64,000 nt of DNA from Actinotalea lenta (GTDB lineage Bacteria > Actinomycetota > Actinomycetes > Actinomycetales > Cellulomonadaceae): contig NZ_JAUQYP010000001.1 in the NCBI RefSeq assembly GCF_030586465.1, positions 1,755,834 to 1,819,833 of the forward strand. Direction: 5' to 3'. Every line of letters starts with the position of its first letter. Positions within the stretch are counted from its first letter, which is position 1. Shown piece by piece: positions 1 to 64,000 of the stretch. The translations under genes and the position numbers were made by a program. Under the pieces are notes generated by a model. That model was not told the origin of the DNA. It searched no databases and saw only the letters and a program-made list of their open reading frames with translations.

Positions 1-638
1 GCGAGTTCTCCTGTTGGTCTCAACGATCACGATGAGACGGACCTCTCCCGACGCCGTCTGCACCAGACGGCAAGGTGCGTGTCTGTACACCTGTGATGAT
101 CCCTCCTGTGACGAAGCACCGAAAGAGACCCGTCAACGAAGACGCGGAATCCCGAACGCGAGACAGAGTCCTCACGTACGACGCGTATCCGTTACCATCA
201 CAGGTACAGCGAGCAACTGTGCTGCGATGGCCCTTTCAGTGCGGGTGATGACCCCCTGATGGGGCCATCGTGCTTCGTGGGTCACATTCTAGGTCGTTCC
301 ACCCGCGAACCAAGTCATCCGATGACCACATCGAGAGGGCGGCAGGGAGCCTCACGCTTGGGTGTGGCACCTCGCGGCTCCTACATCGTCCCAGGTCAAC
401 GCCGTGTCAACGAGTGAGGCTGTGAGCCTCGTCACACTGTCCACACAAGTTTCACGGTTGTAGTTATCAACAGGTTCCTGCACAGTCGCGCGACTGGGGC
501 TTGATGTAGAAGTCTGCGTCCTGCTTGTAGCATCCCGGACTCGCGCGCCCTGCCGTTGCGGCCGCGCGGGCCACCATGACAAGCGGCCATGTGGCCGAGG
601 TTGCGGATGGCTAATCCGAGGGCCCTCGGCGCCGAACT
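1..638. other. Leading non-coding stretch of the accessory region
   Basis: I see no convincing gene here. The longest open frames are short, lack ribosome-binding sites and show no family pattern. Base composition is more AT-rich and less codon-periodic than the rest of the window, as expected for degenerate or intergenic island DNA. It contains an inverted repeat (225-233 with 262-270, nine matching bases) and two sequences that resemble DnaA boxes, listed separately. A gene running in from outside the window cannot be excluded for the first few dozen bases. Confidence 0.5.
437..472 (+). promoter_or_regulatory. Two DnaA-box-like 9-mers
   Basis: CTGTCCACA at 437-445 is one base from the actinobacterial DnaA box TTGTCCACA, and TTATCAACA at 464-472 is one base from TTATCCACA. 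They lie 18 bases apart on the same strand. Two near matches in this much DNA can occur by chance, and no replication gene lies nearby, so an origin is not claimed. Confidence 0.2.
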
Positions 639-767
639 ATGGATGTGGACTTCGACCACCACCTCTGTCGCCGCGTGATCGCCGTGGACGACGTCAGGGC
701 AGACCTGAGTCGCTGGCGAGAGTGTGATCGACGCAACCGCGGCAGCATCGGAGCGTGGAAGAGATGA
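639..767 (+). CDS. Possible 42-aa small protein
   Basis: ATG at 639 opens a 42-codon frame that ends at TGA 765-767. The product is mixed charge, beginning MDVDFDHHLCRR and ending GSIGAWKR. Its stop overlaps the next ATG by four bases (ATGA, 764-767), an arrangement typical of translational coupling in this genome. The upstream ribosome-binding site is weak (GAGGGC, well upstream). I do not recognise a family. It could be the 5' part of the larger downstream gene separated by frameshifts, or chance. Confidence 0.3.
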   Translation: MDVDFDHHLCRRVIAVDDVRADLSRWRECDRRNRGSIGAWKR

Positions 768-817
768 CCGCGCTGCTCGAGGAGCAGGAATACCGGGAGA
801 CCGTGGGCGACCAGTGA
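764..817 (+). CDS. Possible 17-aa leader-like peptide
   Basis: The frame MTALLEEQEYRETVGDQ starts in an ATGA overlap with the preceding ORF and ends in a GTGA overlap (814-817) with the next gene. Three frames linked by two consecutive 4-base overlaps look like a coupled chain. An acidic 17-residue peptide of this kind could serve only to carry ribosomes to the next start. Alternatively, all three pieces are one gene interrupted by two frameshifts. Confidence 0.25.
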   Translation: MTALLEEQEYRETVGDQ

Positions 818-1581
818 ACCCGGACGACCGACATGCCGGGGACGTCCCCGCCCCGGCTGGTACACCTGCACCCACGGCACAGCCCGCCACCGACGAAGCC
901 CACACGCCTGGCGTGTGGGAAGCCGCCGCGGCCCTGGCATGGGCCGAGGTCGAGCGCCTGGGTGTGCCCGACAACGGGTCGTTGCACGCGGACTTCCTCG
1001 CGGGCCTAAACCGGATCGAGCCGCAGGGCCCTGGCGAACGGCTGATGGCCAACCGGGCCGCGCTGGTCCTGTCCCGCCTACCGGATGGGCCCCTGACAGC
1101 GTTCTTGACGGTCGAGGATTTCGACACCGCTATCCGAGCCCCGGGGGCTGACCCGGCCGAGATCGCCGCACGGTTCCACGTGCGCGAGGACATTGCGCGC
1201 GCCGCGATCCAGGACCCGCCCCGAGCCTCCTACCCGGACTCGGTGAGCGTGTTCAACGACGGGCGCGTGGTCGCCGCGGTGTACTCCTTCGACCCGGACC
1301 GCCTGATCCCTGACCGCGCTCTGGACGCGGCCGCAGAACTCACGGGGCATGTGAACACGTTCGTGGTCGCCCCGTTCACAGACCCTCCCGAGGACTACGC
1401 CCCGACCCTGACCGGCCCGGAGGTATGGCCCGTGCTGGTCGGGGTCGACTTCGGCGCCGACACGCACGCGGCGCTGCGCGACGTGCTCGTGCGGGTGTGC
1501 GTGCGTCAGGCGCTGAGCCGGGTGCTGCCGCCCGACCAGTACGTCTACGACTCGGAGCAGCAGCGCTACAACCCCCGGTGA
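814..1581 (+). CDS. Hypothetical protein, 255 aa
   Basis: Unknown function. I chose GTG at 814 because it overlaps the stop of the preceding short frame in GTGA and leaves a plausible N-terminus (VNPDDRHAGD); an in-frame GTG at 724 is the longest alternative. Residues 1 to about 35 are Pro/Ala-rich and probably disordered; the rest is a soluble alpha/beta sequence rich in acidic residues and ending EQQRYNPR. There is no signal peptide, membrane segment or recognisable catalytic motif. It sits in the accessory region between tiny ORFs and a chemotaxis-receptor remnant, so a mobile-element origin is likely but not shown. Confidence 0.65.
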   Translation: MNPDDRHAGDVPAPAGTPAPTAQPATDEAHTPGVWEAAAALAWAEVERLGVPDNGSLHADFLAGLNRIEPQGPGERLMANRAALVLSRLPDGPLTAFLTVEDFDTAIRAPGADPAEIAARFHVREDIARAAIQDPPRASYPDSVSVFNDGRVVAAVYSFDPDRLIPDRALDAAAELTGHVNTFVVAPFTDPPEDYAPTLTGPEVWPVLVGVDFGADTHAALRDVLVRVCVRQALSRVLPPDQYVYDSEQQRYNPR

Positions 1582-1619
1582 GACGACCGCTCGCCTGACC
1601 TGGTGAGAAGCGGCCCCAC

Positions 1620-1750
1620 GCCCCCGCCTGGCTGGCGATGTCGATGGCGCGGGTCGCGTTCTGCGCGATGTCCTTGATCGAGGCGCTGATCTGTTCGGTG
1701 CCCGCGACCAGGGTCTGCACGTCGCTGGAGTACCCCGAGACGGCAACACG
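1620..1750 (-). pseudogene. Remnant of a methyl-accepting chemotaxis protein gene
   Basis: On the minus strand, bases about 1737-1624 translate to a stretch containing VQTLVAGTEQISASI followed by KDIAQNATRAIDIASQA. This is the region just after the HAMP domain in actinobacterial methyl-accepting chemotaxis proteins, where VxxVAAGTEQMxASIxEIAQNA is typical. On both sides the same frame changes to sequence with no MCP character (ending AGAWGRFSPGQ), so only about 38-42 codons of a roughly 500-codon gene remain. It fills the 305-base gap before the next gene and marks a recombination or deletion scar. Confidence 0.65.
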
Positions 1751-1886
1751 GCATGCTGGGACTGCTCCGCGGGTGGTGTTCGCACAAGTCCGGCGCCGGC
1801 GGGCAGGATCGGCGGCAGCGACGTAGGGGACTGGCCGACACGTCGGTCCGGGCGGCGAAGTTAGTATTGTCCGTCGGAGGCTGCCA

Positions 1887-2909
1887 ATGCTGACATCGAG
1901 ACCTCGAGATGGACCTGCAACTGGAGCCCTGGCCGACCTGGCGGCGTCCCACGGCATCGTCGCCGGCGTCTCGCCCAAGCCAGGAGCGGACCTCACCCTC
2001 ACCGGTCCAGGCCTGCCTGCCATGGCCGTCCAGGTCAAGGCAGCGACGCGGCCGGTTCGCCCGAGCACGCTGCGCCGCATGGCACGCGACCTGTGCGAAC
2101 GGTGCCCAGGCACGGAGGTTCGACTCCTGGTGGTCACCCCCGCGGCGTCCCCGGCCGTGCTTGCCGTCGCCGCTGACCTCGAGGTGTCGATCCTGGTCGC
2201 CGACTCGGGCGGGGTTACCGGGGTCCTGCGCCCACCGGGCGCCGCCTCGGTGTTCCTGGACCGCCAGCAACCCGCCCTTGCCCGGCCGCGCCCGCCCGGC
2301 CGGGTCCCGTGGGGCACCTACGCCCTGGCCTTCGCCCTGCTGGACGCACCGGCGCCTGACCAGGCGATCCTCGCCGCCCGGGCTGGCGTCACCCGCTCAC
2401 GCGCCACACAGGTCCTGGCCACGCTTGGGGACCTGGTCGCCCACACCAAGCAAGGGTGGGCCCCGGCAGATCACCTCGCCCTGGCCGGCTGGCTCGCCGA
2501 CCACTACCCGACCACGACACCGCTGAGCACCACGTGGGCCTCCCTGGACCCCCCGGTGCACACGGCCGAGACAGTCAGCGCCTACCTGGGAGCCGCCGAC
2601 GTCGCCCACGCCGTGTCCGGTCCGGTGGCCGCCGACCTGCTCGCTCCGTGGGCCAGGCCTTCCGACGCCCTCCTGTGGTCGGCCTCCCTGGTCGACCTGC
2701 AACCACTCGGCCTGACCCCCGCACCACACACCGAGGCCACCCTGACCCTCGCGGTCAGCCCCGACCCCCACCTCCTGCCAACCGCCCGCACCGCACGCGA
2801 CCTCCCGGTGCTGCCCGGCTGGCGTCTCTGGGTAGACCTGGTCCACCACGGCCACCGCGATGCCGCCGACAGCCTCGCTACGGCGATCATCCAGGGGCAG
2901 GCGACCTGA
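1887..2909 (+). CDS. AbiEi-like wHTH protein with nuclease-like N-terminus
   Basis: A 340-aa protein in three parts. Residues about 10-120 resemble a restriction-endonuclease-like fold: an Asp-containing strand (ADLTLTG) then a hydrophobic strand ending AVQVKA, a D...QxK pattern like a variant PD-(D/E)xK core. Residues about 160-195 form a winged helix (ILAARAGVTRSRATQVLATL). The C-terminal 90 residues, with DLQPLGL and a final LWVDLVHHG-x-RDAAD helix, resemble the C-terminal domain of type IV AbiEi antitoxin-like regulators. The start ATG has GGAGG six bases upstream. No AbiEii-type nucleotidyltransferase toxin follows, so this is an orphan regulator or a standalone defence protein. Assignment is from motif memory and moderate. 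Confidence 0.6.
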   Translation: MLTSRPRDGPATGALADLAASHGIVAGVSPKPGADLTLTGPGLPAMAVQVKAATRPVRPSTLRRMARDLCERCPGTEVRLLVVTPAASPAVLAVAADLEVSILVADSGGVTGVLRPPGAASVFLDRQQPALARPRPPGRVPWGTYALAFALLDAPAPDQAILAARAGVTRSRATQVLATLGDLVAHTKQGWAPADHLALAGWLADHYPTTTPLSTTWASLDPPVHTAETVSAYLGAADVAHAVSGPVAADLLAPWARPSDALLWSASLVDLQPLGLTPAPHTEATLTLAVSPDPHLLPTARTARDLPVLPGWRLWVDLVHHGHRDAADSLATAIIQGQAT

Positions 2910-3119
2910 GAGAGCGACCCGCCCCGCGATGAGGCAGCGGAAGTACGCGGACCGTGGCAGGCAACCTCGCTGGCGACCAGCGCTTCCCCTCCTGGACGAC
3001 CTGCCGGACTGCTGAGTTACACCCGAAGGCCCGACCAGGGCAGGGCTCGGCAGGCTCGCGGCATTCCGATCGGCGCGTTCGGCTCGACCGACCTCGGGCG
3101 GTTCCCCGCGAGGAAGCCA

Positions 3120-3180
3120 GAGCCCGGAGGGCTCAGAACTCGGGGTCATCGACGGTGGCGACATACCCGCCGTTAGGGTG
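3120..3180 (-). pseudogene. Possible 3' end of a lost gene with its hairpin
   Basis: Reading the minus strand, codons for PNGGYVATVDDPEF end in TGA at about 3138-3136, followed immediately by a perfect hairpin GAGCCC-GGA-GGGCTC (3134-3120). A plausible protein C-terminus followed at once by a terminator-like stem looks like the surviving tail of a minus-strand gene whose body was replaced by the plus-strand gene at 3187. The evidence is only about 14 codons, so chance is possible. Confidence 0.25.
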
Positions 3181-3186
3181 AGCCGC

Positions 3187-3702
3187 ATGAGACTGACGTC
3201 AGGTGCCCAGGCAATCGGGGCCCAGATCAATCGGGACGTTCGTCATCGCCTCGCGGTCGTCGTGCACGCCGGCCCTCCCGGATGGGCGATCGCGGTGATC
3301 CGTTGCGACACCGGGGAGATCATCGCTTGGGACGGGTGGTACACCGAGCAACTCTCGGCAGAGCAGAGGCGACCGCTGTCGAACCTGGACTTCGCGCGGT
3401 GGGACGACATGCCTAGCAAGTTGCTGGTCGAGGCCAACGGCCCATGGCTGGCAGACCAACTGGCTTCCTGGCTGATGCCCACCTACTCCGTCGCGTACAA
3501 CGCGGCTGAACTTGTCGGTACCCACTTCGGGTCCACAGACATCAACGCCCGGAGGAACTTCGCTGCCGCGCCCGCGGTCGCCTATCTGCCGGTGACCGAC
3601 CATGCGGTCTTCCTCGCGCGCCTGTCCGAGATGGGCGAGCGGTACCCCGCGCTCGCCCAGGACGCTCTGGAAGAGATGCGAACACTGTTCGAAGGCGCCT
3701 GA
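3187..3702 (+). CDS. Hypothetical protein, 171 aa
   Basis: Unknown function. The ATG at 3187 has AGGG nine bases upstream; an in-frame GTG at 3178 is possible but lacks a ribosome-binding site. The product is soluble, with an alternating strand/helix pattern, a first strand LAVVVHAGPPGWAIAVIRCD, several Trp residues and a C-terminal helix (LAQDALEEMRTLFEGA). The early pattern VVVHAGPPGWAIAVI followed by D-T-G vaguely resembles an RNase H-like first hairpin, but the remaining acidic residues of that fold cannot be placed. It stands alone, with non-coding DNA on both sides. Confidence 0.6.
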   Translation: MRLTSGAQAIGAQINRDVRHRLAVVVHAGPPGWAIAVIRCDTGEIIAWDGWYTEQLSAEQRRPLSNLDFARWDDMPSKLLVEANGPWLADQLASWLMPTYSVAYNAAELVGTHFGSTDINARRNFAAAPAVAYLPVTDHAVFLARLSEMGERYPALAQDALEEMRTLFEGA

Positions 3703-3936
3703 TTCGACCGGGGCGCGGCCTCCCGGCCCAGGGTCACCACGGCCTTGTCCGCGCGCCGGACTCGGAGCGGCAGTCGCCGGCATCATCGAAGTGCCGGATG
3801 CTCAAGGGCCGCCACCGCCGCTCAATGCCGAACACGTCGAGGTTGAGCCACGGACAGAGTCTGTGGTGCGACCGGCGATTCTTCCTGCCATCTCCGCCGC
3901 TGTCGCCGGCTGAGCCCTGCGGCCGACGAGCGAGCG

Positions 3937-5220
3937 CTAGGCCTCGTTGATGACCCAGTCGTGCATGGCGGCGGTGATGTGCTCGCATTCGTACACCGGT
4001 CCGCGCTGCGGCTGGCCGCAGGTGCAGGTCAAGTTGGCCGTGGTGCGCTGAAGGCGCCCGTCGGTGTCGCCCCACAGGAACAGGGGCCCGCGGACTGCTG
4101 GGCTAGGTCCGGCGGACCAGAGGTTGATGGCCAGCGGGCCCTCGGTGAGGGCGTACTGGATGAGGTCGAAGGGCTGGGCCACCTCGGTGTGGGCGCCGAG
4201 CGTCCACCCTTCTCGGCCCCCCGGTGTGGTCGTGACGTGGGGCGAGGACGACCCCCAGAGCAGGGACCCCGCGGCGCCGGGGCACAGGTGGGGGTATCGG
4301 GCTGGCTGGTGGCATGTGGCGCACCTGGCGGGGTGGGCCACGGGCGGCGGTGGGGGTGGGGGCCCGTAGGCCGTTGGTGAGACCGCCGAGGCCAGGGCCG
4401 GCAGGGCGCCGTGTGCCTCGTGGGCCCAGGGCGCGGACTCATCGACGGGTTCGATCAGCAGTCCGGTGCCCTGGGCTGCGAGGGCTACGCGCCGCGCGGG
4501 GTACCCGTGCTCGGCGATGACGACCTCGGCGATCCCGGTGCGCGGGTCGAACCCGAGCCCGACCACGACGGTGGGGTAGTCGGCCGGTGGGGGCAGGACG
4601 GCGCGCATGCGGGCGCTGCCGGCGCCGGGGCCACCCAGGGCGGCCATGGTGTCGCGCAGGTCGTCGGCGTCGGAGTGGCGGGCGCGTTCACGTTCCAGCG
4701 CACCGGCCAGGGCCGGGTCGCCGGGCACCCACAGCGCCCGGGCCGCGGCCAGGCTTCCCGCGTCGCCGTCCGGACCGGACGCCGCGTCACGGGTGACGCG
4801 GTCGGCGATCTCGTTGACGGGTTCTTGGGTGATGGTCGACAGGTCGCAGAACACCCCGATGAGCCAGGTGGCCTGCGCGCGCAGCAGCGGTGCCAGCCGC
4901 GCTGCCGTCACCGCGGCCAGCAGCCGCTCGCCGCGGGCCCATTCCACGGTCTTGGCCGCCTGCGCCGCCCACGCCGCGCCCTGGGGGTGCTCGCTTGCGG
5001 CCTTGGGCAGTGCGAACGCCCACGAGGCGCGGATCTGCTCGGCGAACCGCCGGGCGGCCGGGGCCTTGGTGCGGGCGTACCGCAGCCGGCGGTCATAGGC
5101 GCGCTGCAGGTCCTCGTGGGCCGCGAGCACGGCACGCTCGCTCAGGCCCGGCCCGAGCATCCCGTCCAGGGCCCACTGCGTGGTCAGGTCCACCAACGCC
5201 TGTTCGGTACCCCTGGTCAC
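3937..5220 (-). CDS. SWIM zinc-finger-like protein, 427 aa
   Basis: A 427-aa protein of unknown function. I chose GTG at 5220 (VTRGTEQALVD) because GGGAGG lies about eight bases upstream; the open frame extends further but into Arg/Pro-rich non-coding sequence. The first 200 residues are Ala-rich and helical. About residue 310 is a Pro-rich linker, then a CxxC...C cluster (CATCHQPARYPHLC). The last 35 residues carry CTC...YECEH, the CxCx(n)CxH pattern of SWIM zinc fingers, which bind nucleic acid or protein. It is divergent from the helix-turn-helix gene at 5403, with 182 bases between for shared promoters. Function beyond metal binding is not visible. Confidence 0.65.
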   Translation of the reverse strand: MTRGTEQALVDLTTQWALDGMLGPGLSERAVLAAHEDLQRAYDRRLRYARTKAPAARRFAEQIRASWAFALPKAASEHPQGAAWAAQAAKTVEWARGERLLAAVTAARLAPLLRAQATWLIGVFCDLSTITQEPVNEIADRVTRDAASGPDGDAGSLAAARALWVPGDPALAGALERERARHSDADDLRDTMAALGGPGAGSARMRAVLPPPADYPTVVVGLGFDPRTGIAEVVIAEHGYPARRVALAAQGTGLLIEPVDESAPWAHEAHGALPALASAVSPTAYGPPPPPPPVAHPARCATCHQPARYPHLCPGAAGSLLWGSSSPHVTTTPGGREGWTLGAHTEVAQPFDLIQYALTEGPLAINLWSAGPSPAVRGPLFLWGDTDGRLQRTTANLTCTCGQPQRGPVYECEHITAAMHDWVINEA

Positions 5221-5402
5221 CTCGCACCTCCCACCGAGCCGCCACACCCTTGGGCGCTTGGCAGCGTCCCACCGGGCACCCACACGACCACGGCTGGTCC
5301 GGCGGGCCGCGCCCGTGGCCCGGACGGCCACCACCGCGGCCCTTGCCCCCGCCCAGAGGCGGTCATGTGGCGGCGGTCCGGTGGGCGCGGAGGGTCGGTG
5401 TC

Positions 5403-6125
5403 GTGTGCGGGGTGGTCGCCTGGCGCACACTGGTGCTTGTGGCACCTGGCCCCGACCCCGATGCGCACCGACGTCCGCCCGACGACGCCGTGGCTTTCTG
5501 GCGTGCGGTGCGCGAGGACCACGCGGCCTTGTCCGACCAGGAGCGGGCCGCCGCCGTTCACGACCCCCTGGTCGGTGAGGACCTGGACGTCGACGACGTG
5601 CCGCCCTACGCCGAGGGCGGCGATGGGCAGCCGCCGGCTGCGGGGGTCGCAGCGGTGGTCCCTGGGGACTTGTCGGCTGATCAGATCGAGGCGTTGCGCC
5701 GGGTCGGGATCGAGCCGTACCGGCCGAGCACCGGGGCAGCCGAATCTGCGACGAGCCAACGGTATGCGGACCTGGTGGCGCAATCGCTGAGCGTGACCGA
5801 GGCCGCGCGGCTGCTCGACGTCGATGAAGGCCAGGTTCGCGCGATGCTGGCAGGCCGCGCCCTGTACGGGTTCACCGACCCGGCCGGGGCGTACCGGCTG
5901 CCTCCCTGGCAGTTCCGCGACAGCCACGTCGTGCCCGGCCTCGCCGAGGTCCTGGCCGCGTTTCCCACCAACTGGCCACCCCTCGGGGTCGAGAACCTGT
6001 TGACCGATCCCAGCCCCGTCCTGGCCACCGACCGTGGACCCACCTCGCCCCTGGACTGGCTGGTCGACGGCGGAGACCCGGACAGCGTCGTTGCGCTGGT
6101 GCGCCGACTCGACGTCCGCGCCTGA
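5403..6125 (+). CDS. DUF2384/ParS-like helix-turn-helix protein
   Basis: A 240-aa protein. GTG at 5403 has GGAGGG eight bases upstream; the longer open frame upstream is shadow sequence. Residues about 120-145 contain an excisionase/MerR-like helix-turn-helix (SVTEAARLLDVDEGQVRAML). The C-terminus (EVLAAFPTNW...PLDWLVDGGDPDSVVALVRR) resembles the C-terminal domain of Xre/MbcA/ParS-type antitoxins (DUF2384), where a W-L-x-x-G-D/G-x-P-x-x-V signature occurs. Such antitoxins are usually followed by a RES-domain toxin; none is present, so it may be an orphan regulator of the divergent SWIM gene. Confidence 0.6.
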   Translation: MCGVVAWRTLVLVAPGPDPDAHRRPPDDAVAFWRAVREDHAALSDQERAAAVHDPLVGEDLDVDDVPPYAEGGDGQPPAAGVAAVVPGDLSADQIEALRRVGIEPYRPSTGAAESATSQRYADLVAQSLSVTEAARLLDVDEGQVRAMLAGRALYGFTDPAGAYRLPPWQFRDSHVVPGLAEVLAAFPTNWPPLGVENLLTDPSPVLATDRGPTSPLDWLVDGGDPDSVVALVRRLDVRA

Positions 6126-6740
6126 CGCCCGCCGCACCGTCGCACACGGGAGAGAGACGCCGGACACGTGGAGGGGTCAGGGCTGTCAGTGCGAGCAGGG
6201 CCCTCGGGCGCGGTCATCAACCAGACCACGCGCCCCGAACGTAACCACCATCACGACCACGTCCCAAGGCGTGCCCCGCCCCCGCGGCGGCCGGTGGTGA
6301 ACTCGTTCGTCGTCCTCCCCAGTACCGGCACCCGGCCCCCACGTCAGTGCCGTCAGCCCGAGCCCACGCCAGCCATGAGACACCCCGCCCGCGTCAACCG
6401 CAGGCCAGCATCCACTCCCCACACACCAAGTGCGCACAAGGACCGGCTCGCGACGGCGAGGCCCGTGAGAAGCCACCCGCGCGAGGTGCGCACCGGGCCT
6501 ACGCCCGAGAGCCCCGCCTCGACGGCACAGACAACCGTTCCGGTCACCACCATCGCGCCGCCCGGGCCGCCGACCGTCACGCTGAGGGTCGCCACGCGAA
6601 CCTCACCCAACCCGATGACGAGGGACAGCGCGGTGGCGACAAGGACGGTGCCGAGGCGACGGTTCTGCTTGAGAACGGACCGGAGGGGAACCCCTCCCCA
6701 GAGTGGGACATTGACAGAGGGCCGGGCTGCCCGTCTCCCG
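6126..6740. other. Gene-poor stretch with a hydrophobic open frame on the minus strand
   Basis: No gene with a convincing start is visible. On the minus strand, bases about 6700-6353 encode an uninterrupted hydrophobic sequence with two or three possible membrane helices (for example TVLVATALSLVIGLGEV and GGAMVVTGTVVCAVEAGLSG) and GC-rich third positions, ending in TGA. The frame has no ATG or GTG in the expected place just downstream of the 6741 gene's stop. It may be a membrane-protein gene damaged at its 5' end by a frameshift. The remainder (6126-6350) shows nothing. Confidence 0.3.
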
Positions 6741-7571
6741 CTATTGCGTTCCCGCGTCGTCTCCGGATGGGCTCGTAACTCGCAGATCCCACACAACGCG
6801 CACTCCCGAAGCGTCGTCGCTTCCTTCGACTGCAAGCCTCGCCTGGCCGCTGGCAGCGGCAGCAGCAACGGCATCCGCCGCACTGGCGGGGAATGGGTAG
6901 CGACGAAGGTTCTCCGCGAGGTTGGCACGATGTGCCTCGGTGAACTCGTGGGTCGAGTACAGGACCACCACCGCCTCGCCCGTTCCGAGGCCGAGTCCCG
7001 CGACGGGAACAGCGCGGGCATTGAGGACCCCCTCGTTTGGCTTGACCACCGCAACGTGCATGACGGCGAAGCGTCCCGGTTGGGCTTCGGGTAGCCACGT
7101 CACTTCCTCCGGCGCAATCGCGTCGTCCACGTCCGCGAGGTGGCCGTGCAGAGTTCGAATCTCCACTGCACGGGCCCAGCCGCTTGACCCCTCGGGTCGG
7201 TCCCACTGGTCCACGAGACGTCGCCTTGACCCCGTGTGCTGCTCCGCCAGGTCATCGCTGAGGAAGGCGAACCGCCACTCTCCGGACTCGTGCAGGCTGA
7301 ACTTCATCCCGCTACCGAGCCCGCGCGCTGTCATGTAGACATCGCCCTTGCCCTTGCTCGCGATGATTGTCCAGAGGCTCGCACGCTTGCCGGGGCTTCC
7401 CACCGCAACGCGGATCTTCCCTCCGGGCCCCGGGAGCACCTCGGTGTGCGAGGTTCCGTCGGGCATGACCAGGACCATGGAGAGCGGCTTCGGTGCTTTG
7501 GCAGCGTCGCGCACATCACGATTCTTGACCTCGCTGAGCGCCGGGGAAAGCGACTCGGGCTCTGTTGTCAC
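6741..7571 (-). CDS. Hypothetical protein, 276 aa
   Basis: Unknown function. GTG at 7571 gives MTTEPESLSPAL. The protein is soluble and mainly beta-strand: an N-terminal half with repeated short strands (RVAVGSPGKRASLWTIIASKGKGDVY, quoted here only in part as SLWTIIASKGKGDVYMT) and a section predicting FSLHESGEWRFAF, then an acidic C-terminal half. The SLWTIIASKGKGDVYM...GMKFSLHESGEWRFAF pattern occurs in uncharacterised actinobacterial proteins of mobile regions, from memory and without a named family. It lies next to a possible tRNA remnant and at the end of the accessory region. Confidence 0.65.
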   Translation of the reverse strand: MTTEPESLSPALSEVKNRDVRDAAKAPKPLSMVLVMPDGTSHTEVLPGPGGKIRVAVGSPGKRASLWTIIASKGKGDVYMTARGLGSGMKFSLHESGEWRFAFLSDDLAEQHTGSRRRLVDQWDRPEGSSGWARAVEIRTLHGHLADVDDAIAPEEVTWLPEAQPGRFAVMHVAVVKPNEGVLNARAVPVAGLGLGTGEAVVVLYSTHEFTEAHRANLAENLRRYPFPASAADAVAAAAASGQARLAVEGSDDASGVRVVWDLRVTSPSGDDAGTQ

Positions 7572-8455
7572 TCGAAAGGTCTGCGACCAGGCCTGTCATC
7601 TGGCGGGATGCGGGATTTCGAACCCACGATCGCTTGCCCCGCGGTCACCGGCCGAGGGGCTGGACTGCGGCTTCGTTCAGCCAGTCAGCGACACCTGGTG
7701 GATCTGCTGGCTGTGCTATGTCGGCGTCCCACTCGCTGGCGGCGACCCAATCATCACGCACTCCGAACTGTGGGTTCTGGAGACCGAGCACTGCCCAGGG
7801 GCAGGCCAGTACCCGTGAGCACTCAGGCCTGACCCGACCCGCCGCGCGTCAGGTTAGGCAGAGCGCCAAGCGGCAGTGGAGCCAAGCATGCAGGCCGCCG
7901 TTTTGCCCGTCGCCGAGCGAGCCACTGGGCCGACAGGTGCACGGCGCGCCTCGGTCGCGGCTCGTCGCAAGGATGGCGACTGTGTTGTGCCCACCTCGTC
8001 GCTGTCGTTCCTGTCGGTTCGCAATCCGCAAGCGACGCCGTTCCGCACAGGTACCAGCGCCGTTCCCGTGCGTCGCGCGACCCGTCCCGGGAGGCGCACG
8101 AGCCGGAAGTCACGCCGGTGTGCTTCTCCTAGTCGGACTAAAAGGTGGAAGCCCCACGGGGGCGGGCGGCACGGAGCCGAGCTCACCCGGCGTGACGCCG
8201 GCGGCCGGACCCGCGCTGTCGGACCAGGCTAGTCGCAGTGACGGCGTCGACGGCGTTCAGGGGCGGCTCCCGGCGCCCCACGCGGCGAGCGTGGGCTCAG
8301 GCACGGAACCGTGCGGGGGCGTCCACACTCCGAACGCCGATCCGCGGCCCCGGTGCCGTTCGCCGCGTGGGCCGCCGCTCGGCCACCTCGGTCATCCGCC
8401 GAGGCCGCCGGCTGCCGCCCGGTTCGCTGGGTGTGATCAGCGCCGCGGGCTCCGA
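7572..8455. other. Gene-poor junction between accessory region and conserved genome
   Basis: Apart from the tRNA-like remnant, I see no intact gene. A plus-strand frame from about 7640 to its TGA at 7818 reads like the 3' end of a real protein (contains CGFVQPVSDTWWICWLCYVG and ends EHCPGAGQYP) with normal codon choice, but no start is visible, so it may be a gene fragment. From 7819 to 8455, open frames on both strands are Arg/Pro-rich shadows without ribosome-binding sites. Confidence 0.4.
7601..7640 (-). pseudogene. tRNA 3'-end remnant, possible att site
   Basis: Read on the minus strand, the sequence contains GTGGGTTCGAAATCCCGC followed by ATCCCGC. This matches a tRNA T-arm (stem, TTCGA loop, stem) and 3' acceptor strand. 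The loop carries one extra A (TTCGAAAT), and no matching anticodon arm, D-arm or 5' acceptor can be placed upstream, so it is not a functional tRNA. A 3' tRNA fragment beside an accessory region is the usual footprint of tRNA-targeting integration. No integrase is present in the window. Confidence 0.4.
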
Positions 8456-8665
8456 TCAGCGAAGCCGGCGCCGCGACCTCGGCGGACGCGGGGAGGACGG
8501 GTACCGCCGGGCCGTCGGCATCGGGGCGTGGCGCAGGGCCTCGAGCCTGACCAGGAGCGCGAAGCGGCGCAGCTCGCGGTCCGTGGCGCCGCCGGCGTCG
8601 GCGTCGCGACGGCGCGGCGTGGGGGTCCGGGCGCGGCCGGCCCCCGGCTCCGGGCGGGCGGTCAC
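8456..8665 (-). CDS. Small basic protein with RELRR-RLExLR motif
   Basis: A 69-aa protein whose GTG overlaps the stop of the GntR gene by four bases (8662-8665), so it is the third gene of that operon. Its centre, DRELRRFALLVRLEALRH, is strikingly similar to DERELRRWAVVLRLETLRRL in the 42-aa protein at 57643. Both are predicted to form one amphipathic helix flanked by basic, disordered tails. No family is known to me. Its place behind a YtrA-type regulator suggests a small modulator or nucleic-acid-binding peptide, but this is inference. Confidence 0.6.
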   Translation of the reverse strand: MTARPEPGAGRARTPTPRRRDADAGGATDRELRRFALLVRLEALRHAPMPTARRYPSSPRPPRSRRRLR

Positions 8666-9042
8666 TGCGGGACCTCGGTGGCAGCCGGTGAGCTCAGCAG
8701 GGCGGAGCGAACCAGGTCGATCAGGTCGGGGCCGTCGATGCCCTCGCTGCGGGCGGCGACGACGAGCTGGTGGGCGATCTCCTGCGTGCGTCCTGGCGCG
8801 CGGGTGGGCGCCGTGACGACGGTCCCGACGCGCCGACGGGTGGTGACGCGTCCGGCGGCCTCGAGCTCGCGGTAGGCGCGCGCGACGGTGCCCGCGGCGA
8901 TGCCGAGGTCGGCGGCGAGGATTCGCACGGTCGGCAAGCGGTCGCCCTCGGCGAGCGTCCCGGCGGTGATCAGCGCCACGATCTGGGCGCGGATCTGCTC
9001 GTACTGGGGGGTGGCAGAGCTCAGGTCGACGGTGATCGTCAC
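8662..9042 (-). CDS. GntR-family regulator, YtrA subfamily
   Basis: A 126-aa transcription factor with an N-terminal winged helix (residues about 8-75: PQYEQIRAQIVALI, then GDRLPTVRILAADLGIAAGT and a wing RRRVGTVV) and a short C-terminal helical dimerisation segment. This is the compact YtrA architecture; these regulators typically repress their own operon, which often encodes ABC or membrane proteins. GTG at 9042 overlaps the upstream membrane-protein stop (GTGA). The palindrome at 9992-10014 before the operon's first gene is the likely autoregulatory operator. Confidence 0.9.
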   Translation of the reverse strand: MTITVDLSSATPQYEQIRAQIVALITAGTLAEGDRLPTVRILAADLGIAAGTVARAYRELEAAGRVTTRRRVGTVVTAPTRAPGRTQEIAHQLVVAARSEGIDGPDLIDLVRSALLSSPAATEVPQ

Positions 9043-9977
9043 GATGACACCCCGGCGTGGTCGGGCGATGGCGCGTTCCGCTGCCCCCTGGGCAGCGGAA
9101 CGACCGCCAGCACCAACCCGGCCAGCGACACGCACGCGGCAGCGCCGAGCAGGGCGTAGCCGATCCCGGTCTGCGCGACCGAGCCGTGCACGCGCCCGAC
9201 GGCGACGTGCCCCCAGGCGGCCGCGACCAGGGTGCCCGCGACCGTGACGGCCAGGACCAGCTGGATCCCGCGCGTGACGTGGCCCGCCGACCGCCGCCGC
9301 AGGCGCAGGTCCCACTCGGTCGACACCCCCGGCACGGCCGGGCGCAGCATGATCAGCCGCTGGACCAGCTCGGTCGCGGCCACCAGCACGAGCACCGCGA
9401 GGCTCATGGGCACGCCGTAGTACCAGCCCGGGTAGGCGGCGTTGCCCGCGTACCACTGGGTCAACGACCGCGGCCCGTCGGCCACCACGCCGAAGACGAC
9501 CAGGAGGACGAGGGCCAGCCCGGCCCACCCGAGCACCATGCGCCGCGGCCCCACCGGCGAGACGTCGGCGACCGTGCGGGCGACGAGCTCGGCCTCGCGG
9601 TGCGAGCCGGTGGGCCGAGGCCAGGTCAGCTGCCCGACGGCCTGGGCCGCCAGGAGGACGGCCCCGCCCAGTACGGGCAGCACGGCCAGCACCCGACCGT
9701 CGCGCGGCCACACGCCGAGCGAGATCCCGGCGACCGTCCAGGTCACAAGCACCACCATGAGGACGACGCCGATCGCGGACGCCAGCGTCGCGTGCCGGTT
9801 GGCGCGCGAGGCGGCCTGTGACGGGGTGACGGTGCGCAGGGCGTCCCAGGCGAGCGCTCCCAGCAGCACTGCGAGCAGCCCGACCAGGGACGCCAGGTAG
9901 ATCGCCGCCCCCTGCCACGGCATGCACGATGTGGCGTGGTTCCCCCCGACGCAGAGGTTGCCCCCTTCGATCCACAT
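9039..9977 (-). CDS. Seven-helix membrane protein of the GntR operon
   Basis: A 312-aa integral membrane protein with about seven hydrophobic helices (the first near residues 17-42, AAIYLASLVGLLAVLLGAL; the last near 280-305). ATG at 9977 is preceded by GGGGG; an in-frame TTG 12 bases upstream is the alternative. It resembles DUF1648-like or other YtrA-linked membrane proteins only in context. It is the first gene of a three-gene operon with the GntR regulator and a small basic protein. A role in envelope stress or peptide sensing is plausible but unproved. Confidence 0.75.
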   Translation of the reverse strand: MWIEGGNLCVGGNHATSCMPWQGAAIYLASLVGLLAVLLGALAWDALRTVTPSQAASRANRHATLASAIGVVLMVVLVTWTVAGISLGVWPRDGRVLAVLPVLGGAVLLAAQAVGQLTWPRPTGSHREAELVARTVADVSPVGPRRMVLGWAGLALVLLVVFGVVADGPRSLTQWYAGNAAYPGWYYGVPMSLAVLVLVAATELVQRLIMLRPAVPGVSTEWDLRLRRRSAGHVTRGIQLVLAVTVAGTLVAAAWGHVAVGRVHGSVAQTGIGYALLGAAACVSLAGLVLAVVPLPRGQRNAPSPDHAGVSS

Positions 9978-9991
9978 GCGGACCCCCAACT

Positions 9992-10014
9992 ATTGTGCAT
10001 GGACAATGCACAAT
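9992..10014. promoter_or_regulatory. Palindromic operator of the GntR operon
   Basis: ATTGTGCAT-GGACA-ATGCACAAT: perfect 9-base arms around a 5-base spacer, ending 15 bases upstream of the ATG of the first gene (9977, minus strand). Size, symmetry and position fit a GntR/YtrA operator. The ATGCAC/GTGCAT core recurs in the palindrome at 57622-57649. Confidence 0.65.
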
Positions 10015-10019
10015 GGCAG

Positions 10020-10093
10020 GCGTGCGACACCCCGTCAAGGACCGGCGCCCCGGGATCGCGGGCGTGCGACACCCCGTCAAGGACCGGCACCCC
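10020..10093. repeat. 42-bp tandem direct repeat, two copies
   Basis: The 42-base unit beginning GCGTGCGACACCCCGTCAAG at 10020 is followed directly by a second copy at 10062 that is identical for 27 bases and then nearly so for five more. It lies between the palindromic operator and the 3' end of the enolase-superfamily gene, so it is non-coding. Confidence 0.8.
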
Positions 10094-10117
10094 AGGCGCG
10101 AGGGTCCTGGGAGGCGC

Positions 10118-11230
10118 TCAGGCCACCCGGCGGGCGGGCTCGGCCGGCTTGGCGCGCAGGCGCATGCCGTGGCCCGGGCGGGACAGGTCCGGGGTCACCG
10201 TGCCGTCGACCACGTCCAGCGTCCCCTCGACCAGCATCGGGTCGAGCCGGACGTGGTCGTGGAACCACTCGATGTGCCGCGCGTTCGGCACGGCCACCGC
10301 GACATGCGCGGACAGCTGCGGGGCGCAGTGCGTGGACACGTCCAACGCCGCAGCGTCGGCCAGGGCCGCCACCCGCAGCCAGCCGGTGACGCCCTCGCAG
10401 CGGGTCACGTCGGCCTGCAGGCAGTCGACCGCGCCCGCCTCGATCAGCCGTTGCGCGTCCTCCGGGCACCATGCGTACTCCCCGGTGGACACGTCGCACT
10501 GCAGCCGGGTGCGCAGCTCGTGCAACCCCTGCAGGTCGTCGGAGGTGACCGGCTCCTCGAACCACGTCACGCCCAGGTTGTCCAGCGCGGCGCCCATCCG
10601 GGCGGCCTGCCCGCGGGAGTAGCCGCCGTTGGCGTCGACGAAGACCTCGATCCCCGGCCCGGCGGTGCGGGTGGCCAGAGCCGTGCGGTGCAGGTCCCGC
10701 GCCACGTTCGCGCCGGCGTCCTCGCCGATCTTGATCTTCACGGCGCGCATCCCGGCCTCGGTCCACCCGCCGATCTCCTCGCGCAGCCGGGCGTCGTCCC
10801 AGGTGGTGAAGCCGCCGCTGCCGTAGGCCGGGATCGAGTCCCGCACCTTGCCGAGGAGCACCGCGAGCGGGACGTCCAGCAGCCGGGCCTTGAGGTCCCA
10901 CAGCGCGATGTCCACCGCGGAGATCGCGGTCGAGGCGATCCCACGGCGGCCCATGTTGCGCACCGCGCGGACCATCGCCAGGTTCGCGGCGGGGACGTCG
11001 GCGGCCTCCCTGCCGACCACCAGGTCGCCGAGCTTGTCGTTGACCAGGTGCGCCGCCGAGGCGTGCCCGTACGTCCAGCCCAGCCCGGTCTGCCCGGCGG
11101 CCTTGACCTCGACGAGGACGACAGTCGTGGAGTCCCAGGTGAGGGTGCCGTCGGCCTCGGGCTCGTCCGTCGGGACCACCCAGGCCTGCGCCACGACCTC
11201 CTCGATCGTCGCGCCCCTCAGACCGGCCAC
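10118..11230 (-). CDS. Enolase-superfamily enzyme, mandelate racemase-like
   Basis: A 370-aa sugar- or acid-dehydratase-type enzyme. Enolases of this type abstract an alpha proton from a carboxylate substrate held on Mg2+. Seen: N-terminal capping domain (to about residue 125), then a barrel with the KxK catalytic pair (AVKIKIGED), metal ligands in VDANGGYSR, WFEEPV and LQADVTRCEG, and the His in STHCAPQ. The KxK plus late His points to the mandelate racemase or related acid-sugar dehydratase subgroup. GTG at 11230 overlaps the 3' end of the dehydrogenase gene by 13 bases, so both are translated together. The exact substrate cannot be told from sequence. Confidence 0.85.
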   Translation of the reverse strand: MAGLRGATIEEVVAQAWVVPTDEPEADGTLTWDSTTVVLVEVKAAGQTGLGWTYGHASAAHLVNDKLGDLVVGREAADVPAANLAMVRAVRNMGRRGIASTAISAVDIALWDLKARLLDVPLAVLLGKVRDSIPAYGSGGFTTWDDARLREEIGGWTEAGMRAVKIKIGEDAGANVARDLHRTALATRTAGPGIEVFVDANGGYSRGQAARMGAALDNLGVTWFEEPVTSDDLQGLHELRTRLQCDVSTGEYAWCPEDAQRLIEAGAVDCLQADVTRCEGVTGWLRVAALADAAALDVSTHCAPQLSAHVAVAVPNARHIEWFHDHVRLDPMLVEGTLDVVDGTVTPDLSRPGHGMRLRAKPAEPARRVA

Positions 11231-14200
11231 GGTGACCCCTCCTGCGGACGGTGCCGGTCGAGGTGGCGGACCTGCTGCGGGCGGCCCGGGCGCGATCGCG
11301 GGTCGGTGGGCTGCCCGCGCTGGGCGCGCAGAGCCGCGGCGAGCACCTCGGCCAGGTGCTCGGGCTGACGCCCACCGTCGGTCTGCTCGACCTGGGTGCG
11401 GCAGCTGAACCCGTCGGCCAGTACCAGGGCGTCGTCACCGGCCTCGCGCAGTGCGGGCAGCAGCTCGTGCTCGGCGCACGCCACCGACACGTCCAGGTGC
11501 CCGGACTCGTACCCGAAGTTGCCCGCGAGGCCGCAGCACCCGCTCACCGTCGTCGGCTCGATGCCGGCGCGCTTCATCAGCTCGGTGTCCGGGTCCTCGC
11601 CGAGCACTGCGTGCTGGTGGCAGTGCGGCTGGACCACCGCGTCGCGGTCGACCTTGGGCGGTTCCCAGCCGTCGGTGTCGACCAGGAGCTCGGCCAGGGT
11701 GCGGGTCTGGTCCCGTAGCCGGGCGATGTCGTGGTCGTGCGGGAACAGCTCAGGCGCGTCGGCCCGGAAGACCGCGGTGCAGCTCGGTTCCAGGCCCACG
11801 ACCAGCCCGCCACGACGCAGGTGCGGCGCCAGATGGCGCAGCGTACGGCGCAGCACGCGCTCGGCCACGTCCAGCTGGCCGGTGGAGATCCACGTCAGAC
11901 CGCAGCACAGCGTCGAGTCCGGGATCGTCACGCGGTACCCGGCGTCCTCGAGCACCTCCACGGCGGCCTTGGCCACGTGCGGGTGCAGGTTGTTGGTGAA
12001 GGTGTCCGGCCAGAGCATGACCTCGCCGCGCTCGCCCGACCCACGGGGCCCGCGCCGCCGGTAGGAGTCGGTGAACCGGTGGTCGGCGAAGTACGGCACG
12101 GGCCGGTCCGGCTCGACACCGCCCAGGCGCTGGCCCAGCCGCGTCAGCGGTCCGGCGTGCGAGAGCGCGTTGACCAGCCGCGGCGCGAAGGACGCGAGAC
12201 GTGCCCACAGCGGCAGCCAGCCCATCGTGTAGTGCGCGGCGGGCCGCACCCGGCCCTCGTAGTGGTGGGACAGGAACTCCGCCTTGTAGGTGGCCATGTC
12301 CACGTCCACCGGGCAGTCCGTCTTGCAGCCCTTGCAGGCGAGGCACAGGTCCAGCGCGTCGCGGACCTCCGTCGAGCGCCAGCCGTCCGTGATGGGGGAG
12401 TCCGGGTGGCCGGACATCATCTCGAACAGCAGCCTGGAGCGGCCGCGCGTGGAGTGCTGCTCCTCACCGGTGGCCCGGTACGACGGGCACATGACCCCGC
12501 CCTCGTGGCTGCGGCACTGACCGACGCCGACGCAGCGCAGTACGGCGCGGTCCCAGCTGCCGTCGTCCTGGGGGAAGCGGAAGTGCTTGTCGCGCGGTTC
12601 GCTCGGGGCGTAGTCGGGTCCGAGCCGCAGGTTCTCGTCGGGGGCGTAGGCGTGCACGACCTTGCCGGGGTTCATCCGGTTGCCCGGGTCGACCAGTGCC
12701 TTGACCTTCTCCATCGCCTCGACGCAGCGGTCGCCCAGCATCACCGGCAGGAGCGCTCCCCGCTGCTGACCGTCGCCGTGCTCGCCGGACAGCGAGCCAC
12801 CGAACTCCGCGACCAGGTGGGCCGCGCGGTCCAGGAAGCTGACGTAGTCCTGGACGCCCTCAGCGGTGGTCAGGTCGAACGGGATACGGATGTGCAGGCA
12901 GCCGTGCCCGAAGTGGCCGTAGCGGGACGCCTTGCCGTAGCCGTACTCGTCCAGCAGGTCACCGAACCGGCGCAGGTACTCCCCGAGCCGCTCGGGCGGA
13001 ACCGCGGAGTCCTCCCAGCCGGGCCAGGCGTCGGCCATGTCCGCGACCCACGCCGTGGCGCCCAACCCGGACTCGCGGATGCTCCACAGGTCCTCGCGGT
13101 CCTCGGCGTCCTCGTACTCCTGCACGTGGGCGCCGGCCTGCTCGGCGTCGGCGGCGAGCGACTCGACCTCGCGGCGCAGCTCGTCCTCGTCGTCCGCGCC
13201 GACCTCGACCATCAGCCAGCCGAGGCCCCCGGGGAGCAGGTCGAGCGACCCCTGGTTGAGGCGCTTCTCCCGCTCGAAGTGGATGAGCCGCTCGTCGATT
13301 CCCTCGACCACCAGCGGCTCGTGCCCGTTCACCATGGGTACGGCGTCCGCGGCCTCCTCGATGCTCGGGAAGCCGAGCACGAGCATCGCCCGGTGCTCGA
13401 CGACGGGCACCAGGGCGACCTCGGCGCGCAGCAGGGTCACCAGGGTGCCCTCGGAGCCGCTGAGGGCCTTGGCCAGGTCGAACCCGCCCTCGGGCAGCAG
13501 CGAGTCCAGGTTGTACCCGGACACCCGGCGGGGGATGTCCGGGTAGCTGCTGCGCACGTCGTCGCCGTACTCCTCGGCGATCTCGTGCAGCCCGCGGTAG
13601 ATCTCCGCGCGCCGTCCACCCTCGGCCAGGATCTGCTGGTACTCCTCGTCGCTGGTGGGGCCGACCCACATCCGCACGCCGTCATAGGTGAGCACCTCGG
13701 CCCGTACCAGGTTGTCCACGGTCTTGCCGTACGCCTGGGCGGTGGACCCGCACGAGTTGTTGCCGATCATCCCGCCGAGCGTGCAGCGGCTGTGCGTCGA
13801 GGGGCGTGGGCCGAACTGAAGACCGTGCGGCGCCACCGCCTTGTTCAGCTCGTCCAGCACGATGCCCGGTTCGACCACGGCGGTCCGCGCGTCGGGGTCC
13901 ACGGAGACGACGTTCTTGCAGTACTTCGACCAGTCGAGGACGACCGCGACGTTGCACGCCTCGCCGGCCAGGCTCGTCCCTCCGCCGCGGGAGACGATGG
14001 GAGCCCCGAGCTGCGCGCAGACCTCGACGGCGGCGGCCCCCGCCTCGACGGTGCGCGGGATGACGACGCCGAGCGGCACCTGGCGGAAGTTGGAGGCGTC
14101 CGTCGCATAGGTGCCCCGCGAGCCCGCGTCGAAGCGGACCTCGCCGTCGACGCGTTCGGTCAGGCGGCGCTCGAGCTCGCGCAGGTCGAGATCGGCCAGG

Positions 14201-14238
14201 TCGTCACGGCGGGTCGGGGCTGGTAGGTCGACCGTCAT
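11218..14238 (-). CDS. Fused FAD/Fe-S D-2-hydroxyacid dehydrogenase
   Basis: A 1006-aa single-chain enzyme combining GlcD- and GlcF-like parts, probably oxidising D-lactate, D-2-hydroxyglutarate or glycolate and passing electrons to the membrane quinone pool. Seen: FAD-binding PCMH domain (residues about 40-200, with SRGGGTSLAGEA and GGMIGNNSCGS), FAD-oxidase C domain (to about 530), two 4Fe-4S clusters (CRSHEGGVMCPSY; CLACKGCKTDCP) and two CCG domains (STLCCGLTW; GCCGLAGNFGYE). ATG at 14238 follows GGGAGGG. Downstream the enolase-family gene overlaps it, suggesting a pathway that dehydrates an acid sugar and oxidises a 2-hydroxyacid. Confidence 0.9.
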   Translation of the reverse strand: MTVDLPAPTRRDDLADLDLRELERRLTERVDGEVRFDAGSRGTYATDASNFRQVPLGVVIPRTVEAGAAAVEVCAQLGAPIVSRGGGTSLAGEACNVAVVLDWSKYCKNVVSVDPDARTAVVEPGIVLDELNKAVAPHGLQFGPRPSTHSRCTLGGMIGNNSCGSTAQAYGKTVDNLVRAEVLTYDGVRMWVGPTSDEEYQQILAEGGRRAEIYRGLHEIAEEYGDDVRSSYPDIPRRVSGYNLDSLLPEGGFDLAKALSGSEGTLVTLLRAEVALVPVVEHRAMLVLGFPSIEEAADAVPMVNGHEPLVVEGIDERLIHFEREKRLNQGSLDLLPGGLGWLMVEVGADDEDELRREVESLAADAEQAGAHVQEYEDAEDREDLWSIRESGLGATAWVADMADAWPGWEDSAVPPERLGEYLRRFGDLLDEYGYGKASRYGHFGHGCLHIRIPFDLTTAEGVQDYVSFLDRAAHLVAEFGGSLSGEHGDGQQRGALLPVMLGDRCVEAMEKVKALVDPGNRMNPGKVVHAYAPDENLRLGPDYAPSEPRDKHFRFPQDDGSWDRAVLRCVGVGQCRSHEGGVMCPSYRATGEEQHSTRGRSRLLFEMMSGHPDSPITDGWRSTEVRDALDLCLACKGCKTDCPVDVDMATYKAEFLSHHYEGRVRPAAHYTMGWLPLWARLASFAPRLVNALSHAGPLTRLGQRLGGVEPDRPVPYFADHRFTDSYRRRGPRGSGERGEVMLWPDTFTNNLHPHVAKAAVEVLEDAGYRVTIPDSTLCCGLTWISTGQLDVAERVLRRTLRHLAPHLRRGGLVVGLEPSCTAVFRADAPELFPHDHDIARLRDQTRTLAELLVDTDGWEPPKVDRDAVVQPHCHQHAVLGEDPDTELMKRAGIEPTTVSGCCGLAGNFGYESGHLDVSVACAEHELLPALREAGDDALVLADGFSCRTQVEQTDGGRQPEHLAEVLAAALRAQRGQPTDPRSRPGRPQQVRHLDRHRPQEGSPWPV

Positions 14239-14449
14239 CCCAGCCCTCCCGCGTTCCGTGCACGGTTCTGGTCCCGCGGACGTCCCCCGCGCTTGTGGTC
14301 GGGCGCCGTTCGCGCAGGCGCCGGGACGGGTCCCACCTCGGCTGCGATCATGTCCTCGACGGTAGGTCGGGGCCGCCGGGGCCGCATCTGGGCCTTCCGC
14401 CGTACGTCGACCGGCGCGGCGTTTTGTCCCAGGTCCGCCCCACGGAAGG

Positions 14450-16078
14450 ATGATGACCGTGGATGCCGCGACCCGCCCGACCTCCGGCTGGGGAACGGTC
14501 GCCGATACCTTCGCCGACCGGGACCCCGGTCGCCCGGTCGCCAAGGCATCCCTCCTCGACGCCGTCACGGACCTGCGCGCGGCCGTCGCCGAGACCCGGT
14601 TCCCGCTGCCCCTGGACGGGGTGGCTCGCGCGCGCCGGCAGCGAGCCGAGCTGCTCGATCAGCTGGACGACCATCTGCTGCCCCGGCTGCGCGAGCTGAG
14701 CGCTCCCGGCCTCGTCGTGGTGGCCGGGTCGACAGGGGCGGGCAAGTCGACGCTGGTGAACTCGCTCGTGCGCGAGGAGGTCAGCCAGGCGGGGGTGCTG
14801 CGGCCCACCACGCGGCGGCCGATGCTCGTGCACCACCCCGCCGACGCCGAGCTGCTCGCCGGGCATCCGCTGCTCGCCCACATGGACGCCGTGGCGCGAG
14901 ACGCGGTGCCGCGCGGGGTGGCCCTCGTCGACGCGCCGGACCTGGACTCGCTGCTCGAGGAGAACCGGGAGACGGCGCGACGGCTGCTGGACGCCGCCGA
15001 CCTGTGGCTGTTCTGCACGACCGCGGCCCGGTACGGCGACGCCCTGCCCTGGCAGGTGCTCGACCTGGCGGCCGAACGCGGGGCCGCGATGGCGATGGTG
15101 CTCAACCGCGTCCCGCGGGACGCCGTGATCGCGGTCCGCTCGGACCTGCTCGCGCGGCTGGGCGAGCACGGCCTGTCGACGGTTCCGCTGTTCCTGGTCC
15201 CGGACGTGGGACCGCACGAGGGCCTGCTGCCCGAGTCCTCGATCGCCCCGGTGCGCCGCTGGCTGACCGTACTGGCCGGGGCGGACCGCGCCCAGGGGGT
15301 CATCGCCCGGACCCAACGTGGTGCCCTGGCGGCGTTGCGTCCCCGGGTGGACGGGCTGGCCGACGCCGTGCAGGCCCAGGTCGACGCGCGCGAGGCGCTG
15401 GAGGCCGAGGTCGGGGTGCTGCTCGCCGGCCCTGCTGAGCGTGCCGCGGCGGAGGTCGCCCAGGGGGCGGTCGCGCGGGGCCCGGTGCGCGGCGCGTGGG
15501 CGGCGCACGCGGGCCGCGGCGGTGCCCTCGGCACGGCGTGGACGTCACGTCGGGCCGGCGAGGCGCGGGCGAGCGCGCTGCGTGCCGTGGGCGAGGAGGT
15601 GCTGGGTGCGGCGCGGGTCGCCCTGGCCGCGGCCCGCCGGGCGGGTGAGACGGCTGTTGCCGCGGGGGTCGGAGACCGGCTGGCGGCCGTGGAGCTCCCG
15701 GACCTCGCGCCGGGCGTCGCGGAGCCCGACGCCGACGCGCAGGCGTGGCTCGACGGCGCCGCGAGCCGGCTGCGCGGCGCGGATCACCGCGGCGTGGCGC
15801 GCCTGCTGCGCCAGGCCGGCGAGACCGGAGCCGCTGTGGTGCTGGCCGCGGCGGCGCTCGGTCTGGGTGCCTCCCGCGTGCTGCTGGAGCGCGCGATCGG
15901 GGGCGAGGCGGCCCGTGCGCTGGCCGACGCCACGGCGGCCGACCTGTCCGAGCGGATGCGGGCCGAGGTGCTCGCCGCCGGAGCGCGGGTGCGGGCCGGC
16001 CTGGACCAGCCCGACCTGGCTCCGGACGCAGCGTCGCGGCTCCGGCTGCGCCGCGCCGTGCTCAAGGAGTGGACATGA
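14450..16078 (+). CDS. Dynamin-like GTPase, pair 1 subunit A
   Basis: A 542-aa large GTPase. P-loop GSTGAGKST is at about residues 93-101, switch region VLRPTTRRP, and G3-like DAPDLDS. The usual G4 (N/TKxD) is replaced by LNRV, so guanine recognition is atypical. A single hydrophobic segment near residues 458-478 may anchor it. GGAAGG lies just upstream; ATG 14450, ATG 14453 and GTG 14459 are all possible starts, the last having the best spacing. Its stop overlaps the next ATG. Streptomyces DynA/DynB, adjacent dynamin-like proteins that stabilise FtsZ rings, have the same paired layout; membrane remodelling is therefore inferred. A close paralogue is at 22039. Confidence 0.85.
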   Translation: MMTVDAATRPTSGWGTVADTFADRDPGRPVAKASLLDAVTDLRAAVAETRFPLPLDGVARARRQRAELLDQLDDHLLPRLRELSAPGLVVVAGSTGAGKSTLVNSLVREEVSQAGVLRPTTRRPMLVHHPADAELLAGHPLLAHMDAVARDAVPRGVALVDAPDLDSLLEENRETARRLLDAADLWLFCTTAARYGDALPWQVLDLAAERGAAMAMVLNRVPRDAVIAVRSDLLARLGEHGLSTVPLFLVPDVGPHEGLLPESSIAPVRRWLTVLAGADRAQGVIARTQRGALAALRPRVDGLADAVQAQVDAREALEAEVGVLLAGPAERAAAEVAQGAVARGPVRGAWAAHAGRGGALGTAWTSRRAGEARASALRAVGEEVLGAARVALAAARRAGETAVAAGVGDRLAAVELPDLAPGVAEPDADAQAWLDGAASRLRGADHRGVARLLRQAGETGAAVVLAAAALGLGASRVLLERAIGGEAARALADATAADLSERMRAEVLAAGARVRAGLDQPDLAPDAASRLRLRRAVLKEWT

Positions 16079-17571
16079 CCGACGGCGCGCGCATCCCGCC
16101 CGACATGGCCGCTGGCCGCGGCGGGGCCCGGACGGCGGCGCTGATCGAACGCGTGGCGCGCATGGAGGCCGCCCTCGAGCGTGCCGGTGACCGGGTGCCG
16201 GCCGACGCGCGTGAGCGTGTGGCGGCCCTGCTCGAGGGCGTGCGCGAGCGGCTGTCCCTCGGGGTGGACCACACGGTGGTCGCGCTGGTCGGGGGCACGG
16301 GTTCGGGCAAGTCGAGCCTGTTCAACGCGCTGTCCGGCCTCGACTTCGCGAAGGTCGGTGTGCGGCGCCCCACCTCCTCGGCGGTGACCGCGTGTGTCTG
16401 GGCGCACGACGCCTCGGCCCTCCTGGACTGGCTCGGCGTGGACCGGGAGAGGCGCATCGAGCGCGAGTCCGAGCTGGACGGCGACACCCAGGCCGACCTC
16501 CGCGGGTTGGTGCTGCTGGACGTTCCCGACCACGACTCGGTCGAGGCCGCGCACCGTGGCGTGGTCGACAGGCTCCTGCCGCAGGCCGACCTGTTGTGCT
16601 GGGTGGTGGACCCGCAGAAGTACGCCGACGACGCCCTGCACTCCGGCTACCTGCGCCACCTCGCGGGGCATGAGGGAACCATGCTGGTGGTGCTCAACCA
16701 GGTCGACACGGTGCCCGAGCACGCGCGGGCTGAGCTGCTGGCCGACGTCGGTCGCCTGGTGCGCGCGGACGGGCTCACCGACGTGCGCACGGTCGCGGTG
16801 TCCGCGGCGACCGGTGAGGGCCTGGCGGCGGTGCGGGAGCTGCTGGCGACGGTCGTCGCCGAGCACGGCCTCGCGGAGCTGCGGGCCACAGCCGAGCTGC
16901 ACGACGCCGCCACCCAGCTGGCCGCGACGGTGGGCCCCGGGGAGATCGCGCCTCCCGTGGCCCGCGCCGTCGACGCTCTGCTCGAGGCGGCCGGCGTCCC
17001 TGGGGAGGTTGAGGCCGTGTCGCGCGGTGTGCCCGGCGGCCTGGAGCCCTCCACTCGAGCCGCGGTGCTGGGGCCGGTCCAGGCGGACCGCGTGGCACTC
17101 GTGCGCGACGCGTGGCTCGAGGAGGTCGGCGGCTCGCTCGCCCCGGCCTGGCGCGGCACGCTGGCCGAGGCCATCGACGACGAGGCCGCGGTGGTGCGGG
17201 CGGTGGACCGGGCGCTCGGCGCGGTGGTGGTTCCGGATCCGCCGCCGCTCGGCGTGGGGCGGTTCGTGGGCTGGGCGCTCGGGGCGGTGGCGGTGGCTGC
17301 CGGTGCGCTCGCGGTGCTGCTCGCGCCGTGGTGGTGGGCGCTTGCCACGGCGTGCGCCGTCGTCGCCGGTCTGGCCCCGTGGCTCTCGGCGCGGCGTCGG
17401 CGGGCGGTGGCCCGTTCGGCCGGGACACGGCTGCTGTCCCAGGCGAGGTCGGCGGTGACCGCGGTGGTCGAGGAGTCGCTCGCCCGGCCGACCCGGCAGG
17501 TGCTGGACGATCACCGCGCCGTCCGGGAGGCGTCCACAGCCCCGGGGCCGGAAGCACTGTCCACCGACTGA
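16075..17571 (+). CDS. Dynamin-like GTPase, pair 1 subunit B (YfjP-like)
   Basis: A 498-aa GTPase whose ATG overlaps the previous stop (ATGA). P-loop GGTGSGKSS at residues about 73-81, DVPDHDS G3 motif, conserved DPQKYADDALH segment and a near-canonical NQVD G4. Two hydrophobic helices near residues 395-440 (VGWALGAVAVAAGALAVLL; WWWALATACAVVAGLAPWL) make it membrane-embedded, with a basic C-terminal tail. It is paralogous to the protein at 23898, sharing DPQKYAD and the following NQVD region. A heteromeric A-B complex at the membrane is inferred from the conserved coupling. Members are often annotated simply as GTPase or YfjP. Confidence 0.85.
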   Translation: MTDGARIPPDMAAGRGGARTAALIERVARMEAALERAGDRVPADARERVAALLEGVRERLSLGVDHTVVALVGGTGSGKSSLFNALSGLDFAKVGVRRPTSSAVTACVWAHDASALLDWLGVDRERRIERESELDGDTQADLRGLVLLDVPDHDSVEAAHRGVVDRLLPQADLLCWVVDPQKYADDALHSGYLRHLAGHEGTMLVVLNQVDTVPEHARAELLADVGRLVRADGLTDVRTVAVSAATGEGLAAVRELLATVVAEHGLAELRATAELHDAATQLAATVGPGEIAPPVARAVDALLEAAGVPGEVEAVSRGVPGGLEPSTRAAVLGPVQADRVALVRDAWLEEVGGSLAPAWRGTLAEAIDDEAAVVRAVDRALGAVVVPDPPPLGVGRFVGWALGAVAVAAGALAVLLAPWWWALATACAVVAGLAPWLSARRRRAVARSAGTRLLSQARSAVTAVVEESLARPTRQVLDDHRAVREASTAPGPEALSTD

Positions 17572-17651
17572 GGGGCCCGTTGCCGCGCGCAGCGCGGCGG
17601 CCGGACACAGTGGTGCCGAGGTCGGACGGTCCGGCCGGGAGGCAGGCGACG

Positions 17652-18167
17652 ATGCGCAAGGCGGCGACGATCACGGTGACCGGGTGGGCCGGCAGCACCC
17701 CGAGGGAGGTGTCCGGCGGCGGCGTCCCGTTCACGTCGTTCCGGATCCCGGTGACCGAGCGGCGCTTCGACCAGCGCACCCAGGCGTGGGGTGACGGACC
17801 CACCGAGTGGTACACGGTCAAGGCGTTCCGAGACCTGGCGCTCAACGTGGCGGAGTCGATCCGCAAGGGCGACCCGGTGGTCGTGACGGGGCGGTTGCGC
17901 ACGGAGGTGTGGCAGTCGGACAAGGGACCGCAGCCGGGATTCGTCATCGACGCCGACGCGGTGGGACACGACCTCGCGTGGGGAGCGAGCTCCTTCCGGC
18001 GGCGCGTCCATCGCTCCGACGCGTCCGAAGACCCTCAGGAGAACGCCGGGCAGGCGGGGCCGCCGGCGCGCGACGACGGGATGCAGGACGCGGCGGGCCC
18101 GACCGCCGACCCGTGGGCGACCCCGGCAGCCGACCCCGACGAGGCCGGTGTCCCGTGCACGCCGTAG
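17652..18167 (+). CDS. ssb: Single-stranded DNA-binding protein, short-tailed
   Basis: A 171-aa OB-fold protein; residues 1-110 match bacterial SSB (ITVTGWAGS, VPFTSFRIPVTER, WYTVKAFRDLALNV, KGDPVVVTGRL). Residues 110-171 are a hydrophilic tail that lacks the acidic DDDIPF ending of the main replicative SSB and ends VPCTP. It is therefore probably an accessory (SsbB-type) protein rather than the essential one. The gene stands 80 bases after the GTPase pair and 45 before ettA, in the same direction. Confidence 0.85.
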   Translation: MRKAATITVTGWAGSTPREVSGGGVPFTSFRIPVTERRFDQRTQAWGDGPTEWYTVKAFRDLALNVAESIRKGDPVVVTGRLRTEVWQSDKGPQPGFVIDADAVGHDLAWGASSFRRRVHRSDASEDPQENAGQAGPPARDDGMQDAAGPTADPWATPAADPDEAGVPCTP

Positions 18168-18212
18168 GCTGTCGGGTCGGAACGACCCCGCGACGACTGG
18201 AGCGAGCCCCGA

Positions 18213-19895
18213 GTGGCCGAGTTCATCTACACCATGCAGAAGGCGCGCAAGGCGCACGGCGACAAGCTGATCCTCGACGACGTCACGATGGCCTTCTACC
18301 CCGGAGCCAAGATCGGCATGGTCGGGCCCAACGGCGCCGGCAAGTCGACCATCCTGAAGATCATGGCCGGCCTGGACCAGCCGTCGAACGGTGAGGCGCG
18401 GCTGTCCCCGGGCTACACCGTCGGCATCCTCCAGCAGGAACCACCGCTCGACGAGTCCAAGACGGTGCTCGGCAACGTCGAGGACGGGGTCCGGGGGATC
18501 AAGACCAAGCTGGACCGGTTCAACCAGATCAGCGAGGAGATGGCCGACCCGGACGCGGACTACGACGCGCTGCTGGCGGAGATGGGCGAGCTCCAGGAGG
18601 CGCTCGACCACGCGAACGCCTGGGACCTGGACGCCCAGCTCGAGCAGGCGATGGACGCCCTCCAGCTGCCGCCGGGCGACGCGGACGTCACCGTGCTCTC
18701 GGGCGGGGAGCGACGCCGCGTCGCGCTGTGCAAGCTGCTGCTGGAGAAGCCCGACCTCCTGCTGCTGGACGAGCCGACCAACCACCTCGACGCCGAGTCC
18801 GTGCAGTGGCTCGAGCAGCACCTCGCCCAGTACGAGGGTGCCGTCATCGCGGTCACCCACGACCGGTACTTCCTGGACCACGTCGCGCAGTGGATCGCCG
18901 AGGTCGACCGCGGCCGGCTCTACCCCTACGAGGGCAACTACTCCACGTACCTGGAGAAGAAGCGAGCGCGGCTCGAGGTGCAGGGCCGCAAGGACGCCAA
19001 GCTCGCCAAGCGGCTGGCCGACGAGCTCGACTGGGTGCGGCAGTCCGCCAAGGGCCGCCAGGCCAAGTCCAAGGCGCGCCTGCAGCGCTACGAGGAGATG
19101 GCGGCCGAGGCGGAGCGCACCAGGAAGCTCGACTTCGAGGAGATCCAGATCCCGCCGGGCCCGCGCCTGGGCACCACGGTCATCGAGGCGAAGGACCTGA
19201 AGAAGGGCTTCGGGGACCGGACCCTGATCGACGGGCTGTCGTTCTCGCTGCCCCGCAACGGGATCGTCGGTGTCATCGGGCCGAACGGCGTCGGCAAGAC
19301 GACGCTGTTCAAGACGATCGTGGGGCTCGAGCCGCTGGACGGCGGGGACCTGAAGATCGGTGAGACGGTCGACATCTCCTACGTCGACCAGTCCCGCGGC
19401 GGCCTGGACGCCAAGAAGACGCTCTGGGAGGTCGTCTCCGGCGGCCACGACTACATCCGGGTCGGGAACGTCGAGATGCCGTCGCGTGCCTACGTCGCGG
19501 CGTTCGGCTTCAAGGGTCCCGACCAGCAGAAGCCCGCGGGCGTGCTGTCCGGCGGGGAGCGCAACCGGCTGAACCTCGCGCTGACCCTCAAGGAGGGCGG
19601 CAACGTCCTGCTCCTCGACGAGCCCACGAACGACCTCGACGTCGAGACGCTGGGGTCGCTCGAGAACGCGCTGCTCGAGTTCCCGGGATGCGCGGTCGTG
19701 GTCTCCCACGACCGGTGGTTCCTGGACCGCGTCGCGACGCACATCCTGGCCTACGAGGGCACCGACGAGGACCCGGCGGCCTGGTACTGGTTCGAGGGGA
19801 ACTTCGCGTCGTACGAGGAGAACAAGATCCAGCGGCTGGGTATCGAGGCCGCCCGCCCGCACCGCGTGACGTACCGCAAGCTCACGCGCGACTGA
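18213..19895 (+). CDS. ettA: ABC-F translation factor EttA
   Basis: A 560-aa soluble ABC-F protein that binds the ribosomal E site and gates entry to elongation according to the ATP/ADP ratio. Two ATPase cassettes are visible: Walker A GPNGAGKST and GPNGVGKTT, signatures LSGGERRR and LSGGERNR, Walker B followed by DEPTNHLD and DEPTNDLD. Between them is the P-site tRNA-interacting linker rich in Arg/Lys (KRLADELDWVRQSAKGRQAK). No membrane segment. GTG at 18213 has GGAGCGAG upstream. Length and motifs are typical of EttA (about 555-560 aa). Confidence 0.95.
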   Translation: MAEFIYTMQKARKAHGDKLILDDVTMAFYPGAKIGMVGPNGAGKSTILKIMAGLDQPSNGEARLSPGYTVGILQQEPPLDESKTVLGNVEDGVRGIKTKLDRFNQISEEMADPDADYDALLAEMGELQEALDHANAWDLDAQLEQAMDALQLPPGDADVTVLSGGERRRVALCKLLLEKPDLLLLDEPTNHLDAESVQWLEQHLAQYEGAVIAVTHDRYFLDHVAQWIAEVDRGRLYPYEGNYSTYLEKKRARLEVQGRKDAKLAKRLADELDWVRQSAKGRQAKSKARLQRYEEMAAEAERTRKLDFEEIQIPPGPRLGTTVIEAKDLKKGFGDRTLIDGLSFSLPRNGIVGVIGPNGVGKTTLFKTIVGLEPLDGGDLKIGETVDISYVDQSRGGLDAKKTLWEVVSGGHDYIRVGNVEMPSRAYVAAFGFKGPDQQKPAGVLSGGERNRLNLALTLKEGGNVLLLDEPTNDLDVETLGSLENALLEFPGCAVVVSHDRWFLDRVATHILAYEGTDEDPAAWYWFEGNFASYEENKIQRLGIEAARPHRVTYRKLTRD

Positions 19896-19910
19896 GCGAC
19901 CCGCACGTGG

Positions 19911-19949
19911 CCGGAAGATCCGTCACGGGAAGCGTGACGGATCTTCCGG
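19911..19949. terminator. Perfect 17-bp stem terminator between ettA and the DUF4232 gene
   Basis: CCGGAAGATCCGTCACG, loop GGAAG, CGTGACGGATCTTCCGG: every base of the 17-base arms pairs. It sits between the convergent stops at 19895 and 19956 and so can serve both strands. There is no U-run, which is common for strong GC-rich actinobacterial terminators. Confidence 0.85.
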
Positions 19950-19955
19950 TGGCGG

Positions 19956-21365
19956 TCAGGGGGCCTGGCAGCCGACCTGCAGCCCGGTGACCCCGGCGGC
20001 CGGGACCGAGACGGGGCCGTCAGCCCGGCAGGCGTAGGCGCCGTCGCCGTACAGCGGGCTGGCCCCGGTGACGGTGTACGAGCCGGCCGGCACCGTCAGG
20101 CGGAACGAGCCGTCCGAAGCGGCCGCCGCCCGGTAGGTCCGACCGGTGGCGGTGTCGACGAGGCGGACCGCGCCGAACAGTCCGCGCGGGGGCCCCGGCG
20201 CCGGCCCGCCGACCAGCTCGAGCACACCTGCGACGCGGGCGCCGCCGCCCACGGCAGTGACCTGCACGGTCCCGTCCGCGGTCACGGCGAACGGCGCGAG
20301 CAGCGACCACCGCACCGTCAGTGGCCCGGACCGGGCGCCGGTCGGCACGGCGAGCCGCATCTCGAACCGCACGGTCGCCCCGGCGGGGACGCTCGAGCCG
20401 GCTGCGTCGCAGGCCAGCCCGTTGGAGGTGGAGACGTCGGCGGCCCCGGTCGCCTGCTCGACGTAGCCGGGGCACCGGGTCAGCGGGATGGCGTGGTCCG
20501 TCGGGTTGGTGACGGCAGCGACGTAGACCAGGGTCGAGCCGGCGAGCGCGTGCTCGGGCAGCTCGAGCGCGACGGTCAGCGCGCTGAGGGGGTCGGTGGC
20601 CGAGGCTCCCCCGGGGGACTCGACGTAGAACGGCGTGAGCTTCACGCCGCAGGTCACGTCGATCCCGCCGGGCACCGCCACGGTGACGTCCCCGCCGCCC
20701 GGCAGGGTCGCGGTCAGGTGGTGGTAGAGGTCCGGCGACGCGGTGCCGCCGGGGTTCGCGTCGCACATGGCGTCCGTCTCCACCCCGAGCAGGGTCTGGT
20801 CACCCGGCTGCATCACGGCGCTCCCGGCCGTGGGGAACCAGCTGCCGTCGGTGGCGAGCACGTCGGGACGTCCCTGCTCCGTCGCGGTGACGGCGGGGTA
20901 GCCGGACAGCACGCACGGTGTCGAGCCGGTGTTGGTGAACCTCAGCGTGGTCAGGAGGTGGCCACCGGCACCGTCCGTGCCACCCACGGCGGCCGCGACC
21001 TCGGACGCCGTGCAGGCACGGGCGTCGCCCCCGGCGTCCGGCGGACGGTAGGCGGGCGCGGTGGCGCCCGTCCACGGGATGGCGCCGGTGAGGTCGACAC
21101 CGTCCGGCGCGGCCGGACCTGACGGCGCGGGGCTTGTCGGGTCAGTGGCCGTCGCGGGCGGTTGCGCGCGCCACGGTGCGTCAAGAGCCACGAAGGCGCC
21201 CGCCATGGCCGTGCCGACCACGAGCACGCTCGCGGTCGCGATCACGGAGGCGCGCGAGGCCCGGCGTCGCCGGACCAGCTCGGCGACGTCCGCCAGCTCC
21301 ACGCCGGTGGTTCGCGGCGCCGAGGCGTGCAACGCCTCGGCGACCCGGTCCTCAGTGCCCGTCAT
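19956..21365 (-). CDS. Membrane-anchored DUF4232-containing protein next to a sigma factor
   Basis: A 469-aa single-pass protein. Residues 1-35 are cytoplasmic and basic (ELVRRRRASRAS), followed by a membrane helix about 38-62 (VIATASVLVVGTAMAGAFVAL), a Thr/Pro/Ala linker and two extracytoplasmic beta domains of the DUF4232 type (TNTGSTPCVLSGYPAV). The C-terminal 60 residues resemble a carboxypeptidase-regulatory-like beta fold (GRTYRAAAASDGSFRLTVPAGSYTVTG). Its start overlaps the sigma-factor stop by 14 bases, the usual position for a membrane partner of a SigE-family sigma factor. No zinc-binding anti-sigma motif is seen. Confidence 0.8.
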   Translation of the reverse strand: MTGTEDRVAEALHASAPRTTGVELADVAELVRRRRASRASVIATASVLVVGTAMAGAFVALDAPWRAQPPATATDPTSPAPSGPAAPDGVDLTGAIPWTGATAPAYRPPDAGGDARACTASEVAAAVGGTDGAGGHLLTTLRFTNTGSTPCVLSGYPAVTATEQGRPDVLATDGSWFPTAGSAVMQPGDQTLLGVETDAMCDANPGGTASPDLYHHLTATLPGGGDVTVAVPGGIDVTCGVKLTPFYVESPGGASATDPLSALTVALELPEHALAGSTLVYVAAVTNPTDHAIPLTRCPGYVEQATGAADVSTSNGLACDAAGSSVPAGATVRFEMRLAVPTGARSGPLTVRWSLLAPFAVTADGTVQVTAVGGGARVAGVLELVGGPAPGPPRGLFGAVRLVDTATGRTYRAAAASDGSFRLTVPAGSYTVTGASPLYGDGAYACRADGPVSVPAAGVTGLQVGCQAP

Positions 21366-21885
21366 GGCTGACCTCCTCGTCCCAGATCCCGTGCAGTCGA
21401 GCGCTGGCCCGCAGGCTGGCCAGCGCCTTGGCGGACTGGCTCTTCACCGTGCCGACCGAGCACCCCAGCGCCTGGGCGGTCTGCGCCTCGGTGAGATCGT
21501 CCAGGTAGCGCAGCACCACCACGGCCCGCTGACGGCGCGGCAGGGTCCGCAGCGCGTCGAGCATCGAGGCCCGCAGGTCCACCGCGGCGAACATGTCGGG
21601 TGAGGTGGCTCCGTGCGGCGGCCGGTCCGGGAGCTCGGCGGCCGGCAGCTCACCGTGCCAGCGTCGCCGTCGCCAGGTCAGGAAGGTGGACATCATCACC
21701 CGGCGGACGTAGGCCTCCGGTGCGTCCTTGCGTGTCACCCGGTCCCAGCGCTCCCAGGTCTTGGCGAGCGCGACCTGGACCAGGTCCTGGGCGCTCGCCT
21801 CGTTGCCGGTCAGCAACCACGCGCTGCGCACGAGCGCAGGGGAGCGCTCGGCGACGAAGTCCGCGAACCCGTCCGGTGCCTGCAT
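21352..21885 (-). CDS. SigE-family ECF RNA polymerase sigma factor
   Basis: A 177-aa ECF sigma factor of the actinobacterial SigE (SigE50) family. Region 2: FADFVAERSPALVRSAWLLTGN and DLVQVALAKTWERWDRV; region 4: LPRRQRAVVVLRYLDDLTEAQTAQALGCSVGTVKSQSAKAL. ATG at 21885 has GGAAGGGG seven bases upstream. It is co-transcribed with the membrane-anchored DUF4232 protein, which may hold or regulate it. It directs RNA polymerase to a stress-type regulon; its target promoters cannot be read from this window. Confidence 0.92.
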   Translation of the reverse strand: MQAPDGFADFVAERSPALVRSAWLLTGNEASAQDLVQVALAKTWERWDRVTRKDAPEAYVRRVMMSTFLTWRRRRWHGELPAAELPDRPPHGATSPDMFAAVDLRASMLDALRTLPRRQRAVVVLRYLDDLTEAQTAQALGCSVGTVKSQSAKALASLRASARLHGIWDEEVSHDGH

Positions 21886-22038
21886 GGTCCCCTTCCCGTT
21901 CCGTCGCTGCCCGCCCGTGCGGGCGCTGACCACTATGACGACCTGGACGGTGTGAAGGGTTGCCTCGCCCGCGGCGCGCCGCCGGTGGGCGGCGCCGTTG
22001 CCAGCACTCCGGGGTCGGAACCGGCATGATCGGGGGAT

Positions 22039-23907
22039 ATGTCGCACGCGTCGTACGACCCCCGAGCGGGCTCCGGTGCGCCCGGCGGCGATCCGACGCC
22101 CCCCGGGGACCGGACGGCGGCCCGGCCGACGGAGCCCGGCCCGGGCGGTGCCGATCTCGCCGCCGGCCTCGCCGAGGTGCGCACGGCCGTGGCCGCTCTG
22201 CGGCTGCCCCTCGAGGTCGCCGGCGCGGCTCAGGCCAGGGCCGAGGCTGCGCGGCTGACCGCTCAGCTGGACGACCACCTGCTGCCGCGGGTGCGCCAGA
22301 TGGGCGCACCGCTGCTGGCCGTGGTCGGCGGGTCCACCGGGGCCGGGAAGTCCACGTTGGTGAACTCGCTGGTCGGCGCCGTGGTCAGCCCGGCCGGGGT
22401 GCTGCGGCCCACCACCCGCTCGCCCGTGCTGGTGCACCACCCCGACGACGCCGCGTGGTTCGCCGGGGACAGGGTCCTGCCCGGTCTGGCGCGGTGGCGC
22501 GGGGAGGGGGAGGGCCCGCGCAGCCTGCGCCTGGTCGCCCATGCGGCCGTGCCCCGCGGCCTGGCGCTGCTCGACGCACCCGACATCGACTCCGTGGTGG
22601 CGGACAACCGCGAGCTCGGGGCGCAGCTCCTGGGAGCCGCCGACCTGTGGGTGTTCTGCACGACTGCGGCGCGCTACGCAGACGCCGTCCCGTGGGAGCT
22701 GCTCGCCCAGGCCGCGGCCCGGCGCGCGGCCGTGGGCGTCGTCCTGGACCGTCTGGAGGCCGCCGAACGCGACGCCGTGTCCGCGGACCTGGGACGGATG
22801 ATGGCCGAGCACGGTCTGGTCGGGGCCCGGCTGCTCGCGGTGCCCGAGGCGCGGCTGGCCGGCGGCCTGCTGCCCGACGCCGCGGCCGCGCCGGTGCGGG
22901 ACTGGCTCCAGGGCCTGGTGGCCGACGCGGACGCCCGCGACCTGCTGGTGCGCACCACGGTGCACGGCGCGGTGGCCGACCTGGTGGCCCGAGTGCCTGC
23001 GCTGGCCGACGCGGCCGACGCGCAGGTCGCCCACGCCGGGTGGTTGGCGCAGGTCGCGGTCGACGCCTACGCCGAGGCGACCCGCACGGTCACCGAGGTC
23101 GCCTCGGACGGCACCATGCTGCGCGGCGAGGTGCTCGCGCGGTGGCAGGAGTTCATCGGCACGGGCGAGCTGCTGCGCGCGCTCGAGGCCAAGGTGAGCA
23201 GCTGGCGGGACCGGATCACCGCCGCGCTGCGTGGCCGGCGTGCGCCCGAGCCCGTCACCGCGGCCATCGGCGCCGGCCTGGTGGACGTGGTGGCAGATGC
23301 GGCGGACCGGGCCGCCGAGCGGGTGTGGACGACCTGGCACGCCGACCCGGCAGGACGGGTCCTGCTGGACCGGCTGCGGCTCTCGCGCTCCTCGGCCGAC
23401 CTGCGCGACCGGGTGGCCGCCGAGGTGCGGGCCTGGCAGGGCGGCGTGCTCGAGCTGGTGGGGACCGAGGGAGCGGACCGCCGGGTCACCGCCCGCGTCC
23501 TCTCGTTCGGCGTCAACGGGCTCGGCGCGGCCCTGATGATCCTGATCTTCGCCCAGACGGGCGGCCTGACCGGGGCCGAGGTGGGGGTGGCCGGGGGCGC
23601 CGCGGTGCTCGCCCAGCGACTGCTCGAGGCCATCTTCGGCGACGACGCCGTGCGTCGCCTCACCCGGGTCGCCGAGGCCGACCTCGCAGCCCGTGTCGAC
23701 CGTGTGCTGCGAGACGAGGCCGACCGGACGCGAGCCCCGCTGGACGCCCTGGACGTGCGCACCGACGGCAGCGCTCTGCGGGCCGCGCTGGCCCTGGTCA
23801 GGGTGCCGGACGTCCCCACGCCGCCGGCGCCGCCCTCCCGCCGTGAACGCCGGGAGGCTCGTCCCGAGCGCGGCCTTCGAGCGTGGTGGAGGCGACTGTG
23901 GTCCTGA
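22039..23907 (+). CDS. Dynamin-like GTPase, pair 2 subunit A
   Basis: A 622-aa paralogue of the protein at 14450. P-loop GGSTGAGKST near residue 97, then VLRPTTRSPVLVHHP, and DAPDIDS. LWVFCTTAARYADAVPWELL matches LWLFCTTAARYGDALPWQVL in pair 1. G4 is again degenerate (LDRL). A Pro/Gly-rich N-terminal 35 residues are unique to this copy. Hydrophobic segments near residues 490-525 (LGAALMILIFAQTGGL; GVAGGAAVLAQRLL) and a basic Arg/Trp-rich C-terminus (ERGLRAWWRRLWS) indicate membrane association. ATG at 22039 follows GGGGG. It is divergent from the sigma factor. Confidence 0.88.
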   Translation: MSHASYDPRAGSGAPGGDPTPPGDRTAARPTEPGPGGADLAAGLAEVRTAVAALRLPLEVAGAAQARAEAARLTAQLDDHLLPRVRQMGAPLLAVVGGSTGAGKSTLVNSLVGAVVSPAGVLRPTTRSPVLVHHPDDAAWFAGDRVLPGLARWRGEGEGPRSLRLVAHAAVPRGLALLDAPDIDSVVADNRELGAQLLGAADLWVFCTTAARYADAVPWELLAQAAARRAAVGVVLDRLEAAERDAVSADLGRMMAEHGLVGARLLAVPEARLAGGLLPDAAAAPVRDWLQGLVADADARDLLVRTTVHGAVADLVARVPALADAADAQVAHAGWLAQVAVDAYAEATRTVTEVASDGTMLRGEVLARWQEFIGTGELLRALEAKVSSWRDRITAALRGRRAPEPVTAAIGAGLVDVVADAADRAAERVWTTWHADPAGRVLLDRLRLSRSSADLRDRVAAEVRAWQGGVLELVGTEGADRRVTARVLSFGVNGLGAALMILIFAQTGGLTGAEVGVAGGAAVLAQRLLEAIFGDDAVRRLTRVAEADLAARVDRVLRDEADRTRAPLDALDVRTDGSALRAALALVRVPDVPTPPAPPSRRERREARPERGLRAWWRRLWS

Positions 23908-25538
23908 TCGCGGACCGGTTCGCCGCCCTCGACGATGCCGTGCAGCAGGCCGTGGCGGCGGGACCGGAGGTGCTCCCCGGCCCGCTCGTGGAGCAGGTGC
24001 GGGCGCTCGAGCACCGCGCCGGGGAGCGGCTGCGCCTGTCCGAACGCCACACCGTGGTCGCGGTGGCCGGCGCCACCGGCTCGGGGAAGTCCTCGCTGGT
24101 CAACGCCCTGGTGGGGGAGGAGGTCGCCACCGTCGACGTGCTGCGCCCCACGACGGCCCACGCCATGGCCGTCGTGCACGGGGTGGCCGACGCGGGTCCA
24201 CTGCTCGACTGGCTGGAGATCGACGAGCGCGTGGGTCGCCCCGACGCGCGTCCGGGCGGCCTGGTGCTCGTCGACATGCCCGACCACGACTCGGTACGCA
24301 CGTCCCACCGACTCGAGGCGGAGCGGCTGATCGGACTGGTCGACCTCATGGTGTGGGTGCTGGACCCGCAGAAGTACGCCGACGCCGCCGTGCACGAGCG
24401 CTACCTGCGCACTCTCGCCGCGTACCGTGACGTGCTGCTCGTGGTCCTCAACCAGGTCGACCGGCTCGAGCCGGACCAGGCCGAGGTGACCCTGGGCGAC
24501 GTGCGCCGGCTGCTCGCCGAGGACGGCCTGGACGGGGTCCGGGTGCTGCCCGTCTCCGCCCGTACGGGGGCCGGGGTGGCCGACCTGCGCAACACGCTCG
24601 CGGACGTCGCATTCCGGCACGAGGCGCACCGCGCCCGCCTCGAGGCGGACGTCATGTCCCTGGCGGACCGGGTCGTGGCCTGCTGCGGAACCGACGACGT
24701 GGCGGTTCCGCGGGCGGACCGCGCGCTCGTCGACGCCCTCGCGCTCGCCGCCAAGGTTCCCACCGTCGTCGAGGCGGCGGCCGGGTCCTACCGGCTCTCG
24801 GCCCGGCTGGCCACGGGCTGGCCGCCGACCCGCTGGCTCGCGCGGCTGCGCGCCGACCCGCTGCATGCCATGCACCTCGCGCCCGCCCGGCACCCCCGCG
24901 GCACTGAACAGGGCACCGGCCGCGGCGTCGATCGGGAGACCGATGAAGCGGTGGCGCGCACCTCGCTGCCGCCTGCCGGCCCGGCCGAGCGCGCGCACGC
25001 GGCCGGTGCGGTCCGCGACTGGCGCGACCGCGCCGTCGCGGCGCTGCCCGACTCGTGGGCCCTGGCGGCGCGGGGCGCGGACCTCGACCTGGCAGACGAG
25101 CTGGACCACGCGGTCGCGTCGACCCCCGTGGTGGCCGGCCGGACCCCGCTGTGGTGGCGGGCCGTGGGCGCCCTCCAGTGGCTCGTCCTGGTGCTCGCGA
25201 TCGTCGGCGTGGGCTGGCTCGCCGCGCTGGCGGGGATGGGCGCGTTACGGCTGCCCGTCCCGGACCCGCCCCGGTGGGGTGCGCTGCCGGTGCCCACGGC
25301 ACTCGCGCTGGGCGGGGCGCTCCTGGGACTGCTGCTCGCGGGCGTGGCGCGGCTCGCCGCCGGGGTCGGCGCGCGGCGCGCGGGCGGCCGGGCGGCAGCG
25401 CGCCTGCACGACGCGGTGGCACGGGTCGCCGACGCGCGGGTGGTGGCACCGGTCGCCGACGTCGTCGCCCGGCACCAGGCTTGCCGCGCAGCCGCCACGC
25501 GGGCCGCTGCACGGGCACGACGACGGGAGGGCCGATGA
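23898..25538 (+). CDS. Dynamin-like GTPase, pair 2 subunit B (YfjP-like)
   Basis: A 546-aa paralogue of the protein at 16075. I chose GTG at 23898 because GGAGG ends five bases upstream; GTG at 23883 and 23886 are in-frame alternatives. P-loop GATGSGKSS near residue 58, DMPDHDS, DPQKYADAAVHERYL, NQVD. A linker of about 120 residues with RGTEQGTGRGVDRETDE separates the GTPase domain from two membrane helices (residues about 420-446 and 458-485). It overlaps subunit A by ten bases and the next gene by four, so the pair is translated coupled. Confidence 0.85.
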   Translation: MVLIADRFAALDDAVQQAVAAGPEVLPGPLVEQVRALEHRAGERLRLSERHTVVAVAGATGSGKSSLVNALVGEEVATVDVLRPTTAHAMAVVHGVADAGPLLDWLEIDERVGRPDARPGGLVLVDMPDHDSVRTSHRLEAERLIGLVDLMVWVLDPQKYADAAVHERYLRTLAAYRDVLLVVLNQVDRLEPDQAEVTLGDVRRLLAEDGLDGVRVLPVSARTGAGVADLRNTLADVAFRHEAHRARLEADVMSLADRVVACCGTDDVAVPRADRALVDALALAAKVPTVVEAAAGSYRLSARLATGWPPTRWLARLRADPLHAMHLAPARHPRGTEQGTGRGVDRETDEAVARTSLPPAGPAERAHAAGAVRDWRDRAVAALPDSWALAARGADLDLADELDHAVASTPVVAGRTPLWWRAVGALQWLVLVLAIVGVGWLAALAGMGALRLPVPDPPRWGALPVPTALALGGALLGLLLAGVARLAAGVGARRAGGRAAARLHDAVARVADARVVAPVADVVARHQACRAAATRAAARARRREGR

Positions 25539-26002
25539 GACTGCGGCTACCGGTACCCCTGCGCTGGGCGGATCTCGACGCCTACGGGCACGTCAACAAC
25601 GTGGAGATGCTCCGGGTCCTGGAGGAGGCGCGCATCGCAGCGTTCTGGCGACACGAGGCCGACGCGCCCACCTGGCCCACGGCGGTGCTCGACGCCGGCC
25701 CGACCGCTGCGACGCACACGTTCGTCGCTGCCATGGAGATCGAGTACCTCGCGCCGCTCGGGTACCACCGCGACCCGGTGACCGTCGAGATGTGGATCGG
25801 GAACCTCGGCGGCGCGAGCATCGACGTCTGCTACGAGGTCACCCGCGGCGACGCCGCCGCCCGCACCGTGTTCGCACGCGCGCGCACCACCATCGTCCTG
25901 GTCGACGCCGCAACCGGACGCCCCCGCCGGATCACCGCGCAGGAGCGAGCAGCCTGGGAGCCGTATCTGGGCGAACCCGTCGCGCTGCGTCGGCGGCGGT
26001 GA
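25535..26002 (+). CDS. Hotdog-fold acyl-CoA thioesterase
   Basis: A 155-aa 4HBT-type thioesterase. RWADLDAYGHVNNVEMLRVLEEAR is the family hallmark, quoted here as DLDAYGHVNNVE, whose Asp is catalytic in 4-hydroxybenzoyl-CoA-type enzymes. Middle strands (VAAMEIEYLAPLGYHRDPV) complete the fold. The ATG sits in an ATGA overlap with the GTPase stop, and the gene's own stop overlaps the next GTG. Physiological substrate is unknown; it may be a YbgC-like short-chain acyl-CoA thioesterase. Confidence 0.85.
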   Translation: MRLRLPVPLRWADLDAYGHVNNVEMLRVLEEARIAAFWRHEADAPTWPTAVLDAGPTAATHTFVAAMEIEYLAPLGYHRDPVTVEMWIGNLGGASIDVCYEVTRGDAAARTVFARARTTIVLVDAATGRPRRITAQERAAWEPYLGEPVALRRRR

Positions 26003-27036
26003 ACGGCACGTCCGGCGCGAGGGCCCTGCGGGTCGGCGTGATGGGCGCCGGCTCTATCGGGTGCTACGTCGGCGGACGGCTCGCCGCGGCCGGTCAGGCG
26101 GACGTGACCCTGGTCGGTCGTGACCGGGTGGTCGAGGAGCTGGGGCGGCACGGCCTGACGATCAGCGACCGTACGGACCGCAGGACGGTGCCCGCGCGGG
26201 ACCTGACCCTGAGCACCGACGTCGCGTCGCTCGCGGACGCCGACGTCGTCCTGGTGTGCGTCAAGAGCGGCCAGACCGCCGACGTCGGCGCCGCGCTGGA
26301 CCCCGTGCTGCGTCCGGACGCGGTGGTGCTCAGCCTCCAGAACGGGGTGCACAACGTCGACCGGCTGCACGCCGCCCTCGGGACCAGGCAGGTGCTCGGC
26401 GCGGTGGTCGACTTCAACGTGGTGTCCCGGCCCGCCGGTGCCGTGCACTGCGGGTTGCCCGGCCCGCTGACGGTCGCGCGGTCCGGGACCACGACGGGGG
26501 CAGCCGTGGTGGCCGCCCTCGCCGCCGCCGGTCTCGAGGTGACCACGACCGCCGACATCGCCGCCGTCCAGTGGGCGAAGCTGCTGGTCAACCTGAACAA
26601 CGCGATCAGCGCGCTGTCCGACGTCCCGACGGTCGAGCTCATGACGCGGGAAGGCTACCGACGCGTCGTCGCCGGCCTGCTGGCCGAGGGGGTGGCCGTG
26701 CTGCGGGCGGCCGGGATCCGACCCGGACGGGTGCGCCGGGTGCCGGCCCGACTCATGCTGCGCGTGCTTCGCCTGCCCGATCCCCTGGCCCGGCGGCTGC
26801 TCGCCGCGCGGTTGCCGACGGACGCGCAGGCCCGGTCCTCGATGTGGGAGGACCTCGTGCGCGGCCGGCCCACTGAGGTCGACGACCTCAACGGGGAGAT
26901 CGTCCGGCTGGCCGAGCGCACCGGCACACCGGCGCCGCTCAACCGCCGGATCGTGGACCTGGTGCACGCCGCCGAGGCCGCAGGGCCCGGCTCGCCGGGG
27001 ATGGCGCCCGGTGCCCTGTGGTCGGCGTTGCACTGA
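25999..27036 (+). CDS. panE: Ketopantoate reductase (2-dehydropantoate 2-reductase)
   Basis: A 345-aa NADPH-dependent enzyme that reduces ketopantoate to pantoate for pantothenate and CoA synthesis. Rossmann motif GAGSIGCYVGGRLAAAG at about residues 15-31, conserved VCVKSGQT and SLQNGVHN, and the C-terminal Lys/Asn region WAKLLVNLNNAISAL. GTG at 25999 lies in a GTGA overlap; an ATG at 26041 is an alternative. The 3' 98 bases overlap the convergent SDR gene. Confidence 0.88.
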   Translation: MNGTSGARALRVGVMGAGSIGCYVGGRLAAAGQADVTLVGRDRVVEELGRHGLTISDRTDRRTVPARDLTLSTDVASLADADVVLVCVKSGQTADVGAALDPVLRPDAVVLSLQNGVHNVDRLHAALGTRQVLGAVVDFNVVSRPAGAVHCGLPGPLTVARSGTTTGAAVVAALAAAGLEVTTTADIAAVQWAKLLVNLNNAISALSDVPTVELMTREGYRRVVAGLLAEGVAVLRAAGIRPGRVRRVPARLMLRVLRLPDPLARRLLAARLPTDAQARSSMWEDLVRGRPTEVDDLNGEIVRLAERTGTPAPLNRRIVDLVHAAEAAGPGSPGMAPGALWSALH

Positions 27037-28525
27037 CCGCGCGGCGCTCCGCCTCGGCCGCCATGCCGCGGTGCATCGGGCCGAACACGACGCCGTGGAA
27101 CGGGGCGACCGACCACCAGTACAGGTGCCCGGGCAGCCCGTGCGGGTGGTAGATCGCCGCCTGGCGCAGCCGGGAGCCGTCGCCCTCGGACGTCACCTCG
27201 AGCTCGAGCCACGCCAGCCCCGGCAGCCGCATCTCCGCCCGCAGGCGCAGCAGGTGACCGGTCTCGACCTCCTCCACCCGCCAGAAGTCCACCGGGTCGT
27301 CGACCCACAGCGTGGTCGGGTCGCGGCGCCCCCGCCGCAGCCCGGGGCCGCCCACCACCCGGTCGATGAGGCCCCGCAGCCGCCACGCGAGCGGCCACGA
27401 GTACCAGCCGTGCTCGCCGCCGATCTCCTGGACCACGCCCCAGGTCACCTCGGCCGGGGCGTGCACGTACCTCTCCCGGTCGTCCCGGTACAGCGAGCCG
27501 CCCGCCCATCCGGGGTCGGACGGCAGGGGATCGCTCGGCGCCCCGGGCACCGCGGCCGACGACCACCGGGTCGCCACGTCCGCCCCGGCGATCCTGTTCA
27601 GCGCGAGCCGCACGGCCCGGTCGAAACCGGCGAGCCCGTCCGCGGGGTCGGGCACCCACTGCGCGATGTCGTGCTCGGTGCACACCACCTCGTGGATGAG
27701 GGAGTCCACCAGGGGGCGGGCTATCGCGGCCGGCACCGGCGTGACCAGGGAGACCCACAGGCTGGACAGCCGCGGCGTCAGCACTCCCACGGGGACGATC
27801 ACGCGGGGCCGCAGCCCCGCGACCGCGGCGTAGCGCTGCATCATCTGCCGGTAGGTCAGGACGTCCGGGCCGCCGATGTCGAACGACCGGTTCACGTCGG
27901 CCGGCATGGTTGCGGACCCGACCAGGTAGTGCAGCACGTCGCGGATCGCGATCGGCTGGACGCGGTTGTCCACCCAGCGCGGCACCGTCATCGCGGGTAG
28001 CCGCTCGGTGAGGTAGCGCATCATCTCGAAGGACGCCGACCCTGACCCGAGGATCACCGCGGCGCGCAGCACGGTGGTCGGCACACCGCTGGCCAGGAAG
28101 ATCTCGCCGACCTCCTTGCGGGACTCCATGTGCGGGGAGAGGTCCTCGACGTCGGGGTGCAGGCCGCCCAGGTACACGATCCGGCGCACACCCGCCTCCC
28201 GCGCCGCCTGGGCGAAGGTGCGCGCCACCCGGCGGTCGCGGGCCTCGAAGCGCCGCCCCCCGGCGAGCGAGTGGATGAGGTAGTAGGCGACGTCCACGCC
28301 GCTCAGCGCGGCGCGCATCGCGTCCAGGTCCCCCGCGTCGGCCTCGACGGTCTCCACGCCGTCGTACCACGGCCGGTCACGCAGCCGTCCGGGGAGGCGC
28401 GCGACGGCGCGCACCGCGTGACCCGCGGCCAGCAGCTCGGGGACCAGCCGGCCGCCCACGTAGCCGGTCACTCCCGTGACGGCGCACACCAGAGGCCGGC
28501 TACCGCCCAGGGGTCCGTCCGCCAT
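26939..28525 (-). CDS. SDR-like NAD(P)-binding protein with DUF2867 domain
   Basis: A 528-aa two-domain protein. Residues 1-250 form an NmrA/atypical SDR Rossmann domain (GVTGYVGGRLVPELLAAG; DVAYYLIHSL). Residues about 330-500 match DUF2867 (EVTWGVVQEIGGEHGWYSW; DDPVDFWRVEEVE; LYWWSVAPFHGVVFGPMHRG). Such fusions are widespread in actinobacteria; activity is unknown, perhaps a reductase acting on lipid-soluble substrates. The last 35 codons, Arg/Pro-rich, overlap panE on the opposite strand; an earlier stop may have been lost. Confidence 0.85.
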   Translation of the reverse strand: MADGPLGGSRPLVCAVTGVTGYVGGRLVPELLAAGHAVRAVARLPGRLRDRPWYDGVETVEADAGDLDAMRAALSGVDVAYYLIHSLAGGRRFEARDRRVARTFAQAAREAGVRRIVYLGGLHPDVEDLSPHMESRKEVGEIFLASGVPTTVLRAAVILGSGSASFEMMRYLTERLPAMTVPRWVDNRVQPIAIRDVLHYLVGSATMPADVNRSFDIGGPDVLTYRQMMQRYAAVAGLRPRVIVPVGVLTPRLSSLWVSLVTPVPAAIARPLVDSLIHEVVCTEHDIAQWVPDPADGLAGFDRAVRLALNRIAGADVATRWSSAAVPGAPSDPLPSDPGWAGGSLYRDDRERYVHAPAEVTWGVVQEIGGEHGWYSWPLAWRLRGLIDRVVGGPGLRRGRRDPTTLWVDDPVDFWRVEEVETGHLLRLRAEMRLPGLAWLELEVTSEGDGSRLRQAAIYHPHGLPGHLYWWSVAPFHGVVFGPMHRGMAAEAERRAVSATPTTGHRAPSPASRALRPRRRAPGPRSGG

Positions 28526-28570
28526 CGCGCCAGTGTGCGGGCAACCGCCCCGCTACGCGCGCCGAGGACC

Positions 28571-29431
28571 TCAGGGCAGCCGGACCATGCCCTCTTGCGC
28601 GATGGTTGCCACCAGGGCGCCCCCGCGATCGAACACCTGCGCGGTGCCCAGGCCGCGCCCACCCTGCGCGCTGGGCGAGGCCTGGGCGTACAGCAGCCAC
28701 TCGTCCGCGCGTGCCTTCCGGTGCCACCACATGGCGTGGTCCAGGCTCGCCACCGACAGGCCAGGCGTCGCCCAGCCGGTGCCGTGGCGGCGCAGCACCG
28801 GCTCGAGCACCACCTGGTCGCACGCGTACGCGAGCAGCGCGCGGTGCAGCACCTCGTCGTCCGGCAGCGGGCCGCGCGCCTTCATCCACACGTGCTGGAC
28901 GTCGGTGCGCCGCGTGGCCGGCCGCAGGTAGATCTGGGGTTCGACGTGCCGGATGTCGAAGGCGCCGTAGCGGCCCCAGAACGTGCCGAGCGGATGGTCG
29001 AGCGCGGTGAGCACGTCGCCGGAGACGGCGATCTCCTCCGGATCGGGCACGTCCGGTGGCGCGTCCTGGTGGTCCAGCCCGGGCTGCTCGAGCTGGAACG
29101 AGCTGATCATCGACAGGATCGGCTGACCGCCCTGCAGCGCGTGGGTGCGGCGGGCCGTGAACGAACGGCCGTCACGCATCCGCTCCACGGCGAACGTGAT
29201 GGGCACGTCGATGTCTCCGGGCCGCAGGAAGTAGCCGTGCACGGAGTGCGGCAGGCGTGGGCCGGGCCGGTCGTCGGGCACGGTGGCGGCGGCGGCGAGG
29301 AGTGCCTGGGCGAGCACCTGGCCGCCGTACACCCGGCCGTGCGGCATCGGGAGGCTCGACCCCTGGAACTCGTCGCGCCCGACCTGCTCGATGCTCAGGG
29401 TGTCGAGCACACGCTGGACCCGGCTGCTCAC
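28571..29431 (-). CDS. tesB: Acyl-CoA thioesterase II
   Basis: A 286-aa double-hotdog thioesterase hydrolysing medium- and long-chain acyl-Co[28 protein letters not shown] and the second-half [21 protein letters not shown] match TesB. GTG at 29431 overlaps the globin stop by four bases and follows GGAGGG. TesB enzymes act in the cytosol and release free fatty acids. The pairing with a globin recurs in related actinobacteria as far as I recall. Confidence 0.9.
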
Positions 29432-29832
29432 CGACCCTCCTCGAACGTGTTGACCATCGAGTGGGCGGCCCGCTCCAGGTAGTCCCACAGCGTGGCCTGG
29501 TGCATGGGCGCGAGCCCCAGGGAGTCGACCGCCGCCCGCATGTGCAGGAGCCACCGGTCCCGGGCCTGGGGCCCCACGGGGAACGGCGCGTGCCGCATCC
29601 GCAGCCGTGGGTGCCCACGCGTCCGGGAGTACGTCGTGGGGCCGCCCCAGTACTGCTCGAGGAACAGGCGCAAGCGCTCGGCGGCGGGCCCGAGGTCCTC
29701 CTCGGGGTACATCGGGCGCAGCAGCTCGTCGTCCGCGACGCCGGCGTAGAACCGCTCGACGAGTCGGGCGAACGTCTCCGAGCCGCCGACGGCCTGGTAG
29801 AAGGTCGGCGAGGTGTCCGTCACGCCCGCCAT
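29428..29832 (-). CDS. glbO: Truncated hemoglobin, group II (GlbO type)
   Basis: A 134-aa haem protein of the trHb-II family that binds O2 and may protect against reactive nitrogen species or peroxides. Markers: [57 protein letters not shown], cited here as [12 protein letters not shown] with the proximal His, and DRWLLHM with the TrpG8 of group II. Upstream (29833-29943) is the divergent promoter region shared with the PTS genes. Length is standard. Confidence 0.92.
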
Positions 29833-29943
29833 CCTCCCAGGTCCGGCGGCGGCGCAACGCGAGGGTGACGATGGTCGTGCCGGCGCGCCCGCCCCGGCGG
29901 TCCAGGGCTACGCTGGTCCCGCGCCGGCGGACAAGGAGGACCG

Positions 29944-30177
29944 ATGAGCAAGGCCGAGGAGATCCTCGCGGCACTGGGCGGCTCGGGGAACGTCGTGGAC
30001 CTCGAGCCGTGCATCACCCGCCTGCGGGTCGAGCTGACCGACCCGGGTCTGGTCGACGAGGACGCGCTGCGCACCAGCGGTGCCTTCGGGGTGGTCCGCT
30101 CCGGTTCCGTGGTCCAGGTGGTGGTCGGCCCCGAGGCGGACACCCTCGCGTCCGAGATCGACGACCTGCGCGCATGA
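29944..30177 (+). CDS. PTS EIIB subunit, glucose/GlcNAc family
   Basis: A 77-aa free-standing EIIB domain. The phosphocysteine is in VDLEPCITRLRVEL at Cys23. It accepts phosphate from EIIA and would pass it to sugar bound to EIIC; no EIIC is encoded nearby. ATG at 29944 has AAGGAGG seven bases upstream. The stop overlaps the next ATG, so EIIB and EIIA are co-translated. Confidence 0.88.
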   Translation: MSKAEEILAALGGSGNVVDLEPCITRLRVELTDPGLVDEDALRTSGAFGVVRSGSVVQVVVGPEADTLASEIDDLRA

Positions 30178-30641
30178 GCGAACGGCTCACCGTCGCCGCT
30201 CCCATCGCGGGGTCGCTCGTCGAGCTTGCCGACGTCCCGGACGACGTGTTCGCCCAGGAGATGCTCGGCCCCGGCATCGCCGTGCAACCCGACTCCACGG
30301 GGGTGGTGGAGGTGGTCGCCCCGGTCGACGGTGTGCTCTCCGCCCTGCACCCGCACGCGTTCGTCATCCAGGTGCCCGACGGGCGCGCCGTGCTGGTGCA
30401 CCTGGGTCTGGACACCGTGCGCCTGCTCGGTCAGACCTTCACGCTGGACTGCGGCCAGGGCGACACCGTCCGGGCCGGCCAGGTACTGGTCACGTGGGAC
30501 GTCGCGGCAGCCGTCGCGCACGGCAAGCCCGCGCTGTGCCCCGTGGTGGCGCTGCAGACCGAGCGGTCCGCCCTGCACGCCGCCGGGCCGGCCGGGACCG
30601 CGGTGCACCAGCTGGACCCCCTGTTCACCTGGGACGCCTGA
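30174..30641 (+). CDS. PTS EIIA-Glc-type protein
   Basis: A 155-aa Crr-like EIIA. Both His of the active site are present: His61 in HPHAFVIQV and the phosphoryl-accepting His76 in VLVHLGLDTV. N-terminal APIAGSLVEL and GPGIAVQP are family signatures. Translationally coupled to EIIB. Without an EIIC neighbour it may serve a distant GlcNAc or glucose permease or act as a regulator, as EIIA-Glc does. Confidence 0.9.
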   Translation: MSERLTVAAPIAGSLVELADVPDDVFAQEMLGPGIAVQPDSTGVVEVVAPVDGVLSALHPHAFVIQVPDGRAVLVHLGLDTVRLLGQTFTLDCGQGDTVRAGQVLVTWDVAAAVAHGKPALCPVVALQTERSALHAAGPAGTAVHQLDPLFTWDA

Positions 30642-30773
30642 CCGCACCGGACCCGACCACACCCCGACCGCGGACCCATGGCCGCCTGGCACCCCGTCAC
30701 GGGCACCCGATCTCGGCGCTGGGACGGTGGGCGTCGGTATCGTGCGCTGGAGGAGTGGGCGTGAGGGGGTCGG

Positions 30774-31232
30774 GTGAGCACGCAGCGACGGGTCCTGGAG
30801 CTGGTGGCGCCGTTCGCCGGGACGGTCGTGGCGCTCGAGGACCTGCCCGACCCGGTGTACGCGGCGGGTGTGGTGGGCCCGGGCCTCGCGGTCCGGCCGG
30901 ATCCGGACGCGCGCCGCGTCACGGTGTGCGCGCCGTGCGACGGCCTGGTGCACGCGACCCTGCCCCACGCGGTGATGCTGATCGCCGGGCACGGCCGTCA
31001 GGTGCTGGTGCACCTCGGCGTCCAGGTCGTGGACCACGAGGTGAGCGAGCTGGGCCGCGTCGGCGAACGGGTCCGGGCCGGTGAGCGGCTGCTGGTCTGG
31101 GACGTGCGGGGGTCGGGTTCGGCCCTGGCCAGCCCCGTGGTGGCGCTCCAGGCCCCGCGGGCCCAGGTGCTGGCGGTCGTAGAACCCGGGGACCGGGTCG
31201 CGGTGGGTCAGCCCTTGCTGTTCTGGTCCTGA
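30774..31232 (+). CDS. Second, divergent EIIA-Glc-like protein
   Basis: A 152-aa paralogue of the preceding EIIA. Both His are retained (His65 in LPHAVMLI; His80 in VLVHLGVQVV), but the following GxDTV is replaced by GVQVV and the middle contains an extra Cys pair (CAPC). GTG at 30774 follows GGGGG. Phosphorylation by HPr is plausible; the altered surface suggests another partner than the neighbouring EIIB. The 3' end overlaps the convergent mscS gene by 25 bases. Confidence 0.8.
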   Translation: MSTQRRVLELVAPFAGTVVALEDLPDPVYAAGVVGPGLAVRPDPDARRVTVCAPCDGLVHATLPHAVMLIAGHGRQVLVHLGVQVVDHEVSELGRVGERVRAGERLLVWDVRGSGSALASPVVALQAPRAQVLAVVEPGDRVAVGQPLLFWS

Positions 31233-32281
31233 GTCCGGGACGTCGCAGACTCCGCCGAGCCGGCGTCGGCGCCCGCCGAGGCCGGCGTGAGCGCCGCAAG
31301 CCCGGGCCGGACGTGCACCTCGCGGTGCGGCAGCGCGAGCATGACGCCCGAGCCCGCGAACGCGTCGCGGATCTTGCCCCGCAGCACCCGCTGCACCGCC
31401 CACTGCTGGCCCGGCACCGTCTTGACCATGGTGCGCAACCTGACCGACTCCGCGCTGAGGTCCTCGTAGGCCGTGACCGCGGGCTCATCCAGCAGCTGCG
31501 GCGCGACGTCGGGGTCATCGGCGAGCGAGGCCGCCGCGGTCCGCAGCGCCTCCGTGGCCGCCTCGATGTCCTGGTCCGGGGTGACGAGCACCTCGACGAA
31601 GGCCCGCGACCAGCCCTGGGTGAGGTTGCCGACCCGCATCACCTCGCCGTTGCGGACGTACCACAGCGTCCCCTGCAGGTCGCGGATCTGCGTGACGCGC
31701 AGACCGATCGCCTCGACGACCCCGGTCGCGTCGCCCAGGTCGACCACGTCGCCCACCCCGTACTGGTCCTCGACCAGCATGAACAGCCCTGACAGGAAGT
31801 CCTTGACCAGGGTCTGGGCCCCGAAGCCGAGCGCGACGCCCGCCACGCCCGCCGACGCGAGCAGCGGGCCCAGGTCCCAGCCCCAGATGTTCGCGAGCAC
31901 CGTGATCGCCACGATTCCCACCAGCAGCGCCGCGGACGACCGCAGCACCGACCCCATCGTCTCCGCGCGCTGCACGCGGCGGGCGATCACCAGCGGGTCG
32001 TCCGCGGGGGCGTCGATCCCCGAGCGCAGCAGCAGTCGGCGGGCCTGCTTGCGGACGTGGGTGCTGCCCTCGACCACGGAGCGCACCGCGCGGCGGATGA
32101 TCCACCGCAGCAGCACCAGGACCAGGCCGGCGACCGCCAGCGTGATGAGGGTCTGCAGGGGAGCGCCGATCAGCCAGTCGTACCAGCGCGAGGCTTCGTC
32201 CCCCACGACGGTGGACACCCCTGCGGCGGGGACGAGCGGGCCGAGGGCGGCAGCAGGCAGAGCGGTGGTCGCGACGGGCAT
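31208..32281 (-). CDS. MscS-family mechanosensitive channel
   Basis: A 357-aa channel that releases solutes on hypo-osmotic shock. Membrane helices at about residues 38-62, 110-130 and the pore-lining TM3 in ASAGVAGVALGFGAQTLVKDFLSG. The beta domain follows (DQYGVGDVVDLGDATGVVEAIGLRVTQIRDLQG, cited as VGDVVDLGDATGVVE). C-terminus is a soluble alpha/beta domain with an Ala-rich tail. It precedes no operon partner; the VKOR-like gene ends ten bases upstream of its start. Confidence 0.9.
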   Translation of the reverse strand: MPVATTALPAAALGPLVPAAGVSTVVGDEASRWYDWLIGAPLQTLITLAVAGLVLVLLRWIIRRAVRSVVEGSTHVRKQARRLLLRSGIDAPADDPLVIARRVQRAETMGSVLRSSAALLVGIVAITVLANIWGWDLGPLLASAGVAGVALGFGAQTLVKDFLSGLFMLVEDQYGVGDVVDLGDATGVVEAIGLRVTQIRDLQGTLWYVRNGEVMRVGNLTQGWSRAFVEVLVTPDQDIEAATEALRTAAASLADDPDVAPQLLDEPAVTAYEDLSAESVRLRTMVKTVPGQQWAVQRVLRGKIRDAFAGSGVMLALPHREVHVRPGLAALTPASAGADAGSAESATSRTQDQNSKG

Positions 32282-32291
32282 GCGGAGCAGG

Positions 32292-32783
32292 CTAGCGGCG
32301 CAGCCGCCTCAGCTGCGCCAGGGCCGCGCGCGCTTCCTGCAACCGCGACACCGTGAGCAACGTGACACCGATCGCGGCCTGCACCAGGCACAGCAGGCAG
32401 TAGGTGTGCAGCACGAACGCCTGCACCAGCGTCAGGGCGATCCCGGCCGTGGCGGTCGCGAGCAGGGCCGCCTCGAAAGCGAGCACGACCCACGGGTGCG
32501 TGCGCCAGCGGTCGGCGCCGCCGATCGAGCCCAGGACCACCTCCGAGAGGTAGATCAGAGCACCCAGCAGCGCGTCCGGCACCGGGAACAGCTCGGAGAC
32601 CCAGGAGTGCAGGACGTCCTCGGTGGTGCCGAAGACCGGATCCCACGACCCGATCACCCGGAGCTGGACGAGGGTGAGGAACGTCGCGACCGCCAGGCCG
32701 GCGCAGGCCAGACCGACCAGCCAGCGCCTGAGCTGCAGCGAGGAGGGGTTGTGCGTGAAGCCGGGCGGCAGCAGCGGGCTCAT
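32292..32783 (-). CDS. Vitamin K epoxide reductase (VKOR)-family membrane protein
   Basis: A 163-aa protein with four or five membrane helices and the CxxC of VKOR enzymes (HTYCLLCLVQA). WDPVFG and VPDALLGALIYL fit the VKOR fold, but the Cys that normally precedes DPVFG is Trp here, so electron shuttling may be altered. VKOR reoxidises DsbA-like partners using quinone in the cell envelope. I chose ATG at 32783 because it overlaps the SDR stop (ATGA). Confidence 0.8.
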   Translation of the reverse strand: MSPLLPPGFTHNPSSLQLRRWLVGLACAGLAVATFLTLVQLRVIGSWDPVFGTTEDVLHSWVSELFPVPDALLGALIYLSEVVLGSIGGADRWRTHPWVVLAFEAALLATATAGIALTLVQAFVLHTYCLLCLVQAAIGVTLLTVSRLQEARAALAQLRRLRR

Positions 32784-33814
32784 CGGCGCCACGTCACCGC
32801 CTTGGCGAACGCGGCCCGGTCACCCCACACCATCTTCGAGCCGGCCACCGCGAGGGCAGCGAGGTTGACGACGCCGGCGACCAGCCACGGCGACGACGTG
32901 AAGCGCGCCTGCCAGGAGGTCGGCTGCGCCTGGGAGTCGAACTCACCGTGCGCGCCGACATCGTGGTCGTCGTCGACCGGCTCGAACAGGTTGGCGGGCC
33001 GGTCCGGGGAGGTGCGCTCGCCGGTCTGCTGCGAGTCGAAGCCGGTCAACGCGAGGTAGCGGTCGAGCAGGCCCCCGGCCAGCTTTCCGCCCATCACCGT
33101 CGCGACCGTCGAGGAGCCGACGTAGTACTCGCGGCGCCGCGGGTCGTTCGCCGCGGTGACGATCGCACGCGCCGCCACCTCGGGCTGGTAGATCGGCGGC
33201 ACCGGCTGGGGGTGGCGGGGCAGCTTGGACAGCACCCAGCTGAACTGCGGGGTGTTGACCCCGGGCAGGTGGACCATGGTCACGTGCACGTTGCTGCCGT
33301 CGTGCATGAGCTCGGTGCGCAGCGACTCGGTGAACCCGACCATCGCGTGCTTGGCGCCGCAGTACGCGCTCTGCAGCGGGATCCCCCGGTAGGCCAGCGC
33401 GGAGCCGACCTGCACGATGGTGCCCCGGTCTCGAGGCACCATGCGGTCCAGCGCGGCCTTGGTCCCGTGCACGAAGCCCAGGTAGGTCACCGACGTGGCC
33501 CGGGCGAACTCCTCGGCCGTCACCTGTGTGAACGGCGCGAACACGCTGGAGAACGCGACGTTGATCCACGTGTCGATCGGCCCCAGCTCGTCCTCGACGC
33601 GTGCGGCCGCCGAGTCGACCTGCGCGGCGTCGGCGACATCGGTGGGCAGCACCAGAGCGGTGCCGCCGGCGGACTCGACCTCCACAGCCGCCGCCTCGAG
33701 GCCGGCGCGACCGCGGGCGAGGAGCCCGATCGCCACGCCGGGCCCAGCGATCTCGCGCACGACGGCACGGCCGACGCCGCCGCTCGCTCCGGTCACCACG
33801 ACCACTCTCGACAT
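32780..33814 (-). CDS. Short-chain dehydrogenase with C-terminal membrane helix
   Basis: A 344-aa classical SDR. GASGGVGRAVVREIA is the nucleotide-binding motif; catalytic Ser/Tyr/Lys are in VQVGSALAYRG and SAYCGAKHAMVGF. The last 40 residues carry a membrane helix (WLVAGVVNLAALAVAGSKMVW), so the enzyme is probably tethered to the membrane. ATG at 33814 follows AAGGAG. It is coupled by ATGA to the VKOR-like gene, suggesting quinone or lipid redox chemistry. Confidence 0.88.
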   Translation of the reverse strand: MSRVVVVTGASGGVGRAVVREIAGPGVAIGLLARGRAGLEAAAVEVESAGGTALVLPTDVADAAQVDSAAARVEDELGPIDTWINVAFSSVFAPFTQVTAEEFARATSVTYLGFVHGTKAALDRMVPRDRGTIVQVGSALAYRGIPLQSAYCGAKHAMVGFTESLRTELMHDGSNVHVTMVHLPGVNTPQFSWVLSKLPRHPQPVPPIYQPEVAARAIVTAANDPRRREYYVGSSTVATVMGGKLAGGLLDRYLALTGFDSQQTGERTSPDRPANLFEPVDDDHDVGAHGEFDSQAQPTSWQARFTSSPWLVAGVVNLAALAVAGSKMVWGDRAAFAKAVTWRR

Positions 33815-34021
33815 GTCTGCTCCTTCGGTCTGACGTTCTTGTCTCGGCGGGCGCCCTGTGGGCGTCGCACACGCTCGCAGGGCGCGTGCCGTGCACAGCG
33901 CGGAGCCGCCACGGATGGACCCGGCGCTCGCCGTGCGAAATTCGAAGGCCTGATCTTGACTGTAGGCAGGCAATCGCTGAGGGGCATCTGGAGAACCGCT
34001 CCGGACGCCGGGAGAGGACTG

Positions 34022-35821
34022 ATGGTGGCGTCGCGCATCGAGGACTACGGACTGATCGGGGACCTGCAGACCGCGGCCATGGTCGGCTTGGACGGATCGA
34101 TCGACTGGCTGTGCCTGCCCCGGTTCGACTCTCCGGCCTGCTTCGCCGCGCTCGTGGGTGAGCACGACAACGGGCACTGGCGGGTGGCCCCGGTCGGGTC
34201 CGGCGACTGCACCAGGCGCCGCTACCGCGACGACACCTTGATCCTGGAGACCGAGTGGGAGACCGACGACGGTGCGGTGCGCGTGATCGACTTCATGCCC
34301 CCGCGGGGCGAGGCCGCCGACGTCGTCCGCATCGTCGAGGGGCTGCAGGGGACCGTCCGCATGCGCACGCACCTGCGGCTGCGCTTCGACTACGGCCACG
34401 TCGTGCCCTGGCTGGAGGTCGGTGATCGGCGGTCCACGGCGGTCGCCGGGCCGGACGCGGTCGCGGTGGCAAGCCCCGTGGCGCTGCACCGGGAGGACGG
34501 TGACCTGGTCGCCGAGTTCGAGATCCGTCAGGGCCAGCGGATCCCGATGGTCCTGACCCATTACCCGGCATGGAGCGAGGTCCCGTCAGCGGTGGACGCC
34601 GAGGACGCCCTCATCGAGACGGAGGAGTTCTGGACCGGCTGGATCGGTCAGTTGAGCTACGAGGGTCGCTGGGAGCATGCCGTGCGCCGCTCGCTGATCG
34701 TGCTCAAGGCGCTCACCGACGCCGTCACCGGCGGGATCGTGGCCGCGGCCACCAGCTCCCTTCCCGAGCGCCTGGGCGGTGAGCGCAACTGGGACTACCG
34801 GTACTGCTGGCTGCGCGACGCGTCCTTCACGCTCCAGGCCCTGCTGGGGACGGGATACGTCGAGGAGGCCAAGGCGTGGCGTGCGTGGCTGCTGCGTGCG
34901 GTCGCGGGTGACCCCGCGGACCTGCAGATCATGTACGCGCTCGACGGCTCGCGCCGGATCCCGGAGTCCGAGCTGGGCTGGCTGGACGGGTACGAGGACT
35001 CCCGACCCGTGCGGGTGGGCAACGCGGCCTCCGAGCAGCACCAGCTCGACGTGTACGGCGAGGTGCTCGAGACGCTGCACATGGCCCGCACGCACGGCAT
35101 CGCGACCACCGACGAGGGCTGGGCCGTGCAGGTGGCCCTCCTGGACCACGTGCGCCAGACCTGGCAGGAGCCGGACAACGGGCTGTGGGAGATGCGTGGG
35201 CCGCAGCAGCAGTTCGTGCACTCCAAGGTGCTCAGCTGGGCGGGTGTCGACCGGATGATCAAGGGCGCCGAGGACAACGGCATGGACGTCCCGCTGGACG
35301 AGTGGAAGAAGCTGCGCCAGCAGATCCACGACGAGGTGTGCGAGAAGGGCTTCGATGCCGATCGCAACACGTTCACGCAGTACTACGGCTCGTCGGCCCT
35401 GGATGCGGCGCTGCTGCTGATCCCGCAGGTCGGCTTCCTGCCGTGGGACGACCCACGGGTGGTCGGCACGGTGGAGGCCATCGGGCGTGAGCTGATGATG
35501 GACGGCCTCCTGGTCCGCTACCGCACCGACTCCTCCGGCAATGCTGCGGGGGACGGGCTCGAGGGCCAGGAGGGTGCCTTCGTGGCGTGCAACTTCTGGT
35601 ACGCCGACGCGTTGTGGGAGATCGGCAGGACCGACGAGGCGACCGAGTTCTTCGAGCGGTCGCTCGACCTGGCCAACGACCTGGGGCTGCTGTCCGAGGA
35701 GTACGCCCCCGGTCTGGACCGTCAGCTGGGCAACGTGCCCCAGGCGTTCAGCCACGTCGGCCTGATCACCACGGCCCGTCGGCTGTCCGGCGAGCCCACC
35801 GCCAAGCGCGAGAGCAACTGA
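34022..35821 (+). CDS. Glycoside hydrolase family 15 (glucoamylase/trehalase-like)
   Basis: A 599-aa cytosolic GH15 enzyme without a signal peptide. It begins SRIEDYGLIGDLQTAAMVG and carries WDYRYCWLRDASFTL (about residue 257), the family's hallmark with a catalytic Glu region further on (GGERNWDYRYCW; EGQEGAFVACNFWYADALW). Actinobacterial cytosolic members include trehalases as well as glucoamylase-like enzymes; sequence alone does not decide. GGAGAGG precedes ATG 34022. Located just before malQ, so alpha-glucan or trehalose use is likely. Confidence 0.9.
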   Translation: MVASRIEDYGLIGDLQTAAMVGLDGSIDWLCLPRFDSPACFAALVGEHDNGHWRVAPVGSGDCTRRRYRDDTLILETEWETDDGAVRVIDFMPPRGEAADVVRIVEGLQGTVRMRTHLRLRFDYGHVVPWLEVGDRRSTAVAGPDAVAVASPVALHREDGDLVAEFEIRQGQRIPMVLTHYPAWSEVPSAVDAEDALIETEEFWTGWIGQLSYEGRWEHAVRRSLIVLKALTDAVTGGIVAAATSSLPERLGGERNWDYRYCWLRDASFTLQALLGTGYVEEAKAWRAWLLRAVAGDPADLQIMYALDGSRRIPESELGWLDGYEDSRPVRVGNAASEQHQLDVYGEVLETLHMARTHGIATTDEGWAVQVALLDHVRQTWQEPDNGLWEMRGPQQQFVHSKVLSWAGVDRMIKGAEDNGMDVPLDEWKKLRQQIHDEVCEKGFDADRNTFTQYYGSSALDAALLLIPQVGFLPWDDPRVVGTVEAIGRELMMDGLLVRYRTDSSGNAAGDGLEGQEGAFVACNFWYADALWEIGRTDEATEFFERSLDLANDLGLLSEEYAPGLDRQLGNVPQAFSHVGLITTARRLSGEPTAKRESN

Positions 35822-35895
35822 CGAGGCGGGGTTTTCGCCCGCGCGTCCGGGCCCCCCGCACGGCCAGGCGACCCACGCTCTGGCAGGATCGGAGG

Positions 35896-38019
35896 GTGTT
35901 CGACGACGCGCGCCCCGAGGGACTGACCGACGCGCTGCTCGCCCTGGCACAGCGGTACGGCGTCGTGCCGGACTTCTGGGGCTTCGACGGCAGCCATCAG
36001 TGGGTGAGCCCCGGGACCATGGTCGACGTGCTCGCCGCGCTCGGGGTCGACGCGTCGACCCCGGAGCGGGTCGCCGTGGAGCTCGAGAACGCCGAGGACG
36101 AGGTGTGGCGGCGGATGCTGCCTCCCGTGGTCGTGCTGCGCCAGGGGGCCACCCCGCACGTGGCGGTGCACGTCGACGACGGCGCCCCCGTGGCCACCTG
36201 GATCGAGCTCGAGGACGACGGTGGCCGCCGTGAGGTCGGGCAGGTGGACCACTGGGTGGCGCCCCGAGTGGTCGACGGCCGGACCGTGGGTCGGGCGACC
36301 GTCGAGATCCCCGCCGACCTCCCGCTCGGCTGGCACACCCTGGTCGCGCAGTCCGGCCCGACGGTCACGCGCAGCCCGCTGGTCGTCACGCCGGCGCGGA
36401 TGGAGCTCCCGGCGGGCCTGGGGGAGCGGCGCGGGTGGGGTTTCATGGCGCAGCTGTACTCCGTGCGCTCGACGCGCTCCTGGGGCGTGGGCGACCTCGC
36501 GGACCTCGCGGACCTGGGTTGGGGGTCGGGTCGGCTGGGCGCCGACTTCCTCCTGATCAACCCGCTGCACGCCGCCGAGCCCGTACCACCGCTGACCCCG
36601 TCGCCCTACCTGCCGACCACGCGACGCTTCGTGCACCCGCTGTACGTCCGGCCCGAAGAGATCCCGGAGACCGCGTACCTGCCGATCGCCGAGCGCTCCC
36701 TGGTCGAGTGGCAGGCGGAGGTGGCGCGGCCGATGTCCGACGACCCCGGCCCGATCGACCGCGACGCGGCGTGGGCGGCCAAGCGGGTGGCCCTCGAGGT
36801 GGTCTTCGCCGCGCCGCGGTCCGCCGCTCGCCAGGCCCGTTTCGAGGAGTTCCGGCAGGAGCAGGGACGTGGCCTGGAGGACTTCGCCACCTGGTGCGCG
36901 CTGTACGAGCACTACGCGCCCGACGCGTGGCCCGAGGAGGCACAGGACCGGAACAGCCCGCTCGTGCGGCGGCTGCGCGCGGAGCTGGCCGACCGCATCG
37001 ACTTCTACTGCTGGCTGCAGTGGGTGGCCGACGAGCAGCTGGCCACCGCCCAGGCCGCCGCACGCGAGGCGGGCATGCGACTGGGCATCGTCCACGACCT
37101 CGCCGTGGGCGTGCACCCCGAAGGCGCCGACGCGTGGGCGCTGCGTGACGTGCTGGCGAGCCGGGTCGCGGTCGGGGCGCCGCCGGACATGTACAACCAG
37201 CAGGGCCAGGACTGGTCGCAGCCACCGTGGCGGCCGGACGCCCTGGCCAGGGATGCCTACCGACCGTTCCGCGACCTGCTGCGCACGATCCTGCGCCACG
37301 CGGGGGCGATCCGGGTCGACCACGTGATCGGGCTGTTCCGGCTGTGGTGGATCCCTCAGGGCCGGTCCCCGCACGAGGGTGCCTACGTGCGCTACGACCA
37401 CGAGGCGCTCGTCGGGATCCTGTGCCTGGAGGCGCAGCGGGCCGGTGCCGTGGTGATCGGTGAGGACCTCGGGACCTTCGAGCCGTGGGTGCGCGACTAC
37501 CTGTCCGAGCGCGGGGTGCTGGGTACGTCGGTGCTCTGGTTCGAGTACGAGGACGGCGGGGTCATGCCGCCCGAGCACTACCGTCGGCTGGCGTTGGCGA
37601 CCGTCACCACGCACGACCTGCCGCCCACGGCCGGGTATCTCGCCGGCGAGCACGTCGACCTGCGCCACCAGCTGGGTCTGCTCACCGACTCCCTGGACAA
37701 GACGCGCGCCGACGCCCGCGCCGAGCGCGAGCGCATGGTCGAGGTGCTCCGGTCCCGGGGGCTCGTGGGCCCGGCCCCGAGCGAGCGGGAGCTCGTCGAG
37801 GCGCTGCACCGCCTGGTCCTCGCGTCGCCGTCGGTCCTCGTCGGGGTCTCGCTGGCCGACGCCGTGGGGGAGCGACGCACCCAGAACCAGCCAGGCACGG
37901 ACCAGGAGTACCCGAACTGGCGCGTACCCCTGGCCGACTCCGCGCAGAACCTGGTCACGGTCGACGCAGTGTTCGAGCACCAGCGCCTGCGGTCCCTGGT
38001 CAGCGTCCTGGGCCGGTGA
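35896..38019 (+). CDS. malQ: 4-alpha-glucanotransferase
   Basis: A 707-aa GH77 enzyme (amylomaltase) transferring maltodextrin segments. Catalytic Asp in IRVDHVIGLFRLWW (about residue 475), acid/base Glu in GEDLGTFEP (about 523) and the TTHDLPP Asp (about 575). The N-terminal extension of about 170 residues with beta domains is typical of the long actinobacterial/MalQ form. GTG at 35896 has AGGA seven bases upstream. A weak hairpin (GCGGGG..CCCGC, about 35826-35842) lies between it and the GH15 gene. Confidence 0.93.
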   Translation: MFDDARPEGLTDALLALAQRYGVVPDFWGFDGSHQWVSPGTMVDVLAALGVDASTPERVAVELENAEDEVWRRMLPPVVVLRQGATPHVAVHVDDGAPVATWIELEDDGGRREVGQVDHWVAPRVVDGRTVGRATVEIPADLPLGWHTLVAQSGPTVTRSPLVVTPARMELPAGLGERRGWGFMAQLYSVRSTRSWGVGDLADLADLGWGSGRLGADFLLINPLHAAEPVPPLTPSPYLPTTRRFVHPLYVRPEEIPETAYLPIAERSLVEWQAEVARPMSDDPGPIDRDAAWAAKRVALEVVFAAPRSAARQARFEEFRQEQGRGLEDFATWCALYEHYAPDAWPEEAQDRNSPLVRRLRAELADRIDFYCWLQWVADEQLATAQAAAREAGMRLGIVHDLAVGVHPEGADAWALRDVLASRVAVGAPPDMYNQQGQDWSQPPWRPDALARDAYRPFRDLLRTILRHAGAIRVDHVIGLFRLWWIPQGRSPHEGAYVRYDHEALVGILCLEAQRAGAVVIGEDLGTFEPWVRDYLSERGVLGTSVLWFEYEDGGVMPPEHYRRLALATVTTHDLPPTAGYLAGEHVDLRHQLGLLTDSLDKTRADARAERERMVEVLRSRGLVGPAPSERELVEALHRLVLASPSVLVGVSLADAVGERRTQNQPGTDQEYPNWRVPLADSAQNLVTVDAVFEHQRLRSLVSVLGR

Positions 38020-38032
38020 GCGGCCCGGTCGG

Positions 38033-40609
38033 CTAGCGGGCGGGGACGACCGCCTGGGCGGTCAGCGCGCGGCGCACGCCGTCGCGACTCTCCGCGACGA
38101 GTCGACGCAGCGCCGGAGGGGCGTCCGGGTGGTCGGCGAGCCAGGCGTCGGCCGGTCCGAGCACGTCCACGCCCGTCCCGGCCAGCGTGGTCGGGAACAG
38201 GCCGGTCACGACGTTCTGCGCGGTCTCGTTGGTGCGGGTGGCCCACACGTCCACCAGGGATGCGAAGTACGGCTCCACGAGCGGTTCGAGGAGCTCGCGC
38301 CGGCGGTCCGGGTCGGGTACCCGCGTCAGCCCTGCGATGGTCGCGGTCTGCAGGGCGTTGGCGAGCGAGGTGTCGTGCACGGCTGCCTCGAACGCCGCGG
38401 CCTTGGCCTGCGCCGTCGGCAGCGCGGCCCGAGCGGCGGCCGCCGCTCGCTCGCCGGTGGCCGTCGCGTCGGTGGCGAGCTGGGCGGCGATCTCCGCCTC
38501 GCCCGCCCGGCCGCCGGCGACCAGACCGGTGAGGAGCTCCCAGCGCAGGTCGGTGTCCACGGTCAGGCCCGGAAGCGGGCCGCTGCCATCGAGCAGCGCG
38601 GCCAGTGCGTCCAGCTGGGTGGGATCGACTGCGCGCGCCGCGAACGCCTTGACCAGCTGGAGCTGGGTGTCGCTGCCGGGCCGGGCCGAGCGCGCCAGCG
38701 CGAGGAGCTGGTCGGCCGTGGCCCGGGCGACCTCCGCGCGGCGGTCGGGCGCAAGGTACAGGTCGACGGTGGTCGCGAGCTGCCGGAGCAGCACGAGCAC
38801 GACCGTGGAGTCCGACTCGTCCCCGACGTTGCGCAGCACGAGCTCGGCGAAGGTCTCGCCCGGGACCTCGGCGTCGCGCGTCATGTCCCACGCCGCGGCC
38901 CAGACCAGGGCTCGTGGCAGGGTGTCGCCGAACTCGCTCAGGTGCTCGGTCGCCGCGGCGAACGACGCGCGGTCCAGGCGGACCTTGGCGTACGCCAGGT
39001 CCTCGTCGTTGACCAGCACGAGGTCCGGGTGCGCCCGGCCGACGAGGTCCGGCACCGGCGTGCGCGGTCCCCGCACGTCCAGCTCGGCGCGCAACGTCCG
39101 CGTGAAGCGGCTGCCGTCACCGTCCGGGAGCAGGTCGTAGCCGGCCACCACGAGTCGGTGCGGGCGCTGCACGGGGTGCTCGGTGGGCACCTCCTGGGCC
39201 ACCTCCGCATGGGTGACCACGCCGTGCGCGTCGACCTCGACCAAGGGGCGCAGCAGCGTGACGCCGGCCTGCTCGAGCCACAGCCGGGACCAGGAAGCCA
39301 GGTCGCGCCCGCTGGTCACCTCGAGCTCGGCGAGCAGGTCGCGCAGCTCGGTGTTGCCCCAGGCGTGCTTGGCGAAGTACGCCCGGACGCCGGCGAAGAA
39401 CTGTTCCTCGCCGACCCAGGCCACGAGCTGCTTGAGGACGGAGGCGCCCTTGGCGTACGTGATGCCGTCGAAGTTGACCTCGACGTCCTCCAGGTCGCGG
39501 ATGTCGGCGACGATCGGGTGCGTCGACGGCAGCTGGTCCTGGCGGTACGCCCAGGACTTCTCCAGGGAGGAGAACGTCGTCCAGGCCGTGGTCCACCGGG
39601 TCGCCTCCGCCGCGGCCAAGGTCGACGCGTACTCGGCGAACGACTCGTTCAGCCAGAGGTCGTCCCACCAGCGCATGGTGACCAGGTCGCCGAACCACAT
39701 GTGCGCGAGCTCGTGCAGGATGGTGATCGCGCGACGCTCGACGGTCGCGTCCGGGACCTTGGAGCGGAAGACGTAGGACTCGAGGAACGTCACGGCGCCG
39801 GCGTTCTCCATCGCACCCGCGTTGAACTCGGGCACGAAGACCTGGTCGTACTTGGCGAACGGGTACGGCCGGCCGAACCGCTCCTCGTAGAACCCGAAGC
39901 CCGCCTGCGTGATCGCCAGGATCTCCTCGGCGTCCAGGTGCTCGGCGAGCGAGGCGCGGCACAGCACCGCGGCGGGCAGCGTGCGGCCGTCCACCGAGGA
40001 GATCGTGCCCGCGTGGCGGTGGTACGGCCCGGCGATGATCGCGGTGACGTAGGACGACAGCGGCGGCGTGGGGTCGAAGGACCACCGCGCCGCGCCCTCG
40101 CCCAGCGGCTCCGGCTCGGGCGTCGGGGAGTTGGACACCACGGTCCAGTGGTCCGGTGCGGTCACCGTGAACGTGAACGACGCCTTGAGGTCCGGCTGCT
40201 CGAACACCGCGAAGACCCGGCGCGAGTCCGCGACCTCGAACTGGGAGTACAGGTAGACCTCGCCGTCGACCGGGTCGACGAACCGGTGCAGGCCCTCGCC
40301 GGTGTTCATGTACGCGCAGTCCGCCACGACGCGCAGCTCGTTGTCCGCGGCCAGGGACTCCAGGGCGATGCGTGAGTCCGCGAACACCTCCGCCACCTCC
40401 AGCGCCCGGCCGTTGAGCACGACCTCGTGCACCGTCGGGGCGATGAGGTCCACGAAGGTCGACATGCCTGCCGGGGCGGAGAACCGGACCACGGTGGTGG
40501 ACCGGAACGTCGTGGGGCCGGTGGTGAGGTCGAGCGCGACGTCGTAGCTCGCGACCGTCATGACGGCACGGGTGCGCGCCTCGTCACGCGTGAGGTTCTG
40601 ACCGGGCAC
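38033..40609 (-). CDS. pepN: Aminopeptidase N (M1 family)
   Basis: An 858-aa zinc metallopeptidase removing N-terminal residues from peptides in the cytosol. GAMENAGAVTF (substrate N-terminus recognition) and the zinc motif HELAHMWFGD with downstream NESFAEY are visible near residues 270-325. No signal peptide. GTG at 40609 has AAGGAG seven bases upstream; alternative ATG further in would remove the first strand. Length matches actinobacterial PepN (about 850). Confidence 0.95.
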   Translation of the reverse strand: MPGQNLTRDEARTRAVMTVASYDVALDLTTGPTTFRSTTVVRFSAPAGMSTFVDLIAPTVHEVVLNGRALEVAEVFADSRIALESLAADNELRVVADCAYMNTGEGLHRFVDPVDGEVYLYSQFEVADSRRVFAVFEQPDLKASFTFTVTAPDHWTVVSNSPTPEPEPLGEGAARWSFDPTPPLSSYVTAIIAGPYHRHAGTISSVDGRTLPAAVLCRASLAEHLDAEEILAITQAGFGFYEERFGRPYPFAKYDQVFVPEFNAGAMENAGAVTFLESYVFRSKVPDATVERRAITILHELAHMWFGDLVTMRWWDDLWLNESFAEYASTLAAAEATRWTTAWTTFSSLEKSWAYRQDQLPSTHPIVADIRDLEDVEVNFDGITYAKGASVLKQLVAWVGEEQFFAGVRAYFAKHAWGNTELRDLLAELEVTSGRDLASWSRLWLEQAGVTLLRPLVEVDAHGVVTHAEVAQEVPTEHPVQRPHRLVVAGYDLLPDGDGSRFTRTLRAELDVRGPRTPVPDLVGRAHPDLVLVNDEDLAYAKVRLDRASFAAATEHLSEFGDTLPRALVWAAAWDMTRDAEVPGETFAELVLRNVGDESDSTVVLVLLRQLATTVDLYLAPDRRAEVARATADQLLALARSARPGSDTQLQLVKAFAARAVDPTQLDALAALLDGSGPLPGLTVDTDLRWELLTGLVAGGRAGEAEIAAQLATDATATGERAAAAARAALPTAQAKAAAFEAAVHDTSLANALQTATIAGLTRVPDPDRRRELLEPLVEPYFASLVDVWATRTNETAQNVVTGLFPTTLAGTGVDVLGPADAWLADHPDAPPALRRLVAESRDGVRRALTAQAVVPAR

Positions 40610-40763
40610 AGCGGTGCTCCTTCGCAGCGGGTGGGCGCATCTTTTCACGTCCGCACCGCCTCGGGGGTGCCTGCGCCCACGTCGCGGGCGCGGCGTGCGC
40701 CGGCCCGCCGCCGGCGGCACAGTGGTACCGCGTCCGCACGGTGCGGCGCGGAGAGGAGTCCTC

Positions 40764-41387
40764 GTGAGCACCGACGCGCAGACCGTCGGCACGACCGCCG
40801 ACATGTGGTTCGACCCCGCCTGCCCGTGGGCCTGGATGACCAGCCGCTGGTTGGGCGACGTCGAGGCGGTTCGACCGGTCCGGGTGCGCTGGCACGTGAT
40901 GAGCCTGGCAGTGCTGAACGAGGGGCGGGAGCTCTCCCCGCGATACGCGGACCTCATGGCGCGGGCCTGGGGCCCGGTGCGGGTGGTCACGGCGGCGCGG
41001 GCGGCGCACGGCGACGCGGTGGTCAAGCCGCTGTATGACGCGATGGGTACGCGCATCCACCCGGGAGGGCGCCAGGACTTCGCGCAGGTGTGCGTCGAGG
41101 CGCTCGACGAGGTCGGGCTGCCGACGGACCTCGCGGCGGCCGTCGACACCGACGAGCACGACGAGGCCCTGCGTGCCTCCCACGCCGAGGCGATCGCGCT
41201 CGTCGGCGAGGATGTCGGCACGCCGGTGGTCGCGATCGACGGGGTGGGCTACTTCGGCCCCGTGGTGACCCCCGCCCCGCGAGGCGAGGCTGCCGGCCGG
41301 CTCTGGGACGGGCTCGCGCTCATGACGTCCGTGCCCGGGTTCTACGAGCTCAAGCGCACCCGGACCGACGGTCCGATCTTCGACTGA
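40764..41387 (+). CDS. DSBA-like oxidoreductase (mycothiol-dependent type)
   Basis: A 207-aa thioredoxin-fold protein with helical insertion of the DsbA type. The active site is WFDPACPWAWMTSRW: CPWA, so only one of the two usual Cys remains. Actinobacterial relatives (Rv2466c-like, mycothiol-dependent reductases) carry CPWC; the monothiol version would work through a mixed disulfide with mycothiol. The cis-Pro is in GTPVVAIDG. No signal peptide, so it is cytosolic. GTG 40764 follows GAGGAG. Divergent from pepN. Confidence 0.85.
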   Translation: MSTDAQTVGTTADMWFDPACPWAWMTSRWLGDVEAVRPVRVRWHVMSLAVLNEGRELSPRYADLMARAWGPVRVVTAARAAHGDAVVKPLYDAMGTRIHPGGRQDFAQVCVEALDEVGLPTDLAAAVDTDEHDEALRASHAEAIALVGEDVGTPVVAIDGVGYFGPVVTPAPRGEAAGRLWDGLALMTSVPGFYELKRTRTDGPIFD

Positions 41388-41481
41388 GTCGCGGACGAGG
41401 GCACCTCCCCCTCGCGGATCGGGCAGGATGCCTCGCGGTGGTCGAGACCGCGTGCGATCCTGCCGCGGACGAGGAGGGTGG

Positions 41482-42042
41482 ATGGACCAGCGAGGGCGGT
41501 GGGGGCTGACCCCGGGCATGGCGACGTTCGTCGTCGTCGACGTGATCCTGGTGGTCACGTTCGTCATCCTGGCGGCGCTGCTCCAGCCGTTCGGCCCGCG
41601 CGGTCCCGTGCAGGTGGCCGGCTCGACGAGCGGCACGGTCGCTCCGGAGACCACGCCCGACGTGAGCGTCCCGGCGGACCCGACCAACCCGAACACCTTC
41701 ACGGCGTTCGAGCTGCCGAGCCACAACATCTGGTGCGAGATGACCGAGACGTCCGCGACGTGCACCATCCTGCGCTTCACCTTCACGCCCCCGGACCCGC
41801 CCACCGGGTGCTCCGGCACCGTCGGCAACGTGCTGCGGATCGTGGCCGGCCACGACCCCCAGATGGAGTGCGTGGTGGGTGCGCCGCCGCCCGTCCCGGC
41901 CGGCGCCCCGACGCTCGAGTACGGCCAGGCGAGCACGGTCGGGCAGATGACCTGCCACTCGTCGACCAACGGCGTGACGTGCCGGCACAACCCGACCGGT
42001 CAGGGCTTCTCGGTGGCGCGGGCCGGTTACCGCTTCTTCTGA
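41482..42042 (+). CDS. Membrane-anchored DUF6636-like secreted protein
   Basis: A 186-aa protein with an N-terminal membrane helix (residues about 13-36, MATFVVVDVILVVTFVILAALL), a Thr/Pro linker and an extracytoplasmic domain with six Cys in pairs (SHNIWCEMT; TCTI; GCSG; ECVV; MTCHS; VTCRH), the pattern of DUF6636. Disulfides are expected outside the cell. Function unknown. ATG at 41482 follows GGAGGG. It is 94 bases after the DSBA-like gene. Confidence 0.75.
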   Translation: MDQRGRWGLTPGMATFVVVDVILVVTFVILAALLQPFGPRGPVQVAGSTSGTVAPETTPDVSVPADPTNPNTFTAFELPSHNIWCEMTETSATCTILRFTFTPPDPPTGCSGTVGNVLRIVAGHDPQMECVVGAPPPVPAGAPTLEYGQASTVGQMTCHSSTNGVTCRHNPTGQGFSVARAGYRFF

Positions 42043-42047
42043 CGGGT

Positions 42048-42071
42048 CGCGCCGCGGACCGGTGCGGCGCG
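42048..42071. terminator. GC-rich hairpin between convergent genes
   Basis: CGCGCCGC, loop GGACCGGT, GCGGCGCG: perfect 8-base stem just after the stop at 42042 and before the pepO stop at 42100. It can end transcription from both sides. No U-run. Confidence 0.55.
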
Positions 42072-42124
42072 GGCGCCTGCCAGGAGGAGGCCCGGGCGCC
42101 TACCAGATGGAGACCCGGGCGCCT
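42071..42124. repeat. Three 23-bp direct repeats at the pepO 3' end
   Basis: GGGCGCCT occurs at 42071, 42094 and 42117, each followed by related sequence, giving a 23-base period. The array covers the pepO stop codon and its last codons. Confidence 0.6.
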
Positions 42125-44076
42125 GGGTCCAGCCACAGGCCGTCACCCGGGACGGTGCCGAACGCTTCGTGGAACGCGTCGATGTTGCGTACGACGCCGT
42201 TGCAGCGGAACTCGGCAGGGGAGTGCGGGTCGGTCGCGAGCCGCTGGCGCACGGCCTCATCGCGCCCCTTCTCGCGCCAGGCGCGCGCCCAGCCCAGGAA
42301 CACGCGCTGGGTCCCCGTGAGGCCGTCCAGCACCGGTGCCTCGGCGCCGGCCAGGGCGATCGTGTAGGCCTCGAGCGCGATGGCGAGCCCACCCAGGTCG
42401 CCGATGTTCTCCCCGATGGTGAAGGCGCCGTTGACCCGCGTGGTCGGATCGTCGAGTTGGGCCGGCGAGAAGGTCGAGTACTGGTCGATCAGCGCGCGGG
42501 TGCGGCTCTCGAACTCCGAACGGTCGGCCGTGGTCCACCAGTCGTGCAGCGCGCCCGTGCCGTCGTACTTCGAGCCCTGGTCGTCGAAGCCGTGGCCGAT
42601 CTCGTGCCCGATGACGGCGCCGATCCCGCCGTAGTTGACGGCGTCGTCCGCGTCCACGTCGAAGAACGGCGGCTGCAGGATCGCCGCGGGGAAGACGATC
42701 TCGTTCATACCGGGGTTGTAGTAGGCGTTCACGGTCTGCGGAGTCATGAACCACTCGCCCCGGTCGAGCGGTCGGCCGATCTTGCCGAGCTCACGATCCT
42801 GCTCGTAGGCGTTCGAGCGACGCACGTTGCCCATGAGGTCCGCGGGCTCCATCTCGAGGCCCTCGTAGCTCTTCCAGGTCTCCGGGTAGCCGAGCTTGGG
42901 GGTGAAGGCGTCGAGCTTCTCCAGGGCGCGGGCCTTGGTCGCCTCGCCCATCCAGTCCAGGTCCGTGATGGATCGGCGGTAGGCCTCCACCAGGGTGGCG
43001 ACCAGCTCGACCATCCGCTCCTTGTGGCTGGGCGGGAAGTGCCGGGCGACGTAGACCTGGCCGACGGCCTCCCCGAGCGCACCCTCCACCAGGCTGACGG
43101 CGCGCTTCCAGCGCTCCCGCACCTGCTGCGCGCCGGTCAGCGTGCGTCCGTAGAAGTCGAAGTTCGCCTCGACCACGTCGTCGGTGAGGTACGGGGCGCG
43201 GCGCGTGAGCAGGTGGTAACGCAGCCAGGAGCGGATCACGGCCGGGTCGGTGTCGGTCCACACCTGGCCCAGGCCCACCGCGAACTCGGGCTCCCGCACC
43301 ACGACGCGGTCCAGGGAGCCCGCCGGTACGCCGAGGGCGGCCGCCCAGCCGCGCCAGTCGAACCCCGGCGCGCGGGCGACGAGGTCCTCGAACGACATCG
43401 GGTTGTACGTGCGTTCCGCGTCCCGGTCGGCGACCACGTCCCAGTGGTGCGTGGCCAGCGCCGTCTCGAACGCGACGACCTGCTCGGCGTCCTCGGTCGC
43501 TCGGGGCACGCCGGACAGGGTCAGCATGCGCGCCACGTGGGGGGTGTACGCCGCACGGATCTCCGCGTAGCCCTCGTCGCGGTAGTACGCCTCGTCCGGG
43601 AGGCCGAGACCAGCCTGGTACAGGTACACCGCGTACTGCTCCGGGTCGTGCGCATCGTTGTCGACGTACAGGCCGACCGCCTGCGCTCCACCGGTGCGCT
43701 GCAGGGCGCCGAGCACGCCGGCCAGCGCCTCGCGATCCGTGGCGGCGTCGATCGCGGCCAGCTCCTCGTCGAGCGGGGTCAGGCCGAGCCGCTCCACGGT
43801 CTCGGTGTCCATGAAGCTCGTGTACAGGGCACCGATGCGCGCCGCATTCGGGTCCGCCGGCGAGTCGCCGTCCCGTGCCGTGTGCTCGCCGAGCTCGGTG
43901 ATGATCTGCCGGACGTGCTCCTCGGCCTGGTCGTGCAGGGCGCGGAACGAACCGTCGAACGCGCGATCCGCGGGGATCTCGTGCTCGGTCAGCCACGTGC
44001 CGTTGACGTGCCGGAACAGGTCGTCCTGCGGGCGGACGGCGGGGTCGAGGTCAGAGCGGTCGATGCCGGAGATCAT
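42100..44076 (-). CDS. pepO: M13-family zinc metalloendopeptidase
   Basis: A 658-aa neprilysin-like peptidase without signal peptide or membrane anchor, as in bacterial PepO. HEIGHGFDD near residues 493-501 gives two zinc His and the catalytic Glu; downstream EN-x-x-D (GENIGDLGG) supplies the third ligand. NAYYNPGMNEIVFPAAILQPP, cited in part as NAYYNP, is the substrate-binding signature. Its stop lies inside a 23-bp repeat. Cleaves small peptides in the cytosol. Confidence 0.93.
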   Translation of the reverse strand: MISGIDRSDLDPAVRPQDDLFRHVNGTWLTEHEIPADRAFDGSFRALHDQAEEHVRQIITELGEHTARDGDSPADPNAARIGALYTSFMDTETVERLGLTPLDEELAAIDAATDREALAGVLGALQRTGGAQAVGLYVDNDAHDPEQYAVYLYQAGLGLPDEAYYRDEGYAEIRAAYTPHVARMLTLSGVPRATEDAEQVVAFETALATHHWDVVADRDAERTYNPMSFEDLVARAPGFDWRGWAAALGVPAGSLDRVVVREPEFAVGLGQVWTDTDPAVIRSWLRYHLLTRRAPYLTDDVVEANFDFYGRTLTGAQQVRERWKRAVSLVEGALGEAVGQVYVARHFPPSHKERMVELVATLVEAYRRSITDLDWMGEATKARALEKLDAFTPKLGYPETWKSYEGLEMEPADLMGNVRRSNAYEQDRELGKIGRPLDRGEWFMTPQTVNAYYNPGMNEIVFPAAILQPPFFDVDADDAVNYGGIGAVIGHEIGHGFDDQGSKYDGTGALHDWWTTADRSEFESRTRALIDQYSTFSPAQLDDPTTRVNGAFTIGENIGDLGGLAIALEAYTIALAGAEAPVLDGLTGTQRVFLGWARAWREKGRDEAVRQRLATDPHSPAEFRCNGVVRNIDAFHEAFGTVPGDGLWLDPGARVSIW

Positions 44077-44204
44077 GGCCCCAGGCTAGGTGACGTCCCG
44101 TCCTGCTCCGCGCACCCCCGCGGGCGGGGCCGTCGAGGTGTCCTGGCGGTCGCTCAGCTCGCACAGGAGCGGTCGCGGGCCGCCGGGTGCGGCAGGATGG
44201 TGGC

Positions 44205-44654
44205 ATGCGCATCCACATCGCCGCCGACCATGCCGGGTTCGAGCTCAAGTCCGCCCTCGTCGAGCACCTGGAGGCCGCTGGCCACGAGGTGGTCGACCAC
44301 GGTGCCGCCAGCTACGACGCGCAGGACGACTACCCGCCGGTGTGCTTCGCGGCCGGGGAGGCCGTGGTCGCCGACCCGGGGAGCCTGGGCGTCGTGATCG
44401 GAGGCTCCGGCAACGGCGAGCAGATCGCCGCGAACAAGGTGGCCGGGGTGCGTGCGGCGCTGGCCTGGAGCCTGGACACGGCGACCTTGGCCAGGGCGCA
44501 CAACGACGCCAACGTCGTGGCGATCGGCGCGCGGCAGCACTCGCTGGACGAGGCGACCGCCCTCGTGGACGCGTTCCTCGCCGAGCCGTTCAGCGGCGAC
44601 CCCCGGCACCAGCGCCGGATCGACCTGCTGGCCGGCTACGAAGCGGCGCGCTGA
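44205..44654 (+). CDS. rpiB: Ribose-5-phosphate isomerase B
   Basis: A 149-aa enzyme interconverting ribose-5-phosphate and ribulose-5-phosphate. AADHAGFELK at the N-terminus, the base Cys region IGGSGNGEQIAANKV where the usual active-site Cys (GTGxG context) is replaced by Ser, and ARAHNDANVVAIGAR. The GSG replacement occurs in actinobacterial RpiB that use Glu as base. ATG at 44205; an upstream in-frame GTG is less likely. Confidence 0.9.
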   Translation: MRIHIAADHAGFELKSALVEHLEAAGHEVVDHGAASYDAQDDYPPVCFAAGEAVVADPGSLGVVIGGSGNGEQIAANKVAGVRAALAWSLDTATLARAHNDANVVAIGARQHSLDEATALVDAFLAEPFSGDPRHQRRIDLLAGYEAAR

Positions 44655-44675
44655 ACGGCACGACTGCCCACACGC

Positions 44676-45917
44676 TCACCAGACGAAGCTGGCCACCGGC
44701 GCCACCGGCCACCCGAACGCGGCCGCTGCCGGGAGCAGCGCACCGGCCCTGCGCTCGGTGACCAGGCCGGCGCTCGCCAGTGCGGCCAGCGAGACCCCGC
44801 CCAGGTAGGCGGCGCCCAGCTCCCGGACGTCCAGGGCGAGATCGGCCCGGGCCCGGGTGGCGGTGACCTCGGCGCCGTCCGGGCCGCCGGCCAGCCGCCA
44901 CCGTCCCCCGTTCGCGGGCACCAGGGTGTCGCTGAGCTCGAGGACCACGTCGATGTCGCGTGCGTAGCGCCGGGCACCCAGCGCCGCCGGCACGTCCAGC
45001 ACGCGAGCCCACACGTTGTCCTGCCAGTCCGGCTGGGCGGCGCGTACGTCCACGAGCAGGTGCACGACGGCGTCGTCGACCGCAAGGCAGCCGGCCTCGA
45101 CGCTGGACGTCAGGTCCAGGTCCACCAGGACACCCCACAGCGCGCGCGCCACCGCCGGCTCCGGTGCGCAGATCTCCCGCACCCGGACCACGCCGCGCGG
45201 CCCGCCTCGCTGCCAGTCGATCTTCCTGCGCAGCAGGGCGTAGCCCACCGGGACGCCGTCACGCTCCGCCAGCGCGATCCGCATCGGCTCCGCGCCGCCC
45301 CGCAGCTGGTGCGGGTCGTGCAGGAAGGCCACTGCCTGGGGGGCCGACTCGCGTGCGGTCCACCCCGGCCGGTCCACGGAGCCGTGCACGGCGGCGACGG
45401 CCGCGCCGTGGCGCTCAGGGTCGACGGTCTCCAGTCGGATCCGGACGTCGTCTGCCCCCGGGACGTCGCGCAGCGCGGCTCCCCGCGGGATGGTCAGGCG
45501 CAGCTGGTGGGCCGCGAGCCCGTAGCCGAACCGGCCGTAGATCGCGGGCTCCGCCGCGAACAGCAGGGAGAGCACCTCGCCGCGGTCGAGGCTGCGTCGC
45601 ACGTGATCGGTGATCATCGCGCGGAGCAGGCCTCGCCGTCTGTGGCCCGGGTGCACCCCGACCCACGTCAGGCCCGCCGCGGCGACCCGGCCGCCGGGCA
45701 CCGGGAGCGCGTGGTAGGCGAACGAGGCGTGCGTGCCGACCAGCTCGCCGTCGTCCGCGCGTACGCCACGGGTGCGGGTCCAGTCCAGCGCGGACGGCCA
45801 CTCCAGGGCGGTGTCGGGGTCGATGTCTCCGGGGAAGGCCCACGCGTCGGCCACCAGCCACTCACGGGCGGACTCGGCGGGCACGTCGACGATGCGATAG
45901 CCAGGGGGCAGGGTCAT
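44676..45917 (-). CDS. Eis-type GNAT acetyltransferase
   Basis: A 413-aa member of the Eis family: an N-terminal GNAT fold (GLTWVGVHPGHRRRGLLRAMI, cited as VHPGHRRRGLLRAM, the acetyl-CoA loop), a second GNAT-like domain and a C-terminal sterol-carrier-like domain ending PVASFVW, whose terminal carboxylate is catalytic in Eis. FAAEPAIYGRFGYGLA is also typical. Mycobacterial Eis acetylates aminoglycosides and proteins; this homologue's substrate is unknown. Convergent with rpiB, 21 bases apart. Confidence 0.9.
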   Translation of the reverse strand: MTLPPGYRIVDVPAESAREWLVADAWAFPGDIDPDTALEWPSALDWTRTRGVRADDGELVGTHASFAYHALPVPGGRVAAAGLTWVGVHPGHRRRGLLRAMITDHVRRSLDRGEVLSLLFAAEPAIYGRFGYGLAAHQLRLTIPRGAALRDVPGADDVRIRLETVDPERHGAAVAAVHGSVDRPGWTARESAPQAVAFLHDPHQLRGGAEPMRIALAERDGVPVGYALLRRKIDWQRGGPRGVVRVREICAPEPAVARALWGVLVDLDLTSSVEAGCLAVDDAVVHLLVDVRAAQPDWQDNVWARVLDVPAALGARRYARDIDVVLELSDTLVPANGGRWRLAGGPDGAEVTATRARADLALDVRELGAAYLGGVSLAALASAGLVTERRAGALLPAAAAFGWPVAPVASFVW

Positions 45918-46012
45918 GGGCCCATCGTGGTGGTCGTCCGGGCCCGTGCCCAAGGAATTGCCGCGCCGGGCGGTGTCGCGGACCCGTGCCGCCCCCCGGG
46001 TAGCCTCGGTGC

Positions 46013-47128
46013 ATGACCGCGCCCGCGACACGGCCCAGGGCGAGGCGCGCTGGGAGAACCTTGGCGGCGCGGGTCCGGCTGGCGTCCGGGCGGACACCTC
46101 GGGTGCTGACCGGACAGCCCGTGCTCGGCACCCTGCTGGTGGCCTTGTCCGTGCTGGTCGCCGCCGGGATCGCGGCGATCCCGGACTGGGTTCCGCCCGC
46201 GACCATGCTGCTGGTGCTCCTCGGTGCGGTCGTCGTGCTGCGGCGGGTCGCGATGGCCACGCTCGCGGTCGCCATCGGGGTCGAGATCGCGGTGATCGGG
46301 TTGCCCGGCTGGACGCCGGAGCTGACGCCGGGGACCATCGTCGTCCTGGGTGTCGCGACCGTGGCGAGTCTCCTCTTCGTGCGCAGCCGTGAGCGGCTCG
46401 GGCTCCAAGGTGCGCCGAGCCAGCTCATGCTGGTCGACCTGCGGGACCGCATCGCCGAGCACGGCCGCATCCCCGAGCTCCCGGAGGGCTGGCGGGTCGA
46501 GTCCCTGGTCCGGTCGGCCTACGGGGAGGGCTTCTCCGGGGACTTCGTGGTCGCCGCACGCGGCGCGGACGGTCCGCTCCTGGAGATCGTGCTCGTCGAC
46601 GTGTCCGGCAAGGGGCAGCGGGCCGGGGTGCGCTCGCTCCTGCTGTCGGGCGCGTTCGGCGGCCTGCTGGGGGCCATGCCGCCCGCGTCGTTCCTGCCGG
46701 CTGCGAACGCCTACCTCCTGGACCAGCACTGGGACGAGGGCTTCGCGACAGCCGTGCACCTCGCCGTCGAGCTGCGCACGGGGGAGTACTGGGTGACCTA
46801 CGCCGGTCATCCTCCTGCCCTGCACCTGCACCGGAGCACCGGTCGCCTGGAGGTGGTGCGCGGAACCGGCGGTCCCGTCCTGGGGGTGGTGGCCGCACCG
46901 TCCTTCGCGGCCCGGCACGGGGCGCTGGAGCACGGTGACACGCTGCTGCTGTACACCGACGGGTTGGTGGAGAGCCCCAAGCGGGACCTGGAGCTGGGTA
47001 TCGACCGTCTGATGGGCACGGTGGAGCAGCTCATCACCACCGGCCGGGGCGGTGCGGCAGACCTGCTGGCAGCCCTCGACACGGGGGAGGGGGACGACCG
47101 TGGCCTCGTCCTGGTCCAGCGCACCTGA
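46013..47128 (+). CDS. Membrane PP2C/SpoIIE-type phosphatase
   Basis: A 371-aa protein with three or four N-terminal membrane helices (residues about 38-125) and a cytosolic PP2C-like serine phosphatase domain (GEGFSGDFVVAARG; LVDVSGKGQRAG; YAGHPPALHL; LLLYTDGLVES). The metal-binding Asp residues are in GDFV, DVSGKG and YTDGL. Such enzymes dephosphorylate anti-sigma antagonists or act in sensory pathways. The final 29 bases overlap the next gene. Confidence 0.9.
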   Translation: MTAPATRPRARRAGRTLAARVRLASGRTPRVLTGQPVLGTLLVALSVLVAAGIAAIPDWVPPATMLLVLLGAVVVLRRVAMATLAVAIGVEIAVIGLPGWTPELTPGTIVVLGVATVASLLFVRSRERLGLQGAPSQLMLVDLRDRIAEHGRIPELPEGWRVESLVRSAYGEGFSGDFVVAARGADGPLLEIVLVDVSGKGQRAGVRSLLLSGAFGGLLGAMPPASFLPAANAYLLDQHWDEGFATAVHLAVELRTGEYWVTYAGHPPALHLHRSTGRLEVVRGTGGPVLGVVAAPSFAARHGALEHGDTLLLYTDGLVESPKRDLELGIDRLMGTVEQLITTGRGGAADLLAALDTGEGDDRGLVLVQRT

Positions 47129-47456
47129 GGTCACCCCGGAGGACTACCTCGAGGCGGTCCTGGATCTGGTCGCCCGGGTGCCGCCCGGTCGCGCGGTGAC
47201 CTACGGCTCGGTGGCCGAGGTGCTGCGCGACCGGCTGGGCGTCGGCGGGCCCCGCCAGGTGGGGTCGGTCCTCGCACGCGCGGGGGCCGGGGTGCCGTGG
47301 TGGCGCGTGGTCAACGCCGCAGGGTGCCCGCCCCGGGCGTGGCGTCGGGAGGCGCTGGAGGGGCTGCGCCGCGAAGGCTGCCCACTCACGGCGCCCCCCG
47401 ACCCCGATGATGCCCGCGTGGTGCTCGGGCGCGCACTGTGGTGGCCGGACGACTGA
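47100..47456 (+). CDS. Alkyltransferase-like (ATL) DNA-repair protein
   Basis: A 118-aa protein with the MGMT C-terminal fold: RVPPGRAVTYGSVAEVL and VPWWRVVNAAGC. In true methyltransferases the active site is PCHRV; here WWRV replaces it, so it lacks the alkyl-accepting Cys and is an ATL that flags O6-alkylguanine for nucleotide-excision repair. GTG at 47100 with GGAGGGGG upstream lies within the phosphatase gene's end. Confidence 0.85.
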   Translation: MASSWSSAPEVTPEDYLEAVLDLVARVPPGRAVTYGSVAEVLRDRLGVGGPRQVGSVLARAGAGVPWWRVVNAAGCPPRAWRREALEGLRREGCPLTAPPDPDDARVVLGRALWWPDD

Positions 47457-47462
47457 GAGGAC

Positions 47463-48092
47463 TCAGATCCAGATCGCCGGGTCGACGTCCAGGGCGGGGT
47501 CGCGGATGTGGTCCGGCGAGGTCACGTCGAGCTGCCGGGTCTGCCCGTTTCCGGAGTGCTCCCGCCTGCGGATGACGGCGGGTACGCCCACCGCTGTCGC
47601 GCCGGCGGGCACGTCCTTGACCACGACCGCGTTGGCGCCGATCTTCGCGCCGTCGCCGACCCAGACCGGACCCAGCACGCGCGCACCGGCCCCGACGACG
47701 ACGCCGTCACCGAGCGTCGGGTGCCGCTTGCCGTGCTTCATGGAGACACCACCGAGGGTCGCGCCGTGGAACATCACGACGTCGTCCCCGACCACGGCCG
47801 TCTCCCCGACGACGATGCCCATCCCGTGGTCCATGAAGAGCCGGCGGCCGAGCTGGGCGGCCGGGTGGATCTCGATTCCGGTCGCCGAGCGCACCAGCTG
47901 GGACAGCAACCGAGCCGGCAGCCGCAGTGCCGGCTCGCGCCACATCCGGTGTGCGATCCGGTAACCCCAGATCGCATGGACGCCCGGGTAGCCGAGGGCG
48001 ATCTCGAGCATGGAGCGCGCGGCCGGGTCCCGGTCGCGCGCCGCCTGGAGGTCCTCGCGCAGGACCCCCAGGAAGCGACGCAGTGCGGCCAC
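47463..48092 (-). CDS. cysE: Serine O-acetyltransferase
   Basis: A 209-aa enzyme making O-acetylserine from serine and acetyl-CoA. N-terminal helices ([23 protein letters not shown], cited as [13 protein letters not shown]) then a left-handed beta helix with hexapeptides and catalytic His/Asp ([38 protein letters not shown]). The short form resembles EpsC-type enzymes. Start two bases after the cysK stop, so both make cysteine from one transcript. Confidence 0.93.
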
Positions 48093-48094
48093 GG

Positions 48095-49027
48095 TCAGTC
48101 CATCAGGTCGGAGTAGAGGACCGAGGACAGGTAGCGCTCACCGAAGGACGGCACGATCACGACGATCAGCTTGCCGGCGTTCTCGGGTCGCTGGGCCAGC
48201 CGGTGGGCGGCCTCGATCGCTGCGCCGGAGCTGAACCCGACGAGCAGACCCTCCTCGCGGGCGGTGCGGCGGGCGACCGCAGCGGCCGTCTCACCATCCA
48301 CGTCGATGATCTCGTCGTAGATCGAGGTGTCCAGGATCTCCGGCACGAAGTTCGCGCCGATGCCCTGGATCTTGTGCGGCCCCGGTGCGCCGCCGTTGAG
48401 GATCGGCGACTCGGCGGGCTCGACGCCCACGATCTGGATCCCGGGCTTGCGCTCCTTGAGCACCTGGCCGACACCCGTGATGGTCCCACCGGTGCCGATG
48501 CCGGCGACCACGACGTCCACCTCGCCGTCGGTGTCGGACCAGATCTCCTCCGCCGTGGTCCGGCGGTGGATCGCGGGGTTGGCCTCGTTCGCGAACTGGC
48601 GGGCCAGCACGGCGCCCGGTCGCTCGGCGGCGATCTGCTCGGCCCGGTCGACGGCGCCCTGCATGCCCTCGCCCGCAGCGGTCAGGACGAGCTCCGCGCC
48701 GAAGGCCCGCAGCAGCGCGCGCCGCTCCTTGGACATCGACTCGGGCATGGTGAGCACCACCTGGTACCCCCGGGCGGCCCCGACCATGGCCAGCGCGATC
48801 CCGGTGTTGCCGCTCGTCGCCTCGACGACGGTGCCGCCGGGCGGCAGGGCGCCGGACGCCTCGGCGGCGTCGATGATCGAGACGCCGATCCGGTCCTTGA
48901 CCGAGTTGGCGGGGTTGTAGAACTCGAGCTTGGCCACCACCGTGGCGCCGTTGTTCTCGAGCCGGTTGAGGCGGACCAGGGGGGTGTTGCCGATCAGTGC
49001 GGTGACGTCGTCGAAGATGCGAGCCAT
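48095..49027 (-). CDS. cysK: Cysteine synthase A
   Basis: A 310-aa PLP enzyme joining O-acetylserine and sulfide to cysteine. PLP Lys44 in [20 protein letters not shown] and [10 protein letters not shown] contact substrate and phosphate; C-terminal [12 protein letters not shown] at 49027 has GAAGGA upstream. Operon cysK-cysE; the C-terminus of CysE (DPAIWI) ends in Ile as needed to dock into CysK in the cysteine-synthase complex. Confidence 0.95.
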
Positions 49028-49304
49028 GAGAGTCCTTCGGTATGCGGGGCGCGGCTGCGCCATGAGGGGTAACGGCGAGCGGGGCCGTTGACTTCCCGGG
49101 GCCGGGGCGCGAGCGCTGGACGCCGCGACGCGAGGTCGCGGAAGTGTGCCCAGCGCTCTACAGACAGCTGCGGCGGCAGGGGCGCACCGAGGAGGGGCGA
49201 CCGAACGGGGCGTACGCCACGGTCGTGCTCCTCTCGTCGGGTCGGCCCCGACGGTAGCGGGACCGACGCGACCAGGCAATCCGGACGCCGGTAGGGTCAC
49301 GCGC

Positions 49305-49739
49305 GTGAGCACGCGGCCGCACCTGCACCCGGGCCTGGTCCTGGCGGTCGCGGCCGGTGGGGCGGTGGGGAGTGTCGCCCGCGGCCTGCTCGGCTCGGCA
49401 GTGGGGGCCGTCGACGGATGGCCGCTGGGCACCATGACGGCGAACCTCGTGGGATCCTTCCTGCTCGGCCTGCTCCTCGAGGCGCTCCTCCGGCGCGGTC
49501 CGGAGACCCCGCGGGCGCGGCTGGTCCGGCTGGCGCTGGGCACCGGGACGATGGGTGGGTTCACAACCTTCTCGAGCCTGGCGCTCGAGATCGAGCGCCT
49601 GCTCGCGGACGGCTCGACCGGAGTGGCCGTGGGATATGCGGCGGCCACCGTGGTGCTCGGCCTGGCGTCGTGCGCCGCCGGGGTCGTGGTCGGCGCGCGG
49701 CTGCGGCCGCGGCGTGCGCTGCGGGGGCCGGCGTCATGA
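49305..49739 (+). CDS. crcB: Fluoride channel CrcB/Fluc, first subunit
   Basis: A 144-aa membrane protein with four helices. [27 protein letters not shown] and [17 protein letters not shown] include the Fluc signatures (Asn and Phe-Phe-type pore residues, central Na+ site). Exports fluoride. GTG at 49305; coupled through ATGA to a second CrcB, implying a heterodimeric channel. I found no match to the fluoride riboswitch in the 277 bases upstream (49028-49304), which show no other feature. Confidence 0.93.
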
Positions 49740-50116
49740 CCGGGGTGACCCTGGCGCTCGTCGCGCTGCTCGGGGGGGTGGGAGCCGCGACCCGGTTCGT
49801 CGTCGACGGCTTGGTGCGTGACCGGGTCGCGCAGGGCCTGCCGATCGCGACCGCGGTGGTCAACGTCACGGGGTCGTTGGTGATCGGCCTGCTCGCCGGT
49901 GCCCAGCTCTACCACGCGGTCGCCGGGCCCTGGCTCACCGCGGCGATGACCGGCTTCTGCGGCGGCTACACCACCTTCTCCACCGCGATGGTGGAGACCG
50001 TCCGGCTGCTCCAGGCCGGTGAGCTGCGACGCGCAGCCCTGACGGCGCTCGGCTCGGTGGTCCTCACGGTCGCAGCCGCCGCCCTGGGGGTCGGCGTCAT
50101 GGCCTACGCCGCCTGA
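49736..50116 (+). CDS. crcB: Fluoride channel CrcB/Fluc, second subunit
   Basis: A 126-aa four-helix partner of the preceding protein: [46 protein letters not shown]. Two distinct genes in one operon, ATGA overlap, as usual for Gram-positive heterodimeric Fluc. The antiparallel dimer provides two fluoride pores. Confidence 0.93.
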
Positions 50117-50161
50117 CGGCTGCGCGGCCGGTCACGCCGCCGAGGCGCCGCGCCCCAACCT

Positions 50162-50177
50162 TGTGATCTGTGTCACA
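50162..50177. promoter_or_regulatory. CRP/GlxR-type site
   Basis: TGTGATCTGTGTCACA: TGTGA-N6-TCACA exactly, the consensus of cAMP-receptor-like proteins in enterobacteria and GlxR/Cmr in actinobacteria. It ends 45 bases before the ATG of the 28-aa microprotein (50223), a position compatible with activation or repression. Confidence 0.65.
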
Positions 50178-50222
50178 GGGGATTGCCGGGCGCTCCAGCG
50201 CGTCCGGCGAGAACATGTGCAC

Positions 50223-50309
50223 ATGAGTCCCGTTATCGGGTGGGTGGCGCTGGCCGTCCTCGGCGCGGGTCTGGAGTACATCGCGGCCTGGGCGCGTCGG
50301 ATCTTCTGA
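50223..50309 (+). CDS. 28-aa single-helix membrane microprotein
   Basis: ATG opens a 28-codon frame: MSPVIGWVALAVLGAGLEYI then AAWARRIF. It has one membrane helix (residues about 5-22) followed by positive charges, so it would insert with its C-terminus inside. Conserved-looking Gly/Ala/aromatic pattern, a CRP-type site 45 bases upstream, and a stop six bases from the convergent propeller gene's stop. The ribosome-binding site is weak. No family is known to me. Confidence 0.5.
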   Translation: MSPVIGWVALAVLGAGLEYIAAWARRIF

Positions 50310-50314
50310 ACGGC

Positions 50315-51622
50315 TCACGTCGTGCGCAGGGCCAGCAGCTGATCGCCCGTCGCCAGGAGCAGGGTCCGGCCCGGGAACAAGCGTCCGCTCGGTGCGTCGA
50401 CGACGTGCTCCCGCCAGACCACCGCGCCGGACCCGGGTCGCCGGGCGACGAGGTCGAGCCCGTGGAGCGCGCGCTCGAGGTGCGCCACGACGAGCCCGTC
50501 GGTGGCGGCAGCATGCGCACCCGGCACTCCGATCACCGCGCGCCACAGCGTGCGCCCGTCGGCGGCGTCGACAGCCAGGAGGGTGTCGCCCACGGCGACC
50601 ACGAGGGTTCCGTCCACCGCCAGGACCGGGGCGGGGGCGACGCTCGTCCAGGCCGGGGTCAGCAGGCGCCAGCGGGCCCGAGCGTCCGGCCCCAACCTGG
50701 CGAGTGTCCCGTCGGAGGCGACCAGCGGCAGGTCGAGCCCGGTGGAGTCGGTCGCCGGGACCGCGACGAGACGCCCTGGGACCTCGGCGCCGGCGAGGGA
50801 CCGGGCCACGTCCGCACCGTCCGGTGCCACGGCCGGGACCCAGCCGCCCACCACCCGGGCCGCCGGGGGGAGTGCCTCGCCGGGCGCGTCCGGCGAGACC
50901 GCTTCACCGGTCGCGAGCGAGACGGCCGCGCGGCCCCGGCTCGTGACCCGGGCCCACCCGGTGCCGTGGTCCCACACCGTCGGAACCGGGCCGACGACGT
51001 CCGCGCGGCTCCGGAACGACCAGACCGTGCGCCCGTCCCCGGGCGACCACCGCCGGGCGATCATCGCTCCCTGGTCGTCGCTGCCGACCAGGACGAGGTC
51101 ATCGCCCACCCAGGTGCTGATCGCGGCAGTGCCCGGCCACCGCAGCGTGCGCAGCTGCTTGCCGGTGGCCGTCGCCAGGACCACGACCTCGGTGCCGCGA
51201 CCCTGGCCGGTCGCGGCTCCGCTGCACACCACCAGGGCGGGGGAACCGATGAGGTCGCAGGACGCCCGCGGCATGGGGAGCGGGTCGTCCCACCGCACCG
51301 CACCGTCTGCCGCGGTCAGAGCCCTGAGCCGCGTGCGCCCGGGGTCGGTGAGCACCACGAGGTCCCCGCTCGTGCCGAGCACGGCACCGGCCGCCGCCCG
51401 CCACGCCACCGCCGGTGCAGTGGCCAGGGAGCCGTTCAGCCCGACGGCGCCAGCGGTCCGGGCCGCGAGGTCCGCAGCCCGGTGGCCGTCGACCAGGAGG
51501 ACGCCGACGAGCAGCAGGACCACCAGAGCGCCTACCGCTCGGTGCCCGCGCCGGGGGCGTCCCTCGCGCGTCCTGTCGCCGTCCTCGACCAGCGCCACCT
51601 CGACGAGGTCGCCCCGTCCCAT
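50315..51622 (-). CDS. Membrane-anchored PQQ-type beta-propeller protein
   Basis: A 435-aa protein with an N-terminal membrane helix (residues about 30-46, VGALVVLLLVGVLLVDG) and repeated blades with D-G-x-x-x-W (ADGAVRWDD, GDGRTVWSF, ADGRTLWRA) as in PQQ-binding-like propellers. The domain is outside the cell. It starts 20 bases after the ABC ATPase gene in the same direction and is likely the last gene of the operon. It may bind a partner or substrate of the exporter; no catalytic motif is seen. Confidence 0.8.
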   Translation of the reverse strand: MGRGDLVEVALVEDGDRTREGRPRRGHRAVGALVVLLLVGVLLVDGHRAADLAARTAGAVGLNGSLATAPAVAWRAAAGAVLGTSGDLVVLTDPGRTRLRALTAADGAVRWDDPLPMPRASCDLIGSPALVVCSGAATGQGRGTEVVVLATATGKQLRTLRWPGTAAISTWVGDDLVLVGSDDQGAMIARRWSPGDGRTVWSFRSRADVVGPVPTVWDHGTGWARVTSRGRAAVSLATGEAVSPDAPGEALPPAARVVGGWVPAVAPDGADVARSLAGAEVPGRLVAVPATDSTGLDLPLVASDGTLARLGPDARARWRLLTPAWTSVAPAPVLAVDGTLVVAVGDTLLAVDAADGRTLWRAVIGVPGAHAAATDGLVVAHLERALHGLDLVARRPGSGAVVWREHVVDAPSGRLFPGRTLLLATGDQLLALRTT

Positions 51623-51642
51623 CGCGCCAGGCTACGTCGGGG

Positions 51643-52326
51643 TCAGCGCGCCGGCTCGGCCAGTCGGCCGTCGTGGATCCCGAGCACCCGGTCGGCGTTG
51701 CGCAGCAGCAGCGGGTCGTGCGTGGCCACCAGGGCGGCCATGCCGTGGGTGTGCGCGAGGTCCTGGAGCAGCGACATGATCTCCGACCCGGTGGCCGAGT
51801 CGAGCTGGCCGGTCGGCTCGTCCGCGAGCAGCACCGCCGGGCGAGCCACCACCGCCCGGGCCAGCCCCACGCGCTGGCGCTGGCCGCCGGACAGCTGAGG
51901 CGGGGTCTGGCGCGCGTGCCGGGTCAGACCGACCGCCTCGAGGGCCTCGGCCACACGGTCGTCGCGTTCCGGGCCCGGCACTCGCAACAGGCGCAACGGG
52001 ACCTCGACGTTCTCCCGCGCGGTCAGCTCGGGCAGCAGGCCGAAGGACTGGAAGACGAAGGCGATCCGCTCGCGGCGCAGCGCGAGGCGTGCCGCCGGGT
52101 TCAGGGTCGCCAGGTCCACGCCGTCGACCAGCACCCTGCCGGCGGTCGGCGTGTCCAGACCGCCCATGAGGTTGAGCAGCGTGGTCTTGCCTGACCCGGA
52201 GCGCCCACGCACCGCCACGAGCTCACCGGCGGCGACCGCCAGGCTGGCCTGCGCGACCGCGTGCACCGGCCCCGCCGGTGAGGTGAAGGTCCGGGAGACC
52301 TCGATCGCCTCGAGCGTCGCGGTCAT
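51643..52326 (-). CDS. ABC transporter ATPase, MacB/LolD type
   Basis: A 227-aa nucleotide-binding protein. Walker A GRSGSGKTT, signature LSGGQRQRV, Walker B VLLADEPTGQLD, switch His in VATHDP. Of the MacB/LolD family, which uses FtsX-like permeases to move lipoproteins or peptides or to transmit force. Coupled by ATGA with the preceding ATPase gene. Confidence 0.92.
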   Translation of the reverse strand: MTATLEAIEVSRTFTSPAGPVHAVAQASLAVAAGELVAVRGRSGSGKTTLLNLMGGLDTPTAGRVLVDGVDLATLNPAARLALRRERIAFVFQSFGLLPELTARENVEVPLRLLRVPGPERDDRVAEALEAVGLTRHARQTPPQLSGGQRQRVGLARAVVARPAVLLADEPTGQLDSATGSEIMSLLQDLAHTHGMAALVATHDPLLLRNADRVLGIHDGRLAEPAR

Positions 52327-53237
52327 CGTCGGTGCCTCCCGTCCGACCGGGGTCTGCTTCCGGGGCCGTCGTCCGCCGTGTCGTCGTCCGCCCGATCGGA
52401 GTCGCCCCGGTGCACCTGGACGTGGTCGGGCTCCAGCGTGAGGCGGACCCGGTCGGCGAGCCCGAGCCGCTCGACGTAGTCCTGGGGGAGCTGGAGGCGG
52501 CCCACCTTGTCGAGCACCGTGAACTCCTCGGCGAGGTGGTGCTCGGTGCCGTGCCGGACGACCTCGCCGGACACCCGGCCGTCACGGATCTGCACGGTGC
52601 GTGAGACATGGTCGCTGACCGCTCGGTCGTGGGTGACCACGAGCGCGGTGACCCCCAGCTCGGTGTTGACGGTGCGGATGGCCTCGAGCACCTCGGCCGA
52701 GGTGCCCTCGTCGAGCTGCCCGGTGGGCTCGTCCGCGAGCAGCACCCGTGGGGCGTTCGCCAGCGCGATCGCCAGCGCTACGCGCTGCTGCTGCCCCCCC
52801 GACATCTCCTGCGGTCGGCGGTCGGCCAGGTCGGCGACCTCGAGCAGGTCGAGCAGCTCCAGGGCGCGTCGCCGACGTTCCCGGCGACCCCGGCCCCCGG
52901 CGAGCAGCATCGGCAGCTCGACGTTCGCCGCGGCGGACAGGTAGTCGACGAGGTTCTCGCCGGTCTGCTGCCACACGAAGCCGACGTCGTTGCGGCGGTA
53001 GGCCTGGCGCCCGCGCCGGTCCAGGGCCGCCAGGTCCCGCCCGGCGACGCGGGCGTGACCCGCGCTCGGCAGGTCCTGGGCGCCCAGGATGGCCAGGAGC
53101 GTGGACTTGCCGGACCCGGACGCCCCGACCACGGCGACCAGCTCGCCCTCGTCGACCCGCAGCGTCAGACCCTGCAGGGCCTGTACCTCGACCCCGTCCC
53201 CCCGGTAGATCCGCACGAGGTCCTCGCAGACGATCAT
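52323..53237 (-). CDS. ABC transporter ATPase with C-terminal AbrB-like domain
   Basis: A 304-aa ATPase: Walker A GASGSGKST, signature MSGGQQQRV, Walker B VLLADEPTGQLDEG. After residue about 225 is an extra domain with DKVGRLQLPQDYVERLGL and DRVRLTLEPDHVQV, which reads like a swapped-hairpin AbrB/SpoVT/MazE domain. The tail is acidic and disordered. ATG at 53237 overlaps the permease stop. The extra domain may mediate dimerisation or DNA binding; neither is shown. Confidence 0.85.
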   Translation of the reverse strand: MIVCEDLVRIYRGDGVEVQALQGLTLRVDEGELVAVVGASGSGKSTLLAILGAQDLPSAGHARVAGRDLAALDRRGRQAYRRNDVGFVWQQTGENLVDYLSAAANVELPMLLAGGRGRRERRRRALELLDLLEVADLADRRPQEMSGGQQQRVALAIALANAPRVLLADEPTGQLDEGTSAEVLEAIRTVNTELGVTALVVTHDRAVSDHVSRTVQIRDGRVSGEVVRHGTEHHLAEEFTVLDKVGRLQLPQDYVERLGLADRVRLTLEPDHVQVHRGDSDRADDDTADDGPGSRPRSDGRHRR

Positions 53238-55864
53238 CGGTCCTCCCCGGCCCGTAGGACGACGGCGGCGCTGCGGCGGGCTGCAGCGAACGCCGAGACG
53301 GCCACCGCCACGCAGGCGACCGCGACGACGGCGACCACGGCACCGGTCAGGGCGACCGGGTCCACCACCAGACCGGGCTGCGCGGCGCCCCCCGTGAAGG
53401 GTCGCACGTCGGTGCTCGCCAGGAGCAGCCCGGTCAGGGCGAAGCCGAGCCCGACGCCTGCGAGAACCGACACCGCGACCACGGGCGCGACCTCCCACAG
53501 CACGAGGCGGACCTCGGCTCGTGACGGCAGCCCCATCGTCCGCAGCACCGCGACCACCCGGGTGCGGCGCGCGGAGCGGTCCGCGAGCGCCAGGGCCACC
53601 GCGAGCATGGCAGCGAGCAGGCCGGCGGCGACCACGACGCCGATCCCGACGCTCATGGCCGTGGCTGTGGCGGCGCTGCGCAGCTGCTCGAGGCGGGTGT
53701 GGGCGGCGTCCACGGTGGCCGCCGGGCCGGCCACGTCGCGGACGGCGGCGGCGACGGCCTCCGGGTCGGCCGACGGCTCCAGCGCCAGGAACGCCCTGGT
53801 GACGTCCAGGTGGGTGGTGACGTCGACCAGGGAGGCCCGGTTCACCACGATCCAGCGCTGGGACCCGGTGAGCCCGGGTGCCGCGGTCGCCGTCGCGGTG
53901 ACGGTGAGCGGCACGTGCGGCGCGGTCTCCAGCACCACGGCGTCACCGGAGTGCCGCCGCGTCTCGGACGAGGCGATCAGGCCGCCGACGGGAGGTACGG
54001 GCACGGCCCCCGGGACGTCGCGCTGCACGACCGCGAGCTCCGGCCCGACGGCGTACAGCGGTACCAGCAGGTGCGAGTCCCCGGACTGCACCGCCACCGA
54101 CGTGGACGTCTCGACGGGAGCGACCGCCGCCACGCCGGGCAGGGTGCGCAATGCCTCCACCTGGTCCCCGTCGAGGTACCCGGTCACCCGCACGTCGGCC
54201 CCGACGTCGGCCCGGGCGGCGTCCGTGCGGGCAGCGTCGATCGTCGACGTGACCAGCACGCCGAGCAGCGCGACGGCCGTGCCGGCGACGGTGGCGACCG
54301 TCGCGGTCAGCGGTGCGGTGCGCCGGGCGGCGAGCGCGGCGCCGAGCGGGTCCACGAGGTCGTCGCGGTCCCGCAGCCGCCGGGCGAGGGGGGCGAGCAA
54401 CCGGGGGACCAGCCGGACGCACGCCAGGGCGACGAGCACCGCGAGCAGCAGCGGGGCCAGCACAGCGAGGGGGTTTGCCCCGGCCGCACCGGGCCCGGTG
54501 ACCACGAGCTCGATGACCGCGGCCGCCGCCAGCAGCGTGAGGCCGACCTCGACCGCGACCCGGGGGGCCGCCGCCGACCGGGGTGTGGGTGACCCGGTCC
54601 CCAGAGCCGCGACCGGCGCGAGGCCCAGGAGCCCAGGGGCCAGCCACCACCACGGCGAGACGTCCACCGGGATCAGCGCCTGCGCGGCCAGCCCTCCCAG
54701 GGCCGCCGCGGGTAGGCTCACGAGTGCCGCCTCCGTCCCGAGCAGCGCGCGGTGCTGAGCCACGGTGCCACCGCGCAGAGCCACGAGCCGCTGGGCGGTG
54801 CGCCGGGGTGCGACCACGACCTGGGCGGCCAGCGCCAGCAGTGCGAGCAGCACCCCGGCCGGTGCGGCCACAGCGATGCCGAGCACGGTCGTCGCGGTCC
54901 GTGCCCGTGCGAGCACGGTGTCGATGTGCTCGGGTGCGTTGCTCGTGAAGGTGACCGTTCCGCCGCCGTCGGAGACCCCGCGGAGCTCGGTCCGTAGCTG
55001 ATGGGCGACCGTCGCGGCCTCGCGCGCCTCGAGGTGGTCGGTGCGCAGCGGGAACCACAACCGGGTCGAGTCCGGAGCGATCGCAGGGAGCAGCGCCGAC
55101 ATCGTCCGGAGGCCTGCCCCGGGGGAGATCAGGCCCCGCACGCCCACGATGAGGCCGGTGTCGTTGGTGCCGGAGAAGGTCGGGTGCAGCAGGGTGGCGG
55201 CGTTCTGCCAGTAGCTCGAGTGCGGGTCGTCGGGGGTGAACGTCCCCACCAGGACCACGTCGACGGGGAGTCCCTCGGCGTCCTCGAGCTGGGCCCCGCG
55301 CACGTCTCCCACCTTCCAGCGCATCTGGTCGGCGGACTCCACCGACATCGCCACCTCGAGCCGGTCGACGCCGTCCACCGCGGGTGGCTCCTGGGCCGGG
55401 GCGCGCCCCTCCACGATCCGGACGTGCTCGAGCAGCTGGGGCGCGTTCGCCGGCTGGACGTACATCAGGCCGCGATCGGGAACGCTCGCGTCTCGGGCCG
55501 AGAGGCCCTGCCACGTCAGCTGGTACTGCGGGGCGCCCAGCAGCCCCCGCAGCGGTTCGGGCAGCGACGCCCGGTCGCGCGTCAGTGCGGCGTCCACGAC
55601 CCGCCACGCATCCTGCGAGGTCCACCGACCTGCGGCACCGTCGGGAGGCGGCAGGAGGATCACGGCGCGCGGCGCCGCGGCCGGGTCGACGAAGATCCGC
55701 GACGCCGATCCCAGGTCGCTGCGCAGCTCGTGCGTGGTCGTGGTGTCCAGCCACCGTGGCCACAGCATCGTCAGCGCCGAGGCCAGCGCAACCACGCCCG
55801 CGAGCACCCCCCAGCGCGTGCCGGAGAGCCGGAGGTGCCGCAGCAGCAGTCGTGCCCAGGTCAC
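53234..55864 (-). CDS. FtsX-like ABC permease, large (876 aa)
   Basis: A two-module FtsX/MacB-like permease. An N-terminal helix (residues 14-36) is followed by a 240-residue extracytoplasmic domain, three or four helices near 290-420, a second extracytoplasmic region (GADVRVTGYLDGDQVEALRT onwards) and a final three-helix FtsX domain (VGIGVVVAAGLLAAMLAVALALAD; VVAVLRTMGL). It is about twice the usual length because of the duplicated module. GTG at 55864 lies in a GTGA overlap. Confidence 0.88.
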   Translation of the reverse strand: MTWARLLLRHLRLSGTRWGVLAGVVALASALTMLWPRWLDTTTTHELRSDLGSASRIFVDPAAAPRAVILLPPPDGAAGRWTSQDAWRVVDAALTRDRASLPEPLRGLLGAPQYQLTWQGLSARDASVPDRGLMYVQPANAPQLLEHVRIVEGRAPAQEPPAVDGVDRLEVAMSVESADQMRWKVGDVRGAQLEDAEGLPVDVVLVGTFTPDDPHSSYWQNAATLLHPTFSGTNDTGLIVGVRGLISPGAGLRTMSALLPAIAPDSTRLWFPLRTDHLEAREAATVAHQLRTELRGVSDGGGTVTFTSNAPEHIDTVLARARTATTVLGIAVAAPAGVLLALLALAAQVVVAPRRTAQRLVALRGGTVAQHRALLGTEAALVSLPAAALGGLAAQALIPVDVSPWWWLAPGLLGLAPVAALGTGSPTPRSAAAPRVAVEVGLTLLAAAAVIELVVTGPGAAGANPLAVLAPLLLAVLVALACVRLVPRLLAPLARRLRDRDDLVDPLGAALAARRTAPLTATVATVAGTAVALLGVLVTSTIDAARTDAARADVGADVRVTGYLDGDQVEALRTLPGVAAVAPVETSTSVAVQSGDSHLLVPLYAVGPELAVVQRDVPGAVPVPPVGGLIASSETRRHSGDAVVLETAPHVPLTVTATATAAPGLTGSQRWIVVNRASLVDVTTHLDVTRAFLALEPSADPEAVAAAVRDVAGPAATVDAAHTRLEQLRSAATATAMSVGIGVVVAAGLLAAMLAVALALADRSARRTRVVAVLRTMGLPSRAEVRLVLWEVAPVVAVSVLAGVGLGFALTGLLLASTDVRPFTGGAAQPGLVVDPVALTGAVVAVVAVACVAVAVSAFAAARRSAAVVLRAGEDR

Positions 55865-57561
55865 GGCGCCACCAGACCCACGGTGACCAGGGCCGTCAGC
55901 GTGCCCGTCCCCGCGGCGACCACCAGGGCCGCCCCCTGCGCGACCCGGCGAGCCGCGCGGACGGGACGTCGCACGGTCAGCCGGTCCAGGTCGACGTCCT
56001 CGGCGCGGCGCGACTCCCGCTCCGCCGCAGCGTGACACCCGGACGCCAGGACTGCGACGAGCGTCGCGCCGAGGGCGGCGGTTGCCCAGCCCGTCGCGAC
56101 GCCGGTACGGGGAGTCGATGCGGCGTACGTGACGGCGCCCCCGACGAGGGCGGCGAGGAGGGGGAGGGGTCCGAAGGACCGGGCGACGCTGCGCGCGGTC
56201 AGGACGGGGACCAGACCGCGTCCGCGGCGAGCCACCGGGGCCGCCGCCCCTGCCAGCATCGGCGCGGCCAGGCCCCCGACCAGGCCTGCACAGATCAGCA
56301 GGAGCGCTGGGGCGGCGACGCCGATTCCCTCTCCGGACCGGGTCGCGTCCCAGGTCGTCAGGCCCGTCGCGACGGCCAGCACCGCGGTCGTGGCTGCCGC
56401 GCCCGGTCTCATCCGGCCACGGTCGACGGGCAGGCGTCGCGCCACGGGGCCGAGCGTCGCTGCGGCACCCCCGAGCGCCGCCGCAGCCGCCCACCACGCC
56501 GGCCAGCCGGCTGCCACGGTGCTGGGCCAGCCGACCACGCCCCCCAGGGTCGCGGCGGCGAGCACGCCGGGAGCCTCCCGGTCGAGCAGCGCCACCGGTC
56601 GGGCGCCTCGTGCCAGCAGGAGCGTGCGCTCGCGGCGGGTCGCTGCGGCGAGCGCGGCTGCCGCAGCCCACACCCCGGCCACTCCTGCGGCGGCCCCCGC
56701 TCCGACCGCGGAGCGCGCCGTGCGTCGGGAGCTGGTCGCAGCGTCGGTGATCTCGGCCAGGTTCGCGCCGCCGCGCGCGTCGATGGTGGCGCCCTGCACC
56801 AGGAGCCCGGCGTCGTCGAGGGCCCCGGGCACCGTGTCGAGCGCGGTCGCCAGGTGCGCGAGCTGTGCGACTGACAGGCCCTGGAGCGACGGCACCACGG
56901 TCCAGCGGACCAGCGGGCGTCGAGCGGCCCGGTCCACGGCCGCCTCGTCGGCGGTGAGCAGGGGGCCCACGGCATCCTTGAGACCGGTCATCGTTCCGCG
57001 ACCCAGGCCCGGGTCGGCGAACCACACGGCGTCGTGCGGGTCGACCGGTCGCCACGTTCCCACGACGCGCACGGGTACCTCGGCGCTGCCCACCAGGAGC
57101 TCGGTGCCAGCGGCCAGCCCGGAGACCTGGGGGGCGAGCACCTCGAGGGGATCGCCGGGCCGCGGCGCGCGACCTGTGACGACCACCTGCTGCGCCCAGT
57201 CGGGCAGGTGGGCCAGGACGACGCTGCGGTCCGGGTCGGCCTCCGGGGCGGTGCGGGCGTCGAGCGGATACGTCAGCCGTGCGGTGAGGACCGGCACGTC
57301 GCCCAGGAGCCGGTGCAGGACGGCGTCGCCGCCGACGAGCTGTGCCGCGGCGTCGTCCGCCGAGCTCGTGGTGACGCGGACACCCCGCTCCGCGGCGTCC
57401 AGGGTCGCCGCCGCCCGACGGGCCAGCGCATCGGTGCGCTGTGCGGTCGTCATGGCCACCGCCGGTGGGATCGTCACGGCGAGCGCCACGGCGACCGCGA
57501 GCACCGCGAGCGCGCCGCGCCGGCGCCTCGCCAGGGCTCGGCGTCGGCCGGCGACAGTCAC
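55861..57561 (-). CDS. FtsX-like ABC permease, smaller partner (566 aa)
   Basis: An integral membrane protein with an N-terminal helix (residues about 16-36), a long extracytoplasmic domain to about 290, and six to eight helices (VGAGAAAGVAGVWAAAAALAA; VLAAATLGGVVGWPSTVAAG). It lacks the clear FtsX C-terminal module and carries only the fold's first half, so it probably pairs with the larger permease. It is the first gene of the operon; GTG at 57561. Confidence 0.78.
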   Translation of the reverse strand: MTVAGRRRALARRRRGALAVLAVAVALAVTIPPAVAMTTAQRTDALARRAAATLDAAERGVRVTTSSADDAAAQLVGGDAVLHRLLGDVPVLTARLTYPLDARTAPEADPDRSVVLAHLPDWAQQVVVTGRAPRPGDPLEVLAPQVSGLAAGTELLVGSAEVPVRVVGTWRPVDPHDAVWFADPGLGRGTMTGLKDAVGPLLTADEAAVDRAARRPLVRWTVVPSLQGLSVAQLAHLATALDTVPGALDDAGLLVQGATIDARGGANLAEITDAATSSRRTARSAVGAGAAAGVAGVWAAAAALAAATRRERTLLLARGARPVALLDREAPGVLAAATLGGVVGWPSTVAAGWPAWWAAAAALGGAAATLGPVARRLPVDRGRMRPGAAATTAVLAVATGLTTWDATRSGEGIGVAAPALLLICAGLVGGLAAPMLAGAAAPVARRGRGLVPVLTARSVARSFGPLPLLAALVGGAVTYAASTPRTGVATGWATAALGATLVAVLASGCHAAAERESRRAEDVDLDRLTVRRPVRAARRVAQGAALVVAAGTGTLTALVTVGLVAP

Positions 57562-57621
57562 GCGGCGATCTTGTCAGGGAACGGCGATCGCCATCGACTG
57601 TTCTCATCATCGCCTCATGCA

Positions 57622-57649
57622 CCGTCATGCACGCTGGCGTGCATGACGG
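57622..57649. promoter_or_regulatory. 28-bp perfect palindrome over a start codon
   Basis: CCGTCATGCACGC, spacer TG, GCGTGCATGACGG: 13-base arms pair completely. The ATG of the small gene at 57643 lies in the right arm, and the permease gene starts 60 bases away on the other strand. A further TCATGCAC half-site lies at 57614-57621. The ATGCAC/GTGCAT core is shared with the palindrome at 9992-10014. A repressor bound here could control both directions. Confidence 0.7.
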
Positions 57650-57771
57650 AGCGGGCGGAGAAGCCGATCGACGAGCGAGAGCTGCGCCGTTGGGCGGTGG
57701 TCCTGCGCCTGGAGACGCTGCGTCGGCTCCGGGACCGCGGCCGGCCCGTCGCCGCGGCCGCACGCCGCTGA
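57643..57771 (+). CDS. 42-aa small basic protein with RELRR-RLExLR motif
   Basis: MTERAEKPIDERELRRWAVV, then LRLETLRRLRDRGRPV and a basic tail AAAARR. The centre is related to the 69-aa protein at 8456 (RELRRFALLVRLEALR). It should form one amphipathic helix rich in Arg. The ATG is inside a 28-bp palindrome; no Shine-Dalgarno is clear, so it may be leaderless or read from its own transcript start. Unknown family. Confidence 0.55.
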   Translation: MTERAEKPIDERELRRWAVVLRLETLRRLRDRGRPVAAAARR

Positions 57772-57787
57772 CGACCGCGGACCGTCG

Positions 57788-58234
57788 TCACGAGGGTTGG
57801 TGGGACGCCCCGATCGGCTCGTCGACGAGCTGCTCGAGGAGGCTCAGCAGCTCCACACGGTGGGCCTGGTCGAGGCGGGCCGTCGGTGAGCTCGCGGTGG
57901 CGACCGCGATGATCCGGTCGCGCATCGCGGCGCCGTCCGCCGTGAGCTCCAGGAGCTTGACACGCCGGTCGTGCCCGGCGACCCGTCGTACCAGACCGCG
58001 CTCCTCGAGGCGGTCGGCGATCCCCGTGATGTGCGAGGGGTCGCACCGCAGGTGACACGCGAGGTCGCCCATCGGTTCCGGTTCCTCCAGCGCGAGCAGC
58101 GTGCGGGCCAGCGGGACGGGCAGGTCGAGCTGGTCCATCGCCTCGGCGAACGCGCCCTTGATCCGTTCGCCGACCACGATCAACGTGCGCGCGAGTCGGC
58201 GAGACACTGCGACGTCGTTCTCTTGCGCCAGCAC
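57788..58234 (-). CDS. MarR-family transcriptional regulator
   Basis: A 148-aa winged-helix regulator. GDLACHLRCDPSHITGIADRLEERGLVRR is the DNA-recognition helix, cited as PSHITGIADRLEERGLVRR. GTG at 58234 is chosen for typical MarR length; GTG at 58252 adds six residues. It is divergent from the MFS efflux gene and probably represses it until a phenolic or hydrophobic drug binds. Confidence 0.88.
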   Translation of the reverse strand: MLAQENDVAVSRRLARTLIVVGERIKGAFAEAMDQLDLPVPLARTLLALEEPEPMGDLACHLRCDPSHITGIADRLEERGLVRRVAGHDRRVKLLELTADGAAMRDRIIAVATASSPTARLDQAHRVELLSLLEQLVDEPIGASHQPS

Positions 58235-58260
58235 TCGACTAGAATACCTCACTCGCTCAA

Positions 58261-58270
58261 CAGTAGACTG
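58261..58270. promoter_or_regulatory. Possible MarR operator
   Basis: CAGTAGACTG is a perfect 10-bp palindrome flanked by CTCAA and AGTCA in the MarR-MFS divergent gap (58235-58319). Size and place fit a MarR site; the flanks are only partly symmetrical. Confidence 0.4.
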
Positions 58271-58319
58271 AGTCAAGCAATTCTCTCCCACCCCGCGCAC
58301 GGCCCCAGGAGGTCCGCCC

Positions 58320-59900
58320 ATGAGCCAGCCCGTCGAGGGCGCCGGCACGTTCCCCGACCCGGAGGACGTCGCACGGAACAAGCGGCAGTTCGCGTGGACG
58401 TTCGTCGGCCTCATGCTCGCGATGCTGCTCGCCGCACTGGACCAGACCATCGTCGCGACTGCGCTGCCGACGATCGTCGGCGACCTGCACGGGCTCGAGC
58501 ACCTGTCCTGGGTGGTGACCGCCTACCTCCTGGCCAGCACCATCGGCCTGCCGATCTACGGCAAGATCGGCGACCTGTTCGGCCGCAAGCCGATCTTCCT
58601 GTTCGCGATCGCCGTCTTCCTGGTCGGATCCGCGCTGTCCGGCGCGGCGCACAACATGGGTGAGCTGATCGCGTTCCGCGGTCTGCAGGGCATCGGCGGC
58701 GGCGGCCTCATGATCGGCGCCCAGGCGATCGTCGGCGACATCATCCCGCCGCGTCAGCGCGGCAAGTACGCCGGCCTGATGGGCAGCGTGTTCGGCCTCG
58801 CGTCGATCGCGGGTCCCCTGCTCGGCGGCTACCTCACCGACAGCGTCGGGTGGCGGTGGGTGTTCTACATCAACCTGCCGCTCGGGATCGCGGCGTTCGC
58901 AACGGTGCTCGTGACCCTGCACCTGCACAAGCCGACGGGGCAGCGTCCGCGCCTGGACTACGCGGGTACGACGCTGCTGGCCCTGTTCTCCTCGGCCGCG
59001 GTCCTGCTGACGAGCTGGGCCGGGAACACCTACGCCTGGGGCAGCCCTCAGATCCTGGGGCTGGCGGTCGTGATCGTCGTGACGGCCGTCGTGTTCGTCC
59101 AGGTGGAGAAGCGCGCCGAGCACCCGGTCATCCCGCTGTCGCTGTTCCGGGAACGCAACTTCGTCTTCCCGGCCGCGGCCGGCGTGACCATCGGGATCTC
59201 GATGTTCGCCGTGGTCGCCTACCTGCCGACCTACCTGCAGATGGTCCAGCGAGTCAGCGCAACGGCCTCGGGTCTGATGATGATCCCCATGGTCCTGGGG
59301 ATGCTGACGTCGTCGATCCTCACCGGGCACGCGATCACCCGCACCGGCAAGTACCGCGTCTACCCGGTGGCCGGCGCGGCTGTTGCGGGCGGGGGGCTGC
59401 TGCTGCTCGGGCAGATCGGGGTCGCCACACCGTACTGGGAGCTCGCACTGGCCATGGTGATCCTCGGGCTCGGCGTCGGTGGCGCGATGCAGAACCTCAC
59501 CCTGATCGTGCAGAACAGTGTCCCGCACGGCGTGCTGGGCGCGGCGACGTCGGCGCAGAACTACTTCCGGCAGATCGGTGCCTCGCTCGGCATCGCGGTG
59601 TTCGGGTCGATCTTCGTCAACCGCCTCACCACGCAGCTCGCGAGCGGTCCGCTGGCCGGTCACCCCGTCGGAGGCGGGGGAGTGAGCTCGCTCACGCCGG
59701 AGGTGCTGGGGACCCTGCCTGCCCAGGTGCAGCAGGCCATCGCCGACGCCTTCGGCACCGCGCTGCCACCCATCTACCTGTATGCCGTACCGGTGGTGCT
59801 CCTCGGCGCGGTGCTCGGCCTGTTCATCGAGGCGCGGCAGCTCTCGGACACCGCGCCTGCCGCGGCAATGCGAGAGGAGCGGGTCGAGTCGGCCGTCTAG
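58320..59900 (+). CDS. DHA2-family MFS multidrug exporter
   Basis: A 526-aa proton-driven exporter with 14 helices, as in EmrB/QacA. Motif LDQTIVATALPTIVGDL (TM1), GKIGDLFGRKPIFLF (motif A), GLQGIGGGGLMIGAQ (TM4) and GSVFGLASIAGPLLGGYLTD (motif C, TM5). GGAGG lies nine bases before ATG 58320. Regulated by the divergent MarR protein. Exports hydrophobic drugs; exact substrate unknown. Confidence 0.93.
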   Translation: MSQPVEGAGTFPDPEDVARNKRQFAWTFVGLMLAMLLAALDQTIVATALPTIVGDLHGLEHLSWVVTAYLLASTIGLPIYGKIGDLFGRKPIFLFAIAVFLVGSALSGAAHNMGELIAFRGLQGIGGGGLMIGAQAIVGDIIPPRQRGKYAGLMGSVFGLASIAGPLLGGYLTDSVGWRWVFYINLPLGIAAFATVLVTLHLHKPTGQRPRLDYAGTTLLALFSSAAVLLTSWAGNTYAWGSPQILGLAVVIVVTAVVFVQVEKRAEHPVIPLSLFRERNFVFPAAAGVTIGISMFAVVAYLPTYLQMVQRVSATASGLMMIPMVLGMLTSSILTGHAITRTGKYRVYPVAGAAVAGGGLLLLGQIGVATPYWELALAMVILGLGVGGAMQNLTLIVQNSVPHGVLGAATSAQNYFRQIGASLGIAVFGSIFVNRLTTQLASGPLAGHPVGGGGVSSLTPEVLGTLPAQVQQAIADAFGTALPPIYLYAVPVVLLGAVLGLFIEARQLSDTAPAAAMREERVESAV

Positions 59901-59973
59901 CTGAGCCCGTGGGGCCATCGCGTCGTCAGCGCGGTCTCGAGGCGGCTGTCCAGCCGGCCGGAGATCGTCACCG

Positions 59974-59999
59974 GTGTGGTCACGGAAGTGATCACACCG
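59974..59999. terminator. Hairpin at convergent MFS/GH113 ends
   Basis: GGTGTGGTCAC, loop GGAA, GTGATCACACC: 11-base stem with one G-T pair. It covers the last codons of the minus-strand glycosidase (stop 59992) and lies 74 bases after the MFS stop. Confidence 0.55.
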
Positions 60000-60978
60000 C
60001 AGTGGACGCGCCCGCGTCGGCGAAGTGCCGGGCCACGACGGCGGCGCCCACCTTCCCGTACACGCAGTAGTCGCCGTTGGTGGCAGCCTGGGACGGCGGG
60101 TACAGCTCCGGCGGCCAGTCCCACAGCGCCACGCCACGCACCCACGGTTCTCGGGCCAGCGCGGTGAACATCTCCTCGAGGTAGTCCGCCTGAGCCTGTT
60201 CGTCCGGCGTGCCGGGAAGGCTCCAGTCATTGGGGCGTTGCGGCGACGTGTCCCGGCTGGGGCAGCCCGCTTCGAGGAACACGAACTCCTGGGCGTGCTG
60301 TTCCGCCACGGCACGGATGCGTGCGAGGTTCTGGTCCCAGGTCCCGGTGGGGTAGTACCCGGAGGAGCTGATGACGTCGACGGCGTCCCACCACGTCAGC
60401 CGGTCCTCCTGGTACTTGTCGCAGTTGTAGGTGATCGGACCGGAGTAGGCCTCGCGCACCCGGGCGGCAAGGCGGCGCCACCGACCTTCCTGGGCGTCGG
60501 CCCTGACCAGCTCGCACCCGATCGCGAACATCTCGGCGCCCAGCTCCTCGGCGAGGCGTGCGTGGTGCAGGATGTAGCGGTCGTAGGAGTCGAACCACTC
60601 GTCCCACGTGGGCTCACCGGGGACGTCGCGGTCGAAGAACCCGATGTGGGCGCGCCACGTGCCGTCCGCGACGTTGACCGTCGGCTTCAGGCACACCTTC
60701 AGCCCGAGGCTCCGTGCCTGAGCGACGGCTGACCGGACGTCGTCGTCGGTGAGTGCGGGAGCGTCCTGCCAGTGGATCTGCGTCGACTGCGCAGTGTCCT
60801 GCAGGGCTGCGTAGGCGAGCACCACCCACGTGGGATGCACGGTCGTCATCGCGTCCATCGACGCCTTCGCCGCTGGAGACGTCCAGGTGCCTCGGACGCC
60901 CGTCCAGCCCCACGTCATCGCGTGGAAGGCGCCCGGAGGGAGTGCGCGTGGCGTGGTCGTGACTGCAGTCTCTGCCAT
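59992..60978 (-). CDS. GH113-like glycosidase (probable beta-mannanase)
   Basis: A 328-aa cytosolic barrel enzyme. KVCLKPTVNVADGTWRAHIG, SYDRYILHHARLAEELGAEMFAIGCEL, ISSSGYYPTG and VFLEAGCPS fit GH113 (clan A): acid/base Glu in GCEL and nucleophile Glu in LEAG. GH113 members act on beta-1,4-mannan oligosaccharides. No signal peptide, so it would digest imported oligosaccharides. GH5 or GH39 relatives cannot be excluded. AGGAAGG precedes ATG 60978. A LacI-type operator lies 16 bases upstream. Confidence 0.75.
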   Translation of the reverse strand: MAETAVTTTPRALPPGAFHAMTWGWTGVRGTWTSPAAKASMDAMTTVHPTWVVLAYAALQDTAQSTQIHWQDAPALTDDDVRSAVAQARSLGLKVCLKPTVNVADGTWRAHIGFFDRDVPGEPTWDEWFDSYDRYILHHARLAEELGAEMFAIGCELVRADAQEGRWRRLAARVREAYSGPITYNCDKYQEDRLTWWDAVDVISSSGYYPTGTWDQNLARIRAVAEQHAQEFVFLEAGCPSRDTSPQRPNDWSLPGTPDEQAQADYLEEMFTALAREPWVRGVALWDWPPELYPPSQAATNGDYCVYGKVGAAVVARHFADAGASTAV

Positions 60979-60993
60979 GGGGGAGAACCTTCC

Positions 60994-61008
60994 TACTTAA
61001 TCGTTACA
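60994..61008. promoter_or_regulatory. LacI-type operator, glycosidase promoter
   Basis: TACTTAATCGTTACA: AT-rich half-symmetric site with central TCG, reverse complement GTAACGATTAAGTA. It resembles the sites at 62201, 62224 and 62257 upstream of the sugar-binding protein. It lies between the divergent glycosidase and lacI genes, so it can control both. Confidence 0.55.
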
Positions 61009-61101
61009 TCTTGCCACGGGGTGCCGGGCGTGGGCGCGGTCCGGCCCGCGTTATGGTGACGTCCAGCGAGCGGCCGACCCGCTCGACATGAGGAGGGGCA
61101 C

Positions 61102-62139
61102 ATGGCCAGCCGCGGTGTGCGACGGCCGACGATCGCGGAGATCGCCGAGCGGACGGGCGTGTCTGCAGGCGCCGTGTCGTACGCGCTCAACGGTCGGCCC
61201 GGCGTGTCGGAGGAGACTCGCTCGCGGATTCTCCAGGTGGCGCGCGAGATCGGGTGGATGCCGAGCGCCGCCGCCAGAGCCCTGCGGGGAGGCGGGACCT
61301 CGACCGTCGGGCTGGTCATCACCCGCGAGCCCGCCGTGCTCGGGATCGAACCGTTCTTCATGGCCTTCGTCGCAGGTATCGAGCAGGTGATCTCCGAGGA
61401 GGGCTACGCACTGCTCCTGCAGGTGACCGCTGACCCTGCACGGGTCCTGCAGACCTACCGCGAGTGGTGGTCGGCCAATCGCGTCGACGGCATCTTCCTG
61501 ACCGACCTGGAGCGCAGCGACGCGCGCCTGGGCCTCCTCAAGGAGCTCGAGCTGCCGGCGGTCGTCGTGGGTGACCCGGCCTTCGCGGAGGGGCTGTGTG
61601 CGGTGGGCAGCGACGATGCGGGCGCTGCGCGGGCGGCCGTCGCCAAGCTGGCCGACCTCGGCCACCGGCGGATCGCGCACCTTGCCGGTCCCGACCGGTT
61701 CGTCCACACGCGGGTGCGGTCCGAGGCGATCGGTGCGGCGGCGCGGGAGCTCGGCATCGAGGTGGTGTGCGAGATCCACACCGACTACTCCCTGGACTCA
61801 GGGGCACGCGCCTGCGACCGGATGCTCGATGCCCAGCCCCGGGCCACGGCCATCATCTGCGACAACGACCTGACTGCGGTGGGCGCCGTCCGCGCGGCTC
61901 GCAGCCGGGACCTGCAGGTCCCGCGGGACCTCTCGGTCCTCGCCTGGGACGACTCGCCGCTGTGCCAACTCGCCGAGCCTCCGCTGAGCGCGCTGAGCCG
62001 GGACGTGTCCGCCTATGGCGTCGCCGCGGCCCGGGCGCTGCTCGACCTGGTGAAGGGCGGCGACGCCGTGGGCCTGACGCCCTCGACCGCCACGCTCGTC
62101 GACCGCGGGAGCCTCGCCCAGGTCCCGGCCGGCAACTAG
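61102..62139 (+). CDS. LacI-family transcriptional regulator
   Basis: A 345-aa repressor: N-terminal HTH (PTIAEIAERTGVSAGAVSYALNG), hinge RALRGGGTSTVGL and a periplasmic-binding-type ligand domain with LGHRRIAHLAGP and SVLAWDDSPL. GAGGAGGGG precedes ATG 61102. It should bind the nearby LacI-type sites and be released by a sugar from the substrate of the adjacent ABC importer. Confidence 0.93.
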   Translation: MASRGVRRPTIAEIAERTGVSAGAVSYALNGRPGVSEETRSRILQVAREIGWMPSAAARALRGGGTSTVGLVITREPAVLGIEPFFMAFVAGIEQVISEEGYALLLQVTADPARVLQTYREWWSANRVDGIFLTDLERSDARLGLLKELELPAVVVGDPAFAEGLCAVGSDDAGAARAAVAKLADLGHRRIAHLAGPDRFVHTRVRSEAIGAAARELGIEVVCEIHTDYSLDSGARACDRMLDAQPRATAIICDNDLTAVGAVRAARSRDLQVPRDLSVLAWDDSPLCQLAEPPLSALSRDVSAYGVAAARALLDLVKGGDAVGLTPSTATLVDRGSLAQVPAGN

Positions 62140-62200
62140 GGACGCGCGATGCCGGGCCGCCACTGCGCGCGGCCCGGAGCGGGGACGCGTCGGGGCAGGG

Positions 62201-62216
62201 GTAACGATCACGTAAC
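62201..62216. promoter_or_regulatory. LacI-type operator 2
   Basis: GTAACGATCACGTAAC: imperfect 16-bp palindrome with GTAACG ends, similar to the site at 60994-61008. It is upstream of the sugar-binding protein promoter. Confidence 0.45.
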
Positions 62217-62223
62217 GACTGTG

Positions 62224-62270
62224 ACGTTTAAGTACACGACCCTTGTCAGCCTCGCCTTAAACGTTAAAGT
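62224..62270 (+). promoter_or_regulatory. Sugar-binding protein promoter with LacI-type sites
   Basis: A likely -35 TTGTCA (62243-62248) and -10 TAAAGT (62265-62270), spacer 16. TTAAACGTTAAA at 62257-62268 (10 of 12 symmetrical, central CG) overlaps the -10, and a further half-site ACGTTTAAGTAC lies at 62224-62235. A LacI protein bound here would block RNA polymerase. The sequence is strikingly AT-rich for this genome. Confidence 0.6.
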
Positions 62271-62340
62271 ACAGGCAGTCGCCACGGTCGGCGGCCCCCC
62301 GCGTGGCAGCGGTGGTCTGGTACGGACAGGAGAAACATCG

Positions 62341-63678
62341 ATGAGGATGCGGAACACGGCTGCACTTGCGGTCGCGGCCGGACTGGTACTCGGGCTCGGG
62401 GCGTGCGGCGGCGTGAGCACGCCGGGTTCGTCGGCGGCCGGCTCGTCGTCGGCGGATGCGGGCCCGGCCGGCGAGATCACCTTCCTGACGAACAGGACGG
62501 ACCTGCAGCAGGACGGCACCTTCGACGGCTACGTCACTGAGTTCCAGAAGACCTACCCGAATGTCAACGTGAAGGTCGAGGGCATCACCAACTACGCCGA
62601 CGACGTGCGTACGAGGATGAGCACGCCCAACGGCTACGGCGACGTGCTGATGATCCCGCCGTCGGTTCCCGCCAACGAGTTCCAGACGTTCTTCGAGCCG
62701 CTCGGGTCGGTCTCGGACCTGGCCGCGACGTACCGCTTCCAGGCCCCCGCGAGCTACGACGGCACGCAGTACGGGATCGCGCTCGGAGGCAACGCGAACG
62801 GCGTCCTGTACAACACCAAGGTCTGGGCGGACGCCGGCATCACCGAGCTGCCCACGTCGCCCGACGCGTTCCTCGCGGACCTGGCAGCCATCAAGGCCTC
62901 GACAAGCGCGATCCCGCTCTACACGAACTACAAGGACGGCTGGCCGCTGGGCGGCCAGTGGTTCAGCAACGTCGGCGCGATCTCCGGTGACGTCAACGCG
63001 CAGAACGAGATGGCCCACGACCCGGCGCCCTGGACCCCGGGCAAGGACGTGTACGTGATCGACTCGCTGCTCTTCGACGCCGTGGCGAAGGGGCTCACCG
63101 AGTCGGACCCGCTCACCACGAACTGGGAGCAGTCGAAGGGAGACTTCGCCACCGGCAAGATCGCGACGATGGTGCTCGGCTCTTGGGCGATCTCTCAGTT
63201 CCAGGCGGCCGCGAAGGACGCAGGCGTGGATCCGTCCGTCGTCGGCTTCATGGCTTTCCCGGCCACCGCCCCGGACGGCAAGCAGTACGCCACCATCGGC
63301 GGCGACTACAACCTGGCGATCAACGTCAACTCCAAGAACAAGGACGCTGCGCGTGCCTGGATGGACTTCCTCCTGCAGAAGTCAGGCTTCACGGACTCGC
63401 AAGGAATGATTTCCGCACTCAAGGATGCGCCCCTGCCGGCCAACCTCGCGAGCCTGTCGGACAACGACGTCACCCTGATCGAACCGGCTCCGGCACCCGC
63501 GGGTGAGGAAGGCTTGCTCAACTCGGTCGCCGACAAGTCGAAGGTCGACGTCTGGGGCAACATCTACCGCCAGAAGCTCGTCGACGTGGCGCGAGGCCAG
63601 GCGTCCGGTGACAAGGCGTCGTTCTTCGCCGACCTCAATGCCAGGTGGGCCAAGGCCGTCCAGGAGCTCGCCTCCTGA
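62341..63678 (+). CDS. Sugar ABC transporter substrate-binding lipoprotein
   Basis: A 445-aa lipoprotein. Signal peptide with lipobox LGLGACGG (Cys about residue 22), then a Ser/Ala linker and a family-1-type extracellular solute-binding fold (EITFLTNRTDLQ; GIALGGNANGVLYNTKVWADAGI; GWPLGGQWFSNVG; WAISQFQAAAKDAG). ATG at 62341 has AGGAGAAA seven bases upstream. Binds an oligosaccharide outside the cell and delivers it to the downstream permease. Genes for GH113 glycosidase and LacI point to beta-mannan or a related glycan. Confidence 0.92.
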   Translation: MRMRNTAALAVAAGLVLGLGACGGVSTPGSSAAGSSSADAGPAGEITFLTNRTDLQQDGTFDGYVTEFQKTYPNVNVKVEGITNYADDVRTRMSTPNGYGDVLMIPPSVPANEFQTFFEPLGSVSDLAATYRFQAPASYDGTQYGIALGGNANGVLYNTKVWADAGITELPTSPDAFLADLAAIKASTSAIPLYTNYKDGWPLGGQWFSNVGAISGDVNAQNEMAHDPAPWTPGKDVYVIDSLLFDAVAKGLTESDPLTTNWEQSKGDFATGKIATMVLGSWAISQFQAAAKDAGVDPSVVGFMAFPATAPDGKQYATIGGDYNLAINVNSKNKDAARAWMDFLLQKSGFTDSQGMISALKDAPLPANLASLSDNDVTLIEPAPAPAGEEGLLNSVADKSKVDVWGNIYRQKLVDVARGQASGDKASFFADLNARWAKAVQELAS

Positions 63679-63685
63679 CCCGGCG

Positions 63686-63726
63686 CGCCCCGGTGTCGTC
63701 ATCTCGCGCAGGGCGACACCGGGGCG
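63686..63726 (+). terminator. Intercistronic hairpin after the binding-protein gene
   Basis: CGCCCCGGTGTCG and CGACACCGGGGCG pair completely over 13 bases around a 15-base loop. Between binding-protein and permease genes such hairpins stabilise the upstream message or attenuate the permease, giving more binding protein than permease. Confidence 0.7.
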
Positions 63727-63767
63727 TGCGCTGCGGTACGCACGTCAGTCCGACTCTTGGAGCTTCG

Positions 63768-64000
63768 ATGTCGATCGTGTCGAACGGTTCGCTGGCGAGG
63801 TCCGGTGCCGAGGAACCGATCGCTGTGCGGGGGCGCCGACCCGTGCGCCCGCGTGGCCGGCGGCGCGGGCAGGGTCCGCGAACGCGGCGACTGGTACGCG
63901 GCCTGACTCCCTACCTCTTCGTGGCGACCGCGTTCGCACTGCTGGTCCTGCTGACCTACCTGCCGGCGGCCAACATGGTGTGGTACAGCCTCAACGAGTG
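63768..64000 (+). CDS. Sugar ABC transporter permease, 5' part
   Basis: ATG at 63768 opens a frame that runs off the window (77 codons seen). N-terminal 55 residues are Arg-rich (RGRRPVRPRGRRRGQGPRTR), then LTPYLFVATAFALLVLLTYLPAAN is the first membrane helix and MVWYSLNEW continues, as in MalF/UgpA-type permeases. Follows the binding-protein gene by 89 bases. Confidence 0.85.
   Translation, partial: MSIVSNGSLARSGAEEPIAVRGRRPVRPRGRRRGQGPRTRRLVRGLTPYLFVATAFALLVLLTYLPAANMVWYSLNE

Follow-up and report, generated by a model that had tools for sequence, protein, structure and literature searches.

The reason for the pairing of bacterial dynamins, and the task of each partner, is an open question. 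Many other actinobacteria keep this membrane-shaping gene pair only once. In Actinotalea lenta, two pairs of different history and anatomy are found in one cell, within a stretch of 64,000 nucleotides (the window, to which all positions refer). The locus raises the question whether the pairs are copies of each other made at this place or lineages of separate descent, and whether the work could be divided between them.

Two A-B pairs of dynamin-like GTPases

Each pair consists of an A gene followed by a B gene (Table 1). A1-B1 spans 14450-17571 and A2-B2 spans 22039-25538, with a gap of 4.5 kb and with identical strand and gene order. A1 and B1 overlap through ATGA, and A2 and B2 overlap by 10 bases, so the tandem order and the stop/start overlaps described by the first-pass annotation are correct. 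The GC content at third codon positions is 92-93% in all four genes, which is the pattern of real genes. An SSB, an EttA-like ABC-F protein, a DUF4232 protein and an ECF sigma factor are encoded between the pairs, and this SSB is the second, lower-scoring of the two in the 3.3 Mb genome. SSB and EttA had been placed there in the first-pass annotation, rightly, together with the sigma factor. The sigma gene does lie there, but no counterpart was found in the other Cellulomonadaceae loci compared (cut-off 60 bits), and therefore it is probably not part of the module.

Table 1. Positions of the two A-B pairs and of the genes between them that often accompany such pairs.
Feature	Positions	Strand	Remarks
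A1, dynamin-like GTPase	14450..16078	+	542 aa, pair 1; one segment left of the C-terminal hydrophobic hairpin; no RGExLxRW
B1, dynamin-like GTPase with C-terminal membrane stretch	16075..17571	+	498 aa, pair 1; overlaps the stop codon of A1 through ATGA
Second single-stranded DNA-binding protein (SSB) of the genome	17652..18167	+	Start codon inferred; often next to the SSB-linked pair
EttA-like ABC-F protein	18213..19895	+	Between the pairs; frequent neighbour of the SSB-linked pair
A2, dynamin-like GTPase	22039..23907	+	622 aa, pair 2; 46-aa hydrophobic hairpin and RGEVLARW kept
B2, dynamin-like GTPase with two C-terminal membrane segments	23898..25538	+	546 aa, pair 2; GTG start inside A2

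A1 and A2 are 47% identical over 375 aa (E 1e-73), with a local alignment score of 804 against a maximum of 156 in 100 shuffles. B1 and B2 are 43% identical over 279 aa (E 1e-52; score 572, shuffle maximum 111). The A and B proteins are also related to each other, with scores of 221-286 against shuffle maxima of 103-123. Profile searches of the whole 3.3 Mb genome found no A or B genes besides these two of each, and the next match of the B profile had an E value of 4e-5. The shared motifs noted earlier are present, namely LRPTT, DAPDLDS/DAPDIDS and FCTTAARY in the A proteins and DPQKYAD and NQVD in the B proteins.

All four proteins passed the Pfam cut-off of 27 for Dynamin_N (33.1, 32.7, 30.1 and 35.0 bits), in the P-loop stretch only. 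No NCBIfam family was above its cut-off among the best 25 of up to 47 rows, and PDB sequence searches with A1 and B1 returned only weak GTPase, P-loop or unrelated matches. Each protein has a G1 P-loop (GSTGAGKST, GGTGSGKSS or GATGSGKSS) and RPT as G2. The strict dynamin motifs are DxPG for G3 and (N/T)KxD for G4. These forms are missing here: G3 reads DxPD in A and B, while G4 reads NQVD in B and LNRV or LDRL in A. As had been claimed, no NKxD-type motif exists in A1 or A2.

Below, type 1 and type 2 denote the sequences that group with pair 1 and pair 2, respectively, in the trees; families are given under our own numbers, and f31 is the Streptomyces-like one. Among the five commonest variants per group, DxPD and RPT were found in nearly all. 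G4 was NQVD-like in B and mostly LDRV or LNRV followed by P in A, including all six Streptomyces-like A proteins, with DRVD or DRLD in a small number of type-2 A rows. The f31 rows have DxPD too, and their A proteins read DRVP. Since the Streptomyces-like proteins show them likewise, these departures mark the family, and the degenerate G4 of A is in large part a family trait.

The model of A2 (55 sequences, mean pLDDT 86.3) matched BDLP first in the PDB, and all 47 matches at E<=0.001 were dynamin-type or EHD entries. For the B2 model (57 sequences, pLDDT 91.8), the top matches were to the Campylobacter dynamin pair, BDLP and IniA; entries for Toc34, MnmE and Era followed lower among the best 50 of 280 at E<=0.001. 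Both had a Foldseek probability of 1.00 with low global TM-scores (0.15-0.37 for A2 over the best 50 rows, by query length). Low global values are expected when domains are rotated relative to one another, and the whole architecture is not proven by these matches. The models thus place A2 and B2 in the dynamin fold class, with a predicted GTPase head and helical stalk, and A1 and B1 would follow by homology, in agreement with the earlier expectation that the A proteins fold as dynamin-like GTPases. GTP hydrolysis and membrane remodelling, the activities of the dynamin superfamily, are putative here.

Distribution and descent of the two lineages

Named genomes were surveyed through the best 80 of 553 confirmed places. 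Among these, loci of the Cellulomonas, Actinotalea and Promicromonospora type mostly read A1-B1-SSB-EttA-A2-B2. Nocardioides and Kineosporia loci had a single pair, more like A2/B2 and mostly ahead of SSB, and Actinomyces and Georgenia had only A1/B1-like genes at those places. At E<=1e-30, B was matched in 91 of 119 genomes in the order, in 61 of 128 in the class and in 58 of 61 in Cellulomonadaceae. Two B loci were present in 50 of these 61 genomes, about 6-14 kb apart on one contig in 47 and on different contigs in three (the three B matches of genome G236 were counted as two loci). One locus was found in eight genomes, and none in three, all of genus g113. In all eight single-B genomes the locus was of the pair-1 type and adjoined SSB and EttA; one of them (G284) has an A2 gene near a contig end, so that pair 1 stands alone in 7 of 61 genomes as assembled.

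Elsewhere the two lineages are rarely neighbours. In f3, which we took as Actinomycetaceae from its Actinomyces and Georgenia rows, eight genomes had two matches; the two loci lay on different contigs or were separated by hundreds of kilobases. One of eight f11 genomes (G071) had them close together. Only the second lineage was found in f6 and f10 (seven stretches fetched), only the SSB-linked pair in several other families, and an additional, unlinked second pair in some genomes of f13 and f29. The position of pair 1 is a widespread actinobacterial locus, A-B-SSB-EttA, while the lineage of pair 2 is mostly unlinked in other families and occurs alone in two. The neighbourhood of ssb and ettA is a likely genomic address for DynAB in many actinobacteria outside Streptomyces. 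No conserved neighbour of the unlinked type-2 pairs was common across families, and the largest clusters among those listed were opposite-strand shadows of A and B. Family-specific neighbours, read by eye from translations, appeared to be a histidyl-tRNA synthetase gene in f3 and, in f6, genes resembling leuD and murA.

Each of the 11 genomes listed for f31, a family with a single genus and genomes of 6-10 Mb, had one B match. Chaplin searches gave 6-11 matches per genome in all six f31 genomes tested (best E about 1e-28 to 1e-29), 4-7 weaker matches in four f29 genomes (best E 2e-8 to 4e-6) and none in four other genomes tested. Because of the strong matches in six of six, f31 was taken as Streptomyces. 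We infer that its pair is DynAB from the chaplins, the single copy and the architecture. The claim that Streptomyces has a single DynA/DynB-like pair agrees with these counts. The f31 pair preceded SSB in all six fetched loci, with EttA visible in five, and it grouped with the SSB-linked pairs of f29 in the trees. By path length it was closer to pair 2 (1.88) than to pair 1 (2.68), whereas synteny points to pair 1 instead.

Trees were built from B, from A and from both joined (105 of 108 rows, with three f17 rows dropped; four rows were duplicates of others). All three placed pair 2 in a group that also contains the f6 and f10 pairs as well as the unlinked ones of f3 and f11. Pair 1 grouped with the SSB-linked pairs of f3, f11 and f9, plus f17 in both single trees (33 rows, support 99 and 100). 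This type-1 group joined f7 among the SSB-linked pairs of the order with support of 93 (B) and 99 (joined); the A tree alone did not resolve the joining point of type-1 A.

Pair 2 may have come from another order or may be an old paralogue. The second of these, a duplication no later than the base of the order followed by losses, without horizontal acquisition, is in our view quite possible, if somewhat short of even odds. Holding the rows of the order together was not rejected (delta lnL 20.7, p 0.289; all 105 rows except two f13 second-pair rows, fast type-1 rows included, LG+G4), and the second unlinked pair in some f13 and f29 genomes also speaks for an old paralogue. Against it, one clade of the slow SSB-linked and type-2 rows of the order was rejected (delta lnL 38.8, p 0.0018) with LG+C20 and 64 of the 105 rows, a set that contained no type-1 row and from which 11 others (duplicates, long branches or f13 second-pair rows) had been removed, and type 2 then sat with the f32 and f36 pairs. 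Since the 64-row set was picked after the all-row result was known, we do not count acquisition from another order as proven.

A recent local duplication of the A-B module followed by divergence, which would fit two close pairs of equal strand and order and the duplicated module suggested by the first-pass annotation, is hardly credible: pair 1 and pair 2 of Cellulomonadaceae as one clade (26 rows, with L132 of f11) were rejected under the model used (AU test, delta lnL 620, p 0.0002), the pairs separated before Cellulomonadaceae arose, and both lineages are found in other families. The two pairs do belong to the same A and B families, but as two old lineages and not as a local copy. The two-pair arrangement, of a known kind, is real and well conserved; it is older and differently related than first supposed, and its A proteins clearly differ.

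The A hairpin and the proposed roles

Two membrane helices had been assigned to each B protein. For B2 this stands, as its C-terminal part has two distinct hydrophobic segments and the model is helical, but B1 has a single hydrophobic stretch of about 48 residues (four overlapping windows) with space for two helices. At the threshold used, 6 of 33 type-1 B rows had no membrane segment. Such segments are not confined to B, as A2 carries a C-terminal hydrophobic hairpin and A1 one segment with a mean hydropathy of 2.01. Measured in the columns aligned to A2, the hairpin region has 46-47 residues in all 28 type-2 A rows and is shortened in all 33 type-1 rows, to 28-30 residues in 32 and to 8 in one. 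It has 33-35 residues in the six f31 A rows. With two truncated rows excluded, the joined tree needs two changes to account for hairpin length, and the Streptomyces-like A hairpin was shortened separately from that of type-1 A. At the threshold used, a hydrophobic segment was missing from 23 of 33 type-1 A rows and from 0 of 28 type-2 rows. Since A1 keeps one segment and 10 of 33 type-1 A proteins have at least one, the two types of A would differ in membrane insertion by degree. The motif RGExLxRW is present in 26 of 28 type-2 A rows and absent from all 33 type-1 and all six f31 rows, although its loss, with 8 changes on the tree, is more scattered than the shortening of the hairpin.

Type-1 A also evolved faster than type-2 A of the same species, with a median ratio of 1.6 in Cellulomonadaceae (faster in 59 of 66 species pairs, which share branches and are not independent) and 1.5 in f3/f11 (32 of 36, with the same dependence). 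For B the ratio was 1.15 in Cellulomonadaceae (54/66) and 0.92 in f3/f11 (6/36). With an excess in A and little in B, the acceleration lies mainly in A.

We propose, at a probability of roughly 0.55, that these are two heterotypic DynA/DynB-type pairs of two old lineages coexisting in Cellulomonadaceae and a few related families, with pair 1 as a B-anchored scaffold at the division ring and pair 2 as a more direct membrane tether or remodeller. Pair 1 is the positional counterpart of the single actinobacterial pair, including that of Streptomyces-like genomes, and pair 2 represents the second lineage, placed behind ettA here. The A and B proteins of each operon most likely form one complex, by analogy with the Campylobacter pair and with Streptomyces DynAB (PMC6104087, PMC8748795). 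B, with G1, G2 and the NQVD G4 kept, would be anchored by its C-terminal membrane helices, and A, with its degenerate G4, would be its partner and modulator. A2 could add a full hairpin; A1 could do so less and would lean more on B1. Since the hairpin is short in type-1 A and full in type-2 A, pair 1 may be the scaffold type described for Streptomyces DynAB, whereas pair 2 would most likely tether or remodel membrane more directly. For DynA and DynB of Streptomyces, the partners reported include SsgB and SepF2 (PMC7985256, PMC8748795). The present genome has one SsgA-family gene and one SepF gene, so the reported division-ring contacts are possible.

The hypothesis of divided roles, raised in the first-pass annotation and in line with the shortened A1-type hairpin, is weakened in its strict form by the many lineages with one type and by the Cellulomonadaceae genomes that, as assembled, hold only pair 1. 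Since some families have only the second type and several only the SSB-linked one, the two types may be interchangeable. An extended version of the proposal appears doubtful at present. It holds that the second pair entered an ancestor of several Actinomycetales families from another order. The native SSB-linked pair, freed by this arrival, would have turned into a division scaffold with a shorter hairpin, in parallel to Streptomyces, and membrane remodelling would have stayed with the newcomer. All four proteins might make up one mixed system.

A role of the pairs in the DNA or translation work of the genes beside them, instead of at membranes, is highly improbable: SSB and EttA often stand beside the SSB-linked pair, but neither was seen in the fetched stretches of unlinked type-2 pairs, the B proteins have C-terminal membrane segments, and the folds match membrane-remodelling dynamins. 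The faster type-1 A, its shortened hairpin and its missing RGExLxRW could also indicate that pair 1 is redundant and decaying after a takeover by pair 2, which we judge highly improbable, as pair 1 is the one kept in the seven single-pair Cellulomonadaceae genomes and B1 retains its P-loop, DxPD and NQVD.

With two old, long-separated versions in one actinobacterium, the locus offers a natural test of the division of labour between dynamin pairs. Relatives with pair 1 only, pair 2 only or both form a natural series for redundancy, partner choice and the need for the hairpin. Among the papers listed in the literature searches, most of them judged from titles and abstract openings, we recognised no description of two DynAB-type pairs in one genome.

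Comparison with known dynamin systems

The top structural match of B2 was Cj-DLP1/Cj-DLP2 of Campylobacter (PDB 5owv, 5oxf), a heterotypic pair in a single operon (PMC6104087), although A2 and B2 share only 10-14% identity with it in structural alignments. The available text of that report mentions no second pair, whereas two are present here. Both A2 and B2 had BDLP of Nostoc (2j68, 2j69) and IniA of Mycobacterium (6j72) within their ten best structural matches, but these two are other families by sequence, with 11-15% identity and global TM-scores of 0.19-0.28.

A further comparison is with Streptomyces, whose DynA and DynB are dynamins of sporulation septation (vnz_12110 and vnz_12105 in S. 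venezuelae; PMC6428758). Pair 1 resembles the Streptomyces-like pair in gene order (A-B-SSB-EttA in five of six f31 loci and A-B-SSB in the sixth), and A1 resembles f31 A in its short hairpin. Two membrane segments are reported for Streptomyces DynB (PMC8748795), which in this respect is like B2, while B1 has one 48-residue stretch. Streptomyces-like genomes have one adjacent A-B pair, whereas two such pairs are present here, and A2, unlike the Streptomyces-like A, has kept the long hairpin.

G3 motif and divergence of the A proteins

In nearly all printed variants of the A and B families of dynamin-like GTPases, G3 was found to be DxPD and not DxPG, as read from the five commonest variants per group. 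DxPD at G3 is unusual in a hydrolysing GTPase.

The A proteins of family f17 (L144, L145 and L167) are extremely diverged, while the adjoining B proteins are still recognisable. Their A scores are 125-160, compared with approximately 370-780 in most other A rows. This divergence looks as if the GTPase role were being lost from A.

Distribution of pairs and other Dynamin_N frames

A second, unlinked A-B pair with a separate tree position was also observed in some genomes of Kineosporiaceae (family f13; L135-L140) and of family f29 (L148-L153, L173 and L174). The B search (E<=1e-30) found no B match in any of the three genomes of g113, a genus of Cellulomonadaceae (G238, G255 and G270).

In the A. 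lenta genome itself, two other frames, G000:C1:2715772 and G000:C1:1957916, passed the Dynamin_N cut-off, each only when neighbouring in-frame matches were summed. Neither is A or B, and they are perhaps other GTPases.

Genes adjoining the pairs

Among the best 80 of 553 confirmed places, a comparable sigma factor (at least 60 bits) was present at two Nocardioides loci only (L071 and L080), where it is placed between SSB and ettA, whereas in the window it lies between ettA and A2. Across families, an SSB gene often adjoins the SSB-linked pair in the fetched loci. Replication SSBs typically carry an acidic C-terminal tip; the SSB beside pair 1 ends in VPCTP, and the acidic tip is absent there.

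Coordinates of genes neighbouring the A-B pairs in the window
Feature	Position	Strand
Second SSB of the genome	17652-18167	+
DUF4232 protein and ECF sigma factor, in the ettA-A2 interval	19956-21939	-
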